In this document: in pieces, positions 1-64,000 of the stretch
How positions within the stretch are numbered: the first letter of the stretch is position 1
Layout: each line of letters starts with the position of its first letter
From: Bradyrhizobium sp. NP1
GTDB taxonomy: Bacteria > Pseudomonadota > Alphaproteobacteria > Rhizobiales > Xanthobacteraceae
Reading direction: 5' to 3'
Assembly (NCBI RefSeq): GCF_030378205.1
Contig: NZ_CP127385.1
Coordinates: 3,822,001 to 3,886,000, forward strand
Length of the DNA: 64,000 nucleotides
Translations under genes and position numbers: made by a program
The notes under the pieces: model-generated
Seen by the model: the letters and a program-made list of their open reading frames with translations, nothing else
Databases searched by the model: none
What the model was told of the DNA's origin: nothing

Positions 1-477
1 CCTGCGGTATTCGCGGGCTACTACGACAACCCCGAGGCCAATGCGAAGGCGTTTCGCGACGGCTGGTTCCGCACCGGCGATCTCGGCCACATGGATGAGG
101 AGGGCTTTGTCTATATCACCGGCCGCGCCTCGGACATGTACATCTCCGGCGGGTCGAACATCTACCCGCGCGAGATCGAGGAGAAGATCCTGACCCATCC
201 GGCGATCGGCGAGGTTGCGGTGCTGGGCGTGCCCGATCCGACCTGGGGCGAGGTCGGAGTTGCCGTCTGCGTGCCGCGCGAGGGCGGCAAGGGCGTGACC
301 GAGGCCGAGATGGCCGCATTCCTCGCCCCGAAGGTGCCGCGCTACAAGATGCCGAAACGCTTCTTCTTCTGGGAGGCCTTGCCAAAGTCCGGCTATGGCA
401 AAATTCCAAAACGTCTGGTCAAGGACGAGCTGGAAGCGCGCGGGCTTTTGGACGTCACCAAATCTTCCGGCTCGTGA
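1..477 (+). CDS. acyl-CoA synthetase (AMP-forming), C-terminal part
   Basis: The 5' end lies outside the window; the reading frame is open from base 1. The visible 158 residues are the C-terminal part of an ANL-superfamily acyl-CoA ligase, which adenylates a carboxylic acid and transfers it to CoA in the cytoplasm. The hinge region is clear: GWFRTGDLGHMDEEGFVYI followed by GRASDMYISGGSNIYPREIE, where the R-x-S-D-M/I-x-I-S-G-G-x-N motif is typical of medium or long-chain fatty-acyl ligases. The catalytic-lysine region near the end reads LPKSGYGKIPKRLV. The substrate cannot be told from this half. The stop codon overlaps the start of the next gene, so the two are probably co-transcribed. Confidence 0.9.
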   Translation, partial: PAVFAGYYDNPEANAKAFRDGWFRTGDLGHMDEEGFVYITGRASDMYISGGSNIYPREIEEKILTHPAIGEVAVLGVPDPTWGEVGVAVCVPREGGKGVTEAEMAAFLAPKVPRYKMPKRFFFWEALPKSGYGKIPKRLVKDELEARGLLDVTKSSGS

Positions 478-1334
478 TGCGCAGCATCAAACAGCCGGGC
501 CCGGTTGCGTCCGAGCGCATCCAGTGGGTGGAGGTGAGGGGCCGGGCGTTCTCATTCGCAATGGAAGCTGGCCTGTCGCTGCTCGAAGCCGCGCGCCGTG
601 GCTTTGCCGCTCAAGGCTTTGCCGGCGGCACGCTCAACCTCAAGGACGGCGCGCTCGGGCCATTCGCCTATGTGATGCCGGCGCTGTCGAAGACCGGCGA
701 GAACGCCGCCTTCTACAGCGATACGTTCCGCCCCGCTGGCATCACGCGGCTGACGACTGGGACGATGACCTTGGGATTGCGCGACGGTGCGCCGTTCTTT
801 CACTGTCATGCGCTGTGGCGTGAGGCCGACGGGCGAAACAACGGCGGGCATATCCTGCCCGAGGAGACCATCGTCGCCGAGCCGTTTTCGGTCGATGCCT
901 TCGGCATCGATGGTGCGGTCTTTGCCGCGGAGCCCGACGCCGAGACCAATTTCAAGCTGTTTGGCCCTGTCTCCAGCGTAGCCAATCGCGCTGACGCACC
1001 AACCCGAGCCTTCGCGCTGCGCCTCAAGCCAAACCAGGATGTTGCCGGCGCGCTCGAGAGCTTTTGCCGCGAGCGCGGCATCGCGCGTGCGAGGGTCCAC
1101 GGCGGTGTCGGCTCGACCATCGGCGCGCGCTTCGTCGATGGCGGCGTGGTCGAACCCTTCGCGACCGAGCTGACGGTGACATCGGGCGTCATCGCGCCGG
1201 GTGCAGGCGGTGCGCCGGAAGCGACGCTCGACGTCGCGCTGGTCGACTACACCGGCGGCCTGGCGCAAGGCCGGCTTGTCCGCGGCGACAACCCCGTGCT
1301 GATGACCATGGAGCTGGTGCTGGAAGCGCTATAG
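477..1334 (+). CDS. DUF296 (PPC/PCC domain) protein
   Basis: A 285-residue cytoplasmic protein with two related halves. The second half (about residues 175-285) contains the G-x-x-S stretch and the hydrophobic strand pattern of the PPC/DUF296 fold, including HGGVGSTIGARFVDG. The first half carries a matching pattern around FHCHALWREADGRNNGGHI. Single PPC domains are found in plant AT-hook proteins and in small bacterial proteins of unknown function. The ATG at 477 overlaps the stop of the upstream ligase gene by one base; a GTG at 474 is equally possible. The tight coupling suggests a shared transcript with the acyl-CoA ligase and perhaps a role in the same pathway, but no catalytic function can be assigned. 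Confidence 0.8.
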   Translation: MRSIKQPGPVASERIQWVEVRGRAFSFAMEAGLSLLEAARRGFAAQGFAGGTLNLKDGALGPFAYVMPALSKTGENAAFYSDTFRPAGITRLTTGTMTLGLRDGAPFFHCHALWREADGRNNGGHILPEETIVAEPFSVDAFGIDGAVFAAEPDAETNFKLFGPVSSVANRADAPTRAFALRLKPNQDVAGALESFCRERGIARARVHGGVGSTIGARFVDGGVVEPFATELTVTSGVIAPGAGGAPEATLDVALVDYTGGLAQGRLVRGDNPVLMTMELVLEAL

Positions 1335-1346
1335 GTATCTCTACGC

Positions 1347-1393
1347 CGTCATTGCTAGCGCAAGCTTCGGAGCTTTCGCTCCCCGCAATGACG
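1347..1393. repeat. palindromic intergenic repeat (CGTCATTGC...GCAATGACG)
   Basis: Perfect 9-bp inverted arms CGTCATTGC (1347-1355) and GCAATGACG (1385-1393) flank a GC-rich loop just after the DUF296 gene. This arm sequence is a very common intergenic palindrome in Bradyrhizobium and relatives. It may act as a weak bidirectional terminator. Confidence 0.6.
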
Positions 1394-1429
1394 AGGCGAC
1401 GAGAGCCGTGTTCCGATTCAGATGTCAAA

Positions 1430-2092
1430 CAACAACGCGGTCGTCGCCCGACTTGATCGGGCGACCCAGTATGCGCGGACATGACTGGGATATATCCAGC
1501 CATCCGCCTTCCCGCGGCGCGTTTTCGCCCGGGCTGTGCGCAAAACCCTCGGAAAGGCAGAGGGCGCAGGGAATGCCGGGTGTCTTGGCGCACCCGCAGC
1601 CTCGCGTGCAAAGATGGAAAGCACACGAGTTAGTCACCACAGGTATCGCCGCAAACACCGGCATTCCCTGCGCGACGGTTTTACGGTTTCCTTCGTGCTC
1701 TCCCCGGTGACCGGGCTTTCTTGCCACCGTCATCCGCGAGATGTTTCGTCCCGCGAACTTGATGCCAGCGTCGGGGCATCAGGACCACACGACTTCGCCG
1801 TCCGCTTTGGCATCACTCGTCAGTTGATACCAAAGCGTCCATCGCATCCCGCGCCCAACACTCGTGACGATCGCGAAGCGCCCCTCTTGATCGGGCCCGG
1901 GACGCGCCGATCAAAGCCACTGATTTGCCCGACAAACCAAGCGGAATATTTTTCGCGCGAGGACTGGACGACCCAAATCACGTTGAAATGCTTCGCGAAA
2001 TTGAATTCTGCGCGCACGGGCCTTTCAAGCCCCAGGCGGGTGCGAATGGCGCATCGTCCAGCGAAATGCGCGTGATTTGCCCGTCGGGCAAG
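1430..2092. repeat. long non-coding dispersed-repeat type element
   Basis: This 660-bp stretch has no convincing gene. It begins with a palindrome (GTCGCCCGAC...GTCGGGCGAC-like, about 1441-1463) and ends with a hairpin TTGCCCGTCGGGCAA at 2077-2091. The short open frames inside resemble the spurious hypothetical proteins annotated many times over in Bradyrhizobium and Rhodopseudomonas genomes, which indicates a dispersed non-coding repeat. This identification rests on memory of such families, not on a search. It abuts the stop codon of the next gene. Confidence 0.45.
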
Positions 2093-2461
2093 TCAGTCCG
2101 AAGGTCCCTTGCGTGGCGTTGGCTTCCGCCGCTTGCGCACGTCGATGTTGATGTCGAGATCGACGTTGGCGACGCAGCTCTGCTCGCTCTTGTGCGAGCC
2201 GCCCTCGTGCCAGGGACCGGCGCGCTGCCGCGCGAAGCGTACACTCGCAAGCCGCAAGCAGCGCCATTGCGGCAATGGCCCGGAGCTGTCGCCCGCGAAC
2301 TGCCAGGCCAGCACGACTTCCTCGCCGCGTTTGTTGGTGCCGATGATGTGCGGGCAGAGCTCGCGATGCCGGCCCTCATAGGTGCACAGCACCTGCTGCT
2401 CGGTCTGGATCGCGTTGCGGAAGAGGGCGTAGGTGGCTGAGGGCATGGGCGGTTGAATCAT
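2093..2461 (-). CDS. small WYL-like domain protein
   Basis: A 122-residue protein on the minus strand. The central part, with VLCTYEGRHRELCPHIIG and the strand EEVVLAWQFAG, resembles the WYL ligand-binding fold (an SH3-like barrel found in transcription regulators), but here it stands alone without a helix-turn-helix. The C terminus is basic (RKRRKPTPRK). It is divergent from the ATPase gene at 2583, with about 120 bp between the starts for promoters. The function is unknown; a small ligand-sensing protein is a guess. The start at 2461 was taken because it is the first ATG of the frame; no strong ribosome site is visible. Confidence 0.65.
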   Translation of the reverse strand: MIQPPMPSATYALFRNAIQTEQQVLCTYEGRHRELCPHIIGTNKRGEEVVLAWQFAGDSSGPLPQWRCLRLASVRFARQRAGPWHEGGSHKSEQSCVANVDLDINIDVRKRRKPTPRKGPSD

Positions 2462-2582
2462 AGATCACGCCGATGGCGGGGTAACGCGCACCACCGCGTT
2501 CGGTTGAATATTGTTCTTGTTATGTTCTGTCGGTTGTGCCAGTGATGGCCGCAACCGCATTTCGTTGGACGGGGCAGGGCGC

Positions 2583-3353
2583 ATGGCCAGGCGAAACCGC
2601 ACGATCAACCTGCCGGCGCCCTACCTCAAGCGCCTCTGGCTCGATCCCGCGCGCATCCCCGACCGCGAGGCCTATCCGTTCTGCCTGCCGCTGTTGCGCG
2701 ACGATTTCGAGCTGAGTTTCGAGCACGCCTTCACCATCATCGTCGGCGAGAACGGCACCGGCAAATCCACGCTGCTCGAAGGCATTGCCGTGCTGGCCGG
2801 CTATGACGAGGCCGGCGGCGGCAAGGGCCACAGGCCGGTCGATCATTCGCAGGCCCTGGAGAAGATGGGCGGCGAGCTTTCCAGGGCGCTGCGCGCGAGC
2901 TGGCTGCCCAAGATCACCAATGGCTGGTTCTTCCGCGCCGAGAGCTTTTTCTCGGTGGCGCGCTATCTCGACGAGGCCGCCATCGGAACACCGGGGCCAC
3001 CTCCGCCCGACTTTCTCTCGCACTCCCACGGAGAGGGTTTTCTGCGTTTTTTCGAGGAGCGCTGCCAGCGCCAGGGCATCTTCATCTTCGACGAGCCGGA
3101 ATCCGCGCTGTCGCCGTCGCGCCAGATCGAATTCTTGAAACTGATGCGGCGGATGGAGGAGATCGGCCGCTGCCAGATCATCATGGCCACCCACTCGCCG
3201 ATCCTGATGGCCTATCCCGGCGCGACGCTCCTGCGGTTGTCGAGATACGGGCTTGAGCCGACCACCGTCGAGCAGACCGACCATTACAGGCTGATGCGCC
3301 AATTCTGCGACGACCCCGCGGGGTTTGTCGAGGCGGCGATGGCGGGCGAGTGA
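2583..3353 (+). CDS. AAA/ABC-type predicted ATPase
   Basis: A 256-residue soluble P-loop ATPase of the single-domain SMC/ABC-like class (COG3910-type). Visible motifs are Walker A GENGTGKST (about 55-63), a signature-like SHSHGEG (about 146-152), Walker B IFIFDEPE (about 165-172) and the H-loop MATHSP (about 200-205). The start was placed at the ATG at 2583, which begins MARRNRTINLP; upstream in-frame residues look non-coding. Such proteins are often found alone and their substrate is unknown. A decayed copy of its 3' end lies beyond the sir2 gene at 4285-4380, so this locus once held a second, similar gene. Confidence 0.88.
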   Translation: MARRNRTINLPAPYLKRLWLDPARIPDREAYPFCLPLLRDDFELSFEHAFTIIVGENGTGKSTLLEGIAVLAGYDEAGGGKGHRPVDHSQALEKMGGELSRALRASWLPKITNGWFFRAESFFSVARYLDEAAIGTPGPPPPDFLSHSHGEGFLRFFEERCQRQGIFIFDEPESALSPSRQIEFLKLMRRMEEIGRCQIIMATHSPILMAYPGATLLRLSRYGLEPTTVEQTDHYRLMRQFCDDPAGFVEAAMAGE

Positions 3354-3423
3354 GAGGGGCCGCGCAGTCGAGGCTTGCGGCGGCCGTCTGGCAATTGCAG
3401 GCGGAGCAAACTACATCTGGCCG

Positions 3424-4230
3424 ATGGCAAAACGTCCGCTCGAAGATTTTATTGACCGCAACCCGCGTCTTTTCGTGCTGACCGGGGCGGGCTGCAGCAC
3501 AAATTCCGGCATCCCCGACTACCGGGACAGCCATGGCAACTGGAAGCGAACGCCACCGGTCACCTACCAGGCTTTCATGGGCGATGAAGGCACTCGCCAG
3601 CGCTATTGGGCGCGGAGCCTGATCGGATGGCGGCGGTTTGGCCAGGCTTCACCCAATGATGCCCATCATGCGCTGGCGCGGCTCGAAGCCAATGGACGAT
3701 GCGAACTCCTCGTGACCCAGAACGTGGATCGGCTGCATCAGTCCGCCGGCAGTCGGCAAGTCATCGATCTTCACGGGCGGCTCGATCTGGTGCGCTGCAT
3801 GGGATGCGAGCTGAGAATGTCGCGCGAGCAATTTCAGCGCACGCTCGGTCGGGTCAATGCGGAATGGCTCGCGCTCGACGCCGCGGATGCGCCTGACGGT
3901 GACGCAGACCTCGAAAGTTCGGACTTCTCGTCCTTCACCGTGCCTTCGTGCGGGCAGTGCGGTGGGATCCTCAAGCCCGACGTCGTGTTCTTCGGCGAAA
4001 ACGTCTCTCGTGAGGTCGTCGCGACGGCGCGAGATCACCTGGAGCAGGCCGACGCCATGTTGATCATCGGCTCCTCGCTCATGGTGTATTCCGGCTTTCG
4101 CTTCGTGCAGATGGCTGCTCGAAAGCAGATACCGATTGCCGCCGTCAATCTCGGGCGCACCCGGGCGGATGATCTTCTGACCCTGAAGGTCGAGGATCGC
4201 TGTGAAGCGGCGCTCGCGTTTTTGCTGTGA
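3424..4230 (+). CDS. NAD-dependent protein deacylase, Sir2 family
   Basis: A 268-residue sirtuin, which removes acyl groups from lysines using NAD+. The NAD-binding motif GAGCSTNSGIPDYR is at about 21-34, TQNVDRLH at about 100-107 and the catalytic histidine in DLHGRLD shortly after. The zinc ribbon is complete: CMGC and, after a 40-residue insert, CGQC, followed by KPDVVFFGE and the GSSLMVYS loop. The layout resembles class II (SIRT4-like) bacterial sirtuins. Start at the ATG at 3424. It follows the ATPase by 70 bp in the same direction. The last 60 bp and downstream flank of this gene are found again at 8730-8824. Confidence 0.92.
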   Translation: MAKRPLEDFIDRNPRLFVLTGAGCSTNSGIPDYRDSHGNWKRTPPVTYQAFMGDEGTRQRYWARSLIGWRRFGQASPNDAHHALARLEANGRCELLVTQNVDRLHQSAGSRQVIDLHGRLDLVRCMGCELRMSREQFQRTLGRVNAEWLALDAADAPDGDADLESSDFSSFTVPSCGQCGGILKPDVVFFGENVSREVVATARDHLEQADAMLIIGSSLMVYSGFRFVQMAARKQIPIAAVNLGRTRADDLLTLKVEDRCEAALAFLL

Positions 4231-4284
4231 GGCGGAGCGAACCGGCTTCACGGAGCTGCAGGCGTGTTGGCGCCGAAGTGACGA

Positions 4285-4380
4285 CGCACTCGCAGATGCT
4301 GATGGCTTGTCCCGGTGCGATGTCTGCGGCTGTCGAAATACGGCCTGGAGCCTGTCACGGTTGAATAGACGAACCAGGTA
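4285..4380 (+). pseudogene. remnant of an AAA ATPase 3' end
   Basis: Reading from 4285, the sequence translates as THSQMLMACPGAM and then loses frame. It aligns at DNA level with the intact ATPase gene at about 3191-3290 (THSPILMAYPGATLLRLSRYGLEP...), with many substitutions and a one-base deletion, and ends in a stop. It is a relic of a second ATPase gene, and it stops exactly at a CTAG site at 4381. Confidence 0.6.
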
Positions 4381-4407
4381 CTAGTGTGGCGGTTCAAAAC
4401 AGCCGCA
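4381..4407. repeat. end of a CTAG-flanked palindromic element
   Basis: CTAGTGTGGCGGTTCAAAAC begins here. The same CTAGTGTGG start opens the complete element at 41001. A degenerate match to its opposite arm (TATTTTGGCTGTT) follows at about 4420. It is probably a decayed copy. Confidence 0.35.
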
Positions 4408-4466
4408 GCAAGTGCAAGGATATTTTGGCTGTTGGCTTCTTCTTGCAACGACAGGCGCGGCTCGCT

Positions 4467-4802
4467 TCAACACATCGGGTCACATCCCCATTCCCCGGGT
4501 CGCTGCATCCGAAGATCCATCATATTCACCGTCCTGCGGACTTCCGAGATGTTTATGCTGGGATCGGCTTGAACAGCCGTCCTTATGATGCAATTTCGGA
4601 CGTATTTCTGGCGCTTCCGCCAGTGCCAGCTGAACTTCATGCCCTTCGCCTCCACCTTGCATGCAGCGGTCGCCTTTTCTAGGGTAACCCTTTCAGCTTT
4701 GGACAGCTTCGCAGCCTCCGCGGGAGCAGGCATGAATGCAATGCCGCTAACAAGTACCGTGGCGATAGTGCCGGCGATTAAAGCTGTGGCGAAATGGTAC
4801 AT
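4467..4802 (-). CDS. small secreted protein, function unknown
   Basis: A 111-residue protein with an N-terminal signal peptide (MYHFATALIAGTIATVLVSG...APAEA, cleavage about residue 31). The mature part is basic, with two or three cysteines, a W-HWRKRQKYVRNC segment and a cysteine-containing C terminus, WGCDPMC. The start was chosen because AGGAGG sits 5 bases upstream of the ATG at 4802; a longer upstream frame lacks this. Homologous small periplasmic proteins with a C-K-x-E-A-K-G core occur in Bradyrhizobium without known function. Confidence 0.75.
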   Translation of the reverse strand: MYHFATALIAGTIATVLVSGIAFMPAPAEAAKLSKAERVTLEKATAACKVEAKGMKFSWHWRKRQKYVRNCIIRTAVQADPSINISEVRRTVNMMDLRMQRPGEWGCDPMC

Positions 4803-5167
4803 GATACCCTCCTTTGTGATACCGCTCCCTTGAGCTGCTTGTGCACCATTGTTTGGCGGTCGAGATCGGGGCCGCGACGCTAACCGACGCGAGGACGCGG
4901 AACCCGATGAGATAGTCAGAGAGGTCACCCCCAACCTGCGATCTTCATATCATAGGAATCAATCAGGCGCGCCCTCGTCGCAAGCGCACGCGGGCCTGGC
5001 GTTGTTTTCGTAGCGCGCCACTGGACGCGATGACGGCGCTCGGGGCAGCCCGTGCCCGGAGCCACATAGCCTGGGTTCACAAGCCCATCGGGGGAGCAAC
5101 ATAGAACGCACCCGTGCGGCCTTTGATCGCCTCGATCTCCTCATCGCTGCAGCGGAGGGGTTAAAGT
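4803..5167. other. intergenic stretch, no firm gene
   Basis: 365 bp between two minus-strand genes. A GTG-initiated frame on the minus strand (starting NPGYVAPGTGCPERRHRVQW, about 5070 downwards) has a protein-like beginning but no ribosome site and an uncharacteristic end; it may be a gene remnant. Nothing else is supported. Confidence 0.3.
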
Positions 5168-5536
5168 TCACTGCGGTACGGTCATGAGTTCGAGCACATG
5201 GCCATCAGGGTCCCGAAAATAGACGCCACGGCCGCCGTTCCAGTCGTTGAGCTTACCGTCGTCGAGGCTCCACGGTGCGCTGCCATAGGCGAGCTTCGCC
5301 TCGCGAATGCGGCCGAAGATGGCATCGAACGCGGCATCGCTGACGTGGAAGGCGTAGTGGTGGCTCTCGAACTCCTCGTCATCGTCGAAAAGAAGCGTAA
5401 GCGTGTCGTTGATACGTACCGGCGCGAAATGGCCGTCTTTCGGATCGGCATGGAGGCCAAAAATGCGCGCGAAAAATTGCGCCGCTGCCCTCTTGTCGCG
5501 GGCAGGGACGATGGTGTGGTTGAGGGTGATGGTCAT
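5168..5536 (-). CDS. VOC-family (glyoxalase/bleomycin resistance) protein
   Basis: A 122-residue single vicinal-oxygen-chelate module. It starts MTITLNHTIVPARDKRAAAQFF, the standard beginning of the fold, with metal-ligand candidates His7 in the first strand, HHYAFHV in the middle and the terminal YFRDPDGHVLELMT, where the last Glu is the usual metal ligand. It is likely a cytoplasmic dimer; the substrate is unknown. The start was set at the ATG at 5536, since the family begins there and upstream residues do not fit. No co-transcribed neighbour is evident. Confidence 0.87.
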   Translation of the reverse strand: MTITLNHTIVPARDKRAAAQFFARIFGLHADPKDGHFAPVRINDTLTLLFDDDEEFESHHYAFHVSDAAFDAIFGRIREAKLAYGSAPWSLDDGKLNDWNGGRGVYFRDPDGHVLELMTVPQ

Positions 5537-5947
5537 CGGAAGACCTCTCGCTAACGACTGCCGCAGACGTATCGGCCTGCTCAAGACAAACTATAGATAG
5601 GTTTTGCAGGTTGTGGCATGAAGGGGCTTCACCGGACTGCAGGATGCCATCACGACTAAAGACTGGATCGGGTCAAAAGCGTCGATCTAGATCGTGGTAG
5701 ATGAGTCCGTTTCACCCGTGACAGCGGACCTCAGCGAGCTACCGACCTACTTCGCCCTGGGGCCAAAAACGGAAATGAGAGGTTTGCCCCAAGCTGACCG
5801 ATGGCGCCGCCGTGTGTCAGGCCACGGTTTGACCCCTCGGTGCCGAAGTCGCTCCAACCGAGCCCGCAGCCTGAAGGCCAGCACGCGCGGCGCGACGCCG
5901 GACACCAGTGCATAAGCGCCATTTGCCTGAGCTATTCGATCGTGTCC
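5537..5947. other. intergenic stretch without recognised gene
   Basis: 411 bp between the VOC gene and the HdeD operon. Short frames exist on both strands but none has a ribosome site together with protein-like composition. I see nothing to annotate. Confidence 0.4.
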
Positions 5948-6505
5948 TCACATCGTGCGCAAGCTAAGGGCAAGCGCGATCCACGCGCAGCCGTAGAAAA
6001 TTAGATCAATCCCGACGAACAGACCGATCACCCACAGACCTGAGACCGGCCACTGCGCAAGAACAAGTATCCCCAATATGAACGTAATGATTCCGTCCGC
6101 CGCCTGCCAGCCCCAGCCTGGCTGGGCAACTGCAATCGAAGCGATCAATTGAAACAAGCCGCCGATCAGGAAGAACAACGCCATGAAGATGGTCAGCGCC
6201 TCAGCACTGATGACCGGCCTCGTGACGAGCATCAGGCCAACGACCCCGAAAAGGATCGCGGCAAGCAAATGATGAAAAAAGCCTGCCCAATGCCCCACCA
6301 AGACCGCCTGCGCCATCTCGATGCCTGAGGCCAACACCAAGAGCCATCCGAAGAACAACATCGTGGCGACGGTGGCCAGCACCGACCTGACAACGGCGGC
6401 AATACCCAGCGCCAACAATCCAATTCCAAATACCAGGAACCATCCCCAATATTGCACAACGTCGTGGGGGATTTGGACTTCGATGGCCTGGATATTGCCC
6501 ATCAT
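5948..6505 (-). CDS. HdeD family membrane protein (DUF308)
   Basis: A 185-residue inner-membrane protein with six predicted helices arranged as three two-helix repeats, the DUF308/HdeD pattern. Characteristic features are the GIGLLALGIAAVV helix start, GGLFQLIASI and GWGWQAADGIITFILGILVL. E. coli HdeD is linked to acid resistance at high cell density; the biochemical activity is unknown. The start at 6505 gives MMGNIQ; the ATG at 6502 is equivalent. It lies 43 bp downstream of the coiled-coil gene in the same direction, so both probably share the FixK-box promoter at 7030-7043. That would tie it to oxygen limitation. Confidence 0.88.
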   Translation of the reverse strand: MMGNIQAIEVQIPHDVVQYWGWFLVFGIGLLALGIAAVVRSVLATVATMLFFGWLLVLASGIEMAQAVLVGHWAGFFHHLLAAILFGVVGLMLVTRPVISAEALTIFMALFFLIGGLFQLIASIAVAQPGWGWQAADGIITFILGILVLAQWPVSGLWVIGLFVGIDLIFYGCAWIALALSLRTM

Positions 6506-6548
6506 GTCTGGTCTCTCGTCGGGCCAGTCCCTGAGTTTACTCCCGCTC

Positions 6549-6974
6549 TTATGAGCGCTTTGCCTGCTCGGCGGCGAGGCGGCCGTCGATGGCATCGAGA
6601 ACGGCCAGTCGTGCCTGTTCAACCGACGCGATGGCGTAATCGATCGCGAAACCGGCGTCCGACTCCAAGAGCTCGGCGTTTTTCTCGGCTAGTTTCACAT
6701 CTAGACCATGCTTTGCTTCGACCACGTGCGCCTTTAAGGCGTTCACGTCCGCAGTAATTTTCGCTTGCAGGGCTTTCGTATCTCTGGTGGCAGACTCTCC
6801 AGCAGACTTGATTTGCTGGTTCACCTTTTCGACTGCCGTCTTTGCAGCAGAAAGCGCCGCGGCCTTGCGCGCTTCGATCTTGTCGTGCGCTTCCTTTTTC
6901 GCACCTTCAAAGGCATCTTCAGCACCCTTTGCACGTACCGACAACTCGGCGAGTTGTTCAGAGAGTGGCTTCAT
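6549..6974 (-). CDS. alanine/lysine-rich coiled-coil protein
   Basis: A 141-residue soluble, highly helical protein with no cysteines, rich in Ala, Lys and Glu, and long heptad stretches (for example KKEAHDKIEARKAAALSAAK). It lacks a signal peptide. The ATG at 6974 is preceded by AGGAGGAGCAA, a strong ribosome site. It is the first gene of a two-gene operon with the HdeD gene, and a perfect TTGAT-N4-ATCAA box lies 55-69 bp upstream. No family was recognised beyond a generic coiled coil; it may be a scaffold or stress-type protein. Confidence 0.75.
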   Translation of the reverse strand: MKPLSEQLAELSVRAKGAEDAFEGAKKEAHDKIEARKAAALSAAKTAVEKVNQQIKSAGESATRDTKALQAKITADVNALKAHVVEAKHGLDVKLAEKNAELLESDAGFAIDYAIASVEQARLAVLDAIDGRLAAEQAKRS

Positions 6975-7029
6975 TTGCTCCTCCTTCTGGTGAACGGTTC
7001 ACAGTTAACACGCTCTCGTTCGAGTCATG

Positions 7030-7043
7030 TTGATCTGCATCAA
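7030..7043 (-). promoter_or_regulatory. FixK/FNR-type box for the coiled-coil/hdeD operon
   Basis: TTGATCTGCATCAA is a perfect inverted repeat matching the TTGAT-N4-ATCAA consensus of FixK2/FNR family activators. Its centre (7036.5) would put a class II start site (-41.5) near 6995, about 20 nt before the ATG at 6974. That geometry supports a functional activator site. Confidence 0.65.
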
Positions 7044-7078
7044 CTCTTCTTTTGGCCCAGCTAGCAGGGCGACCGAGT

Positions 7079-7455
7079 ATGATTCAAGCGCGGCGGCCTC
7101 CACATCAGCAAATCCGGACCATCTCTTCGCAAGGGTACATCGCCCGGGTCAGCCGGGCAGGCCCGCCTTGAGGAGGCCATGTCAGAAGCTCGCCCTGCTG
7201 AACAACGACAAGGTCGTAGTTGGCGTTCAGCGCGAGCGCCCGTTCCCGATGGTACGCGGCCTTGTCGTGATCATCGCGGTTCAGGTTCAGCGCGGCGAAG
7301 AATCCGGTGAACGTCGCTGTCATTGTCGTCCAGCCCCAGCGTGATCTCCAGCTCCGCGGCGACCTGCTGGAGCGCTGCATCGCGATCGGCGCACCAGTCA
7401 TAAACCCAGGTCTGGCCCAGCACGCATGCCTTCCAGGCGCGGTGATGCGGACCTG
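7079..7455 (-). pseudogene. truncated copy of the adenylate cyclase/TPR gene
   Basis: This segment is a near-identical direct repeat of 11273-11970, the 3' part of the intact cyclase gene plus about 80 bp of its downstream flank. About 330 bp of coding sequence is missing in the middle (junction near 7185), and one base is inserted near 7287, so no protein results. The cyclase catalytic domain is absent. The copy is in the same orientation as the intact gene, 4.2 kb away. Confidence 0.85.
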
Positions 7456-7579
7456 CGGAGCCTGTCATCGGGCGGTGCTACACGCCGACCCGTTGGCGCA
7501 TCCGGAATGACAAACAAGAGCGGCGCATCTCGCGCCTGCGAGACGCCTGCGTCCTTCGGCTAACGCGACCACTCCTCAG

Positions 7580-7604
7580 GGAACGCCTGTTTCGCTGCGG
7601 CGTT
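7580..7604 (+). promoter_or_regulatory. candidate EcfG-type stress promoter
   Basis: GGAAC (7580-7584), 16 bases, then CGTT (7601-7604) match the -35/-10 spacing of the alphaproteobacterial general-stress sigma factor EcfG. The ATG of the SH3 gene is 25 bp downstream. The match lies inside an inverted repeat (GGAACGC...GCGTTCC), so a coincidental palindrome is the alternative. Confidence 0.4.
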
Positions 7605-7628
7605 CCAACTCCTGAGGAGGAACTCGCC

Positions 7629-8624
7629 ATGAAACTGAGAGAATTGTTTATCGCAGCAGCCGTGCTGCTGATGCCGACCGCCGCACTGGCGGCGCCGGGC
7701 ATCGTCACCACCACGGTCAGCCTGAGGGCAGGGCCCGGTGAAGGCTTTCCGACGGTCGACCGCATTCCCGGTGGCGCGCGTGTCACCATCCATGGTTGTC
7801 TCAGAGGCACCGCCTGGTGCGATGTGAACTGGTCGGATGATCGTGGCTGGGTGTCGTCGCAATATCTCGAATATCTCTACCGCAACCGCTACGTCTATCT
7901 GCCCGACTATGTCGACGAGATCGACGTTCCCGTCGTGCCGTTCGTGCTGACCTCGTACTGGTCGAGCTACTATGCGGGACGTCCCTGGTATCACCGTCGC
8001 GCCTACTGGAGCGGCTATTGGCAATCGCATGAGCGATTCGCGACGCGGTTGACTATCGACCGCTCGGCGGCCCGGATCGGCCGCGCGGCGGCAGCGCGCG
8101 ACGCTGCACTCCCCGAGGCAAAGGCAGGTGTCGGTGTCGAGGAGAGGTCGCGCGCCGGTGCGACGGAGCGGACCCGCGCCGGTGCGACGGAACGCGTGAC
8201 GCGCGAGAAAGACATCGCCACGCGTAGCGCGCGCGAAGGGCACGAACGCGCGGCAGTGCAGGCCCGCATGACGCGCGAGCACGCGCGGATGACGCGTGAG
8301 AACGCAAGAGCGGCCGTGCACCAGCAGCCGATGGCCCGCGCCCGCACGCAGACGCCGCCGATCATGGCCCGCGGCCATGACGAACCGCGTGCGGCTGCGC
8401 CGCGGATCGAGCGCGCCACGCCCCACATGACGCAGCCCAATGCGGCGCGCGGCGGCGGTGGCTCGCCGATGAACGCACGCGCGCAGATGCCGGCCGCGGC
8501 TGCCCCGCACGCAGCCGCGCCCGCGATCCCGCAGGGCGGCGGCGCGCCGCACATCAACGCCGCACCACGCGGTGGCGGCGGACCGGGCGGTGGCGGAGGC
8601 CACGGTCAGGACAAGCGCCAATGA
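7629..8624 (+). CDS. secreted bacterial SH3 domain protein with low-complexity tail
   Basis: A 331-residue exported protein. Residues 1-21 are a signal peptide ending ALAAP. An SH3b domain follows (about 24-80: TTTVSLRAGPGEGFPTVDRI ... WCDVNWSDDRGWVSSQYLEY), a fold that binds cell-wall peptides. A Tyr/Trp-rich connector (YVYLPDYV, SYWSSYYAGRPWYHRR) leads to a 190-residue tail rich in Arg, Ala, Glu, Met and finally Gly and Pro, with imperfect repeats such as RAGATERT and MTREHAR/MTRENAR. GAGGAGGAA is 7 bases before the start. A strong terminator follows at 8628. It is probably a periplasmic envelope protein; the role of the tail is unknown. Confidence 0.85.
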   Translation: MKLRELFIAAAVLLMPTAALAAPGIVTTTVSLRAGPGEGFPTVDRIPGGARVTIHGCLRGTAWCDVNWSDDRGWVSSQYLEYLYRNRYVYLPDYVDEIDVPVVPFVLTSYWSSYYAGRPWYHRRAYWSGYWQSHERFATRLTIDRSAARIGRAAAARDAALPEAKAGVGVEERSRAGATERTRAGATERVTREKDIATRSAREGHERAAVQARMTREHARMTRENARAAVHQQPMARARTQTPPIMARGHDEPRAAAPRIERATPHMTQPNAARGGGGSPMNARAQMPAAAAPHAAAPAIPQGGGAPHINAAPRGGGGPGGGGGHGQDKRQ

Positions 8625-8627
8625 ACG

Positions 8628-8657
8628 AAAAGCCCGGCCTTGAGCCGGGCTTTTTTT
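8628..8657 (+). terminator. intrinsic terminator after the SH3 gene
   Basis: AAAGCCCGGC TTGA GCCGGGCTTTTTTT type stem-loop with seven T residues, directly behind the stop codon at 8624. Confidence 0.85.
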
Positions 8658-8729
8658 GCTCGACGAGCTGCTGGCGGCTTGACGGGCTACGCGTTGCTCC
8701 CGGTGCCGAGGACATGCTTGGCGTGCCAC

Positions 8730-8824
8730 TGGGACGATCTTCTGACCCTGAAGGTCGAGGATCGCTGTGAAGCGGCGCTTGCGTTTTTGCTGTGAGGCGG
8801 TGCGAGCCGGCTTCACGGAGCTGA
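8730..8824 (+). pseudogene. duplicated 3' end of the sir2 gene
   Basis: About 95 bp almost identical (three or four differences) to 4171-4262, covering the last codons of the Sir2 gene (LTLKVEDRCEAALAFLL), its stop and 30 bp of flank. There is no sirtuin sequence upstream of the match. It is a stranded fragment between the SH3 gene and the metallophosphoesterase operon. Confidence 0.8.
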
Positions 8825-8864
8825 TTGCGGGAAAAGCGCTGGGATGCCGACGGCTGTGACGGCG

Positions 8865-8878
8865 TTGATCTATATCAA
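8865..8878 (+). promoter_or_regulatory. FixK/FNR-type box for the metallophosphoesterase operon
   Basis: TTGATCTATATCAA, a perfect TTGAT-N4-ATCAA palindrome, centred 89.5 bp before the ATG at 8961. A class II start would fall near 8913. Confidence 0.6.
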
Positions 8879-8960
8879 GCTTACCTGCCGCTGAAGGGCA
8901 AATTGTGTTGCGCACCCTATGCGGCGGCTCATTCCCTCTCCTCGATCAGGGGTGGTTATC

Positions 8961-10298
8961 ATGCAATCCTCCCGGCCTAACGAGCCCAGTCGGCGCCGTG
9001 TACTCGCACTCGCAACGCTGCCGGTGCTCTACGTGCCGCTCATTCCCGATGCGCAGGCGCAAACGACGACCGCGCAAGCACCGTCTACCGAAGGGGCCGG
9101 ATTTTCGTTCGCGGCGGTCGGCGACACCCGCCCGATGATGTACCTCCCGCTGAAGGAAGGGCAGCCGGACCTCAACAAGTTCTTCGTTGAGATGTTCGGG
9201 CTGGTCATGCCGGAGAAGGTCGCTGAAGCCGTTGTGGCGAAGGATGTGAAGATGATCTTCGATCCGGCCACAAAGGAGCTGACCAAGGTAATCATGCCAT
9301 TCGCGTCCAAGACCGAAGTCATGACGCTGACGGTCGATAAAGGGTGGGTGACAGAGGCCTCCGTTGAGGACGTAAAGCTGCTTCCCGGCGTGCAGCGGAC
9401 GATGTTCCGGCTCCAGGGCGGCGAATGGGTGACGCGTGAAATCGTGAAAGACGTCCAGTCCGGTCGCGCCAAATTCGTGGTCAATAGCGGTGATGCCGTA
9501 TGGTGGGGCAATCAGGGTTTGACCGTCAGTGACAGCCCATACTGGAAGCGCGTGAACGATACGATGTTGAAGAAGCTACCTGCGCCGGACGACGAAATGC
9601 GTGCAGCCGGTCTGGATGGGCGCTTTTTCATGAGTGTGGGCAATCACGAGGTATGGGCGGACCCCAAGATTGAGGGCGTTCTCTCGGCCGTGCCGTATTT
9701 GAAGAAATTCGGCGTAACGCCCGAAAACCTCATTTACAAATTCGACTTCAAAGGCACCCGCTTCATCTATCTTTGGAGCGGCAAGTACGACTACCGTTCG
9801 CCTTCGCTTTGGGACGCTGATCGGCCAAAGTATGCCGAACAGATGACGCAGCTTCAGAAGTGGCTGGACGAAGCCAAGGCCAATGGCATTCGTAAGGCCT
9901 TTATTGTCTTCCACTATCCTGTGTTTGCGCGGTCTGGCTTAGGTCCAATCCCGGCCCCCGACAATCCGCACAAGGTGATCGCGTCGTATGCCAAGGACAT
10001 GGAGGTGGTCGTGTTGAACGGGCACGTCCACACCACCGAAATCTACGAGGTAGATGGCGTAAAGTATCTGATGCTGGGCGGTGGCGGCGCGGAACAGGAC
10101 CCAATTCTTCCCGGTCGCACGAGCATCAAGGTACCCGCTGACTATCCGCCGGACCTCTACTGGAAGGGACAGGCTCCGAAAGAGGAGTACAATTACGTGC
10201 TTGTCGATGTCCAACCCGGCCAGAAAACGAAATTCACCCTCAATCGGTTCAGGCCGTGGTCGGCAGAACCCTTTGGGGCTGAGGAACTCTTCAAGTGA
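8961..10298 (+). CDS. exported metallophosphoesterase
   Basis: A 445-residue calcineurin-like phosphoesterase carrying a Tat-type signal (SRRRVLALATLPVLYVPLIP ... AQAQ). Metal-binding motifs appear in order: GDTRP (about 59), NSGDAVWWGN (about 174), GNHEVW (about 219), FHYPVFAR (about 315) and NGHVHTTE (about 350). A spacer of about 100 residues between the first two motifs is an unusual insert (PEKVAEAVVAKDVKMIFDPATK...). It probably hydrolyses phosphomonoesters or diesters in the periplasm. The start at 8961 gives a twin-arginine signal; the upstream in-frame ATG at 8919 would spoil it. Two small membrane genes follow directly, likely one operon under the FixK-type box. Confidence 0.85.
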   Translation: MQSSRPNEPSRRRVLALATLPVLYVPLIPDAQAQTTTAQAPSTEGAGFSFAAVGDTRPMMYLPLKEGQPDLNKFFVEMFGLVMPEKVAEAVVAKDVKMIFDPATKELTKVIMPFASKTEVMTLTVDKGWVTEASVEDVKLLPGVQRTMFRLQGGEWVTREIVKDVQSGRAKFVVNSGDAVWWGNQGLTVSDSPYWKRVNDTMLKKLPAPDDEMRAAGLDGRFFMSVGNHEVWADPKIEGVLSAVPYLKKFGVTPENLIYKFDFKGTRFIYLWSGKYDYRSPSLWDADRPKYAEQMTQLQKWLDEAKANGIRKAFIVFHYPVFARSGLGPIPAPDNPHKVIASYAKDMEVVVLNGHVHTTEIYEVDGVKYLMLGGGGAEQDPILPGRTSIKVPADYPPDLYWKGQAPKEEYNYVLVDVQPGQKTKFTLNRFRPWSAEPFGAEELFK

Positions 10299-10329
10299 GC
10301 CGGAGGCAGGCGTTTGCGGGAGTGAGGTT

Positions 10330-10794
10330 CTGGCGACAGCTCTTCTGATCATCCACGGATTGATCGCAGTCACACTGCTTGGCGCGATAACCCACCAGAC
10401 TTTGGCGGCATGGGCATCGGTGGAGGCGCGACCGCCTTCATTCTTTGGCCGCTTTCGTTCCGTGCCGTCCGCCTTGTTTGCAAACGCCGTGGTCGCGCTG
10501 TATGTGGTCACGACGCTGCTGGGTGGGATCATCTACCTCTATTTCCGTGTGGATGTCAGACCCGAGTTGGAGCGCGCGGGTCACTGGCACGTACTCGGCT
10601 TCTTCGACCTCAAGGAGCACTTCGCAGCTATCGGATTGGCGTTGTTACCCGCCTACTGGGTTTGCTGGCGACGGCCGTTTGATGATGAGCCAGCCCAAAC
10701 ACGCACCGCGCTCACTTCGATCCTCGCCTTTATCGTTTGGTGGGGCTTTCTGTCCGGCCACGTCGCTAACAACATCATGGGTTTCGGCTCATGA
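10330..10794 (+). CDS. four-helix membrane protein
   Basis: About 155 residues with four hydrophobic helices (LATALLIIHGLIAVTLLGAITH, SALFANAVVALYVVTTLLGG, EHFAAIGLALLPAYWVCW, SILAFIVWWGFLSGHVANN). The start is uncertain: no ATG, GTG or TTG sits near the expected N terminus after the upstream stop at 10298. A CTG at 10330 preceded by GGGAGTGAGG is the best candidate; the TTG at 10360 would remove half of helix one. Conserved histidines in helices one, three and four hint at haem or metal binding. Its stop overlaps the next start by four bases. Confidence 0.65.
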   Translation: MATALLIIHGLIAVTLLGAITHQTLAAWASVEARPPSFFGRFRSVPSALFANAVVALYVVTTLLGGIIYLYFRVDVRPELERAGHWHVLGFFDLKEHFAAIGLALLPAYWVCWRRPFDDEPAQTRTALTSILAFIVWWGFLSGHVANNIMGFGS

Positions 10795-11156
10795 CGTCAT
10801 CAGCGCCATTCCGCCGCTTTGCATTCGCGTTCGGGACCACGTTCGGGCTCTTCTACGTTGTCGCACTCGCCAAGGACTGTGCTCTCTTCACCGTTTTCCC
10901 GTCGCTCGGCGTCGTGCTCGCTGGCACGCATCACTCGCGAGATGTCGCCGACCCTGCGATGGGATTTCTGGCTCCTGCGATGTACTGGTACGGGTGGGCC
11001 GCGACCGCCGCACTCGGGGCGCTGATGGTCGGCCTTGTTGCTGCTGCGCTGCCCGGACGTTCGGCGCGATACGTTTGGTCGGGATGGGTGTGGCTAATTC
11101 CTGTGCTCTCGATGATCGCTTGCGTCTATCTCACTCTGCCCTGGTTTTGGCTCTGA
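10791..11156 (+). CDS. small membrane protein, function unknown
   Basis: A 121-residue protein with three or four predicted helices (FGTTFGLFYVVALAKDCALF, AMYWYGWAATAALGALMVGLV, WVWLIPVLSMIACVYLTLPW). It starts with ATG overlapping the preceding stop (ATGA), so translation is coupled. With the preceding gene and the Tat-exported phosphoesterase it forms a three-gene operon, possibly a membrane module serving the enzyme. Confidence 0.7.
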   Translation: MTSSAPFRRFAFAFGTTFGLFYVVALAKDCALFTVFPSLGVVLAGTHHSRDVADPAMGFLAPAMYWYGWAATAALGALMVGLVAAALPGRSARYVWSGWVWLIPVLSMIACVYLTLPWFWL

Positions 11157-11352
11157 CTTGGGTGCGACTTCCGCAATGGGTCAATTGCGTCGATTTTGGC
11201 ATGTCGGCACGACCGGCTAGCGGTTACTCTCGGAAGTGCGGGCTTGCCGATTGAAGGCATCGGTTTGAACATGATTCAAGCGCGGCGGCCTCCACAGCAG
11301 CAAATCCGGACCATCTCTTCGCAAGGTACATCGCCGGGGTCAGCGTGGTTGG

Positions 11353-13119
11353 TCAGCTTGGCAGGCCCGCCTTGAGGAGGCCGGCCTCGAGGCGCCGGCG
11401 GTCGGCCTCGTGCTTGTAATGCTGGGTCGCGAGGTACGCGGCCACCGAGAATTTCGGCTCGCGCTTTGTGACCTCTGTCGCATGCGCGGCGGCGGCGACC
11501 GCGTTGCCCATCTGCGCGAAGGTGGCTGCGAGGAAGGCATGATGGGTGTGGTCAGGCCGTGTGATCCGCGAGAAGGCCTCGGCGGCTTCGGCGTATTTCT
11601 CGGCGCAATAGCAGGCACGCCCCAGGTGACTCCAGAAACGCTCCGGGTGATAGGGGTTGAGGCGCATGGCCTTCTTGATCCAGTCGATGCCCTCCTCAGG
11701 CCGCCCAAGCCAGGTCAGGAGCTCGCCCTGCTGAACGACGACAAGGTCGTAGTTGGGGTTCAGCGCGAGCGCCCGTTCCTGGTGGTACGCGGCCTTGTCG
11801 TGATCATCGCGGTTCAGGTTCAGCGCGGCGAGAATCCGGTGAACGTCGCTGTCGTTGTCGTCCAGCCCCAGCGTGATCTCCAGCTCCGCGGCGACCTGCT
11901 GGAGCGCCGCATCGCGATCGGCGCACCAGTCATAAACCCAGGTCTGGCCCAGCACGCATGCCTTCCAGGCGTGAGCATGCGCATAATTCGGATCGAGTGC
12001 GAGAGCGCGGTCGAGCAGGTGCTGCGCTTCCGCGTTGTCAGCCCGCGTCGAGCGGTGATGCAGCACCTTGGCGGCCAGCACGCACTCATAGGCCACCATG
12101 TTGTCGGTGGGCTTGCGTTTCGCGCGGTCCTGCGTGGCGGCCTCGACGCGGCCGGGCAGCGTTGCGGCGATTGCTCGGGTCATCTCGTCCTGGATGGCAA
12201 AGACGTCCTTGATCTCGCGGTCATAGCGTTCGGCCCAGACGTGCCGGTCGGTTTCCGCGTCGATCAGCTGCACGGTGACGCGGACGCGGTCGCCCGCCTT
12301 CCGCACACTCCCCTCGAGGACGTAGTCGACGCCGAATTCGCGCGCGACGTCCTGAACCTTGACCGCCTTGCCCTTGTACACGAAGGCGGAGTTGCGCGAG
12401 ATGACGAGCAGGTCGTGGAAGCGCGACAGCTCGGTGATGATGTCCTCGGTGAGGCCGTCCGCGAAGAACTCCTGCTCAGGATCGCCACTCATGTTAGCGA
12501 GCGGCAGCACGGCAATGGATGGCTTCTTCGAGCTTGCTGTCGCGACCGAAGTGTCCTTCGCGCCCTCCGGCGCACCTTGGAGACTGGATTCAAGCCGCAC
12601 CCGAAAGGTGCGGATAGGCCGTGCGATATTCTTGACGCTCTGCTCGCCGAGATCGTCGAATTCGACGTCGTCCAGTCGCTGGCCGACCTGCTCGCGCACG
12701 GCGCCCGAAACACAGATGCCGCCGGGCTCGGCCAGCATTTGCAGGCGCGCCGCGACGTTGACGCCATCGCCAAAGATGTCGTTTTCATCAACGATGACGT
12801 CGCCCAGATTGATGCCGATGCGAAACTGTATCCAGCGCGCCGGCGGAACGTCGGCGTTGCGGCGCGCCATCCGGCGCTGAACCTCGGCCGCGCACAGCAC
12901 GGCATCGGCAACGCTGTGGAATTCCACCAGCAGGCCGTCGCCCGTCGTCTTTATGATGCGGCCGCGATTCTTGGCAATGGCCGGATCGATCAGCTCGATC
13001 CGATGAGTCTTGAGACGCGCGAGCGTCCCCGTCTCGTCGACCTCCATCAGCCGACTGAAGCCGACCATGTCAGCGGAAAGCACCGCGGCGAGCCTGCGTT
13101 CTGGTTCAGGCACGTCCAT
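11353..13119 (-). CDS. class III adenylate/guanylate cyclase with TPR tail
   Basis: A 588-residue protein. The CHD cyclase domain is at about 5-170: SADMVGFSRLM and TGDGLLVEF supply the metal-binding aspartates, and FGDGVNVAARLQ the transition-state Asn/Arg. A middle domain (about 195-330; PLANMSGDPEQEFFADGLTE, then VLEGSVRK) is the FlgO/TolB-like module often fused to these cyclases, and the C-terminal 250 residues are tetratricopeptide repeats (ALALDPNYAHAHAWKA...). It probably makes cAMP in the cytoplasm; the TPR part may sense partners. The ATG at 13119 begins the conserved part; an upstream TTG at 13170 is possible. A damaged copy lies at 7079-7455. Confidence 0.88.
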   Translation of the reverse strand: MDVPEPERRLAAVLSADMVGFSRLMEVDETGTLARLKTHRIELIDPAIAKNRGRIIKTTGDGLLVEFHSVADAVLCAAEVQRRMARRNADVPPARWIQFRIGINLGDVIVDENDIFGDGVNVAARLQMLAEPGGICVSGAVREQVGQRLDDVEFDDLGEQSVKNIARPIRTFRVRLESSLQGAPEGAKDTSVATASSKKPSIAVLPLANMSGDPEQEFFADGLTEDIITELSRFHDLLVISRNSAFVYKGKAVKVQDVAREFGVDYVLEGSVRKAGDRVRVTVQLIDAETDRHVWAERYDREIKDVFAIQDEMTRAIAATLPGRVEAATQDRAKRKPTDNMVAYECVLAAKVLHHRSTRADNAEAQHLLDRALALDPNYAHAHAWKACVLGQTWVYDWCADRDAALQQVAAELEITLGLDDNDSDVHRILAALNLNRDDHDKAAYHQERALALNPNYDLVVVQQGELLTWLGRPEEGIDWIKKAMRLNPYHPERFWSHLGRACYCAEKYAEAAEAFSRITRPDHTHHAFLAATFAQMGNAVAAAAHATEVTKREPKFSVAAYLATQHYKHEADRRRLEAGLLKAGLPS

Positions 13120-13385
13120 CTCTCGGGTTGCTTCAGGAGAAACTCTAGCAGATGAAGGGCCTTTGCCCAAGCCGGTAGTTCACAACCTCGGCTCTGCTGG
13201 GCAACTGCTCAGCGAGACCAGCTCGGGCCTTGTCGTGACGGGCCGTGACGTTCGCAGGCGCCGGGCTTACCGAGCGGCCTCGGGGGGAGGGGCATCCATG
13301 GCGAAGGCCCGATTTTGCCGGGGTCCAATAATGGAGTAGCCTCTAACCTCACCCAGCCGATCAATTTGTGGAATAGGAGGACACC

Positions 13386-14771
13386 ATGCAAGCCATGGCC
13401 ACCGAAACATTCATCGGCAAAATGCGCGGCCCGGTTATCGGGCGAACGGATGCCGATTACGACGCCGTCCGAAGCCTCTACAACGGGATGATCGACAAGA
13501 GTCCCGTGATGATTGCGCGATGCACCGACGTCGCCGACGTGGTCACTGCAGTGGATTTTGCAAGACAGAACGATCTTCCGGTCGCGATCCGCGGAGGCGG
13601 GCACAACGGGCCGGGCCTTAGTAGTGTCGACGACGGGTTGATGATCGACATGTCGATGATGAAAGGCGTGCGGGTCGATCCCGTTGCCCGCACCGTCCGC
13701 GTCGGTCCCGGCTGCACGCAAGGGGATGTCGACCATGCCACGCATGTCTATGGGCTGGCCGTGCCGGCCGGCATTGTTTCGACGACCGGCATCGCCGGCC
13801 TCACGCTTGGCGGCGGCACCGGATACCTGACCCGCAAGTACGGTCTCACCATCGACAATCTGCTCGAGGCGGATGTCGTGCTGGCTGACGGTCGCATCGT
13901 CACCGCGAGCAAGTCGGAGAACGCCGATCTCTACTGGGGCCTGCGGGGCGGCGGCGGCAATTTTGGCATCGTCACGAGCTTCCTGTTCCAGGCTCATCCC
14001 GTGACCATGGTCTATGCCGGCCCGATCTTCTGGGATCTCGAAAATGCCCGGACGATCATGCGGAAGTACAGGGATTTCCTGCCCGGCGCTCCGGAGGAGC
14101 TCGGGGCGTTTGTCGGCTTGAAGACGGTTCCGCCGGTGGACCCGTTCCCGGCGGAGCATCAGGGCAAGCGCGCCTGCGCCATCATCGCTTGCTACAATGG
14201 CCCAACGGAAGCCGGAGAAGCGGTCATGGCCCAACTGCTCGCCGAGCTGCCCCCACCGCTCTTCAACTGGATGGGCGAAATGCCCTATCCCGCCCTCCAG
14301 TCCATGTTTGATCCGTTCTTTCCGAAGGGCTTGCAATGGTACTGGCGCGGCGATTTCGTGAAAGAGCTGACCGACGAAGCGATTGACGCCCATGTCGTCC
14401 AGGCACAGAAACTGCCGAGCACGCTCTCGCTTATGCATCTTTATCCGATCGACGGAGCCGTCCGTCGCGTCGGCAAGAGCGACACCGCCTGGAACACGCG
14501 CGACGCGACCTGGTCGATGGTCATCGCGGGCATCGATCCCAATCCGCAAAAGGCGGGCGAAATCACGCGCTGGACCAAAGGCTATTGGGAGGCCGTGCAT
14601 CCCTATTCGGCTGACGGCTGTTATGTGAATTTCATGATGGACGATGGCGACGACAGCAGGCTCAGGGCCACCTACGGTGACAATTACGAGCGCCTCGTCG
14701 CCTTGAAGGCCAAGTACGACCCGACGAACTTCTTCCGCATGAACCAGAACATCAGACCGCTGCACGCGTAG
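13386..14771 (+). CDS. FAD-linked oxidoreductase, berberine-bridge type
   Basis: A 461-residue PCMH-type flavoprotein. AIRGGGHNGPG (about 68-78) supplies the histidine that links FAD covalently. In the second loop, PAGIVSTTGIAGLTLGGGTG, the cysteine used for bicovalent flavin in related oxidases is absent, so mono-covalent attachment is expected. The C terminus has the BBE signature (YDPTNFFRMNQNIRP). Such enzymes oxidise sugars, alcohols or alkaloid-like compounds with oxygen. There is no signal peptide. TAGGAGG precedes the start by 6 bases. No neighbour points to a substrate. Confidence 0.87.
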   Translation: MQAMATETFIGKMRGPVIGRTDADYDAVRSLYNGMIDKSPVMIARCTDVADVVTAVDFARQNDLPVAIRGGGHNGPGLSSVDDGLMIDMSMMKGVRVDPVARTVRVGPGCTQGDVDHATHVYGLAVPAGIVSTTGIAGLTLGGGTGYLTRKYGLTIDNLLEADVVLADGRIVTASKSENADLYWGLRGGGGNFGIVTSFLFQAHPVTMVYAGPIFWDLENARTIMRKYRDFLPGAPEELGAFVGLKTVPPVDPFPAEHQGKRACAIIACYNGPTEAGEAVMAQLLAELPPPLFNWMGEMPYPALQSMFDPFFPKGLQWYWRGDFVKELTDEAIDAHVVQAQKLPSTLSLMHLYPIDGAVRRVGKSDTAWNTRDATWSMVIAGIDPNPQKAGEITRWTKGYWEAVHPYSADGCYVNFMMDDGDDSRLRATYGDNYERLVALKAKYDPTNFFRMNQNIRPLHA

Positions 14772-14840
14772 ACGATTGGCCTCCCGGCGACCACGTTCGA
14801 CCATTCAGGGGCGATGATGATCTAAAGCGGAGGCAGCACG

Positions 14841-17810
<2,970 letters not shown>

Positions 17811-17854
17811 ATCGGCATTTCCAGACGCGCGGAGCGCGCTTTCGCTTTTTGACT

Positions 17855-17903
17855 CGGCATGATGTTTTCGGAAAACCGGTACCGATTTTTCCGTATCATG
17901 CCG
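17855..17903. repeat. palindromic repeat (CGGCATGAT...ATCATGCCG)
   Basis: Arms CGGCATGAT (17855-17863) and ATCATGCCG (17895-17903) enclose a second inverted pair (TTCGGAAAA / TTTTTCCG). This is a form common between genes in Rhizobiales. It lies in the uvrA leader between the SOS box and the start codon. Confidence 0.6.
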
Positions 17904-17956
17904 CAGGCGCACGTCGGGAAAAGCCTCCGCGATCAGACGCCGTTGGGTGATGCTCG

Positions 17957-17971
17957 GAACATAGGAAGAAC
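17957..17971 (-). promoter_or_regulatory. LexA SOS box upstream of uvrA
   Basis: GAAC-ATAGGAA-GAAC fits the alphaproteobacterial LexA operator (GTTC-N7-GTTC on the other strand) exactly. It is 147 bp upstream of the uvrA ATG, a known SOS gene in this class. Confidence 0.75.
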
Positions 17972-18082
17972 GGGTGGCGATTACCAGAGCCGTGTGCGAA
18001 TCATCAACGGATTGTTGGTGCGCCAGTGTCCCGTGAACCGCCACACTGGCAGCAGATGGCACGAAAGCTGCGCCCAAAAAGC

Positions 18083-18108
18083 AAAAGGCCGGCTCGAGCC
18101 GGCCTTTT
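18083..18108 (-). terminator. intrinsic terminator after the outer-membrane gene
   Basis: AAAAGGCCGGC TCGA GCCGGCCTTTT, a perfect stem of 11 bp with flanking A/T runs on both sides. It sits 30 bp beyond the stop at 18138 of the minus-strand barrel gene. Confidence 0.8.
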
Positions 18109-18137
18109 CCTCGACGCTGGAACCTGGTCGGCGCGGA

Positions 18138-18866
18138 TCAGAACCTTGCGATGATCGGGGCGCCGAAGTGGTAGTTGATGCGCACCGCGACGAGGTCGAC
18201 GTCGCCACCGGAGCGGTAGGCATCCGCCAGCGGCACGATGTTGGTGAAGCTCACATTGCGGCGGCCCGAGAAGATGTGGTCGTATTCGAGGCCGACCGAC
18301 CAGTCGCGGGAGAGGCCGACTTCCACGCCGGTGCCCACCGCGCCGCCCCAGTGCGATTGATAGCCGGTCGAGCTCGTGACCACGCCGGTCGCGCTTGAGG
18401 TGAAATCGAAGCGCTGGTCGACGACGCCGGCGCCGCCCTTCACGTACCAGAGCACGCTGTTCCAGGCGTAGCCGACCTGCCCCGTGATCAGGCCGAGCGC
18501 ATCGATCCGCGTGTTGATGTTGTTCAGGGCGTTGGCGAGGTTCTGCGTGCCGGCGCTGATGTTGGCAACATCGCCCTGGCCTTCGAGGCCGAATACCCAA
18601 TTCGCTTGTTGCCAGCGATAGCCGAGCTGGCCGCCGCCGATCGCGCCGCCCGCGCTGTAGCAGCCAAGGCCGGCCCCGGTCGACAGGTTGTCGCGGCAGT
18701 CGTGTGCCCAGCCGCCGCCGGCATTGCCGCCGATGTAGAAACCGCTCCAGTCATAGATCGGCGCCAGCGGGGGCGCCTTGGTGTAGGCCCGCGGAAGGTC
18801 CGCCGCGAGCGCATGAGCCGCCCCCAGCGCCACCACGCCCACCGCAGCGAGTACGATCCTGTTCAT
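18138..18866 (-). CDS. Omp31/Omp25-like outer-membrane beta-barrel
   Basis: A 242-residue porin-family protein. The signal peptide ends ...HALAADLPR. The start of the barrel, PIYDWSGFYIGGNAGGGW, is the hallmark of rhizobial/Brucella Omp25-31 proteins; further strands are QLGYRWQQANWVFGLEGQGD, GQVGYAWNSVLWYVKGGAGV and VGLEYDHIF, ending in a terminal aromatic F (APIIARF) as needed for barrel assembly. The ATG at 18866 has GGAG 9 bases upstream. A very similar barrel lies immediately upstream (19116-19892); the pair arose by tandem duplication but each has its own terminator. Confidence 0.9.
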   Translation of the reverse strand: MNRIVLAAVGVVALGAAHALAADLPRAYTKAPPLAPIYDWSGFYIGGNAGGGWAHDCRDNLSTGAGLGCYSAGGAIGGGQLGYRWQQANWVFGLEGQGDVANISAGTQNLANALNNINTRIDALGLITGQVGYAWNSVLWYVKGGAGVVDQRFDFTSSATGVVTSSTGYQSHWGGAVGTGVEVGLSRDWSVGLEYDHIFSGRRNVSFTNIVPLADAYRSGGDVDLVAVRINYHFGAPIIARF

Positions 18867-19062
18867 ATTGTGTTGCTCCAATTTCGTGTTGCGCTATTCC
18901 CGCGATTTCAAGATCAGCGCGCCCGGTCTTTAATCCCGCGGCGTGTGATGGAAGCGTGATAGCGACGCGAAAAGCGAAATCCCGTTACCGAAAGGCAACA
19001 GCCCAGGCGCAACCGCAGGATGCGTCATCGCGCCGGCGTCAAGCGAGCAGGCGGCGCAAAAC

Positions 19063-19090
19063 AAAAAGGCCGGCGTGACGCCGGCCTTTT
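19063..19090 (-). terminator. intrinsic terminator after the second barrel gene
   Basis: AAAAAGGCCGGCG TGA CGCCGGCCTTTT stem-loop 26 bp beyond the stop of the gene ending at 19116. Confidence 0.8.
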
Positions 19091-19115
19091 GCAGTGAAGC
19101 TGTGTTGTCGCGCGA

Positions 19116-19892
19116 TCAGTACTTCGCGATCACGGGACCGCCCCAGCGATAGTTGACGCGGACGAGACCCATATCGATGTCCTGGGTGATGCGCGCAGAG
19201 CCGAACGCGAGGCCGCCAGGGGTGAGGAAGTTGTAATTGCGGTTGCCGGTGAAGATGTGGTCGTACTCGACGCCGACCGACCAGTTCGGGGCGAAGCCGA
19301 ACTCGAGGCCCGCACCAACCGTGCCGCCCCAGCGCGTGTCGTTGGCGGAGGCGAGCAGCGTCCCCGGAGGTGGTACGATCGAGGCGGGGCCCGCAAACAC
19401 GTTAAAGCTGTCGCCGACAACGGCGCCGCCGCCCTTCACATAAAGCAGCACGTTGTTCCAAGTGTAGCCGATCTGGCCGGTGAACAGGCCAAATGCGTCG
19501 ATCCGGGTGCGGTTGCGATTACCGGTGAAGATGCCGATGTTGTCGCCCGTGAAGTCGGCCCAGTTGCCCTGGCCTTCGAGGCCGAACACCCAGTTCGACA
19601 TCTGCCAGCGGTAGCCGATCTGTCCACCGACCGTGCCTCCGGTGGCATTGCGGCATCCGTCAGCAGCAAATGGGGTGAGAGGCACCGCTCCAACGGCGAG
19701 GATGGTCGCGCAGTTGTGCGATGAGCCGCCGCCGCCGTTGAAACCGACGTAGAACCCGGTCCAGTCATAGATCGCGGCGATCGGCGCCGGAGGCGCCTTG
19801 GTGTAGGGCCGTGCCGCGAGATCGGCGGCGGAAGCGGGAGCGGCCATGCTGACCGCGGCCAGACCCAGCGCACCCAACAAAATCTTTCTCAT
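19116..19892 (-). CDS. Omp31/Omp25-like outer-membrane beta-barrel
   Basis: A 258-residue paralogue of the neighbouring barrel. Signal peptide MRKILLGALGLAAVSMAAPASAADL, then AIYDWTGFYVGFNGGGGSSH, GGQIGYRWQMSNWVFGLEGQ, TGQIGYTWNNVLLYVKGGG, NWSVGVEYDHIFTG and C-terminal GGPVIAKY. The ATG at 19892 is preceded by GGAGGGG. Both barrels keep an extracellular cysteine-containing loop near the N terminus (HNCATI...DGCRN here, HDCRDN in the other), which could form a disulfide. The terminal residue is Tyr, acceptable to the Bam machinery. Confidence 0.9.
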   Translation of the reverse strand: MRKILLGALGLAAVSMAAPASAADLAARPYTKAPPAPIAAIYDWTGFYVGFNGGGGSSHNCATILAVGAVPLTPFAADGCRNATGGTVGGQIGYRWQMSNWVFGLEGQGNWADFTGDNIGIFTGNRNRTRIDAFGLFTGQIGYTWNNVLLYVKGGGAVVGDSFNVFAGPASIVPPPGTLLASANDTRWGGTVGAGLEFGFAPNWSVGVEYDHIFTGNRNYNFLTPGGLAFGSARITQDIDMGLVRVNYRWGGPVIAKY

Positions 19893-20164
19893 TACATCCC
19901 CTCCGGATTTCATCCGCTTCATGGTCCCCAAAGCGGATCGCCGTCTGTCTCAAGCGGCGAGAACCATCCAAATTCCGGCTGAAAACATAGCCGATTCATA
20001 CCGAATTACCGTCTCCGAAAAGCAACACACGGTAGCGAAGTGGGGGCGCCGGAAGTTAATGTTTTTTAATCTGAATTGGCCCGCGAGACTGCTTCCGGCG
20101 AGATTTGGCCGTCATCACGGCGTTAGATTCTGTTGGTGCCGGACCGGGGCTTGGAGGAATCCCG

Positions 20165-20179
20165 GAACAAAACTGGAAC
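20165..20179 (+). promoter_or_regulatory. LexA SOS box upstream of ssb
   Basis: GAAC-AAAACTG-GAAC, an exact alphaproteobacterial SOS box, 131-145 bp upstream of the ssb ATG. Confidence 0.72.
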
Positions 20180-20309
20180 ATCGTCGAGATGCGCGCTATA
20201 TGTGTGGATAGCGGGAGCGGACAGGGCGCCGCCCGCGAGCGAGGCGTATAGGTCGTGCGTCGCGGCATGGCGGACGGCTGGCCAGTAATTTCGAGAGTGG
20301 AGAAGGGTG

Positions 20310-20795
20310 ATGGCGGGAAGCGTGAACAAGGTGATTCTGGTCGGCAATCTCGGCAAGGATCCGGAGATCCGGCGAACCCAGGATGGGCGGCCGATCGCCA
20401 ATCTCAGCGTGGCGACCTCGGAGAGCTGGCGCGACAAGGCGACCGGCGAACGCAAGGAAAAGACCGAGTGGCACCGCGTCGTCATCTTCAACGAGGGCCT
20501 GTGCAAGGTCGCCGAGCAGTATCTGAAGAAGGGGGCCAAGGTCTATATCGAGGGCCAGTTGCAGACCCGCAAATGGACCGACCAGAGCGGCGCGGAAAAA
20601 TATTCGACCGAGGTCGTGCTGCAGGGCTTCAACTCCAATCTCACCATGCTCGACGGCCGCTCCTCCGGCGGCGGCAGCTTCGGCGCGGATGAGGGCGGCG
20701 GCGATTTCGGCTCGGCCGGTGCCTCGAGCCCGCCACGCCGGGCGGTTGCGGCCGGCAGCCGCAACAGCGACATGGATGACGACATCCCGTTCTGA
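20310..20795 (+). CDS. ssb: single-stranded DNA-binding protein
   Basis: A 161-residue SSB. The OB fold (about 4-110) starts [20 protein letters not shown], with [20 protein letters not shown] and [13 protein letters not shown] Gly/Ser-rich linker follows and the protein ends DMDDDIPF, the tail that docks repair and replication proteins. It coats single-stranded DNA during replication, recombination and repair. The ATG at 20310 follows GAGAAGGG; a GTG one codon earlier is an alternative. The SOS box at 20165 suggests induction by DNA damage together with uvrA. Confidence 0.97.
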
Positions 20796-21136
20796 CGGCT
20801 GACGAACGTCATCCGCGCCCCGAGCGGGGCGACCGGCGATTTGAAGCCGGGTCTTGCGGATTCGACGCAAGGGTCTTCGCGGCTTCGCGAAACGGGCCGC
20901 GTTTAAAGCGCTTTGTGAAGCTCCCTGGAGGCGCGCCGCCCCGGCTTCGGCGCGGCCGCTCGAACGCGCTGAAAATGGCGACCAAAACCGGTTTCGAGAG
21001 GCGATTTCGGGGGCTGACAACCGGTCGCTGAAGGGGCCCGTAAGTCACTGTAAAAACGAAGGGAAAAAGCGCCGCCCAAGGGCCGTCCGGGGTGGCGATT
21101 TCGCCTCCGATGCGCTATATGATTCCGCATAGCGTC

Positions 21137-21191
21137 GGATTTGACATTCGCTCTAGGTGTAGGGCGGGGCGTGTCGGCGAATGTCAAATCC
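21137..21191. repeat. solo hairpin of the GGATTTGACATTCGC family
   Basis: Perfect 15-bp arms GGATTTGACATTCGC (21137-21151) and GCGAATGTCAAATCC (21177-21191) enclose a 25-nt loop. The same arms are in the composite element at 25014-25070. It lies in the 525-bp gap between ssb and gyrA, where no gene was found; the rest of the gap is GC-rich, unremarkable sequence. Confidence 0.8.
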
Positions 21192-21320
21192 GAACCGCTG
21201 TCCGCCAACCCATCCTGGCTGGTGTTTCCTTGGTTCTCGGCTTCGCACCAGAACGCGCTGGCGATCGCGTGCGAAGGCCGGACGAGGGAATAGCAGCGCG
21301 AACGACTGACCGGATCCTCC

Positions 21321-24053
<2,733 letters not shown>

Positions 24054-24253
24054 CGAATAGAGCTCCATTCTACCCGCTCCTGGATCTCGCTGCCGATCTC
24101 CTGGAGAAGATCGCGCGGTGCGAAGATCCGCCGTGTCGAACCCTTCGACGAAGCGCTCATAGGTCTTGCTCAGCTCGGAAAGCGCGGCAGCCGCGGCCTT
24201 GCCTTGCCCTGTCCTGCAAGCCGCACCCGGCTGATGGCCGCCCGCAACTTCAT
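24054..24253 (-). pseudogene. remnant of a cyclase/ATPase C terminus
   Basis: On the minus strand, three frames together read MKLRAAISRVRLAGQGKA, then LSELSKTYERFVEGFDTADLRTAR, then DLLQEIGSEIQERVEW. The F-x-E-G-F-D-T-x-D-L motif closes many adenylate-cyclase/AAA/TPR proteins of rhizobia. At least two frameshifts and no body of the gene remain. This is the tail of a lost gene downstream of gyrA. Confidence 0.45.
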
Positions 24254-24367
24254 CGAACCGTCATATGCCAGCCCAAACCGCGCGGCTGACCGAGATTGTT
24301 CGCTGCGCGATCTTGAATAGGGGTAACATTGGCTGCCGGGCAATTGGCAAGCAACCAGGAGGAAGTC

Positions 24368-24748
24368 ATGAAAATGCACATGATGGCTTTGCTCGCAGGT
24401 GTCGCAATTGGAGCTACCGCGGTCCAGGGGCTCAACGCCCAGGGAGCCAAGCCGAAAGCCTACTCGGTCGGTGAACTTGAAATCCTCGATGCATCGGCCC
24501 AGGCGGCATACCTGCCGTCGGCCCGCAAGGCGATAGAAGCAGCGCATGGACACGCGTTGCGCACCGCCGCCGGACGGGTTGTCCATATCGAAGGTGGGCC
24601 TGCTCCCAAGAGTGCCGGGATCGTCGAATGGGACAGCGTCGATGACGCAGTCGCATTCTACAAGTCGAAAGCCTGGACGGACCTCGCCCCTGAGCGCGAC
24701 AAGGCAACCAAGGTCGTGCGCAGGTATGTCGTCGAGGTCGAAAAGTAG
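24368..24748 (+). CDS. exported DUF1330 protein
   Basis: A 126-residue protein with signal peptide MKMHMMALLAGVAIGATAVQGLNAQ, followed by a DUF1330 (dimeric alpha-beta barrel) domain: YSVGELEILDASAQAAYLPS, then GGPAPKSAGIVEWDSVDDAVAFYKS, ending RRYVVEVEK. DUF1330 proteins are usually cytoplasmic; a secreted version with an intact fold is less usual but widespread in Bradyrhizobium. AGGAGGAAGTC precedes the ATG at 24368. The function is unknown. Confidence 0.85.
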   Translation: MKMHMMALLAGVAIGATAVQGLNAQGAKPKAYSVGELEILDASAQAAYLPSARKAIEAAHGHALRTAAGRVVHIEGGPAPKSAGIVEWDSVDDAVAFYKSKAWTDLAPERDKATKVVRRYVVEVEK

Positions 24749-24889
24749 CTCGCTTCGCCGCCGCGGGCACCGGCTCGCAGCGCCCGAGATCCAAGCGCCT
24801 CGGGGCGAGGTTGTCGCCCGGCTGCCTCGCCTCGCGGTCTTTTGGCGCCGGCCTGAGCGCGATGGAATTGGTCTGAACCGCTACCGTGA

Positions 24890-25079
24890 TCCAGGCCCGT
24901 CGTCGCTCTCAACGCCGAGCGGGATTCCAACATTCGCATCCCGTTTTGGCAGGCATGCTTGCGAACGTTGGAATCGAGGACCAATAGCAAATACAGGCTT
25001 CCAGTGGAGTTTTGGATTTGACATTCGCTTTGCGAGCCCGGCGGTTAGTCGGCAGCGAATGTCAAATCCACGCCACTAG
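24890..25079. repeat. composite two-hairpin element ending at CTAG
   Basis: Hairpin A: ATTCCAACATTCGCA (24924-24938) with GCGAACGTTGGAAT (24961-24974). Hairpin B: GGATTTGACATTCGC (25014-25028) with GCGAATGTCAAATCC (25056-25069). The spacer includes GGACCAATAGCAAATACAGG and CCAGTGGAGTTTTGG. The right end is CTAG at 25076-25079. An inverted relative with the same order is at 42268-42426. The left boundary is approximate. Confidence 0.7.
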
Positions 25080-26989
25080 ATCTCGATCTCGGTGCCGAAC
25101 TCGACGACCTGGCTGGTCGGCACGTCGAAGAAGGCTGCGGTGCGCTCGGCGTTGCGCTGCAGGAAGGCGAAGATCGCCTCGCGCCATACCCACATGCCCG
25201 GCACATCCTCGCGCGGGATGATGGTCTCACGGCCGACATAATAGGTGACGTCGGTGAGGTCGAGGCCGGGCAGCTTGCCTTGCTTGCAGGCGAGCAGGAG
25301 GCCCTTGTGGATCGTCGGATACTGCATGAAGCCGTAATGCAGGATGATGCGCGTGATGCCCTCGGTGATCTCGATGACCTCGGCGCGGTCTTCGTCCGCA
25401 ATGCGCGGCTGCTCCTCGATTTGAATGGTCACCAGCAGCACGCGCGCGTGCAGGCAATGGTTGTGCTTGACGAACTGCGTCAGCGCCAGCGGCACGCCCT
25501 TCGGGTTCGAGGCGAGGAAGATCGCGGTCCCCGTCAGCCGCGCCCGGCACTTGCTGATCGCGGTCTCGATCAGGTCCTCCTCGGGCTGGCGCAGCTTGCC
25601 GCGCGCGATTTCCACCAGCCTGACGCCACCGCGCCAGGTCAGCATCAGGAAGGCGACGACGGCCGCGAGCACGAGTGGAAACCAGCCGCCCTCGAACAGC
25701 TTCGTGGAATTGGCAGCGAAGAAGATGCAGTCGATGACGAAGAAGAAGCCGTTCACGGCGATGACCAGGACCGGCGAATAGCCCCACTGGATCGCGACCA
25801 GTGCCGCGAGCAGGGTGGTGATCGCCATCAGGAGCGACACCGCGATGCCATAGGCGCCGGCCAGCGCATCCGAGGTGCCGAAACCGATCACCGCGCCGAG
25901 CGTGGCGGCCGCGAGCAGCCAGTTCACCAGCGGCACATAGATCTGGCCCATCGCATCGCTCGTGGTGTGCCGGATCTGCATGCGCGGCAGGAAGCCGAGC
26001 TGGATCGACTGCTGCGTCAGCGAATAGACGCCGGAGATGATCGCCTGCGAGGCAATGACGGTTGCGAGCGCCGCGACCGCGACCAGCGGGTACTGCGCCC
26101 AGTCGGGGGCAAGCTGGTAGAACGGGTTGTCGATCGCGGTCGGATCGGTGATCAAGAGGCCGGCCTGGCCGAAATAGTTCAGAACCAGCGCCGGCAGCGC
26201 CACCGCGAACCAGGCCAGGCGGATCGGAAAGCGGCCGAAATGACCCATGTCGGCATACATCGCCTCGCCCCCGGTCACCGCGAGGAAGGCCGCCCCGAGG
26301 ATGGCGAAGCTGACGTGAAAGTCCTGATGCAGCAGGAAATCGACCGCGTAATACGGGCTCAGCGCGGCGAGCACGGCGGGCGCCTTGATGATGCCGTGGA
26401 TGCCGAGCGCGGCCAGCACCGCGAACCAGAACAGCATGACGGGCCCGAAGATCTGTCCAATGAAGCCGGTGCCGTGCTTCTGGATGACGAACAGGCCAAC
26501 CAGGATCGCGATCGTGATGGGGACGACGAGGTGCTCGACCGAGGGCGCGTCGACCTTCAGCCCCTCGATGGCGCTGAGCACGGAAATCGCCGGCGTGATC
26601 GCACCGTCGCCATAAAGCAGGGCGGCGCCGATGAGGCCGACGACCAGGAGCTGGGCCCGCCAGCTTCCCGGCGGCGCATTGCGCGCATGCAACAGCGCGA
26701 GCAGCGCGACGATGCCGCCTTCGCCGCGGTTGTCGGCGCGCAGGATCAGCATCGCGTATTTCAACGAGATGATCAGGATCAGCGCCCACAGGATCAGCGA
26801 CGCGACGCCGAGCACGGCGTCATGGGTGAGTGGGCCGCCATGGGTCGCGGCCTTGGCCGCTTCCTTCAGCGCATAGAGGGGGCTGGTGCCGATGTCGCCA
26901 TAGACGACGCCGAGCGCTCCGAGTGTGGTCGCCAGTTTCAGGGGGCTCGATGGAGCGGAGTGGGAATTGACGACGGATGGGCTGCTCAT
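25076..26989 (-). CDS. kup: KUP family potassium uptake protein
   Basis: A 637-residue inner-membrane K+/H+ symporter with about 12 helices and a C-terminal cytoplasmic domain. The family signature GALGVVYGDIGTSPLYALKE is at residues 24-43, with YGDGAITPAISVLSA soon after and GGEAMYADMGHFG in the middle. The C terminus, TSQVVEFGTEIEI, is typical. The start at 26989 (MSSPSVVNS) follows GGGGACC. It supports growth at low potassium or under osmotic change. The TAG stop is part of the CTAG boundary of the composite repeat downstream, so the element abuts the gene end precisely. Confidence 0.95.
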   Translation of the reverse strand: MSSPSVVNSHSAPSSPLKLATTLGALGVVYGDIGTSPLYALKEAAKAATHGGPLTHDAVLGVASLILWALILIISLKYAMLILRADNRGEGGIVALLALLHARNAPPGSWRAQLLVVGLIGAALLYGDGAITPAISVLSAIEGLKVDAPSVEHLVVPITIAILVGLFVIQKHGTGFIGQIFGPVMLFWFAVLAALGIHGIIKAPAVLAALSPYYAVDFLLHQDFHVSFAILGAAFLAVTGGEAMYADMGHFGRFPIRLAWFAVALPALVLNYFGQAGLLITDPTAIDNPFYQLAPDWAQYPLVAVAALATVIASQAIISGVYSLTQQSIQLGFLPRMQIRHTTSDAMGQIYVPLVNWLLAAATLGAVIGFGTSDALAGAYGIAVSLLMAITTLLAALVAIQWGYSPVLVIAVNGFFFVIDCIFFAANSTKLFEGGWFPLVLAAVVAFLMLTWRGGVRLVEIARGKLRQPEEDLIETAISKCRARLTGTAIFLASNPKGVPLALTQFVKHNHCLHARVLLVTIQIEEQPRIADEDRAEVIEITEGITRIILHYGFMQYPTIHKGLLLACKQGKLPGLDLTDVTYYVGRETIIPREDVPGMWVWREAIFAFLQRNAERTAAFFDVPTSQVVEFGTEIEI

Positions 26990-27134
26990 TGAGGTCCCCA
27001 GAAACGCCAAGAACGAAAAGCCCGGCCGCAAGGCCAGTACGCCCGCCAGACCTCGAGGTCAGCGGGCGCAGATCACCTGCAGTCTGCGACGTCCTGTCGC
27101 AAATTGCCATCGATTTCGTTCTTGACGGCTGTCC

Positions 27135-27392
27135 TCAATGAACCCGGTCGGCGGTGACGAACCTTGCTTCCTTGACCACGGTCTTGTTGCCCGCGGAGCG
27201 CAGGCAGGAGGCTTCGAAATTCGGCCAGGCCTGCTGCGAGCAGTCGCGGCCGATCGGGCGGATGTCGAGGCGGTCCGCCTTGGCAAGCGCGCGCGGGGTG
27301 GAGGCTTCGACCTTCGGCGCGAAGCCTGGCAGCACCGTGAGGGCGGCAGCGACGAGCGCAGCCACAGTGACTGCCGAAAGAGCCTTGATCAT
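27135..27392 (-). CDS. small secreted protein with GRDCSQ-AWPNFEASCLR motif
   Basis: An 85-residue protein: signal peptide MIKALSAVTVAALVAAALTV...KVEA, then a short mature part with two cysteines in IGRDCSQQAWPNFEASCLR, likely disulfide-bonded, and a charged tail. The ATG at 27392 has GGGGACC upstream, the same spacing as kup. Similar small periplasmic proteins occur many times in Bradyrhizobium; no function is known. Confidence 0.75.
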   Translation of the reverse strand: MIKALSAVTVAALVAAALTVLPGFAPKVEASTPRALAKADRLDIRPIGRDCSQQAWPNFEASCLRSAGNKTVVKEARFVTADRVH

Positions 27393-27670
27393 TGACGGTC
27401 CCCTGTAATGGGCCCTTGCGGCCCGCCGTTTCGTTGGCGCGTTGATAACCATGCCGGGTTTCGGCGCCTCTTCGCCCCAACCGGAAAATGGTTTCGTTGC
27501 ACCGGTGTTTTGTTTCATTGCCGGGCAGGGGACGAAACAAAGCGGGCACCCGCGCGGGGCGGATTCGCCAATGACGTCAATGGCCGCCGCGGGATCGACG
27601 GGAAAGGGCGAGGCCAGCCCGCTGGTTGCGGGCGGCTTGCCGCCTTGCCCGGGGCGCGGTAGGAGGGTCC

Positions 27671-28171
27671 ATGCCCCGCATCGCGCTCTATCCCGGCTCC
27701 TTCGACCCCGTCACCAATGGCCATCTCGACGTGGTCCACCACGCGGTCGCCCTGTGCGATCGCCTGATCGTGACCATCGGGATCCACCCCGGCAAGGCGC
27801 CGCTTTTTGCAACGGAAGAGCGGCTCCTGATGGTCCGCGAGGTGTTCGAGCCGATCGCGGCCAAGGCCGGCTGCACCTTCGACTGCACCACCCATGACAA
27901 CCTGACCGTGACGGCGGCGCGCCAGCACGGCGCCACCATCATGATCCGCGGCCTGCGCGACGGCACCGACCTCGACTACGAAATGCAGATCGCGGGGATG
28001 AACGAGGCCATGGCGCCGGAGGTCCATACCGTGTTCGTTCCGGCCTCCGCGCCCGTCCGCCCGATCACCGCCACACTGGTGCGCCAGATCGCGCTGATGG
28101 GCGGGGACGTCTCGCCCTTCGTGCCGCCGCAGGTCGCGGCCCGTCTCAAGACCAAGCTGGCCCGCCCGTAA
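27671..28171 (+). CDS. coaD: phosphopantetheine adenylyltransferase
   Basis: A 166-residue nucleotidyltransferase catalysing the penultimate step of CoA synthesis, ATP + 4'-phosphopantetheine to dephospho-CoA. Motifs: [16 protein letters not shown] (TxGH), [15 protein letters not shown] and [14 protein letters not shown], ending in the [10 protein letters not shown] lid typical of the family. AGGAGGGTCC stands directly before the ATG at 27671. It opens a same-strand block with ppiA, a small exported gene, ppiB and queA. Confidence 0.97.
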
Positions 28172-28209
28172 GGCGGGTCCGACAGCAGCGACATCGATCC
28201 GGAGTTTGC

Positions 28210-28773
28210 ATGATCCGAATTCTCGCCCTTTTTGCCGCGCTCATCTGTGCCGCCCCGGCGCTCGCCCAGCCGCTGCCCGCCAATCTGGACAAGGCGAACG
28301 CGATCGTCATCGACACCACCAAGGGCCGCATCGTCATCAAGCTGCGCAACGACCTCGCGCCCCAGCACGCCGAGCGCATCAAGCAGCTCGCGCGCGAAGG
28401 GTTTTACAACAACGTGCCGTTCCACCGCGTCATGGACGGCTTCATGGCGCAGACCGGCGACGGCCAGAACTTCAACGGCACCGGCGGCTCGAAATATCCG
28501 AACCTGAAGCAGGAGTTCTCCAACGTCCACTTCAAGCGCGGCATCGTCGGCATGGCGCGCCGCGGCGACAGCGTCGACAGCGCCAATTCGCAGTTCTTCA
28601 TCATGTTCGCGGATGGCGGCAGCCTCGACGGGCAATATACCGTGGTCGGCGAGGTGGTGTCCGGCATGGACGTCGTCGACAAGCTGAAGAAGGCGCCGCC
28701 GGGCTCGAGCGGCGGCACCGTCACCGACCCCGACAAGATGGTCAAGGTGCAGGTCGCCTCCGACATCAAGTGA
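28210..28773 (+). CDS. periplasmic peptidyl-prolyl cis-trans isomerase (cyclophilin)
   Basis: A 187-residue cyclophilin with signal peptide MIRILALFAALICAAPALAQ, so it acts in the periplasm on proline bonds of exported proteins. Active-site stretches: FHRVMDGFMAQTGDGQNFNGTG, GIVGMARRGDSVDSANSQFFI and GQYTVVGEVVSGMD. The start at 28210 follows CCGGAG. Together with the cytoplasmic cyclophilin at 29194 it makes a PPIase pair in one transcription unit. Confidence 0.93.
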   Translation: MIRILALFAALICAAPALAQPLPANLDKANAIVIDTTKGRIVIKLRNDLAPQHAERIKQLAREGFYNNVPFHRVMDGFMAQTGDGQNFNGTGGSKYPNLKQEFSNVHFKRGIVGMARRGDSVDSANSQFFIMFADGGSLDGQYTVVGEVVSGMDVVDKLKKAPPGSSGGTVTDPDKMVKVQVASDIK

Positions 28774-28783
28774 GGCGGGCGTG

Positions 28784-29218
28784 ATGTGGCGCCAGCATAT
28801 CCCGATTGCCGGCGCCACCGCGATCCTGCTCGGCCTCTCGGCGTCGCAGGCGCTCGCGCAAGCGGAGGCGGTCAACACCATCAAGGACGCCTTCGTCAGG
28901 CTCCATGGCTGCTGGAAGCCGCCGCCGCCCTCGGCGGCCAATCCGATCGACATCACCGTGGTGGTGAGCTTCAACCGGGCAGGCGAAATCCTCGGCCATC
29001 CCCGGATCAGCTATGAATCGGAACAAGCATCCGATAATGACCGTTTGGTTTATCGCGTCGCGGTCATGGAGGCGTTGCAACGCTGCACGCCGATGCCATT
29101 TACGGAGGGTATGGCGGGTGCCGTCGCCGGCCGCCCCCTCGCGATCCGGTTCCACGGCGGAAAACGTTCACCCAAACCTGTAGAGAAGCAAGCATGGCTG
29201 TCACCGAAAATACTTTGA
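28784..29218 (+). CDS. exported protein with TonB-C-like domain
   Basis: A 144-residue protein with signal peptide (IPIAGATAILLGLSASQALAQ). The mature part has a single conserved domain, LHGCWKPPPPSAANPIDITVVVSFNRAGEILGHPRI, resembling the TonB/TolA C-terminal fold, which handles periplasmic contacts. It contains two cysteines (GCW and RCT) that could pair. It starts 10 bp after ppiA and its 3' end overlaps ppiB by 25 bp, implying coupled translation. The exact role is unknown. Confidence 0.75.
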   Translation: MWRQHIPIAGATAILLGLSASQALAQAEAVNTIKDAFVRLHGCWKPPPPSAANPIDITVVVSFNRAGEILGHPRISYESEQASDNDRLVYRVAVMEALQRCTPMPFTEGMAGAVAGRPLAIRFHGGKRSPKPVEKQAWLSPKIL

Positions 29219-29658
29219 TCCTCGAGACTACGCAGGGCCCGGTCACGATCGAGATGCGTCCTGACCTCGCCCCCAACCATGTGGCGCGGATCAAGGAACT
29301 GGTGCGCGACGGCTTTTACGACGGCATCGTGTTCCACCGCGTGATCGACGGATTCATGGCCCAGACCGGCTGCCCGCACGGCACCGGCACCGGCGGCTCC
29401 GGCAAGAAGCTGAAGGCCGAGTTCAACAAGGAGCCGCATGTGCGCGGCACCGCGTCGATGGCGCGCGCGGCAAGCCCCGACTCCGCCGACAGCCAGTTCT
29501 TCATCTGCTTCGACGACGCCTCCTTCCTCAACGGCCAGTACACGGTCTGGGGCAAGGTGACCGAAGGCATGGAGAACGTCGACAAGATCAAGCGCGGCGA
29601 GCCGGTGAGGGATCCCGACAAGATCGTCAAGGCGCACATGGCTGCGGATGCGGCGTGA
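29194..29658 (+). CDS. cytoplasmic peptidyl-prolyl cis-trans isomerase
   Basis: A 154-residue cyclophilin without signal peptide. Conserved regions are FHRVIDGFMAQTGCPHGTGTGG, RGTASMARAASPDSADSQFFI and GQYTVWGKVTEGMENVD. The short form with the CPHGTGTGGSG loop is the usual alphaproteobacterial cytoplasmic PPIase. The ATG at 29194 lies inside the preceding gene, with AGAAGC just upstream. Confidence 0.94.
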   Translation: MAVTENTLILETTQGPVTIEMRPDLAPNHVARIKELVRDGFYDGIVFHRVIDGFMAQTGCPHGTGTGGSGKKLKAEFNKEPHVRGTASMARAASPDSADSQFFICFDDASFLNGQYTVWGKVTEGMENVDKIKRGEPVRDPDKIVKAHMAADAA

Positions 29659-29714
29659 CTGCTTCTCCTCATGGTGTCTCGACCCATGAGGCCACCAATG
29701 CTGCAACTGCCGGA

Positions 29715-29753
29715 CCTCATCCTTCGAGGCGCGCTTGCGCGCTCAGGATGAGG
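29715..29753. repeat. palindromic repeat (CCTCATCCT...AGGATGAGG)
   Basis: 9-bp arms at 29715-29723 and 29745-29753 around GCGCGC-rich loop sequence, in the gap between ppiB and queA. This is one of the commonest Bradyrhizobium intergenic palindromes. Confidence 0.65.
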
Positions 29754-29775
29754 GTTCGCATTGCGTGCTGATTGA

Positions 29776-30879
29776 ATGCGTACCGACCTGTTTGATTTCG
29801 AACTGCCGCCTGACAGCATCGCGCTGCGTCCGGCGAATCCGCGCGACTCGGCACGGATGCTGGTGGTGCTGCCCGATGGTGTGCTGCGCGACGCAGCCGT
29901 GTCGGACCTACCGCGATGGCTCGAGGCGGGCGACCAGCTCGTCGTGAACGACACCAAGGTCATCCCCGCCCAGCTCACGGGCCGCCGCATCGGACGCGAG
30001 ACCGAGCCGAAGATCGAGGCGACGCTGATCAAGCGGCTGGACGGCTCGCGCTGGCAGGCGCTGGTGAAGCCGGCGAAGAAGCTCGTCGCCGGCGACCACA
30101 TCCGCTTCGGCAACGAGGGCAGGGTGTGCCTGCTCGGCCATCTCGACGCCGAGGTGGAGGCGAAGGGCGGCGAAGGCGAGGTGACGCTGTCGTTCTCGTT
30201 CCACGGGCCGGCGCTCGACCAGGCGATCGCCGATCTCGGCAACCCGCCGCTGCCGCCCTATATCGCGTCAAAGCGCGCGCCCGACGATCAGGATGCCAGC
30301 GACTACCAGACCATGTTCGCCGAGAATGAAGGCGCGGTCGCAGCTCCCACCGCAGGCCTCCACTTCACGCCGGCCCTGGAAGCGAAGCTGCGCGGCCACG
30401 GCGTCACCCTGCACCGGCTGACGCTGCATGTCGGGGCCGGGACTTTTCTCCCCGTGAAGACGGATGATACGCGCGAGCATCGGATGCACGCCGAATGGGG
30501 CTGCATCACCCATGAGACCGCGGCCGCGCTGAATGCGGCGCGCGCAAGCGGCGGCCGCATCGTCGCGGTCGGCACCACCTCGCTGCGGCTACTGGAAAGC
30601 GCAGCCGCCGACGACGGCGCGATCCAGCCGTTCCAGGGCGAGACCTCGATCTTCATCACGCCGGGCTATCGTTTTCGCGCCGTGGACGTGCTGTTGACCA
30701 ATTTCCATTTGCCGCGCTCGACGCTGTTCATGCTGGTCTCGGCGTTCTCAGGCCTCGACACCATGAAGGCCGCCTATGTGCATGCGATCAAGGGAGGCTA
30801 TCGCTTCTATTCCTACGGCGATGCCTGCCTGCTGTTTCGCGGGCCGACGCGGGATCGCACGCTCCACGAACGTTTGTAG
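29776..30879 (+). CDS. queA: tRNA preQ1(34) S-adenosylmethionine ribosyltransferase-isomerase
   Basis: A 367-residue enzyme that transfers and rearranges the ribosyl part of SAM onto preQ1 in tRNA, giving epoxyqueuosine. Signature segments: [88 protein letters not shown] and [17 protein letters not shown]. The start at 29776 gives the conserved N terminus. tgt, the preceding step of the same pathway, lies 1.4 kb downstream with asd inserted on the opposite strand. Confidence 0.96.
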
Positions 30880-30994
30880 GGTGGGCAAAGCGGAAGCCTG
30901 CCCACCATCGCCGCCATGGGTCCCGCTGGTGAGCATGGAGCATGCGCTTTTGCCCATCCTGGAGGTTGCTACAGGCCACCTGGGCGCGGACGGG

Positions 30995-32020
30995 TCACGC
31001 CATCACGCGCTCCGGCAGCAATTCGGCGATCTGGATCGCGTTCAGCGCCGCGCCCTTCAGCAGCTGGTCGGCGGCGACGAACATTGCGACCGAGTGCCCG
31101 CTGGCGTCGCTGAGGTCCCGCCTGATGCGGCCCACCAGCACGTCGTCCTGGCCGGAGGCGTCGAGCGGCATCGGGAAATAGTTCCTGGTGCGGTCGTCGA
31201 TTATCTTCACGCCGGGCGCGGCGGAGAGGATCTCGCGGACCTCGTGCTCGCTGATCGGCCGCTCGCATTCGAAGGTGATCGCCTCGCAATGGGCGCGCAG
31301 CACGGGCACGCGGACGCAGGTCACGCCGACCGCAATCTCTTCGTCCTCGAAGATCTTGCGGGTCTCCTTGATGACCTTCGTCTCCTCGTCGTTGTAGCCG
31401 GTCTCGGGGTCGATCGCCGTGTTGTGGCTGAACAGGTTGAAGGCGTAGGGATGCGGCATCACCCTCGGCGAAAACGCCTCGCCGGCGAGGTTGGCGCGGG
31501 TCGATTCCACGAGCTCCTCCATCGCCGCCGCACCCGCGCCGCTCGCCGCCTGGTAGGTCGCGATGATGACGCGCTTGATGCGGTTTACCCGATGGATCGG
31601 CCACAGCGGCACCAGCGCCGTGATCGCCGCGCAATTCGGGTTGGCGATGATGCCCTTGTGGTCGCGGATACGGCGCGCATTCACCTCGGGGATCACCAGC
31701 GGCACATTCGGGTCCATCCGGAACGCCGAGGAATTGTCGACCACGACGGCGCCGGCCTTGATTGCGTGGGCTGCGAACTTCCGCGAGATGCCGCCGCCGG
31801 CGGAGAACAGCGCGATGTCGACGCCCTCGAAGGAGCGCTCGGTGAGCTCCTCGATTGTGACCTCCTGACCGCGGAAATGAAGCGTCTTGCCTGCGGAGCG
31901 GGCGCTTGCAAGTGCCTTCAGCCTGCGAACGGGAAAGCGGCGGCGGTCCATGGTCGCGATGAATTCGGCGCCGACAGCGCCGGTCACGCCGGCAATGGCC
32001 ACAACGGGTTCGTTCTTCAC
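30995..32020 (-). CDS. asd: aspartate-semialdehyde dehydrogenase
   Basis: A 341-residue NADPH-dependent dehydrogenase converting aspartyl phosphate to aspartate semialdehyde, the branch point to lysine/diaminopimelate, threonine and methionine. N-terminal VAIAGVTGAVGAEFI is the dinucleotide loop, NPNCAAI holds the catalytic cysteine, and RVPVLRAHCEAI and GRIRRDLSD are family motifs. The start is GTG at 32020 with AAGGA 8 bases before. A Thr/Lys-rich leader ORF and terminator lie directly upstream (32065-32194), so expression is probably set by transcription attenuation. Convergent with queA; divergent from tgt. Confidence 0.96.
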   Translation of the reverse strand: MKNEPVVAIAGVTGAVGAEFIATMDRRRFPVRRLKALASARSAGKTLHFRGQEVTIEELTERSFEGVDIALFSAGGGISRKFAAHAIKAGAVVVDNSSAFRMDPNVPLVIPEVNARRIRDHKGIIANPNCAAITALVPLWPIHRVNRIKRVIIATYQAASGAGAAAMEELVESTRANLAGEAFSPRVMPHPYAFNLFSHNTAIDPETGYNDEETKVIKETRKIFEDEEIAVGVTCVRVPVLRAHCEAITFECERPISEHEVREILSAAPGVKIIDDRTRNYFPMPLDASGQDDVLVGRIRRDLSDASGHSVAMFVAADQLLKGAALNAIQIAELLPERVMA

Positions 32021-32064
32021 TTTGGTCTGTCCTTCGTTTGGGCGTGATCCGTGCCGCAGGCAAT

Positions 32065-32158
32065 AAAAAAGCCCCGGACCTGATCAGGCGGGGCTTCGGT
32101 TCAAGATAATGCGATCGTTCGACTACGCGCGCACGACTCCCGAAGCCCGCAAGGGCTT
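32065..32158 (-). promoter_or_regulatory. transcription attenuator of asd
   Basis: Minus-strand order of segments: 1 = AAGCCC (32158-32153), 2 = GCGGGCTTCGG (32150-32140), 3 = CCGAAGCCCCG (32099-32089), 4 = CGGGGCTT (32076-32069), then TTTTTT (32070-32065). Segments 1:2 form a small hairpin, 2:3 an antiterminator with only one bulged base, and 3:4 an intrinsic terminator. The terminator ends 44 nt before the asd start codon. This is the classic layout of ribosome-controlled attenuation. Confidence 0.75.
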
Positions 32159-32194
32159 TCCGGTTTTCGTCGTGGTTTTCGCGGTCGTCTTCAT
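32123..32194 (-). CDS. asd leader peptide, Thr/Lys rich
   Basis: A 23-codon frame beginning MKTTAKTTTKTGK: six threonines and four lysines in the first 13 residues, just where a ribosome must stall to cover segment 1 of the attenuator, whose AAGCCC is formed by codons 13-14. Lysine and threonine are end products of the aspartate pathway. The codon run stops right at the hairpin and the TAG falls 23 nt before segment 3. No strong Shine-Dalgarno is visible before the ATG at 32194, the main weakness. Confidence 0.65.
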   Translation of the reverse strand: MKTTAKTTTKTGKPLRASGVVRA

Positions 32195-32299
32195 GGCGGC
32201 GGACCATAGGGGCGGCGTCGCGCGCCGTCAATCGATTTTGGCAGGATTGTGGGCGCCATCGTGGTTGAATCCGGCCGCATGGGTAGGCGATAAGCCCCC

Positions 32300-33433
32300 A
32301 TGACCCTGCCCAACCATTTCGAGCTGCTCGCGACGTCAGGCGCGGCGCGCACCGGCCGCCTCACCACGCCTCATGGCGTGGTGCGCACGCCCGCCTTCAT
32401 GCCGGTCGGCACGGCCGGCGCCATGAAGGGCATGCACTGGCGCGAGGTGCGCGATGCCGGCGCCGACATCGTGCTCGGCAACACCTATCACCTGATGCTG
32501 CGGCCGGGAGCCGAGCGGATCGCCAGGCTCGGGGGCCTGCAGGCCTTTACCGGGTGGAACGGGCCGATGCTGACCGATTCCGGCGGCTTCCAGGTGATGT
32601 CGCTCGCCGAGCTGCGCAAGCTCAGCGAGAACGCCGTGACGTTCCGCTCGCATATCGACGGCACCAAGATCGAGCTGTCGCCGGAGCGCGCCGTCGAGGT
32701 GCAGCGGCTGCTCGGCTCCGACATCGCCATGCAGCTCGACGAATGCGTGCGGCTGCCGGCGGAGCGAAGCGACATCGAGCGGGCGATGCAGCTCTCGCTG
32801 CGCTGGGGCGAGCGCTCGCGGCGCGCCTTCGAGAGCGCGCCGGAAGGATACATGCTGTTCGGCATCGTGCAGGGCGGCGACGTGGTCGAGCTCAGGCGCA
32901 GAAGCGCGCAGGCGCTGATCGAGATCGGCTTCCATGGCTACGCGATCGGCGGGCTCGCGGTCGGCGAACCGCAGGCGGTGATGCTCGCCATGGTGGCGGA
33001 GGTGGCGCCGATCCTGCCGAGCGACCGGCCGCGCTACCTGATGGGCGTCGGCACGCCGGAGGATCTGCTGGAGGCGATCGCGCGCGGCATCGACATGTTC
33101 GATTGCGTGCTGCCGACCCGCAACGGCCGCCATGGCGTCGCCTTCACGCGGTTCGGGCCGATCAACCTGCGCAACGCCCGCCACATCGACGATCCGCGCC
33201 CGCTCGATGAGGAAAGCCCATGGCCTTCGGCGCGCCTCTATTCGCGGGCCTATCTGAACCATCTGGTGCGATCAGGCGAGACGCTCGGCGCGATGCTGCT
33301 CTCGGAGATCAACATCGCCTATTATCAGCACCTGATGCGAGAGGCGCGCACTGCAATCGCGCAGGGCAGCTTCGCGGATTTCCACGCGCAGACGCGTGAA
33401 GGCTGGGCGCGCGGCGACATCGCTGCGCTTTGA
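32300..33433 (+). CDS. tgt: queuine tRNA-ribosyltransferase, zinc site altered
   Basis: A 377-residue TIM-barrel enzyme that exchanges guanine 34 for preQ1 in tRNA-Asp, -Asn, -His and -Tyr. Catalytic parts are intact: [12 protein letters not shown] (base-binding Asp), [17 protein letters not shown] and the nucleophile in [15 protein letters not shown]. The C-terminal zinc motif is not: where E. coli reads ECDCYTC before RNYSRAYLHHL, this protein reads ESPWPSA before [11 protein letters not shown]. All three cysteines are replaced (Ser, Trp, Ala), while the histidine stays. The start at 32300 fits the family. It works upstream of queA in queuosine synthesis. Confidence 0.94.
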
Positions 33434-33477
33434 ATCAATTCCAATGGTTTTCGAAAGCGGGCAGACGTGAATGACGC

Positions 33478-33702
33478 CTACGCGGCCCAATCGCAGGCGA
33501 ACCGGCGCAGCGCATGCTTGGTCACAAAACCGTAGCCGCAGGTGTCGCAGGTCCAGAGATAGCTGATGACGTTGTCATGCAGATAGGCGGATGCTTCGGC
33601 GGCGACCATGGAGTCGGCGCACACAGCGCATGTCGGCAAATCACTTCCGCGCGGGTACGGGTTAGACGCTGCGGTCGACAGGAATTCAGCAATCGCTGGC
33701 AT
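33478..33702 (-). CDS. small zinc-ribbon-like protein
   Basis: A 74-residue cytoplasmic protein with two Cys pairs, PTCAVCAD (about 24-30) and WTCDTCGYGF (about 50-59), spaced as a zinc ribbon. The ribosome site AAGGAGG lies 5 bases before the ATG at 33702. Small ribbon proteins of this type are frequent in Bradyrhizobium; no function is known. It is convergent with tgt, 44 bp away. Confidence 0.75.
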   Translation of the reverse strand: MPAIAEFLSTAASNPYPRGSDLPTCAVCADSMVAAEASAYLHDNVISYLWTCDTCGYGFVTKHALRRFACDWAA

Positions 33703-34004
33703 CGTGACCTCCTTGCAGTCTGACCTGGCCTCACGGGACTAGGTTGGCGATATTGGCTGTGGACAGGAAGCAGCCGCGGCGCGCTGAAGCCGACGAGCAC
33801 TACCAGCCCATGACGACTTATACACCGATTTCTTTGACGCTGTCGCAACACAAATGCGTTGGTTTTAGGTTATTTAAAATCACGTTCCGCTTTTGCGATG
33901 CAGCGAAGTGGCGATCCACGGGCGGTCGCTTGTGTATGCCACATGCAGTCCCCAATTGCAGCAGAGCCTCGCATTTCCTGCACATTGTCGCCACAGGGAG
34001 TTGA
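33703..34004. other. intergenic region upstream of cysK
   Basis: About 300 bp separating the divergent zinc-ribbon and cysK genes. An AT-rich stretch (GGTTTTAGGTTATTTAAAAT, about 33860-33880) may hold the cysK promoter. No operator or riboswitch was recognised. Confidence 0.35.
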
Positions 34005-34985
<981 letters not shown>

Positions 34986-34987
34986 AG

Positions 34988-35230
34988 ATGGCTGACCAGC
35001 CGAGAAGACCGCGGACACTGAACGATGCGCGTACCGAAGCGGAGGCGGCGTTCAAGCGCGTGACCACGAAGCCTGCGGAGGCGCCGCCCGCGAAGAAGAG
35101 CGCCATTCCGGGGGTGAAGGAACAGGTCAGCTTGCGGATCGACCAGGACGTGCTGGAATTTTTTCGGGCGGGCGGCCCTGGCTGGCAGGACCGCATCAAC
35201 GACGCCTTACGCAAGGCGGCCGGGAAGTAG
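34988..35230 (+). CDS. BrnA-type antitoxin-like protein, unpaired
   Basis: An 80-residue protein whose C-terminal half, QVSLRIDQDVLEFFRAGGPG followed by WQDRINDALRKAAG, is the ribbon-helix-helix DNA-binding part of BrnA antitoxins. In type II BrnTA systems the toxin BrnT is encoded just upstream and overlapping; here cysK occupies that place, two bases away, and no toxin gene is seen nearby. It may be an orphan regulator. The N-terminal half is basic and disordered (TTKPAEAPPAKKS). Confidence 0.8.
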   Translation: MADQPRRPRTLNDARTEAEAAFKRVTTKPAEAPPAKKSAIPGVKEQVSLRIDQDVLEFFRAGGPGWQDRINDALRKAAGK

Positions 35231-35245
35231 CGGCTGGCAAGCGCA

Positions 35246-35572
35246 ATGCATCGTGGGTCCGCCATCCTGCGCCGCGCGCTGCTGGTGGCCCTCGTCTCGA
35301 CGCAGGCCTTTGCGGAGTCCGTGCCATTTTCCTGCGTGATCCTGCCCGGCGACGACACCGCCAGCGTGATGCTGACCAACGCGCTCGCGGTCGACGCGGG
35401 CTGTATCGTGACCTGCAAGTTCGCGACCACCAAATACGACAACAACCCGCAGATCACCTGCGCCAAGCCGGTCCCGGCGGGCAAGGAGGTCGAGATGTGC
35501 CGCCTGTCGTCGGGTGGCGACAGGATGGTGAAGCTGATCGCCGGCCGCGCCGATTGCACCAGGGCGCGTTAG
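35246..35572 (+). CDS. small secreted cysteine-containing protein
   Basis: A 108-residue protein with signal peptide (ILRRALLVALVSTQAFAES) and five cysteines in the mature part (FSCV, GCIVTC, ITC, MC, DC), pointing to disulfides in the periplasm. It starts at 35246, 15 bp behind the antitoxin-like gene, and ends before a strong terminator, so it closes the cysK transcription unit. The function is unknown. Confidence 0.72.
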   Translation: MHRGSAILRRALLVALVSTQAFAESVPFSCVILPGDDTASVMLTNALAVDAGCIVTCKFATTKYDNNPQITCAKPVPAGKEVEMCRLSSGGDRMVKLIAGRADCTRAR

Positions 35573-35611
35573 CCGCCCCCGAAGGGGCGGGCGAACCGTC
35601 CACCGCAATAA

Positions 35612-35637
35612 AAAAGCCCCGCTCGCGCGGGGCTTTT
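35612..35637. terminator. bidirectional intrinsic terminator
   Basis: AAAAGCCCCGC TCGC GCGGGGCTTTT with A-run before and T-run after; it can serve both the cysK unit (+) and the caspase gene (-). Confidence 0.82.
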
Positions 35638-35658
35638 CGTTTTCCTGGATACGACCGG

Positions 35659-37092
35659 TCAGTGGCGGAACATGCCGCCCATCATGCCGCCGACCACGCC
35701 GCCGATGAAGGCCGCGCCGGGATCGCCGCCGCGGTGGCCGCCACCGCCGCCGCCACCACCACCACCGCCACCGCCGCTGTGGCGGGCGCGGCGCGCACTG
35801 CGATCGGAACCGCCATCGTCATCGCTTGCGGTTGTGGTGGCGGCCACGATCTCGGCGAGCAGCGCCTTGTGCTGCAGCTTGTTGAGATAACCGCTGGCCG
35901 GATAGCCGCGTGCGGCCTGCCAGCGCTTGATCACCGAACGCGTCTGGTCGTCGAACTTGCCGGTGACCTTGGTGTCGAAGCCGAGCCCGGTGAGACGGCG
36001 CTGCACGTCGCGGCGCTGGCCCTTGTCGAGGCTGATCTGGTCCTCGGTAACCTGATTGGCCTCGTCGGTGAAGGTCGCGGGATCGACCCCGGCGGAGATG
36101 TTGCGCGTCGTCGTCGACGGGCCGTTCTCGAGCGCGGCGATGCGGGCCAGCGCCAGCGGCTTGAACTGGCCGTTCGGATAGGTCGTGAGATAGGCGTTGA
36201 GCTCTTCCGGCTTGTTGGAATCCTTCACCGAACGCCAGAACTCGACCTCGACGTCGCTGCCGGGCGCGCTTGACGCCGTCGCGGCGGGCGCTGAGGCGGC
36301 GACGGCCGGCGCGTCGGGCCTGGCCGAGGGGTTCAGGTAGACCGAGCCGATCAGGTTGGTGTGGCCCCAGGGGAGCTGGCCCTTGCTGGTCTCCTCGTTG
36401 ACCTGGGCACGGACCTGGGTCATCGCCTGCTGGATTTCGATGCCGGGCTCGGTGATGTGGGCGATCAGCGCGCGGGTGAACGGCGAGTTGGTGCCCTCCT
36501 GGCCGTCGAGCGCGGTCTGGCCGGGGCCGGTGGCGAAGGCGATCAGCGTGCCTTCGCCGGACTTCATTTCGGCGAGCCCCTGCTGCACGTTGACGCTGCG
36601 GGTGGCCGAGTTGGACTTGATCTTGGCGGCGAACGGATTGTCGCGGCAGGCGTCGAGGAACACCAGCTTGACCTTGGCGTCGCTCATGGTCTGGTCGAGC
36701 GTCAGGTCGATGTTGATCGCCGCGCCGAGCTTGACGTCCATTTCGGATTTGATGTCGGCGTCAACTGGCAGGAGATAGTTGGTACCGCCGATCGCGATGC
36801 CGTGGCCGGCATAATAGAACACCGCGATGTCGGCGCCTTGCGTCTTCTTGCCGAAGTCGAGCAGCTTCTCGGTCATCTTGTCGCGGGTGAGGTTGGTGCC
36901 TTCGACCACCTCGAAGCCGACATTGCGCAAGGTGGCCGCCATCGCCTTGGCGTCGATCGCCGGGTTGGGCAGCTGCGCGACGTTCTTGTAGGCGCCGTTG
37001 CCGACCACGAAGGCGATGCGCTTGTCGGCATGGGCGGAGGCCGCGGTGAACAGCATGAGGATCAGGGAAAAAAGGATGGAGCGATGGCGCAT
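35659..37092 (-). CDS. exported caspase-like peptidase (C14) with peptidoglycan-binding domain
   Basis: A 477-residue protein. Signal peptide MRHRSILFSLILMLFTAASAHA. The caspase p20 fold spans about 24-260, with catalytic His97 in FYYAGHG and Cys149 in FLDACRDNP. A PG_binding_1 module follows at about 375-440 (RDVQRRLTGLGFDTKVTGKF). The tail has a 13-residue glycine run and ends GGVVGGMMGGMFRH. Bacterial caspase homologues cleave after basic or acidic residues and are linked to signalling or stress death; here location and PG-binding suggest an envelope role. The ATG at 37092 follows AGGGGAT. No partner gene is adjacent. Confidence 0.88.
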   Translation of the reverse strand: MRHRSILFSLILMLFTAASAHADKRIAFVVGNGAYKNVAQLPNPAIDAKAMAATLRNVGFEVVEGTNLTRDKMTEKLLDFGKKTQGADIAVFYYAGHGIAIGGTNYLLPVDADIKSEMDVKLGAAINIDLTLDQTMSDAKVKLVFLDACRDNPFAAKIKSNSATRSVNVQQGLAEMKSGEGTLIAFATGPGQTALDGQEGTNSPFTRALIAHITEPGIEIQQAMTQVRAQVNEETSKGQLPWGHTNLIGSVYLNPSARPDAPAVAASAPAATASSAPGSDVEVEFWRSVKDSNKPEELNAYLTTYPNGQFKPLALARIAALENGPSTTTRNISAGVDPATFTDEANQVTEDQISLDKGQRRDVQRRLTGLGFDTKVTGKFDDQTRSVIKRWQAARGYPASGYLNKLQHKALLAEIVAATTTASDDDGGSDRSARRARHSGGGGGGGGGGGGGHRGGDPGAAFIGGVVGGMMGGMFRH

Positions 37093-37197
37093 CTGAAATC
37101 CCCTGTCAGAATCGAATTTTGGGCACAAAGCTTGGCCTGCGAGCTTACACGAAAAAGCCGCATCCGCGCCACATGGCGCAGCGCCGCGTCTTTGCAA

Positions 37198-37248
37198 GCC
37201 ACAGGACCCGCCGAGCCACAGGACTCGGCGAGCCACAGGACTTGCGCG
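37198..37248. repeat. 17-bp tandem repeat, three copies
   Basis: GCCACAGGACCCGCCGA, GCCACAGGACTCGGCGA and GCCACAGGACTTGCGCG stand head to tail in the gap upstream of the caspase gene. The first ten bases are invariant. Confidence 0.7.
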
Positions 37249-37289
37249 CGAAGGTATCCGATGCAGCCGAACGACTTGCGTGATTTAGG

Positions 37290-38192
37290 TCACAATTTGC
37301 GCGAGGGAATCCCGGCTTGGGGAACGGGCGCCGGCAGCGGCGCGCTGGAGCGCAAATTCAGGAGGTTGCCGGCCAGGATCGTCACCGCGCCCAGCACCGT
37401 GAACAGGTCGAGGCGCTCCGAATAGAGCAGCCAGCCCGCGGTCGCGGTCAAGGGGACGCGCAGGAAGTCCATCGGAATCACCACCGTCGCGTCCGCGTGC
37501 ATCATCGCCCGAACCTGGCAGTAGTGCGAGAAAGTGCCGCAGAAGGCGACGGCAAGGACGAACACCCAGGTGATGGCGGGCGGCCACTTCCAGACCAGAA
37601 GCGCGGGCAACAGCCCTGCGACCGACTGTATCACCAGCATCCAGAACAGGATCGTGAGCGTCTGCTCGGTTCGGGTCAGCGACTTCACCATGGCAACCGA
37701 GATGGCGAAGCCGATCGCTGCGGCGAGCGCGATGAGCTGGCCCGGATTGATCTCGCTGGCGGCGGGCCGGACAATGACGATCACCCCGATGATGCCGAGC
37801 ACGACGGCGGTGATCTTTCCCGCCGTCATCCGCTCGCCGAGGAAGGTCGCGGCCAGGATCGCCGTCCACAACGGCATGGTGAACTCGATCGCCACCACCT
37901 GGCCGATCGGAATCAGCGTCAACGCAAAGAACCAGCCGAGCTGGGCGGCATAGTGGATCACGTTGCGCCCGATCTGCTCGGGCAGGCGCTGGGTCTTCAC
38001 CACGCTCACGCCGCCGCTGACGTGGACCAGCGGATACAGCATGCACAGCCCGAGCACGGCGCGCAGCTCCATCAGCTGGAACGCAGAGAGCTCGCGCATC
38101 GCCTCGCGGCCGGCGACCACCATGATCAGCATCAGTGCAAGCCAGCCCGCCATCCACAGCGCGGCGAGGGGGATCGAGGGCGTACGGTTCAT
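37290..38192 (-). CDS. EamA/DMT-family transporter
   Basis: A 300-residue inner-membrane protein with ten predicted helices in two EamA repeats. Diagnostic parts are ELRAVLGLCMLYPLV, IEFTMPLWTAILAATFLGERMTAGKITAVVLGIIGV in the first repeat and VVIPMDFLRVPLTATAGWLLYSE in the second. DMT exporters move metabolites such as amino acids or purines out of the cell; the substrate is not predictable. ATG at 38192. Confidence 0.9.
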   Translation of the reverse strand: MNRTPSIPLAALWMAGWLALMLIMVVAGREAMRELSAFQLMELRAVLGLCMLYPLVHVSGGVSVVKTQRLPEQIGRNVIHYAAQLGWFFALTLIPIGQVVAIEFTMPLWTAILAATFLGERMTAGKITAVVLGIIGVIVIVRPAASEINPGQLIALAAAIGFAISVAMVKSLTRTEQTLTILFWMLVIQSVAGLLPALLVWKWPPAITWVFVLAVAFCGTFSHYCQVRAMMHADATVVIPMDFLRVPLTATAGWLLYSERLDLFTVLGAVTILAGNLLNLRSSAPLPAPVPQAGIPSRKL

Positions 38193-38334
38193 CGGCGAGG
38201 GGAGTTACTTCTTTTCAGTCAGCGGGCAGGGCGGCTGTATCGGCGACCGCGGCGTGATTTGCAACGCGCAAATCTGCCGATGCTGCGATGCGCGTGGTGG
38301 AATTTCGGGCTGCGACGGAACCGATGTGCGAGTA

Positions 38335-38375
38335 CCTGCTAAAACGGGATGCGAATGTTAGAATAGGACCACTAG
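38335..38375. repeat. half element ending at CTAG
   Basis: Read on the minus strand from CTAG (38375-38372): CTAGTGGTCCTATTCTAACATTCGCATCCCGTTTT. The AACATTCGCATCCCGTTTT part recurs at 24929-24947 in the composite element. Only one arm is left, between the EamA and RidA genes. Confidence 0.6.
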
Positions 38376-38419
38376 AGATCGAACAAAGCTTCGAAGGCAA
38401 ATTTCGGGAGGACTGGCGC

Positions 38420-38818
38420 ATGCGTATCCTGCAACCGGCCGAATGGTCAAAGCCGCGCGGCTTCTCGCACGGTGTCGAATTCAGCGCTCCCGGCCGCTGG
38501 ATCGTGCTGGCAGGCCAGACCGGCCATGAGGAAAGCGGCGACTATCCGCCAGACCTTGCGGCGCAGGTCGGCGTCGCACTCAAGCGGATCGTCGAGCTGT
38601 TGGCGGAGGCGGGTGCGACGCCCGGTCACATCGTTCGCCTCAACTGGTATCTGACGAGTCGCAGCGACTATGAGGCCGCGGGCGCCGGCATTGGTGCGGC
38701 CTGGAAGGAAACGCTGGGGCGGAGCTTCCCGCCTTCGACGCTGCTCTTCATCGGCGGCCTCGTCGACGCCAGGGCCAAGGTCGAGATCGAGGTGACGGCG
38801 TTCGTGCCGGAAAGCTAG
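38420..38818 (+). CDS. RidA/YjgF family protein
   Basis: A 132-residue RidA-like protein, a family whose members hydrolyse reactive enamines and imines released by PLP enzymes. The chorismate-mutase-like fold shows FSHGVEFSAPGRWIVLAGQTG, ALKRIVELLAEAGATPGHIVRLNWYLT and FPPSTLLFIGGLVDARAKVEIEVTAFV. The arginine needed for imine hydrolysis in classic RidA (in a P-x-R-S/A motif near the end) is replaced here by VDARAKVEIE context, so it may be a divergent subgroup. The ATG at 38420 follows GGGAGG. Confidence 0.88.
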   Translation: MRILQPAEWSKPRGFSHGVEFSAPGRWIVLAGQTGHEESGDYPPDLAAQVGVALKRIVELLAEAGATPGHIVRLNWYLTSRSDYEAAGAGIGAAWKETLGRSFPPSTLLFIGGLVDARAKVEIEVTAFVPES

Positions 38819-38822
38819 AACA

Positions 38823-38918
38823 TTTCGGTTCTGATGGAATCAGAACCGATGCTCCAGATTCTGGTTTTGACGCGTTTTCTTCGCGCGAACCGGTATCCGC
38901 ATCGCTCGAAAACGCTCT
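38823..38918. repeat. Rhizobiales-type intergenic repeat behind ridA
   Basis: A hairpin TCGGTTCTGAT GGA ATCAGAACCGA (38824-38848) is followed by TTTGACGCGTTTTCTTCGCG, then GCGAACCGGTATCC. The latter sequence is a widespread intergenic element in Rhizobiales. The hairpin may terminate ridA transcription. Confidence 0.6.
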
Positions 38919-38965
38919 CGCGCCAGCGCCGGGCCGAAGCCCGGCGCGACAGTCCGCATTGGCGA

Positions 38966-39436
38966 TCAGCGCGACAGCGTGATGTCGGCGGCGCGGAACT
39001 GGCTGTCGGCGCGCATCGCGATCGACTGCTTGCCGCCCGCCGTGCGCAACGCGATGTTGGCGTTGAAGCCGGCTGCGCTCGCGAGCACCTCGAAGCGTCC
39101 GCCGCCGCCGCGACCTTGCAGCGTGCCGGCGACGTTGCGGCTCGACTCGGTCCAATTGCCGGTCACCGCGCCGCCCTCGTCGACGACACTGGCCTGCAGG
39201 TTGAACTTGTAGGCGTCGCTGGCGCAGGTCAGCGTCATGTTCATGTTGGGTCCGCTGACCGCATAGGTCGCGCGGCAGCGGATGCGTTCTCTCGAACCAT
39301 CATCCAGCGTGACCGTGCCGCTGCCGGCCCAGCTGCCCGCCATGCCGGCGAAAGGGCCGGCCTGCGCGTGCGCTGTCGAGCTGAAGCTCGCGGCCACAAA
39401 GAAAACGGCGGCTGCCATCGACAGCCGCCGAACCAT
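38966..39436 (-). CDS. secreted protein of unknown function
   Basis: A 156-residue protein with signal peptide MVRRLSMAAAVFFVAASFSSTAHAQA. The mature part is a beta-rich domain (GSWAGSGTVTLDDGSRERIRC...TYAVSGPNMNMTLTCASDAYKF...), one disulfide likely, resembling a lipocalin-like barrel seen in many rhizobial secreted proteins. It starts 28 bp behind the related gene upstream, so the two form an operon. Confidence 0.75.
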   Translation of the reverse strand: MVRRLSMAAAVFFVAASFSSTAHAQAGPFAGMAGSWAGSGTVTLDDGSRERIRCRATYAVSGPNMNMTLTCASDAYKFNLQASVVDEGGAVTGNWTESSRNVAGTLQGRGGGGRFEVLASAAGFNANIALRTAGGKQSIAMRADSQFRAADITLSR

Positions 39437-39464
39437 CACAAGGGCGTCGACTAGGTTGCCCGCT

Positions 39465-39815
39465 TTACTGCCGCGATGCTTGCCACCGACCGCTGCACGG
39501 TATGCCCGCTGAAGCGCCATTCCACTTTCCCGATCCGGAGTTGCCACTGAGTTGACCGTTCGCATATGCACCATTGATGGAGACTTTAACAAGGCCTCCA
39601 TTACCGATGCTGCCCGATACGTTGGAGCCCGGCGCCGAAATCTTACCGTCGGTCACAGTGAGCGTCGAGCTTGCGGTCGGTTCGCAGGTGCCGCTGTGCG
39701 TGGTGATGGTCACGGTCCACAACCCGTCATAGGGAGTCTGGGCCAGCGCGGGGGCCGTAGCCGCACTGGAGAGGATGGAAGCAAACAATATCGAGGCAAT
39801 GGCGTTGAGACGCAT
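39465..39815 (-). CDS. secreted beta-rich protein of unknown function
   Basis: A 116-residue protein: signal peptide MRLNAIASILFASILSSAATAPALAQ, then a glycine/serine-rich beta domain (YDGLWTVTITTHSGTCEPTA ... GKISAPGSNVSGSIGNGG ... SGNSGSGKWNGASAGIPCSGRW) with one cysteine pair. The pattern W-S/T-x-x-G-...-G-x-V-S-G-S resembles small calycin-like domains also found in the following gene. ATG at 39815. Confidence 0.75.
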   Translation of the reverse strand: MRLNAIASILFASILSSAATAPALAQTPYDGLWTVTITTHSGTCEPTASSTLTVTDGKISAPGSNVSGSIGNGGLVKVSINGAYANGQLSGNSGSGKWNGASAGIPCSGRWQASRQ

Positions 39816-40004
39816 GAATCAAGTTCCCGATGTGTGTGATGCTGCGGCTTATCTCGGCACAATGTGACCAAAATTTGATGCGCCGCAGCAAGTGGAATTG
39901 TTCCTGTCGTACCAAGCACATGCGCGTGAGGCCGCGCAACCCGAAAGGGCGGTTCCGGACAGTTTAAGGATAATTTTTAGGGGTAACAGGGCACCCCCGT
40001 CGAC

Positions 40005-40598
40005 CTATTGCGGAGGCAGATTCGGGGCCTGCGTGGCGAACTGCTCGTCCTGCGGCTTTGCCGGCAGCGTGCCATGGGTCTTGGCATGGTCGATCACCTC
40101 GGCCAGCAGCCGCAAGCCCAGGGGCGCCAGCGCGCGCTCCCACAATTCGCGCGCGGTCTCCCCCTTCTTCACGAAGCACCAGTCCTGGGCGGCGATGGCG
40201 CCCGCGTCCATCCGGTCGGCAAGGTGATAGACCGTGCCGCCGGCGATCGGATCGCCCTCCTTGATCGTCCATTCCACCGCGGCGATGCCGCGATGGCGGG
40301 GCAGCAGCGAGGGGTGGTAGCCGATACCGCCAAGCCGGGCTGCCGCCAGCGCCTCCCTGGTCACCTTGGCGTGACTGTGCGCCGTGACGATCAGGTCGGT
40401 GCCGGGCGCAATCTCCGCGGCCGTCACGCGCTTCGGATCGGCCTGCACCACGACCGCTATGCCCGCAGCCGTGGCCGCAGCGGCGAGCCGATCTTCTGCA
40501 TCCGCCACCACCACGCGCGCGATCTCGACGCCGCGTTCGCGCAGCGCGTTGAGGGTGGTCACACCGAAATGGCGGGAGCCGACGAGGGTGATGCGCAT
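40005..40598 (-). CDS. formyltransferase-family protein
   Basis: A 197-residue single-domain formyltransferase. MRITLVGSRHFGVTTLNAL is the Rossmann start; GIGYHPSLLPRHRGIAAVEW carries the conserved H-P-S-L-L-P-x-x-R-G motif and GGTVYHLADRMDAGAIAAQD the D-x-G-x-I loop of 10-formyl-tetrahydrofolate enzymes. The OB-fold C-terminal domain of methionyl-tRNA formyltransferase is missing, so another amine substrate is likely, perhaps a sugar or small metabolite. ATG at 40598. Confidence 0.87.
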   Translation of the reverse strand: MRITLVGSRHFGVTTLNALRERGVEIARVVVADAEDRLAAAATAAGIAVVVQADPKRVTAAEIAPGTDLIVTAHSHAKVTREALAAARLGGIGYHPSLLPRHRGIAAVEWTIKEGDPIAGGTVYHLADRMDAGAIAAQDWCFVKKGETARELWERALAPLGLRLLAEVIDHAKTHGTLPAKPQDEQFATQAPNLPPQ

Positions 40599-40856
40599 GG
40601 TGTCGAGGTTCCGTCGTGCGGGCGAAGGGCGGAACGTCGATAACACGCCGGCCGCCCTGGTTGCGCAAGGGCTAACAGCACCGGCGCGGTTATCAACAGG
40701 GGCGGCCGGCGCGCATTTTCAGGCCCTCGCTCGAACCCGCCGACGCGTTGCTGCGGCTAAGACAGGCGCAATCGGAACCTGTTCTCGTGTCGCGCGTCCT
40801 GCGCCAGCAAAAGGCGAGCATCGAAAAGGCTTCGATGCTCGTCTGGGAGCAACACC

Positions 40857-41202
40857 ATGAACGGCAGATGGCCGAAAGTCATCCTGATGAGCGGCGTGAC
40901 CACAGCGATCCTGATCTACGAGATCGGCACGGCAAGCGAAGCGCCGGGGCAGGCCCTGGCGCTGCTGCAGTACGGCCTGCTCGGCTGTGCGTTGTTCAGC
41001 CTAGTGTGGTGGTTCGGAAGTTCTCTTCACTTGTGCTGCGGGTTCGCCAAGAGAACTTCCGAACCAAAACCACATCAGAATTATAAGCTTGCCAGTGTCC
41101 TTTCGAACCCGAAGTTCGCAAAAGAGGTCACTGCGACGTGATGCGAACTTCGGGTTCGGGACACTGGTCGGCGCGCTCGTGATGATGGCGTTGGGTGAGT
41201 GA
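40857..41202 (+). pseudogene. small membrane protein gene split by a palindromic element
   Basis: The frame starts MNGRWPKVILMSGVTTAILI and runs through two hydrophobic stretches to CALFSL. Then the element at 41001-41167 enters, adding element-encoded residues (VWWFGSSLHLCC...) and a stop at 41141. After the element the sequence continues VGALVMMALGE and a stop at 41202. Removing the element restores a continuous helix FSLVGALVMMALGE, so this is an interrupted gene of about 59 codons. Its function is unknown. Confidence 0.7.
41001..41167. mobile_element. CTAG-flanked two-hairpin MITE-like element
   Basis: Starts CTAGTGTGG (41001) and ends CACTGG (41162-41167). Hairpin 1: GGTTCGGAAGTTCTCTT (41011-41027) with AAGAGAACTTCCGAACC (41049-41065). 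Hairpin 2: CAGTGTCC...CGAACCCGAAGTTCGCA (41093-41120) with TGCGAACTTCGGGTTCGGGA and CACTG (41142-41166). It carries no gene. The ends form an imperfect inverted repeat, and insertion at CTAG with TA duplication would match IS630/Tc1-type targets; here the right flank is CTGG. Confidence 0.65.
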
Positions 41203-41242
41203 CGCGGGCTCGATGCAGGCGTCGCGCAGATGAGCGGCCGCC

Positions 41243-41464
41243 TCAGTCCGAGACGCGCCGCTCGCTCACCAGCCAGCTGTGCAGGATGCGCCACTTGTCG
41301 CGGCCCCTGGCCTGAAAGTCCAGCAGGGTCGATCGCGTGTCCTGCAACTCGAAGTAGAATTTCAGGGACTCCCGTCCCGTCGGCCCCTTGGTATCGATCG
41401 ACTGGGTCTGCAGCCAACGATCCCATTCCTTGATAATGAGCGAACGCACTTCCTTCTGTTTCAT
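41243..41464 (-). CDS. small conserved hypothetical protein
   Basis: A 73-residue soluble, charged protein starting MKQKEVRSLIIKEWDRWLQT, with a compact aromatic-rich C-terminal half (SLKFYFELQDTRSTLLDFQA). The frame is open further upstream, but the composition changes at the ATG at 41464, so I placed the start there. There is no known domain or operon partner. Confidence 0.6.
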   Translation of the reverse strand: MKQKEVRSLIIKEWDRWLQTQSIDTKGPTGRESLKFYFELQDTRSTLLDFQARGRDKWRILHSWLVSERRVSD

Positions 41465-41963
41465 CCCACGCGGCCTCGCGTTGCGAGCCCTTGAAAGGGC
41501 TCGAGTGATCGCGCGCTGGTCCGAGGTCGAGACGAGCAGACTTGTCGCCCTCTCATCCCCCTCGTCGGGATTCGAATTCCAGGACCGCCAAAATACTGCT
41601 TGGGCAATATTCGGCGGCATTTCCGAAAACGACGCGGCACGGATGCAATCCGAGTCCACACCGACAGAACATTCGGCAGCCGCCGCGCCGATTCGTTCGC
41701 GGGCAGAGTGTGGCAGGTGCAATTTAAGCTTTTCTGAAACGCACTGCAGAAAGCTCCCTTGACCCGGGAGCCACATCGCCCACGGCGTTGTTATAGTCGA
41801 CGTTGCGCGGGGGGCGAAGACAATTCTTTAAGCTGCTGATGGTTAAATCAAAAGGCCGCACCGCCGCGCGGCCGAGTAGCCGGGTGCCTTGTCTTCAACC
41901 TACCCCAGGGCATGCGCATCCGGCTATTTCGCGGGAATCCACCTTGCGTGGCTCGCTGGTTCG
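41465..41963. other. 500-bp region without recognised gene
   Basis: Contains GGATTCGAATTCC at about 41566, which looks like a tRNA T-arm but has no matching acceptor or anticodon arm. A long minus frame passes through without ribosome site. Nothing else is supported. Confidence 0.3.
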
Positions 41964-42251
41964 TCAGGTCCCGATCGCATTCCATTTGCCCCAGGGCACG
42001 GTCGCGAGGCTGCGAAAATCAGTGCCGCGCGGCCGTCGGGTGTCCTTCTCGTGGGCGGCAACCACCTGCTCGGATTCGCCGATCTTGCGCTTCAGCTCGA
42101 CGATCGATTTCTGCTGCTGCGCGGCATGGCGCGAGCCCGCGATCTCGCCGAAGGCAAACCGGCCGGTCTCCAGATTCTTCAGCGCTTCCCGGTTCTTCCT
42201 GAGCTGTGCCCGGTGCCAGGCGATTTTGCTGTCGCTGTCTGCCGCCATCAT
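41964..42251 (-). CDS. small coiled-coil protein
   Basis: A 95-residue cytoplasmic protein, MMAADSDSKIAWHRAQLRKN..., mostly helical with heptads through QKSIVELKRKIGESEQVVAA. The C terminus (LATVPWGKWNAIGT) is conserved-looking. CAGGAGACC lies just before the ATG at 42251. The composite repeat at 42268 is immediately upstream and probably contains or replaces part of its promoter. Confidence 0.65.
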   Translation of the reverse strand: MMAADSDSKIAWHRAQLRKNREALKNLETGRFAFGEIAGSRHAAQQQKSIVELKRKIGESEQVVAAHEKDTRRPRGTDFRSLATVPWGKWNAIGT

Positions 42252-42267
42252 GGTCTCCTGATTCGCC

Positions 42268-42426
42268 GGTGGAGTGGGTCTGGCATTCGCTTCCGCCAGC
42301 CTCGAGTTCGCGAAGCGAAGGTCAAATCCAAAACTCCACCAGAATCCTGGGTTTGCCAGTGGTCCCTCGAGTCCAACATTCGCGAGAGCGCCGCCCAATT
42401 TGGCGAGCGAATGTTAGAATCAGGCC
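42268..42426. repeat. composite two-hairpin element, inverted relative to the one at 24.9 kb
   Basis: On the minus strand it runs TTCTAACATTCGCTC...GCGAATGTTGGACTCGAGGG, ACCACTGGCAAACCCAGGAT, GGTGGAGTTTTGGATTTGAC, then the second hairpin. The order and many bases match 24924-25069, but arms have diverged, especially GGTCAAATCC (42326-42335) against GGTCTGGCATTCGC. Confidence 0.65.
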
Positions 42427-42487
42427 GCTCGGACCTTATCATGGCCTGTGCCGCGGCGATTTGGAGGCGGATTTTCGCGAAACAAGG

Positions 42488-42895
42488 CTATCGCTTGGCG
42501 CAGAGGACCACCGCTTCGGGAACGTCCGACTGACCGGGGCGCGGATCGCAGGCAACGCCGCTGTCGCTGATCGTTCGAGGCGCCTGGTTGACCGAACCGG
42601 TCTTCGACAGGCAGGTCGCGCTGACCATGACCTCGTCGACCCCGCACATCGCCGGCCTTGATACGCCACCTTCGGCCGAGGAGCGCACGACGCGGAATTG
42701 CGGAGGTGGGGAGACGCCGTTCTCTCCATTCTTGCTCGGCGGTCCCTGCGGACCCTGTGGGCCGGGCGGGCCAGCGGGACCGGCGGCGCCGGGGTCGCCC
42801 TTCTCACCCTTGTCGCCCTTGTCTCCTTGAGGGCCGGAGCACCCGGCAACGGCGACAGAAAGCATCAGGACACCAAGGATCAGCGAGCATCGCAT
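42488..42895 (-). CDS. collagen-like lipoprotein
   Basis: A 135-residue protein. MRCSLILGVLMLSVAVAGC is a lipoprotein signal with lipobox VAGC (Cys19). It is followed by an uninterrupted Gly-X-Y run of about 12 triplets (GPQGDKGDKGEKGDPGAAGP...PGPQGPQGPP), a collagen triple-helix sequence rich in GDKG/GEKG and GP-P. The globular C-terminal part has four cysteines (MCGV, ATCL, ACDP, LCAK). Probably a trimeric rod anchored to a membrane. A GGAAC-N17-CGTT stress-type promoter is 32 bp upstream. Collagen-like stretches are uncommon in rhizobial lipoproteins. Confidence 0.82.
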   Translation of the reverse strand: MRCSLILGVLMLSVAVAGCSGPQGDKGDKGEKGDPGAAGPAGPPGPQGPQGPPSKNGENGVSPPPQFRVVRSSAEGGVSRPAMCGVDEVMVSATCLSKTGSVNQAPRTISDSGVACDPRPGQSDVPEAVVLCAKR

Positions 42896-42926
42896 CTGAC
42901 AACCGCCTGTGAGCAGGGCGCTCGTC

Positions 42927-42952
42927 AACGTGTGCCGCGGGTGTCCGGTTCC
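42927..42952 (-). promoter_or_regulatory. candidate EcfG-type promoter of the collagen-like gene
   Basis: On the minus strand: GGGAAC(C) at 42953-42948, 17 bases, CGTT at 42930-42927, a good match to the general-stress promoter consensus. A start near 42920 would give a 25-nt leader. Confidence 0.55.
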
Positions 42953-42967
42953 CGCGCCTTGATCGCC

Positions 42968-43048
42968 TCAGACGATCCAGTGCTTCCGCATCTCGATGAG
43001 GCGGGCCTTGCAAAACTCCCGATAGATCAGGTTGAGGAGCGCGACCAT
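42968..43048 (-). CDS. 26-residue putative microprotein
   Basis: MVALLNLIYREFCKARLIEM followed by RKHWIV. GGAG stands 8 bases before the ATG at 43048. The amphipathic, basic helix resembles other very short rhizobial proteins (DUF1127-like in style), but no family is certain. Confidence 0.4.
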   Translation of the reverse strand: MVALLNLIYREFCKARLIEMRKHWIV

Positions 43049-43229
43049 GACCGAACTCCGTTGTTGATCAGGCGCTAGGGACGCTGCCCCGCGATTGTTT
43101 CGGGATGCTTTCGCGGGGAGGCGAAAATGGTTTCGCGGCCGAGGAAAACGGCTTCGTCCAGCTCGGTTCGGGCCGCTTTCTGGGGACAGCGGAATCATCT
43201 AAGTGATCGCGGTCAGGTCAGAATCGCGC

Positions 43230-45101
43230 ATGAACCGCAGGGAACGCAGGGCCGCCGCCAAGGGCGCCAAATCCGACCCGGGCAAGGCTGGGCTGGACCC
43301 GGCGGGACTGGCGCTGCAGCGGGCGGACCCGCGCCTGCGACCGACCGCAACACCTGCGACCCTTCATCAGGCCGCGCTCGGGCACCTGAGCGGCGGACGC
43401 CTGCTCGATGCCCAAGCCTGCTGCCAGCAGGCGCTCGCGATCGACCCGGAGCATGTCGACACATTGCATCTGATGGGGGTGCTGGCGCTCCAGGCGAAGC
43501 AGCCCGACCACGCCGTCGAATGGTTTTCGCGCGCGATCAGGCTCGCGCCGAGGCCCGAATATCTGGCCAGTCTTGGCGTTGCGTTGAAGCAGCAGGGCCG
43601 GCTCGCCGACGCACTCGGCGTGTTCGACAAGGCGGTGCAGCTCAAGCCCGACGACGCCGACCTGTGGAAGCATCTCGCCGGCGCGCTGCTTGCGCTCGAG
43701 CGCCCCGCCGACGCGCTGCTTGCCTATCAGCACGCGCTCACGCTCAATCCGCGGCAGTTCGAAGCGGCGTTTCAGGTCGGCATACTGCTGCATCGCCTTG
43801 AGCGCTTCGAGGACGCGCTCGCGCAGTTCGACCTGTGCGACCGGTTGCAGCCGGCGCATGCGGCGACGCTGCAATGGCGCGGACGGGCGTTGCGCAGCCT
43901 GAAGCGGCTCGACGAAGCGCTTGCCGACAGCCGTCGCGCCCATGCGCTCGACCCCGGCGATCCCTTCACCTGCAACAATATCGGCGACGCGCTGGTGTGG
44001 CTCGGCCGTGCGGCGGAAGGCCTGCCGTGGTTCGACAAGGCGCTGGCGCTCCGTCCGGATCTCGCCGACGTCCTCATCAACAAGGGCTTTGCGCTGATCC
44101 AGCTTCATCGCTTCGACGAGGCGGTCGCGACCTACGAGCGGGCGCTGCGGCTCGCCCCGGATCACGCCAAGGGCGCCTATCACCTGGCGCATCTGCACCT
44201 GTTGCTCGGCAACTACGAGGCAGGCTGGGCCGCGCGCGAACAGCGCTGGAAGATGCCGGACTATTCGCCCGGCTACCGCCAGTTCGCTGTGCCGCTTTGG
44301 CTCGGCGAGACGCCGATCGAAGGCAGGACCATCCTGATCCATGGCGACGAAGGGTTCGGCGACACGCTGCAGTTTGCGCGCTATGTGCCGCTGCTCGCGG
44401 CGAGGGGAGCGCGGGTGGTGCTGATGGTGCAGGACGCGCTGGTGTCTCTGCTGTCAGGGCTGCCGGGGATCGTGGCCTGCATCGCTTCGTCCGCCGCCAC
44501 GCTGCCGCCGCACGACCTGCACTGCCCGGTGATGAGCCTGCCGCTCGCCTTCGCCACGCGGCTCGACACGATTCCTGCGCCGCTGGCGTTGCCGCCGCCT
44601 GGCGCCGATCGCATCGCGGCCTGGGAAGATCGCCTCGGTCCGCGCGGCCGCCTTCGGGTGGGGCTGGTCTGGTCCGGCAATCCGCGGCAGACCAATGACC
44701 ACAACCGCTCGATGCCGTTTTCGACGCTCGTGCCGCTGCTCGATTGCGAGGCGACCTTCATCAGCCTGCAAAAGGATGTCAGATCCGGCGATGCCGCAGC
44801 TCTCGCCGCGCACCCCGGGATCCTCGATCCGACGGCCGACATCGCGGACTTCCGCGACACCGCCGCGCTGATCTCGTGCCTCGATCTCGTGATCACCGTC
44901 TGCACCAGCGTCGCGCATCTCTCAGCCACGCTGGGACGACCGACCTGGGTGATGCTGCCTTATGTGCCGGACTGGCGCTGGCTGTGCTATCGCGACGACA
45001 GCCCCTGGTATCCGAGCGTGCGCTTGTTCCGCCAGGATGTGACGGGCAGCTACGTCGGCGTCGTCGATCGCGTTCGTGGCGCACTTACCGGCCACGGATG
45101 A
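43230..45101 (+). CDS. TPR protein with glycosyltransferase-like C terminus
   Basis: A 623-residue cytoplasmic protein. About residues 45-345 are nine tetratricopeptide repeats (for example ALAIDPEHVDTLHLMGVLAL, AVQLKPDDADLWKHLAGALL). The C-terminal 270 residues form a GT9/O-GlcNAc-transferase-like fold: FAVPLWLGETPIEGRTILIH, GDEGFGDTLQFARYVPLL, LRVGLVWSGNP and a terminal VTVCTSVAHLSATLGRPTWV nucleotide-binding loop. Proteins of this layout modify flagellin or polysaccharide in rhizobia; the acceptor is unknown. The ATG at 43230 starts MNRRERRAAAKG; a GTG at 43203 is an alternative. Confidence 0.85.
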   Translation: MNRRERRAAAKGAKSDPGKAGLDPAGLALQRADPRLRPTATPATLHQAALGHLSGGRLLDAQACCQQALAIDPEHVDTLHLMGVLALQAKQPDHAVEWFSRAIRLAPRPEYLASLGVALKQQGRLADALGVFDKAVQLKPDDADLWKHLAGALLALERPADALLAYQHALTLNPRQFEAAFQVGILLHRLERFEDALAQFDLCDRLQPAHAATLQWRGRALRSLKRLDEALADSRRAHALDPGDPFTCNNIGDALVWLGRAAEGLPWFDKALALRPDLADVLINKGFALIQLHRFDEAVATYERALRLAPDHAKGAYHLAHLHLLLGNYEAGWAAREQRWKMPDYSPGYRQFAVPLWLGETPIEGRTILIHGDEGFGDTLQFARYVPLLAARGARVVLMVQDALVSLLSGLPGIVACIASSAATLPPHDLHCPVMSLPLAFATRLDTIPAPLALPPPGADRIAAWEDRLGPRGRLRVGLVWSGNPRQTNDHNRSMPFSTLVPLLDCEATFISLQKDVRSGDAAALAAHPGILDPTADIADFRDTAALISCLDLVITVCTSVAHLSATLGRPTWVMLPYVPDWRWLCYRDDSPWYPSVRLFRQDVTGSYVGVVDRVRGALTGHG

Positions 45102-45122
45102 TCGGATGGGCGATCGGCCGTC

Positions 45123-45320
45123 CTAGCGCTCGTCGCGCATATAGGGGCTGTGCGCGGTCACGAGCTTCAGCTCGGGATCGTCCTCCCATGACGCATGTCG
45201 CGACAGGCGGATTTCCGCGAGCCGGTCAACCCCGGCCGCTACCTGCCGGTCGGCAAGCGTGAGGATCAAATGGGCAAGGCCGCCGGCAAAAGCGGCAAAA
45301 ATCCAAAAGCGCAGTCCCAT
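45123..45320 (-). CDS. small membrane-anchored protein
   Basis: A 65-residue protein with an N-terminal helix MGLRFWIFAAFAGGLAHLIL that acts as signal anchor, followed by a short charged periplasmic tail (RLSRHASWEDDPELKLV). GGGAG precedes the ATG at 45320. Convergent with the TPR gene, 21 bp apart. Function unknown. Confidence 0.65.
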   Translation of the reverse strand: MGLRFWIFAAFAGGLAHLILTLADRQVAAGVDRLAEIRLSRHASWEDDPELKLVTAHSPYMRDER

Positions 45321-45409
45321 CAGGCGCTCCCTTCGCGAACCCCAGCAGGACCAAGCACAAAGCGGGCCATCGTAAGGCGAGGGGGAACCGGCGTTACGCT
45401 GTCGGCAGC

Positions 45410-45439
45410 AAAAAGCCGCTGACCCTGCGGCCAGCGGCT
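45410..45439 (-). terminator. stem-loop facing the small anchor gene
   Basis: On the minus strand, AGCCGCTG...CAGCGGCT followed by TTTTT, an intrinsic terminator shape, 90 bp upstream of the gene starting at 45320. No gene whose end it would serve is visible; it may be a remnant or attenuator. Confidence 0.4.
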
Positions 45440-45544
45440 GTCCGGGCCAAAATTGTTTCGGAATGAAAAGCCGCACTAGCCCGGTGCTAGAACCCTAGAG
45501 CAAGGCGGCGATGCGGTCGGTACACTTTTGTACGCTGGGATCAA

Positions 45545-45925
45545 TTCGCCACGAACGCGCTGCTATTGCGGATCGCGGCGCAGGCCGGGGCCGGCCTTGC
45601 CAATCAGATCCAGTACCTGCTCGATTTCCGCAAGCAGGCGCCCGATCTCGGCGCGTTCATGCGGGCCGGGATCCTCTCGCAGCCGTTCCAGAAGCTGCTG
45701 TCGTCGCGCAAGAACTCTTGCTGCCGTCGTCATCCCTGCTCATCCGGATATGTTCAGCATCCGGACGTCAACGCGCAATGGCCGCGCCTCGATCCCGTGC
45801 GGCGGGAACCGCTTGGCCGGAACGCGGGTGTGGCCGCCAAGACACATAAGTTTGGGTTCCGCTCGTCGGTGCCGCAACACCTCTTGCCTGGCAGCGAATG
45901 CGATGCTGGATTGGGAACATATTGA
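45545..45925 (+). pseudogene. fragment of an unidentified gene
   Basis: The frame reads FATNALLLRIAAQAGAGLAN, QIQYLLDFRKQAPDLGAFMR, AGILSQPFQKLLSS, which looks like a real helical protein, but it has no start codon upstream and after RKN turns into Cys/Pro-rich non-coding sequence. Probably the leftover middle of a lost gene. Confidence 0.4.
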
Positions 45926-45991
45926 AGTGCGGCGCTAAGTCGCCAATTCATGCAGCTTTTTTGCTCTCGTAAATGATTTAGGGGGTGTGCC

Positions 45992-46843
45992 TTGAAAGGC
46001 CTTTCGCTCGCGGCCGCTATCGTCGGCTTGTTTTCCGCCCATTCCGTCCTCGCCGCCGACCTGCCCGTCAAGGCGCCGCCGGTTGTACAACCGGTGTTCA
46101 GCTGGGGCGGCTGGTATGTGGGTCTGAATGCCGGAGGCATTTGGGACCACAACAACGTCAACAACTTTATCACGACACCCGCGACGGCCGTACCGAACGC
46201 GATTGCCGTTGCGGCTCTCGCCGGCAATGGCGGCGTCAACGGCAGCGGTTTCGCGGGTGGCGCGCAGGTCGGCTACAACTGGATGGTCAACCGCTCGTGG
46301 ATGCTCGGCCTGGAGGCCGATATTCAGGGCATTTCCATGAGCGAGCGGCGCGTCAGCGGGCTCGCAGTGGCCGGGCCTAATACGGGCCAGGACTTCGACT
46401 CGATCCGGCACAACTGGCTCGCGACCTTCCGTGCGCGAGGCGGCTACGCGTTTGATCGTGCGCTGGTTTACGTGACGGGCGGTTTGGCCGTGGGCGACGC
46501 CAGCTTCTCGCGCACCCAGACCTGGAACTTCTTCGGTGATGGATGCCCCGCCGATCCGCGAAATGGCCTCGCCTCGTGCCATGTCGGATCGTCGTCCAAC
46601 ACGCTGACTGGCGGGGTGGTCGGCGTCGGCGGAGAATATGCGTTCTGGGGAAACTGGAGCGCCAAGGTTGAATATCTTCACACCTGGCTGTCGGGTTCCA
46701 CGAACTTCATTACGCAGAACCGAGGCACCGCGTTCGTGACGCCGGGGGGCGTCATCATCACGGCACAGCAATTCAACCAGTCTGCGAGCACCACCGGCAT
46801 GGACCTGGTGCGAGTCGGCGTCAACTATCGCTTCGGTCAGTGA
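45992..46843 (+). CDS. outer-membrane beta-barrel (porin family)
   Basis: A 283-residue barrel of the OMP_b-brl family. The signal peptide ends SVLAADLPVKAPP, the first strand is FSWGGWYVGLNAGGIWDH and later strands include QVGYNWMVNRSWMLGLEADI, RGGYAFDRALVYVTGG, VGGEYAFWGNWSAKVEYLHT and the terminal MDLVRVGVNYRFGQ. It is more distant from the pair at 18-20 kb than they are from each other. The start is a TTG at 45992 with AGGGGG 6 bases before. A strong terminator follows. Confidence 0.88.
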   Translation: MKGLSLAAAIVGLFSAHSVLAADLPVKAPPVVQPVFSWGGWYVGLNAGGIWDHNNVNNFITTPATAVPNAIAVAALAGNGGVNGSGFAGGAQVGYNWMVNRSWMLGLEADIQGISMSERRVSGLAVAGPNTGQDFDSIRHNWLATFRARGGYAFDRALVYVTGGLAVGDASFSRTQTWNFFGDGCPADPRNGLASCHVGSSSNTLTGGVVGVGGEYAFWGNWSAKVEYLHTWLSGSTNFITQNRGTAFVTPGGVIITAQQFNQSASTTGMDLVRVGVNYRFGQ

Positions 46844-46855
46844 AATCTATCCGGC

Positions 46856-46884
46856 AAAAAGCCCGGCGCGAGCCGGGCTTTTTT
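46856..46884 (+). terminator. intrinsic terminator after the barrel gene
   Basis: AAAAAGCCCGGC GCGA GCCGGGCTTTTTT, 12 bp behind the stop. Confidence 0.85.
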
Positions 46885-47017
46885 CTTTGCGGGGATGCGT
46901 TCGGTTCCGGCCCCGGGCTGGTTCGGCCCGCGGCGCGCAGGGAAGGTGGGGCCGCTTCGGCAGCACTTTCGTGCCTGCTCTGAAGGGCTCGCCGTTATGG
47001 CCGACCGGTCGTTGCTC

Positions 47018-47314
47018 TCAGGAAAGCCTTCGAAACAAGTAGACCGCGCCATGCGTGCCTTGCTCGCGCTTGCGCTCGACCTTGCCATCGCGCGCCAGGC
47101 GATCGAGCCTTGCGCGGGTCTTGCGGTCGTCGGCGGCCCCGATCAGCCGGGAGACCGCCGTGCAGGAGAGCCACGCTCGCTGCGGCATGATTGCGATGAT
47201 CATGGCTTCGGTCTTGCGCGCCCGCATGCGATGCGGATCGTTGCAGGCGCGCTCGGTCAGTTCGTGCAGCGCCGACAACCGCGAGCCGGTGGCATTTCGA
47301 ACCAGCGTGCTCAT
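47018..47314 (-). CDS. small winged-helix-like protein
   Basis: A 98-residue protein. The C-terminal 60 residues (AWLSCTAVSRLIGAADDRKT, RARLDRLARDGKVERKREQG, AVYLFRRLS) have the helix-turn-helix plus wing pattern of a DNA-binding domain. The ATG at 47314 has GGAAG upstream; a start at 47329 is possible. It follows the coiled-coil gene (ends 47382) in the same direction, so they may be co-transcribed. Confidence 0.62.
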   Translation of the reverse strand: MSTLVRNATGSRLSALHELTERACNDPHRMRARKTEAMIIAIMPQRAWLSCTAVSRLIGAADDRKTRARLDRLARDGKVERKREQGTHGAVYLFRRLS

Positions 47315-47381
47315 GAGGCTTCCGTCCATGCAGAGGCCGCCGGTGGCCCGAGGGCACACCACCGGCGGACCGCCCGGGGGA

Positions 47382-47867
47382 TCATTTCTTCTTTGCTTTG
47401 AGCCTGTCGTTCGGAGGGGTAACCGCAATCTTGTCCTTGAGCTCGGAACAGGTCTTGCGGACCTCCGCCGTCACCAGCGAGCAGGTCTCGATTTGAACGA
47501 AAACGCGCTTGGCTTCCTCGCGGTAGCGTTGTGCGGTTTCCTTCAGCTCCTGGTTCACGCTGAGTGCCTCGCGCGCCATCGCCTCGCACTGCTTGACGCA
47601 CTCGATCAGCTCGGCGCCCATCGTCTCGATCTCTTTCGCCGCAGCTTCGTATTCGCGCACAACGGCTTCAGCCGACAACCTGCCGATCTCCGTTGCTCCC
47701 TCGCGATGCTCGACGTAGTCCGGCATCGCAAGGGCGGGCGCACCGATCCGAAGCGGTGCGATATCGGCGTGACGCGGCGGCTCGTGGACTGGCGGCCTGT
47801 TCCGCACCTCTGCCTCGATCTCGCGCTCCATATCAGTCAAAAGTCGTCCCATGGATGACTGCACCAT
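47382..47867 (-). CDS. coiled-coil protein
   Basis: A 161-residue soluble protein. After a proline-rich N-terminal segment (RNRPPVHEPPRHADIAPL) comes a long helix from about 75 to 150 with cysteines (ECVKQCEAMA, QIETCSLVTAEVRKTCSELK) and a lysine-rich end RLKAKKK. AAGGGAG lies 8 bases before the ATG at 47867. Longer starts read into a repeat end and lack ribosome sites. Function unknown. Confidence 0.68.
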   Translation of the reverse strand: MVQSSMGRLLTDMEREIEAEVRNRPPVHEPPRHADIAPLRIGAPALAMPDYVEHREGATEIGRLSAEAVVREYEAAAKEIETMGAELIECVKQCEAMAREALSVNQELKETAQRYREEAKRVFVQIETCSLVTAEVRKTCSELKDKIAVTPPNDRLKAKKK

Positions 47868-47869
47868 CA

Positions 47870-47913
47870 CTAGTACTCCCTTCATCAATACAAGTTAGGG
47901 ACACTACTCGGCG
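47870..47913. repeat. end of a CTAG-flanked element
   Basis: CTAG (47870-47873) and, 20 bp on, AAGTTAGGGACACTACTC. Its reverse complement AGTGTCCCTAACTT is the same terminus as CAGTGTCC in the complete element at 41093. The arm is solitary. Confidence 0.4.
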
Positions 47914-48728
47914 CCAAATCCTCAGCCACTTTGAGTTGCCGTACAACAAAACCAGTCGGTTAAGCTTGCCAGTTAAGCTTTATGCCGACGCTGCGGGTTA
48001 ATTCTGGAACCGCCGAGGGGTCGTCAGTCCAAAAAGGCGATCAAATACACAGCTCATCTTGCCCGCGCGGACCCAGAAAATTCGCGAACCTTGCGCCGAA
48101 GGCCGTCAGGGTCAGATTTCGCTGAGCCCGTTGACCCAAAGTCTAGCAGAGTATCGGGGGAGCGCATAGCGGAAGGAAAGGGCGACGTGAGCGTCAGCGC
48201 AGCTCAGTTGGTGTAGAGATGAAGCAGAGCTGCGGGCAGGGCGCACCGAAACCTGGAAATAACAACGGCAGTGAGGCCCGCCAGTCTCGCAATCCTTTTC
48301 TTGATCGGGATATATCTTTCCGCATACCTCGAAATAGGTAGAAGTCCCCGGCCGCCGGCGCGGACTGCTTGCCGCCGCAGCGGAATGAGCCCGTTCTGCC
48401 CAGCCGCACGATCGAGCGGCCGCTACCTGGCGGCTCCTGGGGACGCGGAGGCCGATTCGAAACCGCGCATGCGGGCGCAAAACCTCGAATGCGTTGCCTC
48501 GTGCGCGAGGTGATCACGAGGGAGGTGGCGCAAGCGTGCCCGGCGGGTGTAGAGTTCGCGCAGAGCCGCGACCGGGATGTGCCGAAATTCCGGAAAAACG
48601 ACGCGCGGCGCACATGGCCACGGCGGGCCCTGCAATCCTTATTTTTTCATGATCAGAACAGGCCGTTCCGAGCAGATCGGAAGGGTCCTCGTCCATTTTC
48701 AGAACGCGCATGAACGGGAGGAATTGCC
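47914..48728. other. 815-bp region without recognised gene
   Basis: Frames on both strands are short, lack ribosome sites and have Arg/Pro/Cys-rich shadow-like composition. A run resembling an A/T-rich promoter (ATCCTTATTTTTTCATGATC, about 48638) precedes the GYD gene. I see no RNA gene. Confidence 0.4.
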
Positions 48729-49064
48729 ATGCATTTCTGCCTGACCGGACAGTATACGCCGCGATCACTCAACGCCATCATGGAGAACCCCGCGACAAAT
48801 CGCTACGAGGCGGCCAAGAAGCTGATTGAAGCCGCTGGCGGCAAATTGATTTCAATGTACAGCACCGCCTCCGACGGTCCCGGCGTGCTGGTGATATTCG
48901 ATGTGCCTGATCCCTCGGCCGCGCCCGCGGTCAGCGGTGTGGTCGTCGCCGCCGGCACGATTCACAACGCGAAGCTGACCCGGCTCTTTACACAGGATGA
49001 AATCACGAAGGTGCGCCACACGGCCAGCAAGCTCCGGACCGCCTATTCTCCGCCCGGCAGCTGA
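48729..49064 (+). CDS. GYD domain protein
   Basis: A 111-residue small ferredoxin-like protein of the GYD family (named for a Gly-Tyr-Asp pattern). MHFCLTGQYTPRSLNAIMEN is the first strand and helix, AAKKLIEAAGGKLISMYSTA the second unit, and VLVIFDVPDPSAAPAVSGVV the third. Related proteins form oligomers and are of unknown function, often stress-linked. GGGAGGAATTGCC precedes the ATG at 48729; a strong terminator follows at 49113. Confidence 0.85.
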   Translation: MHFCLTGQYTPRSLNAIMENPATNRYEAAKKLIEAAGGKLISMYSTASDGPGVLVIFDVPDPSAAPAVSGVVVAAGTIHNAKLTRLFTQDEITKVRHTASKLRTAYSPPGS

Positions 49065-49112
49065 TGCCATTTGGTCGTCACGACAAATCTTGATGCGTCC
49101 TGACAGCGTGAA

Positions 49113-49145
49113 GAGAGGCCGCCTCGGTTGGCGGCCTCTCGTTTT
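49113..49145 (+). terminator. intrinsic terminator of the GYD gene
   Basis: GAGAGGCCGCC TCGGTT GGCGGCCTCTC GTTTT: an 11-bp perfect stem. Confidence 0.8.
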
Positions 49146-49148
49146 ACC

Positions 49149-49340
49149 TCACTGCTGCTTTCGCGCAGCCACGGCCTTGTGCCTTTGAATTTGCTTGTCC
49201 TTCCACTTGTCATATTTGGGATGGTTGTAGCTCGCGAATCCGGCGCTGCGGGTGGCGTCAAATGCCGATGCCGGGCTGACTGCAACAAAACCACCGGCCA
49301 CGGCGAGCAATAGAGCCAGTGTCAAAAACCTGGTTGCCAT
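49149..49340 (-). CDS. small secreted basic peptide
   Basis: A 63-residue protein: signal peptide MATRFLTLALLLAVAGGFVA...ASAF, then a lysine/tyrosine-rich mature part of about 35 residues (YNHPKYDKWKDKQIQRHKAV). AAAGGAGG lies 8 bases before the ATG at 49340. Convergent with the GYD gene. Small basic exported peptides of this kind are frequent in Bradyrhizobium and uncharacterised. Confidence 0.72.
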   Translation of the reverse strand: MATRFLTLALLLAVAGGFVAVSPASAFDATRSAGFASYNHPKYDKWKDKQIQRHKAVAARKQQ

Positions 49341-49494
49341 GGACGTTTCCTCCTTTCTGGAAACGGACCACGATAGCGACAGGGTGCTCCCGAGCGGTGA
49401 GCACAAAAGGATCAGTCGGCATTACCCTTTCGGGGTAGGGCGGCCGACACTGCCCATTGGCCTTGACCGGGAGGAAATGGGCGCGCGCCGCGTC

Positions 49495-49866
49495 TCAATC
49501 GGAGCTTGGCAGCGCCTCGGGGACAGGAATTGACCGAAGCCTTGAGCGGCGCCAGCACTGGAAATTGATCACGGCGCCCACGATCAGCATGGGTGCGATC
49601 GCCACAAAGCCCATCAGCGGCGACAGCGGCTTTGGCGTGACCAATTCGAGTACCATCTCCGAGATCATCCAGAGTGTCGCGAAGATTACCGCAAAATCCA
49701 TCCGCGGAACGCGCAGCCAGTACAGGATGGCCGAAATGGCGGTGGCCGGCGCTATCGCAGCGCCGATCACGTAGACGGAAAGCTCTTTCGGCGTCGCGGC
49801 ATCAATGACCAGGGACGCGAGAAGCCAAAGGCTTCCAAACATGATCGCAATGTCGAAATGCCTCAC
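49495..49866 (-). CDS. four-helix membrane protein
   Basis: A 123-residue inner-membrane protein with a two-fold internal repeat: HFDIAIMFGSLWLLASLVID...YVIGAAIAPATAISAILYW and MDFAVIFATLWMISEMVLEL...MGFVAIAPMLIVGAVINF. Each half starts D-x-A-x-x-F-x-x-L-W, clear evidence of an ancient duplication. The start is a GTG at 49866 (AGAGAAC upstream) so that the first repeat is complete; the ATG at 49842 would cut it. Confidence 0.68.
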   Translation of the reverse strand: MRHFDIAIMFGSLWLLASLVIDAATPKELSVYVIGAAIAPATAISAILYWLRVPRMDFAVIFATLWMISEMVLELVTPKPLSPLMGFVAIAPMLIVGAVINFQCWRRSRLRSIPVPEALPSSD

Positions 49867-49924
49867 GCCAGTTCTCTCGTGCGACAATTTGGCACAAAAT
49901 TTCTTGCGTAAGGCGCGCCTATCG

Positions 49925-50083
49925 TCAAGTGGCAGACGCCACGACGCGGGCGTTTTCCTGCGCCTTGGCAATCTGCCCGAACGGCGCTTGCGCGGCGCAA
50001 AGATTCAGCGGCGCCTTGCGCAAGCACGCCAACGCCTCCTGCAGCAGGTTCTTCCGCGGAAAGCGCGGCGCACGCGCCGTCAT
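49925..50083 (-). CDS. possible small hypothetical protein
   Basis: A 52-residue frame, MTARAPRFPRKNLLQEALAC..., with plausible amphipathic composition. No ribosome site is visible and there is no recognised relative; it may be non-coding. Confidence 0.25.
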   Translation of the reverse strand: MTARAPRFPRKNLLQEALACLRKAPLNLCAAQAPFGQIAKAQENARVVASAT

Positions 50084-50200
50084 GCGTGAGCCAAAATGCA
50101 ACAGTTCCCCGCAAGCGCACGCGGCGATGCAAGTTGCATCTAAGGGAACCACCCGACTCGGGGTTACCATCTTGCGCAAACCGGAAGGAGGGACTTTCGG

Positions 50201-50434
50201 ATGCCGTACTACTATTTCGATCTCGTGATCGGTGAAGAGTACAAAAGCCAGGGCGGCCTGATCCTGGAGGACCTTGAGCTTGCCTCGGACCGTGCCGAGC
50301 AGCTCGCCAGCGAGCTGTCCGTGGTGCGGCCCGAGTTGAAGGCCAAAGGCTGCGCGGTTCGTGTCACGGACGGCGATAACAGGGAACTGTATCGCACGCC
50401 GCTCGATCCGATCCCGCAGTGGATGCGACACTGA
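50201..50434 (+). CDS. DUF6894 family protein
   Basis: A 77-residue protein starting MPYYYFDLVIGEEYKSQGGL, the family's P-x-Y-F-x-F/D-x-x-G-x start, with EDLELASDRAEQLASEL and a C-terminal DGDNRELYRTPLD. These small soluble proteins are numerous in Bradyrhizobium and Methylobacterium; function unknown. GGAAGGAGG lies 10 bases before the ATG. Confidence 0.82.
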   Translation: MPYYYFDLVIGEEYKSQGGLILEDLELASDRAEQLASELSVVRPELKAKGCAVRVTDGDNRELYRTPLDPIPQWMRH

Positions 50435-50541
50435 CTGTGGAGACCTCCTCGCCGCGCGCGAGTGCGGCGAGGAGCACAAGATCGCGAAGGGCATGGCGCG
50501 ATCGCGAGCCCGTTCAGCAATAGGCACGCCCAGCTCGCGGT

Positions 50542-51048
50542 TCAATGCGAGCGGGCAAAGCGTCCGACGCTCTCGCGCACGCTGGAGGCCGCTTGCGGCA
50601 GGGCAAGGCTGACTGCATCGACCAGCCGGCGCCGCCACGGCCGCGCCAGCACCGACAGCTTCCCTTCGAGCAGGGCCGCCTTCTCGCGCGCGGCCATCGT
50701 CCCGATGCTGGCCTTGAGCAGTTCGGCCAGGAGCTTGTTCGTGCGCTCACACTCCCGCTCGAAGTCGGCCCGGTGGCCGCTGGCAATGGCCTCCATCTCG
50801 ATCAGGTCGGCCTGCAACGTTTCGATCTTTTGCTTGAGGGCGGTGACCACCTGTTGACCGGATGGTGCCTGCGGCCCCCGTGCGATCGGGGAATGGCTGA
50901 TCTCGGTGAGGTCGACCTGGACCAGCGTCTTGCCATCGTTGGAGCGTGATCGCGGCAATCGATGCCGCTTCACGACAGCCCTGGCAGCTTCGGGGGAGAT
51001 CTTGAGCCGTTCGCCCAGCTCGGCATAGGTCAGCATCTCGACGGGCAT
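50542..51048 (-). CDS. helix-turn-helix plus coiled-coil protein
   Basis: A 168-residue protein. The N terminus, MLTYAELGERLKISPEAARAVVKRHRL, is a helix-turn-helix as in MerR/excisionase-like proteins; residues 65-120 form a coiled coil (TALKQKIETLQADLIEMEAI, RECERTNKLLAELLKAS). The basic C-terminal part ends RESVGRFARSH. Similar HTH-coiled-coil proteins exist on rhizobial chromosomes and plasmids and are thought to bind DNA. GGGAGCG precedes the ATG at 51048. Target unknown. Confidence 0.72.
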   Translation of the reverse strand: MPVEMLTYAELGERLKISPEAARAVVKRHRLPRSRSNDGKTLVQVDLTEISHSPIARGPQAPSGQQVVTALKQKIETLQADLIEMEAIASGHRADFERECERTNKLLAELLKASIGTMAAREKAALLEGKLSVLARPWRRRLVDAVSLALPQAASSVRESVGRFARSH

Positions 51049-51347
51049 GATGGTCGCTCCCGCTTAGCCGGGCGGTCACCACCCGGTGCACGGCAAAACC
51101 ATATCAATTCCGAGTTAAGGGCTGGTTTACTATGAAATGGGGCGTCGCTTTTGCCCGTGCGGCCGCATGCGAGCCGATCTCATGGCGGCGACAGCGGCGG
51201 TGTGCCCGACCGAGGGGGAATCGCAGGCGGCGGCATCTGTCGCCTCCGTGGAATAACAGCGGCGCTGCGCCGATCTTCAGCACGGACCCTGAGTAGCCCC
51301 GGCTCGCGCGGGCTGCGGGCTCCGCTCGCCTCTCTGGAGCAAATGCG

Positions 51348-51587
51348 ATGCGTCATGCCTTGGCTTTGGGATTGTTGATCGCCCTGACTGTTTGCGCCGA
51401 AGCTGCAACGGCGCATCACGCCCACAAGCGCCATCACGTCGCCATCCGTCCTGGCGTGGCCTCAAGCTTCGCCGCCGTTCCAGGTTGGGCTGACGTACCC
51501 CGTCCCCCCTCGGCGCACTACAACGACACCCCGCGCTACGACGATCCGTCGAAGTTTGGCGGCGAGGCGGCGCTGCCCGTCCGCTAG
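51348..51587 (+). CDS. small secreted His-rich protein
   Basis: A 79-residue protein: signal peptide MRHALALGLLIALTVCAEAA, then HHAHKRHHV, a histidine cluster able to bind metal, and a Pro/Asp-rich tail (YNDTPRYDDPSKFGGEAA). GGAG lies 5 bases before the ATG at 51348. Function unknown. Confidence 0.68.
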   Translation: MRHALALGLLIALTVCAEAATAHHAHKRHHVAIRPGVASSFAAVPGWADVPRPPSAHYNDTPRYDDPSKFGGEAALPVR

Positions 51588-51765
51588 GCGGCCAGCGCGC
51601 ACTTTGCCGGTGGCGGTTCCCGCGACGAAATACCAGGACGGCATGTGTTTTGAACGCTGGCGCTTCGACCTTGGCGTCGCCACATATTCCCTATCATCGA
51701 TCATGACCGCGCGGCATTGATGACTGAGAGACGCTACAGCGCTCCCGCCGAGCAGGAGGAGCGCT

Positions 51766-52227
51766 GTGAACGCCATCATCTATCCCTTGCATCTTCGCCG
51801 AACTTTCGAACGCCGCTGGGCGGCGCGAGCGACCCGCGACGAAACACGCCGGTCGCCATCGCAAGGGACGGATATCTGCGGTTGCGGAAACCTGGTCACC
51901 GCGCCCGCGAGTCCAGCCTATTTGCCCACTGGGAAAATCATGAACCGGTGGAGGTGCACGGCGTGCGGGGCGTCCTGGGAGATGTTTGTAGATCCTGCGA
52001 GTAGTAACGAGAATTCCATGAACCAGTCCGAGCTGCTTCGAAAGAATGCTGAAAACTGTTTGACCTTGGAGGAGGCCGCGCCCAGCGCGGCGGCCCGCAA
52101 CCGGTTCAAGCGAATGGGGGATGCCTGGTACGCCCTCGCAGAGACGCAGGACTGGCTTGACGGCGTGATTTCGCCGATCCGCCCGCGTCATCCTCAGCGC
52201 ACGCCGACACGGCACGAGGCTGATTGA
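51766..52227 (+). CDS. zinc-ribbon protein fused to a short helical module
   Basis: A 153-residue protein from a GTG at 51766 with AGGAGGAGC upstream. The first half holds CGCG and RWRCTACGASWEM, a possible zinc ribbon; the second half begins MNQSELLRKNAENCLTLEEA and contains RNRFKRMGDAWYALAETQDW, a module I know as a free-standing small protein in Bradyrhizobium. It may be two overlapping genes joined in frame: the inner ATG at 52018 would give the 70-residue form. Confidence 0.6.
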   Translation: MNAIIYPLHLRRTFERRWAARATRDETRRSPSQGTDICGCGNLVTAPASPAYLPTGKIMNRWRCTACGASWEMFVDPASSNENSMNQSELLRKNAENCLTLEEAAPSAAARNRFKRMGDAWYALAETQDWLDGVISPIRPRHPQRTPTRHEAD

Positions 52228-52504
52228 CCGGTCGCCCGGAACCAGTCGGGAAAACTGCCAACACCATTTGCGATTTGCGCCGGGACCGGGACGGGCCGCG
52301 CTGCCGCTGCAACCCAAGGGCGCCTTGTTCCCGTTGTGGAACGGACCTCGGCACGCACTGTAGATCCACTTCGAACATGCAATGACTCGCTCCGACCTCG
52401 TTTCCGTCTTAGGATCGGGGTCGGCTGTCGTGGAAGCTTGTCGTGGAACAAGGACTGAGGTTGGCAGTAGAACTGAAGCGTATTTAGTTTTGGGGTCGCT
52501 TGTT

Positions 52505-52927
52505 ATGCGTAAGACCTTACCCGATCGGTGTCCTCACTGCGCTCAACGTCTCGAAATCGTTTGCGTTAGATTTAGATGGTCAGCCCCACCTGCGACCGTG
52601 TGCGCCTGCCCAAATTGCTCGGAAGCCGCGGTGGATGAGTGGAGCGGAACAACCAGGAAGAAGGTCCGCAGGGCAAAAAGGCTGATAAACAAGGCTCACC
52701 TGCGCTGGTGGGAATATAGAATGCTGGAAATACTGAACGCTCGTTTCAGATATATCGTCAGCTTTCTTCTCGCTGCCGTGATCTTCGCAGGTGTTCTGCG
52801 GCACACTGCTCATGTCTATGCCGGTTTCTCGCGCGCGGAAATTCGAGAAGGCGCCTTGATAGGCTTGATGGCCGTTGTTGCTGTCTCGGTCGTTTTGATC
52901 TTTTGGCGTCGACGCCGTCGCGGCTGA
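52505..52927 (+). CDS. zinc-ribbon membrane protein
   Basis: A 140-residue protein: N-terminal CPHCAQRLEIVC and CACPNC make a zinc ribbon, a basic linker follows (TTRKKVRRAKRLINKAHL), then two helices (YIVSFLLAAVIFAGVL and ALIGLMAVVAVSVVLIFW) and a RRRRRG end. Start at the ATG at 52505. The local base composition is less GC-rich than the flanks, which suggests recent acquisition. Function unknown. Confidence 0.65.
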   Translation: MRKTLPDRCPHCAQRLEIVCVRFRWSAPPATVCACPNCSEAAVDEWSGTTRKKVRRAKRLINKAHLRWWEYRMLEILNARFRYIVSFLLAAVIFAGVLRHTAHVYAGFSRAEIREGALIGLMAVVAVSVVLIFWRRRRRG

Positions 52928-53286
52928 GGATTGAGGCGCGGCTTCCTTTCCCGATCCAGCCGTTCTCATGCGGCGGCCTGTCTTCATTCGCGGCGCCCGG
53001 TGCAACGGAAAGCGCGGTCGTTTGCACCTCGCAAATCATCAATAGCGTGAGGGAAAGAACGCGCCCGCTGGCTGTCGTGGCGCTGATCTTCGCCGCGCCT
53101 GAAGGCGCAAGCTTCGCGCACAATGCCGGTTTTACCGCGTGATCGGGTATTCCGCGGACGGGATACTGGCAGCTTGATGATGTACGACGGGATGACATCA
53201 GCGCTCACGCTGCGGTGAACAAGTGTGATGGCGGGCGGTCCGGCTGGGTGCCTATCTGATTTGAATATGACGAGAAGGCATTCATC
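52928..53286. other. intergenic element without gene
   Basis: The minus strand reads MICEVQTTALSVAPGAANED and the plus strand SSFAAPGATESAVVCTSQII. Both sequences are known to me as shadow ORFs that recur in many Rhizobiales genomes, so 52960-53142 is probably a conserved non-coding repeat. Not checked by search. Confidence 0.35.
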
Positions 53287-53655
53287 ATGAAACTTGCAGC
53301 GATAGCGATAGTCATCACGGTTGCTCTCTCGAGCGCGGCTGCCCTGGCGCAACCCGGCGAGACCAGCGACCAGGTGCCCACCTTTGATATCAACCGAAAT
53401 TGTCGCGCTGAAGCAGCCGACGCAGCCACCAGCTTTCAGCAGGAAGAGGCGGATTGCGTGCGGGACGAAGTCAATGCGAAAAAGCAGTTGGGTCAGGAAT
53501 GGTCCAAGTTGGGGCCTAACAAGAGAGACTGCATCGTGGAAAGCTCGATCGGCGGTGATCAAAGCTATGTCGAGCTCCTGACCTGCCTGGAAATGTCATC
53601 CCCCCAGTGGAACGGAGCCGAAGACCGGGCCGCCTCAAATGCCGAGCCCCATTGA
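53287..53655 (+). CDS. small secreted cysteine-containing protein
   Basis: A 122-residue protein with signal peptide MKLAAIAIVITVALSSAAALAQ. The mature part has NRNCRAEA, EADCVRDE, KRDCIVES and LLTCLEM: four evenly spaced cysteines in a helical context, consistent with a twin-disulfide helical hairpin. Similar small periplasmic proteins are common in Bradyrhizobium; no function known. ATG at 53287. Confidence 0.75.
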   Translation: MKLAAIAIVITVALSSAAALAQPGETSDQVPTFDINRNCRAEAADAATSFQQEEADCVRDEVNAKKQLGQEWSKLGPNKRDCIVESSIGGDQSYVELLTCLEMSSPQWNGAEDRAASNAEPH

Positions 53656-53975
53656 GGGCTTTGGGGGCAGAACTGTCATCTAGTTGCGATCGACGCATTG
53701 TCGCCCGGCCCGAGCAAACTACGGGCGAAAGGTGGCTCGAGATCAGCTTTAAGCGAACACAGCCTTTAGCCCACGGCTACGGCCGGGAAAGGCCTCGGCT
53801 TCCGAGGAGCTTGCTGTTTTCGAGCCAAGTTGCTGAAAGTGCTGGTGAGCGAGCTGGCTTCTCAAGCTGCCCATCAATGGCTAATAGTGCCATTTGTGTT
53901 GACCAGCGATGGCACACATATTCGTCTCGCTTGTTCCTAGGCCTCCACTCAACCTCAGTCGCGCTTAGTCGAACG
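53656..53975. other. intergenic stretch, nothing recognised
   Basis: 320 bp of lower-GC sequence behind the secreted protein gene. A CGGCCGGGAAAGGCCTCGGC hairpin-like run lies near 53780. No gene is supported here. Confidence 0.35.
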
Positions 53976-54139
53976 TCATTGATGCGCTACAAGACGCAAT
54001 CTCTGCGCTCTCAGGCGCTTTATCTCTTCATCGAGCGCGTCAATTTGCTCTTCATGCTGTGTCGGTTTGATTTCCGAGTATCCGCCTCACGCAGCTTATT
54101 GAGCGCTTTCTCAACGGAGAGCTGCGTGGTTTCGGCCAA
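53976..54139 (-). pseudogene. frameshifted small coiled-coil gene
   Basis: Starting at a TTG (54139) behind ACGAGGA, the frame reads LAETTQLSVEKALNKLREAD. The protein-like sequence then continues in another frame as EIKPTQHEEQIDALDEEIKRLRAQRLRLVAHQ and a stop. One indel near 54075 would join both into a 53-residue coiled-coil protein. Either a pseudogene or a sequencing error. Confidence 0.4.
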
Positions 54140-54401
54140 AGTGAATCCTCGTGACGTGAGAGCAGGGTGGGTGGGGGTCTCGGCGCTTGGGAATATTGGT
54201 GATCGATCGATGGTGCCGCTGACCCCGGCGATTCAGCCACGCCATTTCGAAGCGCGAGGCGGTAACAAGGGGGCGGGCTCAGGTCCGCGCTCACGTTTTG
54301 TTTTCGCCCCGAGCACGAACTAAAGCCTTATTTAATGGTGTCGGCAGATTGCCGAACCCACATCAGCTTCACGCATTCGGTGTTCTAGTGAAAGCTCGAC
54401 T
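54140..54401. other. intergenic stretch, nothing recognised
   Basis: 260 bp upstream of the gene at 54402. No ribosome site with a protein-like frame was found on either strand. Confidence 0.3.
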
Positions 54402-54641
54402 ATGGATTGTTGCGACTCCAAGCTCAACGACAATGTGTTCGGCATACATGATTGGCTTAACCATCTACGGGATCAGGCGACCAGGTATCGAAAACTTGTC
54501 GAGCGAGCCGACGATCCTCTCGTTAAAACCGAACTGCGTGCGTTGGCGTCGGTCTGCGATGAGATCGCCGATAACGTCGAAGATCATCTGACGGATGAGG
54601 AAGACCATGCGCCGCGTGGCCCGTCGTCAAAACTATCATGA
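54402..54641 (+). CDS. small helical protein, conserved type
   Basis: A 79-residue acidic, helical protein with the core LNHLRDQATRYRKLVERADD, PLVKTELRALASVCDEIADN. This L-R-x-Q-A-x-R-Y-R pattern is a frequent family of small Bradyrhizobium proteins with no assigned function. It starts at the ATG at 54402; no strong ribosome site. Confidence 0.65.
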   Translation: MDCCDSKLNDNVFGIHDWLNHLRDQATRYRKLVERADDPLVKTELRALASVCDEIADNVEDHLTDEEDHAPRGPSSKLS

Positions 54642-54709
54642 AGGGGGCCGCCAACTAAGCGACCGCGCGGGAGTCTGATCCGCGGCCATGAAGCCGCCCG
54701 GTCTCGCAC

Positions 54710-54907
54710 TCACCCCGCTGGGGCAGACTTCGAGCCCGCCGATTCAGCCCGGCGGTTTTTCCCTTTGACTTTGGCGGGCGCGGCAAACTGCTGGCCCTGG
54801 CTTTGAAGCTGCTGCTTTTGAGGCGCCGTCTGTGGAACCGGTCTTGCAAATCTCGCGGCCCACCGTTGTTCGCATCTTCGTTGAACGTCCAAAGGGACAA
54901 CACTCAT
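54710..54907 (-). CDS. small basic hypothetical protein
   Basis: A 65-residue protein MSVVPLDVQRRCEQRWAARF... with Gln/Lys-rich tail (QKQQLQSQGQQFAAPAKVKG). The beginning resembles small Bradyrhizobium proteins with the core QRR-EQRWAAR. CGGAG lies 10 bases before the ATG at 54907. An overlapping frame in this stretch was judged a shadow. Confidence 0.5.
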   Translation of the reverse strand: MSVVPLDVQRRCEQRWAARFARPVPQTAPQKQQLQSQGQQFAAPAKVKGKNRRAESAGSKSAPAG

Positions 54908-55469
54908 AATCGGGAACTCCGGGTTTGCGCTCTGCCCCCGGTTGCTGCCGCCTTAACGCTCACGGCGTCCTAAAGGTCCTAACCGACCAAACCGGGTCAC
55001 GGGGAATCAGCGTCGCCCGCGTTTGCGGCAGGCCATGATCGGCCCATCCGGCAGCACTCCGGCTGAGCCCGCACCAGCGGGCTTCCTGGACTCGTGCAGG
55101 GCCGTCGGGGCGGGGGCTTCGGCCCCCGCGCTACTCCTTCGCTGGAGGCGGCCAAACAGAACGGCCCTGTCGTGCTGAGAACACGACAGGGCCGCTCCAC
55201 CGTGAAAGGCAGGGCAGCCGCCTTTCGCAGTGCGGATAGTCATCTAGTGTCCTAATTCGGACGGTCCCCCGCCTTAGTGCATGAAGACGAAAAGCAACCC
55301 TGCCGCGAGGATGAGCAGCGCCCCCTCTTTTCCAACGGACGGCAGATTACAATTCGAGGCTGACGTGGACCTTACGACGGCCACAGGCTTGACCTAGCGA
55401 CTCGCGGGAGTCTGATCCGCGGCGGCGAGAGCCAGACCACCGCGATCAGTGCCACGACGGTCATCCGAC
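54908..55469. other. 560-bp region with a 12-bp perfect hairpin
   Basis: No gene recognised. GGCCCTGTCGTG (55163-55174) and CACGACAGGGCC (55182-55193) form a perfect stem with a 7-nt loop, lacking a T-run. At 55244-55263, CTAGTGTCCTAATTCGGACG is a terminus of the CTAG-flanked repeat family. Confidence 0.45.
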
Positions 55470-55674
55470 ATGACGGACAACGTTGCTGATCTCGGCGCGC
55501 TGAGAGGCCAAGGCGAACGAAATCCAGGCATTGCGCACCTATGACGACAACCAGCTGCAATGCGGCGGCCTTCTCGCCGATGCGATTGAGCAAATGTGGG
55601 ACTTTGCCGATCGGGCAGAGATCGTGGAAGCCCTTCGGCGGGCCGCCAACATGCTCGATAGCCACCAGGATTGA
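55470..55674 (+). pseudogene. small helical protein gene with frameshift
   Basis: From ATG 55470 the frame reads MTDNVADLGAL and soon stops. In another frame, directly after, EAKANEIQALRTYDDNQLQC, then LLADAIEQMWDFADRAEIVE, ALRRAANMLDSHQD looks fully protein-like and ends at 55674. One base change near 55500 would give a single 67-residue protein. Otherwise a TTG at 55531 could start a 47-residue version. Confidence 0.5.
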
Positions 55675-55727
55675 CGCCCGCCGCGGCGTGCCGGGGCTCG
55701 GTCCCGCGTCCTACTTTGTGGCGCGGG

Positions 55728-56057
55728 TCAATAATACCCGCGCCTAGCGTAGATGCTGACGCAATTTCTTGCTGGATCTAGGACGTAATCTCTGGGGCAT
55801 TGCAACTCACCGTACGGGTTAAGCCACGGCCGCGTCACCGCGCCAACAGATCCGGGGCCTGGGTATGCGCCGCCATCGTTTCCTCGGTAGCGCCGGGAAT
55901 AAATGCTGACGCACCAGCCATCCTGGAACACATAGTCGGTCGGGCAGACGGCTGACCCTTGATAGTTCCAGCGGGGTCTAACCAATCCCTGTGCCGAAGC
56001 AGCCGACGCAAAAGCCAACTCGGCGGCCGCGAAGGCAAAAATGATCGCACGTCGCAT
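55728..56057 (-). CDS. secreted protein with two CP-DYV repeats
   Basis: A 109-residue protein with signal peptide MRRAIIFAFAAAELAFASAASAQ. The mature part has two copies of a Cys-pair motif: CPTDYVFQDGWCVSIYSRRY and CPRDYVLDPARNCVSIYARR, each probably closed by a disulfide, joined by a Gly/Pro linker. GGGAGGG lies 7 bases before the ATG at 56057. Function unknown; a small envelope-bound protein is likely. Confidence 0.75.
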   Translation of the reverse strand: MRRAIIFAFAAAELAFASAASAQGLVRPRWNYQGSAVCPTDYVFQDGWCVSIYSRRYRGNDGGAYPGPGSVGAVTRPWLNPYGELQCPRDYVLDPARNCVSIYARRGYY

Positions 56058-56405
56058 GTAATTTCCCTCCCGGATGGGAATCATCCTTACGGGAGGAATA
56101 GTGGTGATTCGAATCTGAACGACACGTGAAATAGGCAGATGGGCCAGGTTCAGGTTGAGTGTCGCGCGGGGCTTCGGTCCCGCGTTTCGTTCGGGGGCCG
56201 TCCGCTTCATGCCGGGCCGCCTGATTCATTTTCAGAGGGCGGCCCGCACTCCGCGGAGCCTCCAATCAAGCCCGCACCGGCGGCCTTCCTAGTTGGGAGG
56301 CTAATCGACGTTTGATGGCCAGCAGCGGCAGTCGATTTGCCAACACGGTGCCCACACGAGGCTCTAGGATGATTTGGAGATTTTGCGGTAAGTGCTTGAT
56401 CTTGC

Positions 56406-56481
56406 TGGTGAGCGCGCTGGGGATCGAACCCAGGACCCCGTGATTAAAAGTCACGTGCTCTACCGTCTGAGCTACGCGCTC
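56406..56481 (-). tRNA. tRNA-Lys (TTT)
   Basis: 76 nt including encoded CCA. Acceptor GAGCGCG pairs perfectly with CGCGCTC, the D-arm is GCTC-AGACGGTA-GAGC, the anticodon stem CGTGA/TCACG encloses the loop CTTTTAA with anticodon TTT, and the T-arm is CTGGG-TTCGATC-CCCAG. It reads AAA/AAG lysine codons. Confidence 0.96.
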
Positions 56482-56702
56482 CCATCAGCCCGGCGGGCAT
56501 GATCCGGATCGCAATATCCGTTCGCGCGAGGCGAGGGCGGACCGTCTTGACCATGCTTCCGGCCCGCGCTGTGTAGGGGGCTGGCCAGCCGGGGTCAATA
56601 GTGCAGGGCGCCGGCCGAAGCCCGGCGAGCCCACCGCGAAAGTCATGGTCGCCATCGAAAGCCGCCCGGTCGAGGTTCCGCGGCTGCCGCCTGCGCAGGC
56701 CG

Positions 56703-59543
56703 CTATCCCCGGGCGGGATCGTTGGATTTGGCGATGAATTCGGTCGCGACCGGCTGCGAGGGGCCGGCGACCGTCGGCATCGCCACCGGCCGCAGGCCGA
56801 TCAGCTCGGCGGTGCGCACGCCGGCATGGCGCCAGAACGAGAACGCGTTGATCCGCGAGTTCTCCAGGATCGCGATCGCCACTGCCGACAGGAACGGCAG
56901 GCTTTCCAACACCAGCACGGCGGCGAAGATGTAGATCTCGTGGATCTGCTTGTAGCTGTTGGAGGCGACGAGCACGGCGGCGCCGACCAGCAGCAGGACG
57001 CCGATCACGGCCTCCCAGAACGCCTGGAATTCGATCGACATCCTGGACAGGCCGCCCTTGGAGGTGCGGGCGAAGGGCAGATGGTCCTTGATCAGGCCGT
57101 TGGCGACCGCGCGCGACACCGTCCATTGCACGCTCATGGCCGCGATCATCGCGCCCAGCATCTGGCCGGTCCTGATCGGAACCCGCTTGCGATACATCCA
57201 GACGAAGTGCAGCAGCGACACCAGGAACGCCGCCATGATCGGCAGGGTGAGGATCTTGTCGGGAATGGCGATGTCGGCAAAGGCGACGATCGGCACCCAG
57301 ACGAGGTTGAGCAGCGCGACCAGCACGCCGAGGCTTTCTGCGCCGAGCCAGTTCAGCCAGCCCAGCGAGAATTCGCGCTTCTGGTCCGGCGACAGCCGGC
57401 TCGCGCCGGGCAGGAAGCGGCGCCAGTGCTTCTTGACGATCTGGAAGCCGCCATACGCCCAGCGGTGGCGTTGCTTCTTGAAGGCCTCGTAGGTGTCGGG
57501 CAGCAGGCCGTGGCCGTAGCGCTGGCTGGTGTAGTGCGTGAGCCAGCCATGCTCGATGATGGCGAGCCCGAGGTCGGTGTCCTCGCAAATGGTGTCGCCG
57601 GCCCAGCCGCCGGCCATGTCCATCGCGGCGCGGCGGATCAGGCACATCGTGCCGTGCACGATGATGGCGTTCTCCTCGTTGCGCTGGACCATGCCGATGT
57701 CGAAGAACCCGGCATATTCGCCGTTCATCATGTAATGCATCAGCGACCGGTCCTGATCGCGATGGTCCTGCGGCGCCTGCACGAGGCCGACGCGCGGATC
57801 GGCAAACGCAGGGACGAGGTCCTTCAGCCAGTCCGGATGCACGACATAGTCGGCATCGATGATGCCGATGATCTCGGCGTCCGCCGCGGTACGGTCCATG
57901 GCAATGCGCAGGGCGCCGGCCTTGAAACCCTTCACCTTCTCGGCGTTGATGAACTTGAAGCGTTCGCCGAGGGTGCGGCAATGATCCTGGATCGGCTGCC
58001 AGAATTCCGGATCAGGCGTGTTGTTGATGATGACGACGCATTCGAAGTTCGGATAGTCGAGCCGCGATACCGCGTCGAGCGTTGCCTTGAGCATCTCCGG
58101 CGGCTCGAAATAGGCGGGCACGTGGATCGACACTTTCGGGAAAGTCAGGTTCTCGCCGATCGTGGCGGGCGCAAGCGCGGCGTGCTTCTCGATCAGCCGG
58201 CGCGGTGGCTGGCCGAAGGCGATCGCGGCGATCTCCTCGATCCGCGCCATCGCGATCAGGACCAGCGGCACGAGCAGAATCATGCCGAGCGTCAACGCAA
58301 AGGCCGAGCCCCAGACGAAATAATGGCTGTTCCAATAGGCGAACACCGTGGCGGCCCAGGCGCCAACGCCGTTCGCCGCCGCTGACAGCAGCACCGCCTG
58401 CAACGCGGTGGGGTCGCGAAGCCGGAGGATCGGCAGCGACATCAGTACGCCGACCAGAAGCGCGATCGCGGCGAGCTTCCAGTAGTTCGGATCGACGACG
58501 GGACCGGTCCAGGCGAATTTCGGCTCGAGGGCGGTCGTGAAGATGCCCCAATAGGGACCGACGCCACCTTCCGTGTATTTCCAGGGCTGGTCGATCGCCT
58601 CGACGATGTTGTATTCCATGCCGATCGCCTCGGCGCGGCTAACGAAATTGCGCAGCGTCAGCGCCTGCTCGAACAGCCCGGGATTGGCCTTCTGCAGATT
58701 GTAGCCGGCGCTCGGCCAGCCGAATTCGGCGATCATGATGCGCTTGCCCTGGAAGGCGTCGCGCAGCTTCTGATGGATGATCATCGCCTGGTCGACGGCC
58801 TGCTTGTCGGAAAAGCCTTCCCAGTAAGGCAGGATGTGCGCGCCGATGAAATCGACCGATGACACGAGATCAGGGTGCTCTAGCCAGATGTTCCAGATTT
58901 CGCCCGTGGTGACGGGGACATTGACCGCGCCCTTGACACGCTGGATGACTTTTATCAGCCGATGAACGTTGTTTTCGGCAATTGCCCATTTGACCGCGAC
59001 GGCTCTCTTGTCTTCCGGTTGCACTTCCGCGCCCCGAAGCCGCTCGCTTTCCTCGCGAAGGATGCGCGCGGCTTCTTCAGGCTCAATCCCGATCTCGGGC
59101 AGCGATCCTAGGTTCTCGAGCGGGATCTGCTCGCCCCGGTAGATGGTCTCATTGCCGACGACGATGCCAATGACATTGCTGTTGCGCCGCGCGAGCTTGA
59201 TCGCGGCCTCGATCTCGCGGGTGTTGCGATTGCTGTCCTTGTCGATCCAGGCGCCGAGCGTAACCTTCAGGCCGAACTCCGCCGCGATCGGCGGCACCAA
59301 TTCGTTGCCCTCGGTCGAGGAATAAAGGCGGACCGCCCGCGCCACCGTGGCGAGCTTCTTCAGGTCGGCACGGACTTTTTCGGCGTCGCTGTCGACGACG
59401 GTGTGCTTCGGTTCAAACGGCGCATAGGAGACGCTCGGCAGGATGCCCCTGAAGTCGGGTGCCGGCTCCTTGTCGCGCAGAAGGCCCCAGATCCCTGCAT
59501 GAACGGCAGACACAAGCACAAGAACTGCGACGACGGCGCGCAT
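56703..59543 (-). CDS. ndvB: beta-(1,3)-glucan synthase with GH17-like domain (NdvB type)
   Basis: A 946-residue inner-membrane protein. After a signal anchor, residues about 25-330 are a GH17 (beta-1,3-glucanase-like) domain with both acids: VGNETIYRGE and IAEFGWPSAG. Helices follow, then a GT2 synthase domain (about 465-720): IIDADYVVHPDWL, ICEDTDLGLAII and KKQRHRWAYGG (D,D,D,QxxRW), and more helices. In Bradyrhizobium japonicum, NdvB makes the cyclic beta-(1,3),(1,6)-glucan needed for osmotic adaptation and nodulation. The start at 59543 gives MRAVVAVLVLV. About 300 bp without a gene separate it from the ndvD candidate upstream. Confidence 0.85.
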   Translation of the reverse strand: MRAVVAVLVLVSAVHAGIWGLLRDKEPAPDFRGILPSVSYAPFEPKHTVVDSDAEKVRADLKKLATVARAVRLYSSTEGNELVPPIAAEFGLKVTLGAWIDKDSNRNTREIEAAIKLARRNSNVIGIVVGNETIYRGEQIPLENLGSLPEIGIEPEEAARILREESERLRGAEVQPEDKRAVAVKWAIAENNVHRLIKVIQRVKGAVNVPVTTGEIWNIWLEHPDLVSSVDFIGAHILPYWEGFSDKQAVDQAMIIHQKLRDAFQGKRIMIAEFGWPSAGYNLQKANPGLFEQALTLRNFVSRAEAIGMEYNIVEAIDQPWKYTEGGVGPYWGIFTTALEPKFAWTGPVVDPNYWKLAAIALLVGVLMSLPILRLRDPTALQAVLLSAAANGVGAWAATVFAYWNSHYFVWGSAFALTLGMILLVPLVLIAMARIEEIAAIAFGQPPRRLIEKHAALAPATIGENLTFPKVSIHVPAYFEPPEMLKATLDAVSRLDYPNFECVVIINNTPDPEFWQPIQDHCRTLGERFKFINAEKVKGFKAGALRIAMDRTAADAEIIGIIDADYVVHPDWLKDLVPAFADPRVGLVQAPQDHRDQDRSLMHYMMNGEYAGFFDIGMVQRNEENAIIVHGTMCLIRRAAMDMAGGWAGDTICEDTDLGLAIIEHGWLTHYTSQRYGHGLLPDTYEAFKKQRHRWAYGGFQIVKKHWRRFLPGASRLSPDQKREFSLGWLNWLGAESLGVLVALLNLVWVPIVAFADIAIPDKILTLPIMAAFLVSLLHFVWMYRKRVPIRTGQMLGAMIAAMSVQWTVSRAVANGLIKDHLPFARTSKGGLSRMSIEFQAFWEAVIGVLLLVGAAVLVASNSYKQIHEIYIFAAVLVLESLPFLSAVAIAILENSRINAFSFWRHAGVRTAELIGLRPVAMPTVAGPSQPVATEFIAKSNDPARG

Positions 59544-59844
59544 CGCTACTAAACCATGGGGGGCTTGGATGGCAGGGAAACGGACCCGACCCCGAGATCC
59601 GACCAAGTCAGCGGCAAATCGAGCATATCTCTGCCACGCGTTTTAACAACTGGTATGACGCCATGGCGTTTTCAGGGCGCTCGGGCCGAAGACCAAGCCA
59701 ACCGCTCAATTTTCCGATCGTTCCTAATGTGATTCCGGTCGCTTGTCGCGGCAACCTCTTTCCGCGATTTTCGCACGACGGCTCGGCACCATCGTGCCGA
59801 CCGTTCGTTCGTTTGACCACTCTGGCCTGAACGCTTGCTGAACG

Positions 59845-60420
59845 CTATTTGGCGGGAGCAGCCGCGGCAGGCGGTGCGCCCGCGGCAGGGGCGGGTGCGG
59901 CGGCGCTACCCGATGTCGCAGCCGGGGCGGCGGGCGGCGTTGCGGCCGCCGCGGCCTGCGGCTGCGCGCCCGGATTGATCCAGCAGGCATGGACCCGGCG
60001 GGACAGGCTGTCCGGCACCTTGTCGTCGATTTCGCCGAAGAAGCGGGTCAGGCAGCGAAACGTCGCCTGCACGTGGCCGCCCGGGCAGCCGAACCGGTCA
60101 TAGAGATCGAGGTGGCGGAAGGCGGTGTCGAGATCGTCGCGGTACATGAGCTGGACCACCCGGCGCCCGAGCCAGACGCATTCGGGATTGCCGGCCGGGC
60201 CATTGATGGCCTGCGCGGCCTCGGAGAACTGGTCGCTGCGGCGCTGGTTCTCCTTGGCGGCGTCAGTTGCGTTGGCGGCGGGCTTGCCCGACTGGTCCTG
60301 GGCGCGGATGTCGCCGCTCTGGCCGAAGGCGCTGCCGGCGCCAAGCAGGAGGGCGAGGGCGGGGACCGCAAGCTGACGCAGGACCGTACTGTGAAGCTGA
60401 AGCACCCGTCGACGACGCAT
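59845..60420 (-). CDS. ndvD: beta-glucan biosynthesis accessory protein (NdvD candidate)
   Basis: A 191-residue exported or membrane-anchored protein: RQLAVPALALLLGAGSAFGQ is the signal or anchor, the middle has four cysteines (PECVWLGRRVVQLMY, GCPGG, FRCLTRFFG, HACWINPG), and the tail is Ala/Pro-rich, about 35 residues. It lies between ndvB and ndvC, where B. japonicum carries ndvD, a non-enzymatic gene required for glucan synthesis. The name is by position and single-anchor topology; the published size may differ, so treat it as a candidate. GGGGAATTC precedes the ATG at 60420. Confidence 0.7.
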   Translation of the reverse strand: MRRRRVLQLHSTVLRQLAVPALALLLGAGSAFGQSGDIRAQDQSGKPAANATDAAKENQRRSDQFSEAAQAINGPAGNPECVWLGRRVVQLMYRDDLDTAFRHLDLYDRFGCPGGHVQATFRCLTRFFGEIDDKVPDSLSRRVHACWINPGAQPQAAAAATPPAAPAATSGSAAAPAPAAGAPPAAAAPAK

Positions 60421-60679
60421 GAATTCCCCGGTGTGGTTGGCGGTCCGCCGGCCGGCGGCTTTTGGCGAGCGCCGGCTTGATGACGTTCAATTAGGTCCCC
60501 AATGCGGCGGACTCAAATGACCCCGATCTGATGCCGGGTATTTGGCATTTTGTCCAGCAAAGTCACAACTTTGTCGGTTCGTGGTAAAACGCGCGCCGGA
60601 TACCGTTGTCCTTTTCCACCTCTTGGCAGAACGCCGCTGACCCGCTAATCGACGCTTCCTTGCCCGGAGGAGGGAACCG

Positions 60680-62293
60680 ATTTCTTTTCGTACGCCACTG
60701 GCGCTTCTGCTCGTTTCACTGGGTGCGATTGCTGCCGTGTGGTGGTGGCTGGCCACGCCCATCATGCTCGCGCGGGCGCCCATCGATCCCAACGCAAAGC
60801 TGTTGTGCGTATCCTACGCGCCGTTCCGCGACAGCCAGACGCCGCTGCAGCCGACCACGCATATCCCGGCCGAGCAGATCGCCCAGGATCTGGCGCAGCT
60901 TGCCAAGATATCGGACTGCGTCCGCACCTATTCCATCGAAAACGGGCTCGACCAGGTGCCGGCGGAAGCCGCCAAGGTCGGCTTGAAGGTGATCCAGGGC
61001 ATCTGGCTCGGCAGCGACCGTCTCAAGAACGCGAACCAGATATCGACCGCGGTCCACCTCACCAAGCAATTTCCGTCCGTGATCACCGCGCTGGTTGTCG
61101 GCAACGAGGTCTTGCTGCGCGGCGAAATGACCACCACCGATCTTGCCGCCATCATCCGTTCGGTGAAGGCGCAGGTGACCGTGCCGGTGACCTATGCCGA
61201 CGTCTGGGAATACTGGCTGAAGAATCGCGAAATCTACGACACCGTCGATTTCGTCACGATCCACATCCTGCCCTATTGGGAAGACTTCCCGATCCGCGCC
61301 AAGTTCGCCGCCATCCATGTCAATTCGATCCGCCAGCAGATGGCGGTGACATTTCCCGGCAAGGAGATCCTGATCGGGGAGACCGGCTGGCCGAGCGAAG
61401 GGCGGATGCGCGAAGGCGCGCTGCCGTCGCGGACCAACCAGGCGCGCGTGGTCTCCGAAATACTCCAGCTGGCCAAGGCCGAGAATTTTCGCGTCAACCT
61501 GATCGAGGCCTATGACCAGCCCTGGAAGCGCCAGCTCGAGGGCACGGTCGGCGGCTATTGGGGCCTGTTCGATTCGGCGCGCCGCGCGCTGAAATACCCG
61601 CCGGGCGAGCCGATCAGCAATTTCCCGCTGTGGAAATGGCAGATGGGCGCCGGGCTCGTGCTGAGCGTGCTGGTGTTCGCGGTCGCGGGCCTGACGTTGC
61701 GGCGCCGGCCGTGGACGCCGCGCCCATCCTCCTGGATCGCGGTGGCGGTTTCGGCGACCACGGGCGGCATCCTGCTCGGCATCGCCGCTGACAAGATGTT
61801 CTACGAGAGCTACGGCATCGGTGGCTGGCTGCAATGGGGTGCGCTGCTCGCCGCGGGCATCGTCTCGCCGTTGCTTTGCGCCCATGCGCTGATGCGCGGA
61901 CGACCGCTGCCGACCTTGCTCGAACTGCTCGGCCCGCGCGAGGGCCGCAGCAAATCGGTCCCGACCTTCCTGCTCGGGGCTGCCCTGATCGTTGCTGCGC
62001 TGATCGGCGGCGAGACCGCGCTCGGCTTCGTGTTCGATCCGCGCTACCGCGATTTCCCCTATGCGGCGCTGTCGATGGCGGTGATCCCGTTCGCAACGCT
62101 CGCACTCAACCGCCCGCAGGAGGGCAGTCGCCCCATCGCCGAAAGCGTGTTCGCGGGGCTGCTCGCGGTCTCGGCGCTGTATGTCGGCTTCAACGAGGGC
62201 CGTGACAACTGGCAGTCGATGTGGACCTGCGCGATCTACCTGTTGTTCGCGCTTACGCTGTGGCGGGCGCGGGCCGTGCAAATCCCAAAATGA
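60680..62293 (+). CDS. ndvC: GH17-family glucan-modifying membrane protein (NdvC type)
   Basis: About 537 residues. N-terminal anchor (PLALLLVSLGAIAAVWWWLA), a GH17-like domain at about 40-320 with VVGNEVLLRGE and IGETGWPSEGR acids, and seven or eight helices in the C-terminal 200 residues. B. japonicum NdvC is needed for the beta-(1,6) linkages of the cyclic glucan. Start problem: AGGAGG at 60667-60672 is followed 7 bases later by ATT (60680), not ATG; the next standard codon is GTG at 60737, which lacks a ribosome site and deletes most of the anchor. Divergent from ndvD. Confidence 0.8.
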   Translation: MSFRTPLALLLVSLGAIAAVWWWLATPIMLARAPIDPNAKLLCVSYAPFRDSQTPLQPTTHIPAEQIAQDLAQLAKISDCVRTYSIENGLDQVPAEAAKVGLKVIQGIWLGSDRLKNANQISTAVHLTKQFPSVITALVVGNEVLLRGEMTTTDLAAIIRSVKAQVTVPVTYADVWEYWLKNREIYDTVDFVTIHILPYWEDFPIRAKFAAIHVNSIRQQMAVTFPGKEILIGETGWPSEGRMREGALPSRTNQARVVSEILQLAKAENFRVNLIEAYDQPWKRQLEGTVGGYWGLFDSARRALKYPPGEPISNFPLWKWQMGAGLVLSVLVFAVAGLTLRRRPWTPRPSSWIAVAVSATTGGILLGIAADKMFYESYGIGGWLQWGALLAAGIVSPLLCAHALMRGRPLPTLLELLGPREGRSKSVPTFLLGAALIVAALIGGETALGFVFDPRYRDFPYAALSMAVIPFATLALNRPQEGSRPIAESVFAGLLAVSALYVGFNEGRDNWQSMWTCAIYLLFALTLWRARAVQIPK

Positions 62294-62633
62294 GCAGCCC
62301 GATTGCGAGCCCCGACAGCGCGACGTTGTAGAGCACGATCCCGAGGCAGGCCGCGATCAGGCCGCCGGTGAGCAGCACGATCGAGGGCCGGATCACGTGC
62401 AGCACAGCGATCACGAGCGCGACGGTGCCGAACACCGAGTTCTTGAACAGTGAGGTCGCGACCGCGCGGCTCTTGCACAGCAGGGTCTGCAGGCCGGCGT
62501 CGCAGGCGAGCGCCACCTGCGAGAACTCGACCGCGAGGTAACGCAGATAGAGCGCATAGCCGACGGTGACGAAGCCGACGATCAGCAGGAACTGTACCTG
62601 GTAGGGCGTGAGGCGGAACGGTTTCTTGGTCAT
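62253..62633 (-). CDS. small membrane protein
   Basis: A 126-residue inner-membrane protein with three or four helices (VQFLLIVGFVTVGYALYLRY, FGTVALVIAVLHVIRPSIVL, GLIAACLGIVLYNVALSGLA). Two cysteines lie in the first loop (ALACDAGLQTLLC). It starts at ATG 62633. Its last 41 bp overlap the 3' end of ndvC on the other strand, a convergent overlap. Function unknown. Confidence 0.75.
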   Translation of the reverse strand: MTKKPFRLTPYQVQFLLIVGFVTVGYALYLRYLAVEFSQVALACDAGLQTLLCKSRAVATSLFKNSVFGTVALVIAVLHVIRPSIVLLTGGLIAACLGIVLYNVALSGLAIGLLILGFARPAPATA

Positions 62634-62728
62634 GCGGCGAATATGGCGGGGAATGGGTGGGCGCACAACCACCCTCCAAAATGCTTAAGAAGCGTTGCTC
62701 AAGCAGCTGATATTGCTGGCGTCTGCGC

Positions 62729-64000
62729 CTATCGGTTGAACAAGCGCGACAACGCCGAGGGCTCCGGCTTGGGCGCGGGCGGCGGCGCAGGCGGATCCTC
62801 TTTCTTGCCGTGCTTGGGATAGTAGCCGCGCCGGTGCTGGCTCGGTGCGGGCCTTGCCGGTGCGCGCGGCTCGTCGGCGTTCAGCGCGAGGCGCTGGCCG
62901 TCGAATACGGCGGTCTCGCAACTGCGCTGGCTCTCGATCAGCGCGGCGCAGATCTTCGCCGCGGCCGCGGCGTCGGTCAGCGGGCCCGCGCCAAGGTGAA
63001 GCTGCATCCCGAGCCCGGTGTTGCTTTCCTTGACCATGATGATCGGGCGGAGGCTTGCGAGGTCCGCATTCGACTTCACCAGGCCGCGCCACAGCGCGCG
63101 CAGGCCGCCGATCGAATTGGCGCTGCCGACATCGACGGCAAACTCGGTCCGCTGCACCGGCACCGCCGGCGGACTCGCGCCGTCAGGTTCTTTCGGCGCG
63201 GTAGAGGCGATGTCGGTCGCCGTAAATGGCGGCTCGGCCCTTGCCGGCTCGGCCTTCGCGACTTCCGCCTTGATTGGTTCAGACTTGGCTGGATCAGACC
63301 TTATCGATTCAGATTTGGCGGGTTCAGATTTGGCCAGTTCAGGCTTGTTCGGCTCGGTCTTGTTCGGCTCGGTCTTGGCGGAGGCCTTTTCCGGCTCGAC
63401 GAGCCTGGGAGCGCCAGGGTCGGGCGGGGCCATGATCGACTTCGAGGCGACCAGGGGGGCTGTCGGCATCGCAGCGGGGGCGGTTGGCGGATTGGCCGCC
63501 TGCGGCTTTGGCGCCGCCGCACCGTGGTCGGACGTGACCGCCTCGGGCCGCGGCCGCTCGGGCTTCGCGGTCGGATCGACCTTGGCAAGCACGGTCGAGC
63601 CAACAGGGGCTACTGTGGGCGTCGCCGCCACGGCCGGCAGCGATAGGGGCGACTCGCCAGCAGACGGGATGGCCTGCGCAGGTGGCGGTGCCACGCTTTG
63701 CCGCGCGAGCGCGCCGGTCACGGAATCGAGGCCCTGCTCAAGCACGGTCACGCGCGCATAGAGGCGGTCGCGGTCGCCGTTGAGCGTGTCGATGGCAGAT
63801 GCCAACCGCCGCGTCTCGCCCTGGCTTTCGCGCGCAACCGCCTGCATCTGCTGGGCCTGCCGCACCAGTTCCGCCGCCGCAAGCTGGTCGCGGCGCCACC
63901 CGAGCGAGGACTGGTTGGTGATCACGGCCACCACGACCGCGGCGACTGCTGCGGCGCCCCACGAGCCGAGGCGCCAGAGCGTGCGGCGATCGAACTCGTT
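62729..64000 (-). CDS. membrane-anchored SPOR-like protein, N terminus outside window
   Basis: The frame is open to the window edge; 424 codons are visible. An N-terminal helix (GAAAVAAVVVAVI) near residue 15-30 of the visible part anchors it. A coiled coil follows (VRQAQQMQAVARESQGETRR), then a long Pro/Ala/Lys/Glu region with degenerate repeats (KSEPAKSE, KTEPNKTEPNK, RSDPAKSEPIK). The C-terminal domain (SANSIGGLRALWRGLVKSNA ... GLGMQLHLGAGPLTDAAAAA) resembles a SPOR-type domain with a cysteine pair (ICAAL, RSCET). Probably a periplasm-spanning cell-envelope protein. Confidence 0.75.
   Translation of the reverse strand, partial: NEFDRRTLWRLGSWGAAAVAAVVVAVITNQSSLGWRRDQLAAAELVRQAQQMQAVARESQGETRRLASAIDTLNGDRDRLYARVTVLEQGLDSVTGALARQSVAPPPAQAIPSAGESPLSLPAVAATPTVAPVGSTVLAKVDPTAKPERPRPEAVTSDHGAAAPKPQAANPPTAPAAMPTAPLVASKSIMAPPDPGAPRLVEPEKASAKTEPNKTEPNKPELAKSEPAKSESIRSDPAKSEPIKAEVAKAEPARAEPPFTATDIASTAPKEPDGASPPAVPVQRTEFAVDVGSANSIGGLRALWRGLVKSNADLASLRPIIMVKESNTGLGMQLHLGAGPLTDAAAAAKICAALIESQRSCETAVFDGQRLALNADEPRAPARPAPSQHRRGYYPKHGKKEDPPAPPPAPKPEPSALSRLFNR

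Follow-up and report, generated by a model that had tools for sequence, protein, structure and literature searches.

A conserved threonine/lysine-codon leader as a putative transcription attenuator of a second asd gene in Bradyrhizobium

Comparative sequence analysis points with good confidence to ribosome-mediated transcription attenuation of asd2, a second gene for aspartate-semialdehyde dehydrogenase (ASADH) in Bradyrhizobium sp. NP1, by the short leader that precedes it. The elements of this reading are a promoter-like site, a Thr/Lys-rich open reading frame (ORF) and mutually exclusive helices, all conserved among relatives, together with co-variation in helices 1:2 and 2:3. The asd reaction feeds lysine, diaminopimelate (for the cell wall), threonine and methionine, and a conserved Thr/Lys attenuator on asd2 would suggest a rule, open to experimental test, by which Bradyrhizobium adapts this branch point to the supply of amino acids.

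The stretch of DNA analysed here (the window, 64 000 nt) carries on its minus strand a leader ORF of 23 codons (MKTTAKTTTKTGKPLRASGVVRA, 32123..32194), which opens with ATG at 32194, closes with TAG at 32123 and includes six Thr and four Lys codons. Direct reading and the ORF listing both place it where the first-pass annotation, which had proposed a Thr/Lys leader peptide and attenuator upstream of asd, said it would be. Most of these codons fall in one putative control run, ACG ACC GCG AAA ACC ACG ACG AAA ACC, read directly at 32162..32188 (minus strand). A promoter scan revealed a sigma-70-like site on the same strand (TTGACG-17-TATGGT, 32203..32231) 8 nt ahead of the leader ATG, one site being found upstream of the leader against a mean of 0.1 in shuffled sequences. 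No Shine-Dalgarno (SD) site precedes the leader ORF, which lies directly behind the promoter. With an assumed combined Thr and Lys frequency of 9%, the binomial probability of at least 10 such residues in 22 codons is about 8e-6, uncorrected for the choice among ORFs; we consider the leader's recurrence at 97/98 orthologous loci the stronger point against chance.

The gene downstream, asd2 (30995..32020, minus strand, GTG start at 32020), encodes a 341-residue product that scores 404.5 bits against TIGR01296 (cut-off 324.2). It aligns with solved ASADH chains in the PDB and retains the NPNC motif and the R...AHCEA region, which we take to hold the catalytic residues. The host genome (7.71 Mb, one contig) has a paralogous asd at G000:C1:363670 that is 45% identical to asd2. 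When 248 genomes of the family were surveyed (233 with any match), 17/17 genomes of the same genus, the host among them, had an ortholog of at least 80% identity. G075, from a different genus, was the sole further genome to have one, and the best of the remaining matches reached 49% identity. On these comparisons asd2 is a second copy, found within the family only in the window's genus and G075. The best 80 of 360 relative-bearing stretches from a scan of named genomes comprised 79 titled Bradyrhizobium or Bradyrhizobiaceae and one titled Frankia sp. RB7; the latter is a Bradyrhizobium-type asd2 locus that resembles the others, perhaps from a mislabelled or contaminated genome. The best 120 of 8000 candidates from a protein search were all at least 84% identical to asd2, and these 120 did not reveal its origin. 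As to neighbourhood, the fetched stretches, reaching up to 3 kb from asd2, contained queA at all 81 loci examined and tgt at 11 of them. In the window (29776-33433), asd2 lies on the opposite strand and separates queA from tgt, and at 70/81 other asd2 loci tgt falls outside the fetched stretch altogether. At 7/8 loci from other families of the order queA and tgt stand together, and asd neither separates nor flanks them.

We assembled 98 asd2 loci, namely the window, the 80 best of the 360 relatives and 17 from family genomes, giving 88 unique leaders. A leader of 22–24 codons with 4–9 Thr and 1–4 Lys was present at 97 of the 98, so the conserved Thr/Lys codons that the first-pass annotation had suggested seeking in relatives were indeed recovered. 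Only L089 departs from this: behind its Thr/Lys run a single base is deleted, which takes the leader frame into asd2, and either an error in sequencing or a leader-Asd fusion that occurs in nature could account for it. Among the 93 leaders of 23 residues, lysine occupies position 6 in 93 and position 10 in 90, while threonine occupies positions 5, 8 and 11 in 89, 91 and 92, respectively. Two Lys positions are thus conserved as well as the best Thr positions, and this with a mean content per leader of 7.0 Thr (up to 9) and 2.3 Lys. Lysine is spelled AAA in 204/222 leader codons (92%) vs 25/1787 in the asd2 genes (1.4%), and AAA makes up 48/347 Lys codons (14%) across 22 ORFs of the window that look like genes. 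At the C-terminus the leaders share a G.VRA motif, whose codons overlap segment 2 and the antiterminator base (see below).

The region ahead of the leader is equally constant. TTGAC stands at the -35 position of 97/97 ortholog leaders with a 17-nt spacer, and the distance from the -10 element to the leader ATG is 7–10 nt in all 97 (8 nt in 88). An SD-like motif precedes the leader in none of these 97, and precedes asd2 itself at 98/98 loci. Because the promoter-like site lies only 7–10 nt from the ATG and no SD-like motif intervenes, the data suggest that the leader mRNA is leaderless or nearly so. Excerpts of a transcription start site map of Bradyrhizobium japonicum list 320 gene starts located 0–10 nt upstream of the start codon (PMC4842269).

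Four segments of the minus strand can be read as mutually exclusive 1:2, 2:3 and 3:4 helices. Segment 1 (AAGCCC, 32153..32158; direct reading and fold) is the 5' arm of a putative protector hairpin, and segment 2 (GCGGGCTTCGG, 32140..32150; direct reading) can partner either 1 or 3. Segment 3 (CCGAAGCCCCG, 32089..32099; direct reading and ortholog leaders) would serve as both the 3' arm of the antiterminator and the 5' arm of the terminator, while segment 4 (CGGGGC, 32076-32071) is followed by six T at 32070-32065, so that reading and fold agree on an intrinsic terminator hairpin with U-run at 32065..32096, also on the minus strand. These segments and the T run all occur at the positions and on the strand first claimed for them, and the 44-nt gap claimed between terminator end and asd start matches the GTG at 32020. 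The predicted fold of 32194-32055 (-52.1 kcal/mol, z -2.0) contains both the terminator and the 1:2 hairpin. A simple terminator scan of the window did not list the site at 32065..32096, because it permits loops of 3–8 nt only.

Among the 88 unique ortholog leaders the terminator core GCCCCG/CGGGGC is identical throughout. Predicted minimum free energy folds of the naked leader include the terminator in 82/88, and those with a ribosome placed at the stop codon include it in 88/88. Masking nt 1–44, which mimics a ribosome stalled near codons 9–11, gave the antiterminator in 64/88; in 24/88 the terminator remained favoured despite the mask. The window's own leader is one of these 24 (-36.0 kcal/mol vs -32.3 kcal/mol for the antiterminator), and for this sequence the model would require the antiterminator to prevail by forming earlier. 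The freed segment adopted the antiterminator in all 88 leaders, yet 78% of shuffled leader segments did so too, and we therefore dropped antiterminator formation alone as strong evidence.

Compensatory pairing was sought by a partner-swap test, which compares the duplex energies of real and swapped partners; this was preferred because gaps around the leader stop defeat RNAalifold, which returned 17 pairs and almost no covariation from the 88-sequence alignment. With shared ancestry left in, 24 representatives showed co-variation for both 1:2 (z -2.58, P 0.0027) and 2:3 (z -3.30, P 0.0010). The scores were -3.01 and -3.40, respectively, after removal of two misregistered representatives (n = 22), and -2.49 and -3.47 when the sequence from the other genus was also dropped. 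For the pairings 1:3, 1:4 and 2:4, own partners were no better than swapped ones in the same 24 representatives, and the antiterminator base (s2b:s3b) fell short of significance (P 0.05 and 0.12). Helix 3:4 hardly varies among the representatives, and so no co-variation can be read from it. The attenuator reading, for which the first-pass annotation had looked to conservation of the codon run and alternative helices in relatives and to compensatory base pairs, is supported by the run kept at 97/98 loci, the invariant terminator core (88/88) and the co-varying 1:2 and 2:3 helices.

From these features we infer a course of translation, stalling, amino acid signal, termination and induction as follows. 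RNA polymerase would start at or just ahead of the leader ATG, and ribosomes would load onto the leaderless or nearly leaderless 5' end to translate the Thr/Lys run. With charged tRNA-Thr, and probably also tRNA-Lys, in plentiful supply, the ribosome would reach the stop codon (32125-32123) and cover the 3' part of segment 2, such that 3:4 pairs and transcription ends at about 32065. A ribosome stalled in the run would instead cover segment 1, leaving segment 2 free to pair with 3; this pairing would block the terminator, so that asd2 could be transcribed, with translation starting from the SD of the gene itself. If the leader were not translated at all, 1:2 would form and the terminator would win.

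Thr/Lys leaders are also found ahead of canonical asd genes. We parsed the upstream regions of 98 canonical copies (10 + 30 + 60 fetched, 2 unparsed; a non-random sample), and a short ORF with at least 6 Thr+Lys in 14 residues, a cut-off chosen after two peaks were visible, occurred in 53/98 vs 1/98 on the reverse strand. The 53 are spread over 22 other families of the order (L116-L201). In the window's own family none of 15 canonical copies reaches this cut-off, including the canonical asd of Bradyrhizobium in four genomes. Outside the order, 2/23 parsed asd copies have a Thr/Lys leader (L205 and L209); several of the others seem to lie close behind the end of another gene, presumably leuB-like. 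Many canonical leaders of other families mix Thr with Lys. Between leader stop and canonical asd, five consecutive T occur in 1/53 and four or more in 8/53. An Rfam scan of 20 canonical-asd leader loci returned a tRNA only.

Behind the leader stop the canonical leaders carry a different set of segments: A (CCTCTC-like), just before which the Thr/Lys run usually ends, then B (CTCTCCCC-like), C (adjacent, GGGGAG-like) and D (GGGGAGAG-like), the last near the asd start. Segments were placed by consensus matching, some visibly misplaced, and with this placement the partner-swap test on 44 representatives of 50 gave z -6.9 for B:C, -4.7 for B:D and -4.3 for A:C. Taking one sequence per family in 22 families, the median z values were -5.2, -4.3 and -3.4, respectively. 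The pairs A:B (-1.4) and C:D (-0.7) were no better than swapped partners among the 44. Direct A:D pairing, also considered, was set aside on the same test (z -0.4). The A-C-B-D network permits B:C on the one hand and A:C plus B:D on the other. Stalling of a ribosome on the Thr/Lys run could then hide A and let B pair with C, which would free D near the start; otherwise A:C would form and B would capture D, giving a pseudoknot in the off state. Because U-runs are rare, the segments coevolve and D lies near the asd start, we read this device as putative translational attenuation. Predicted SD accessibility gave no confirmation, with a mean of 0.57 for full vs 0.62 for masked leaders (up in 17/50, down in 7/50). 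A peptide signature shared with canonical asd in 22 other families, coupled to another RNA output, would permit a natural comparison of transcriptional with translational attenuation.

A covariance model built from the asd2 leader was run on the host genome and on 119 family genomes. In the host genome it recovered asd2 itself and five weak matches (E 0.009 to 0.45). One of them, L231 (G000:C1:6837905-6838037, E 0.0088), lies ahead of a dapA-like gene and is alone in sharing the asd2-leader layout by eye, with a score near that of L232 (E 0.0125). The dapA-like product scores 198.5 against TIGR00674, slightly under the cut-off of 206.15, and the gene is present in 57/60 genomes of the genus. 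All 30 loci read (L255-L284) have a leader with adjacent Lys-Lys, for example MITSSCAALSSKKGPHPGTRDRRAR, at a similar distance to the gene, and the pair is spelled AAA-AAA in the 28 leaders checked for this. A GGGG-plus-U-run pattern follows in 29/30, the other (L258) having a variant hairpin and four T. We know of no lysine-sensing leader peptide, and the Lys-Lys leader of the dapA-like gene would be an unusual example of one.

Twenty-three of the 119 family genomes gave a match to the model at E ≤0.01: five genomes of the genus and G075 through the asd2 leader, and 17 others through weak matches only. Six weak matches inside the genus and six outside it (L241-L245, L247) were read; two of the latter precede dapA-like genes and the others resemble gene ends with terminators. 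L241 and L242, from two genomes of another genus, are leaders before dapA-like genes without the Lys-Lys pair. A third leader-like locus was seen in three genomes of the genus (L309, G024:C1:6600152; L310, G086:C21:289688; L311, G064:C61:60161), with ORFs such as MIKSRKLDRRHVTRSCRAVGGVVR that have an asd2-like tail and a terminator and no Thr/Lys run, the frame of L311 being different; in 2/3 a small ORF of ~130 residues stands behind the terminator.

Taking the three sets of leaders together, we regard it as evenly poised whether Thr/Lys leaders have controlled the aspartate-semialdehyde branch point since early in the history of the order, through two output devices. These would be a terminator-less switch before canonical asd in many families and, in Bradyrhizobium, an intrinsic-terminator attenuator on the lineage-specific asd2, partnered by a Lys-codon attenuator on the dapA-like gene.

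Three other explanations of the asd2 leader were weighed. The same attenuator might respond to threonine only, and the role of the AAA-spelled Lys codons would then be just to keep the surroundings of segment 1 unstructured. Thr outnumbers Lys about 3:1 in the leaders, with up to 9 Thr, and A-rich codons would be expected to lower local structure, so this version deserves some weight. We nevertheless find it doubtful, given that Lys is kept at position 6 in 93/93 and position 10 in 90/93 of the 23-residue leaders, that AAA reaches 92% there vs 1.4% in asd2 genes and 14% in window ORFs, that many canonical asd leaders of other families mix Thr and Lys, and that a Lys-Lys leader stands before the dapA-like gene.

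Another proposal is that the ORF is a gene for a small protein, or part of a dual-function, trans-acting attenuator sRNA that has a terminator of its own, and that cis control of asd2 is secondary. The conserved G.VRA tail and the similar-tailed leaders without a Thr/Lys run elsewhere in the genus would fit this, and peTrpL/rnTrpL of Sinorhizobium, as described in excerpts of PMC7298713, offers a precedent. The tail, however, coincides with segment 2 and the antiterminator base, codon composition follows the pathway of the product and the helix arms co-vary, all of which makes this account improbable as a replacement for cis attenuation, with which a trans-acting role would in any case be compatible. 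Least credible, with a very slim chance of being right, is a constitutive terminator behind a fortuitous ORF, with asd2 expressed by readthrough. Masking the run leaves the terminator as the preferred fold in the window's sequence, which would fit such a model, but the Thr/Lys ORF is kept at 97/98 loci, helices 1:2 and 2:3 co-vary, and canonical asd has its leaders in 53/98 copies vs 1/98 on the reverse strand. Ribosome-mediated attenuation of asd2, in response to a shortage of threonine and probably lysine, remains in our view the most probable reading.

The first-pass annotation had further stated that it knew of no description of such control of asd in rhizobia. For Bradyrhizobium our literature search of open-licence papers agrees with this: it found none on an asd attenuator there, nor any on an asd switch that lacks a terminator or on dapA with a Lys leader; excerpts of PMC5082802 and PMC1273637 contain nothing on asd. 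For rhizobia at large the statement needs qualification in view of SEP5 of Sinorhizobium. According to excerpts of PMC10117765, this short ORF, which has six Thr codons and three Lys codons, lies in the 5'-UTR of an 'aspartate dehydrogenase' gene, its translation was detected and it was proposed as a possible leader peptide; these excerpts give no RNA structure for it. SEP5 resembles the asd2 leader as a Thr/Lys short ORF, although its gene goes by the name of aspartate dehydrogenase rather than asd, and, unlike the Bradyrhizobium leader, it is said in the same excerpts to be conserved only in Sinorhizobium.

Among models of known RNA elements, the Rfam Thr operon leader had no match at gathering in the window, where a tRNA gene (56409-56481) is the sole Rfam match at that threshold. 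Metabolite riboswitch models, such as those for lysine and SAM, and T-box models gave none at gathering window-wide and none up to E 10 in 31990-32290, a region in which just five sub-threshold matches, to unrelated families, appeared at that limit. The thr operon attenuator of enterobacteria (thrL) combines a Thr-rich leader peptide with protector/antiterminator/terminator logic in the aspartate-family pathway. The asd2 leader resembles thrL (Rfam Thr_leader) in its Thr-rich peptide, in that logic and in the pathway family; it differs in pairing Thr with Lys rather than Ile, in its target (asd rather than thrABC) and in its apparently leaderless or nearly leaderless start. In the last respect it would be closer to rhizobial trpL (rnTrpL/peTrpL), which excerpts of PMC10117765 and PMC7298713 describe in Sinorhizobium meliloti as a leaderless ORF at the transcript 5' end, likewise with a terminator ahead of a biosynthetic gene, whereas trpL has Trp codons, precedes trpE and plays an additional role in trans, none being known for the asd2 leader. 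The mechanism we propose for asd2, leader-peptide attenuation, is a classic one, of which this leader would be a further instance lying outside the Rfam Thr-leader model.
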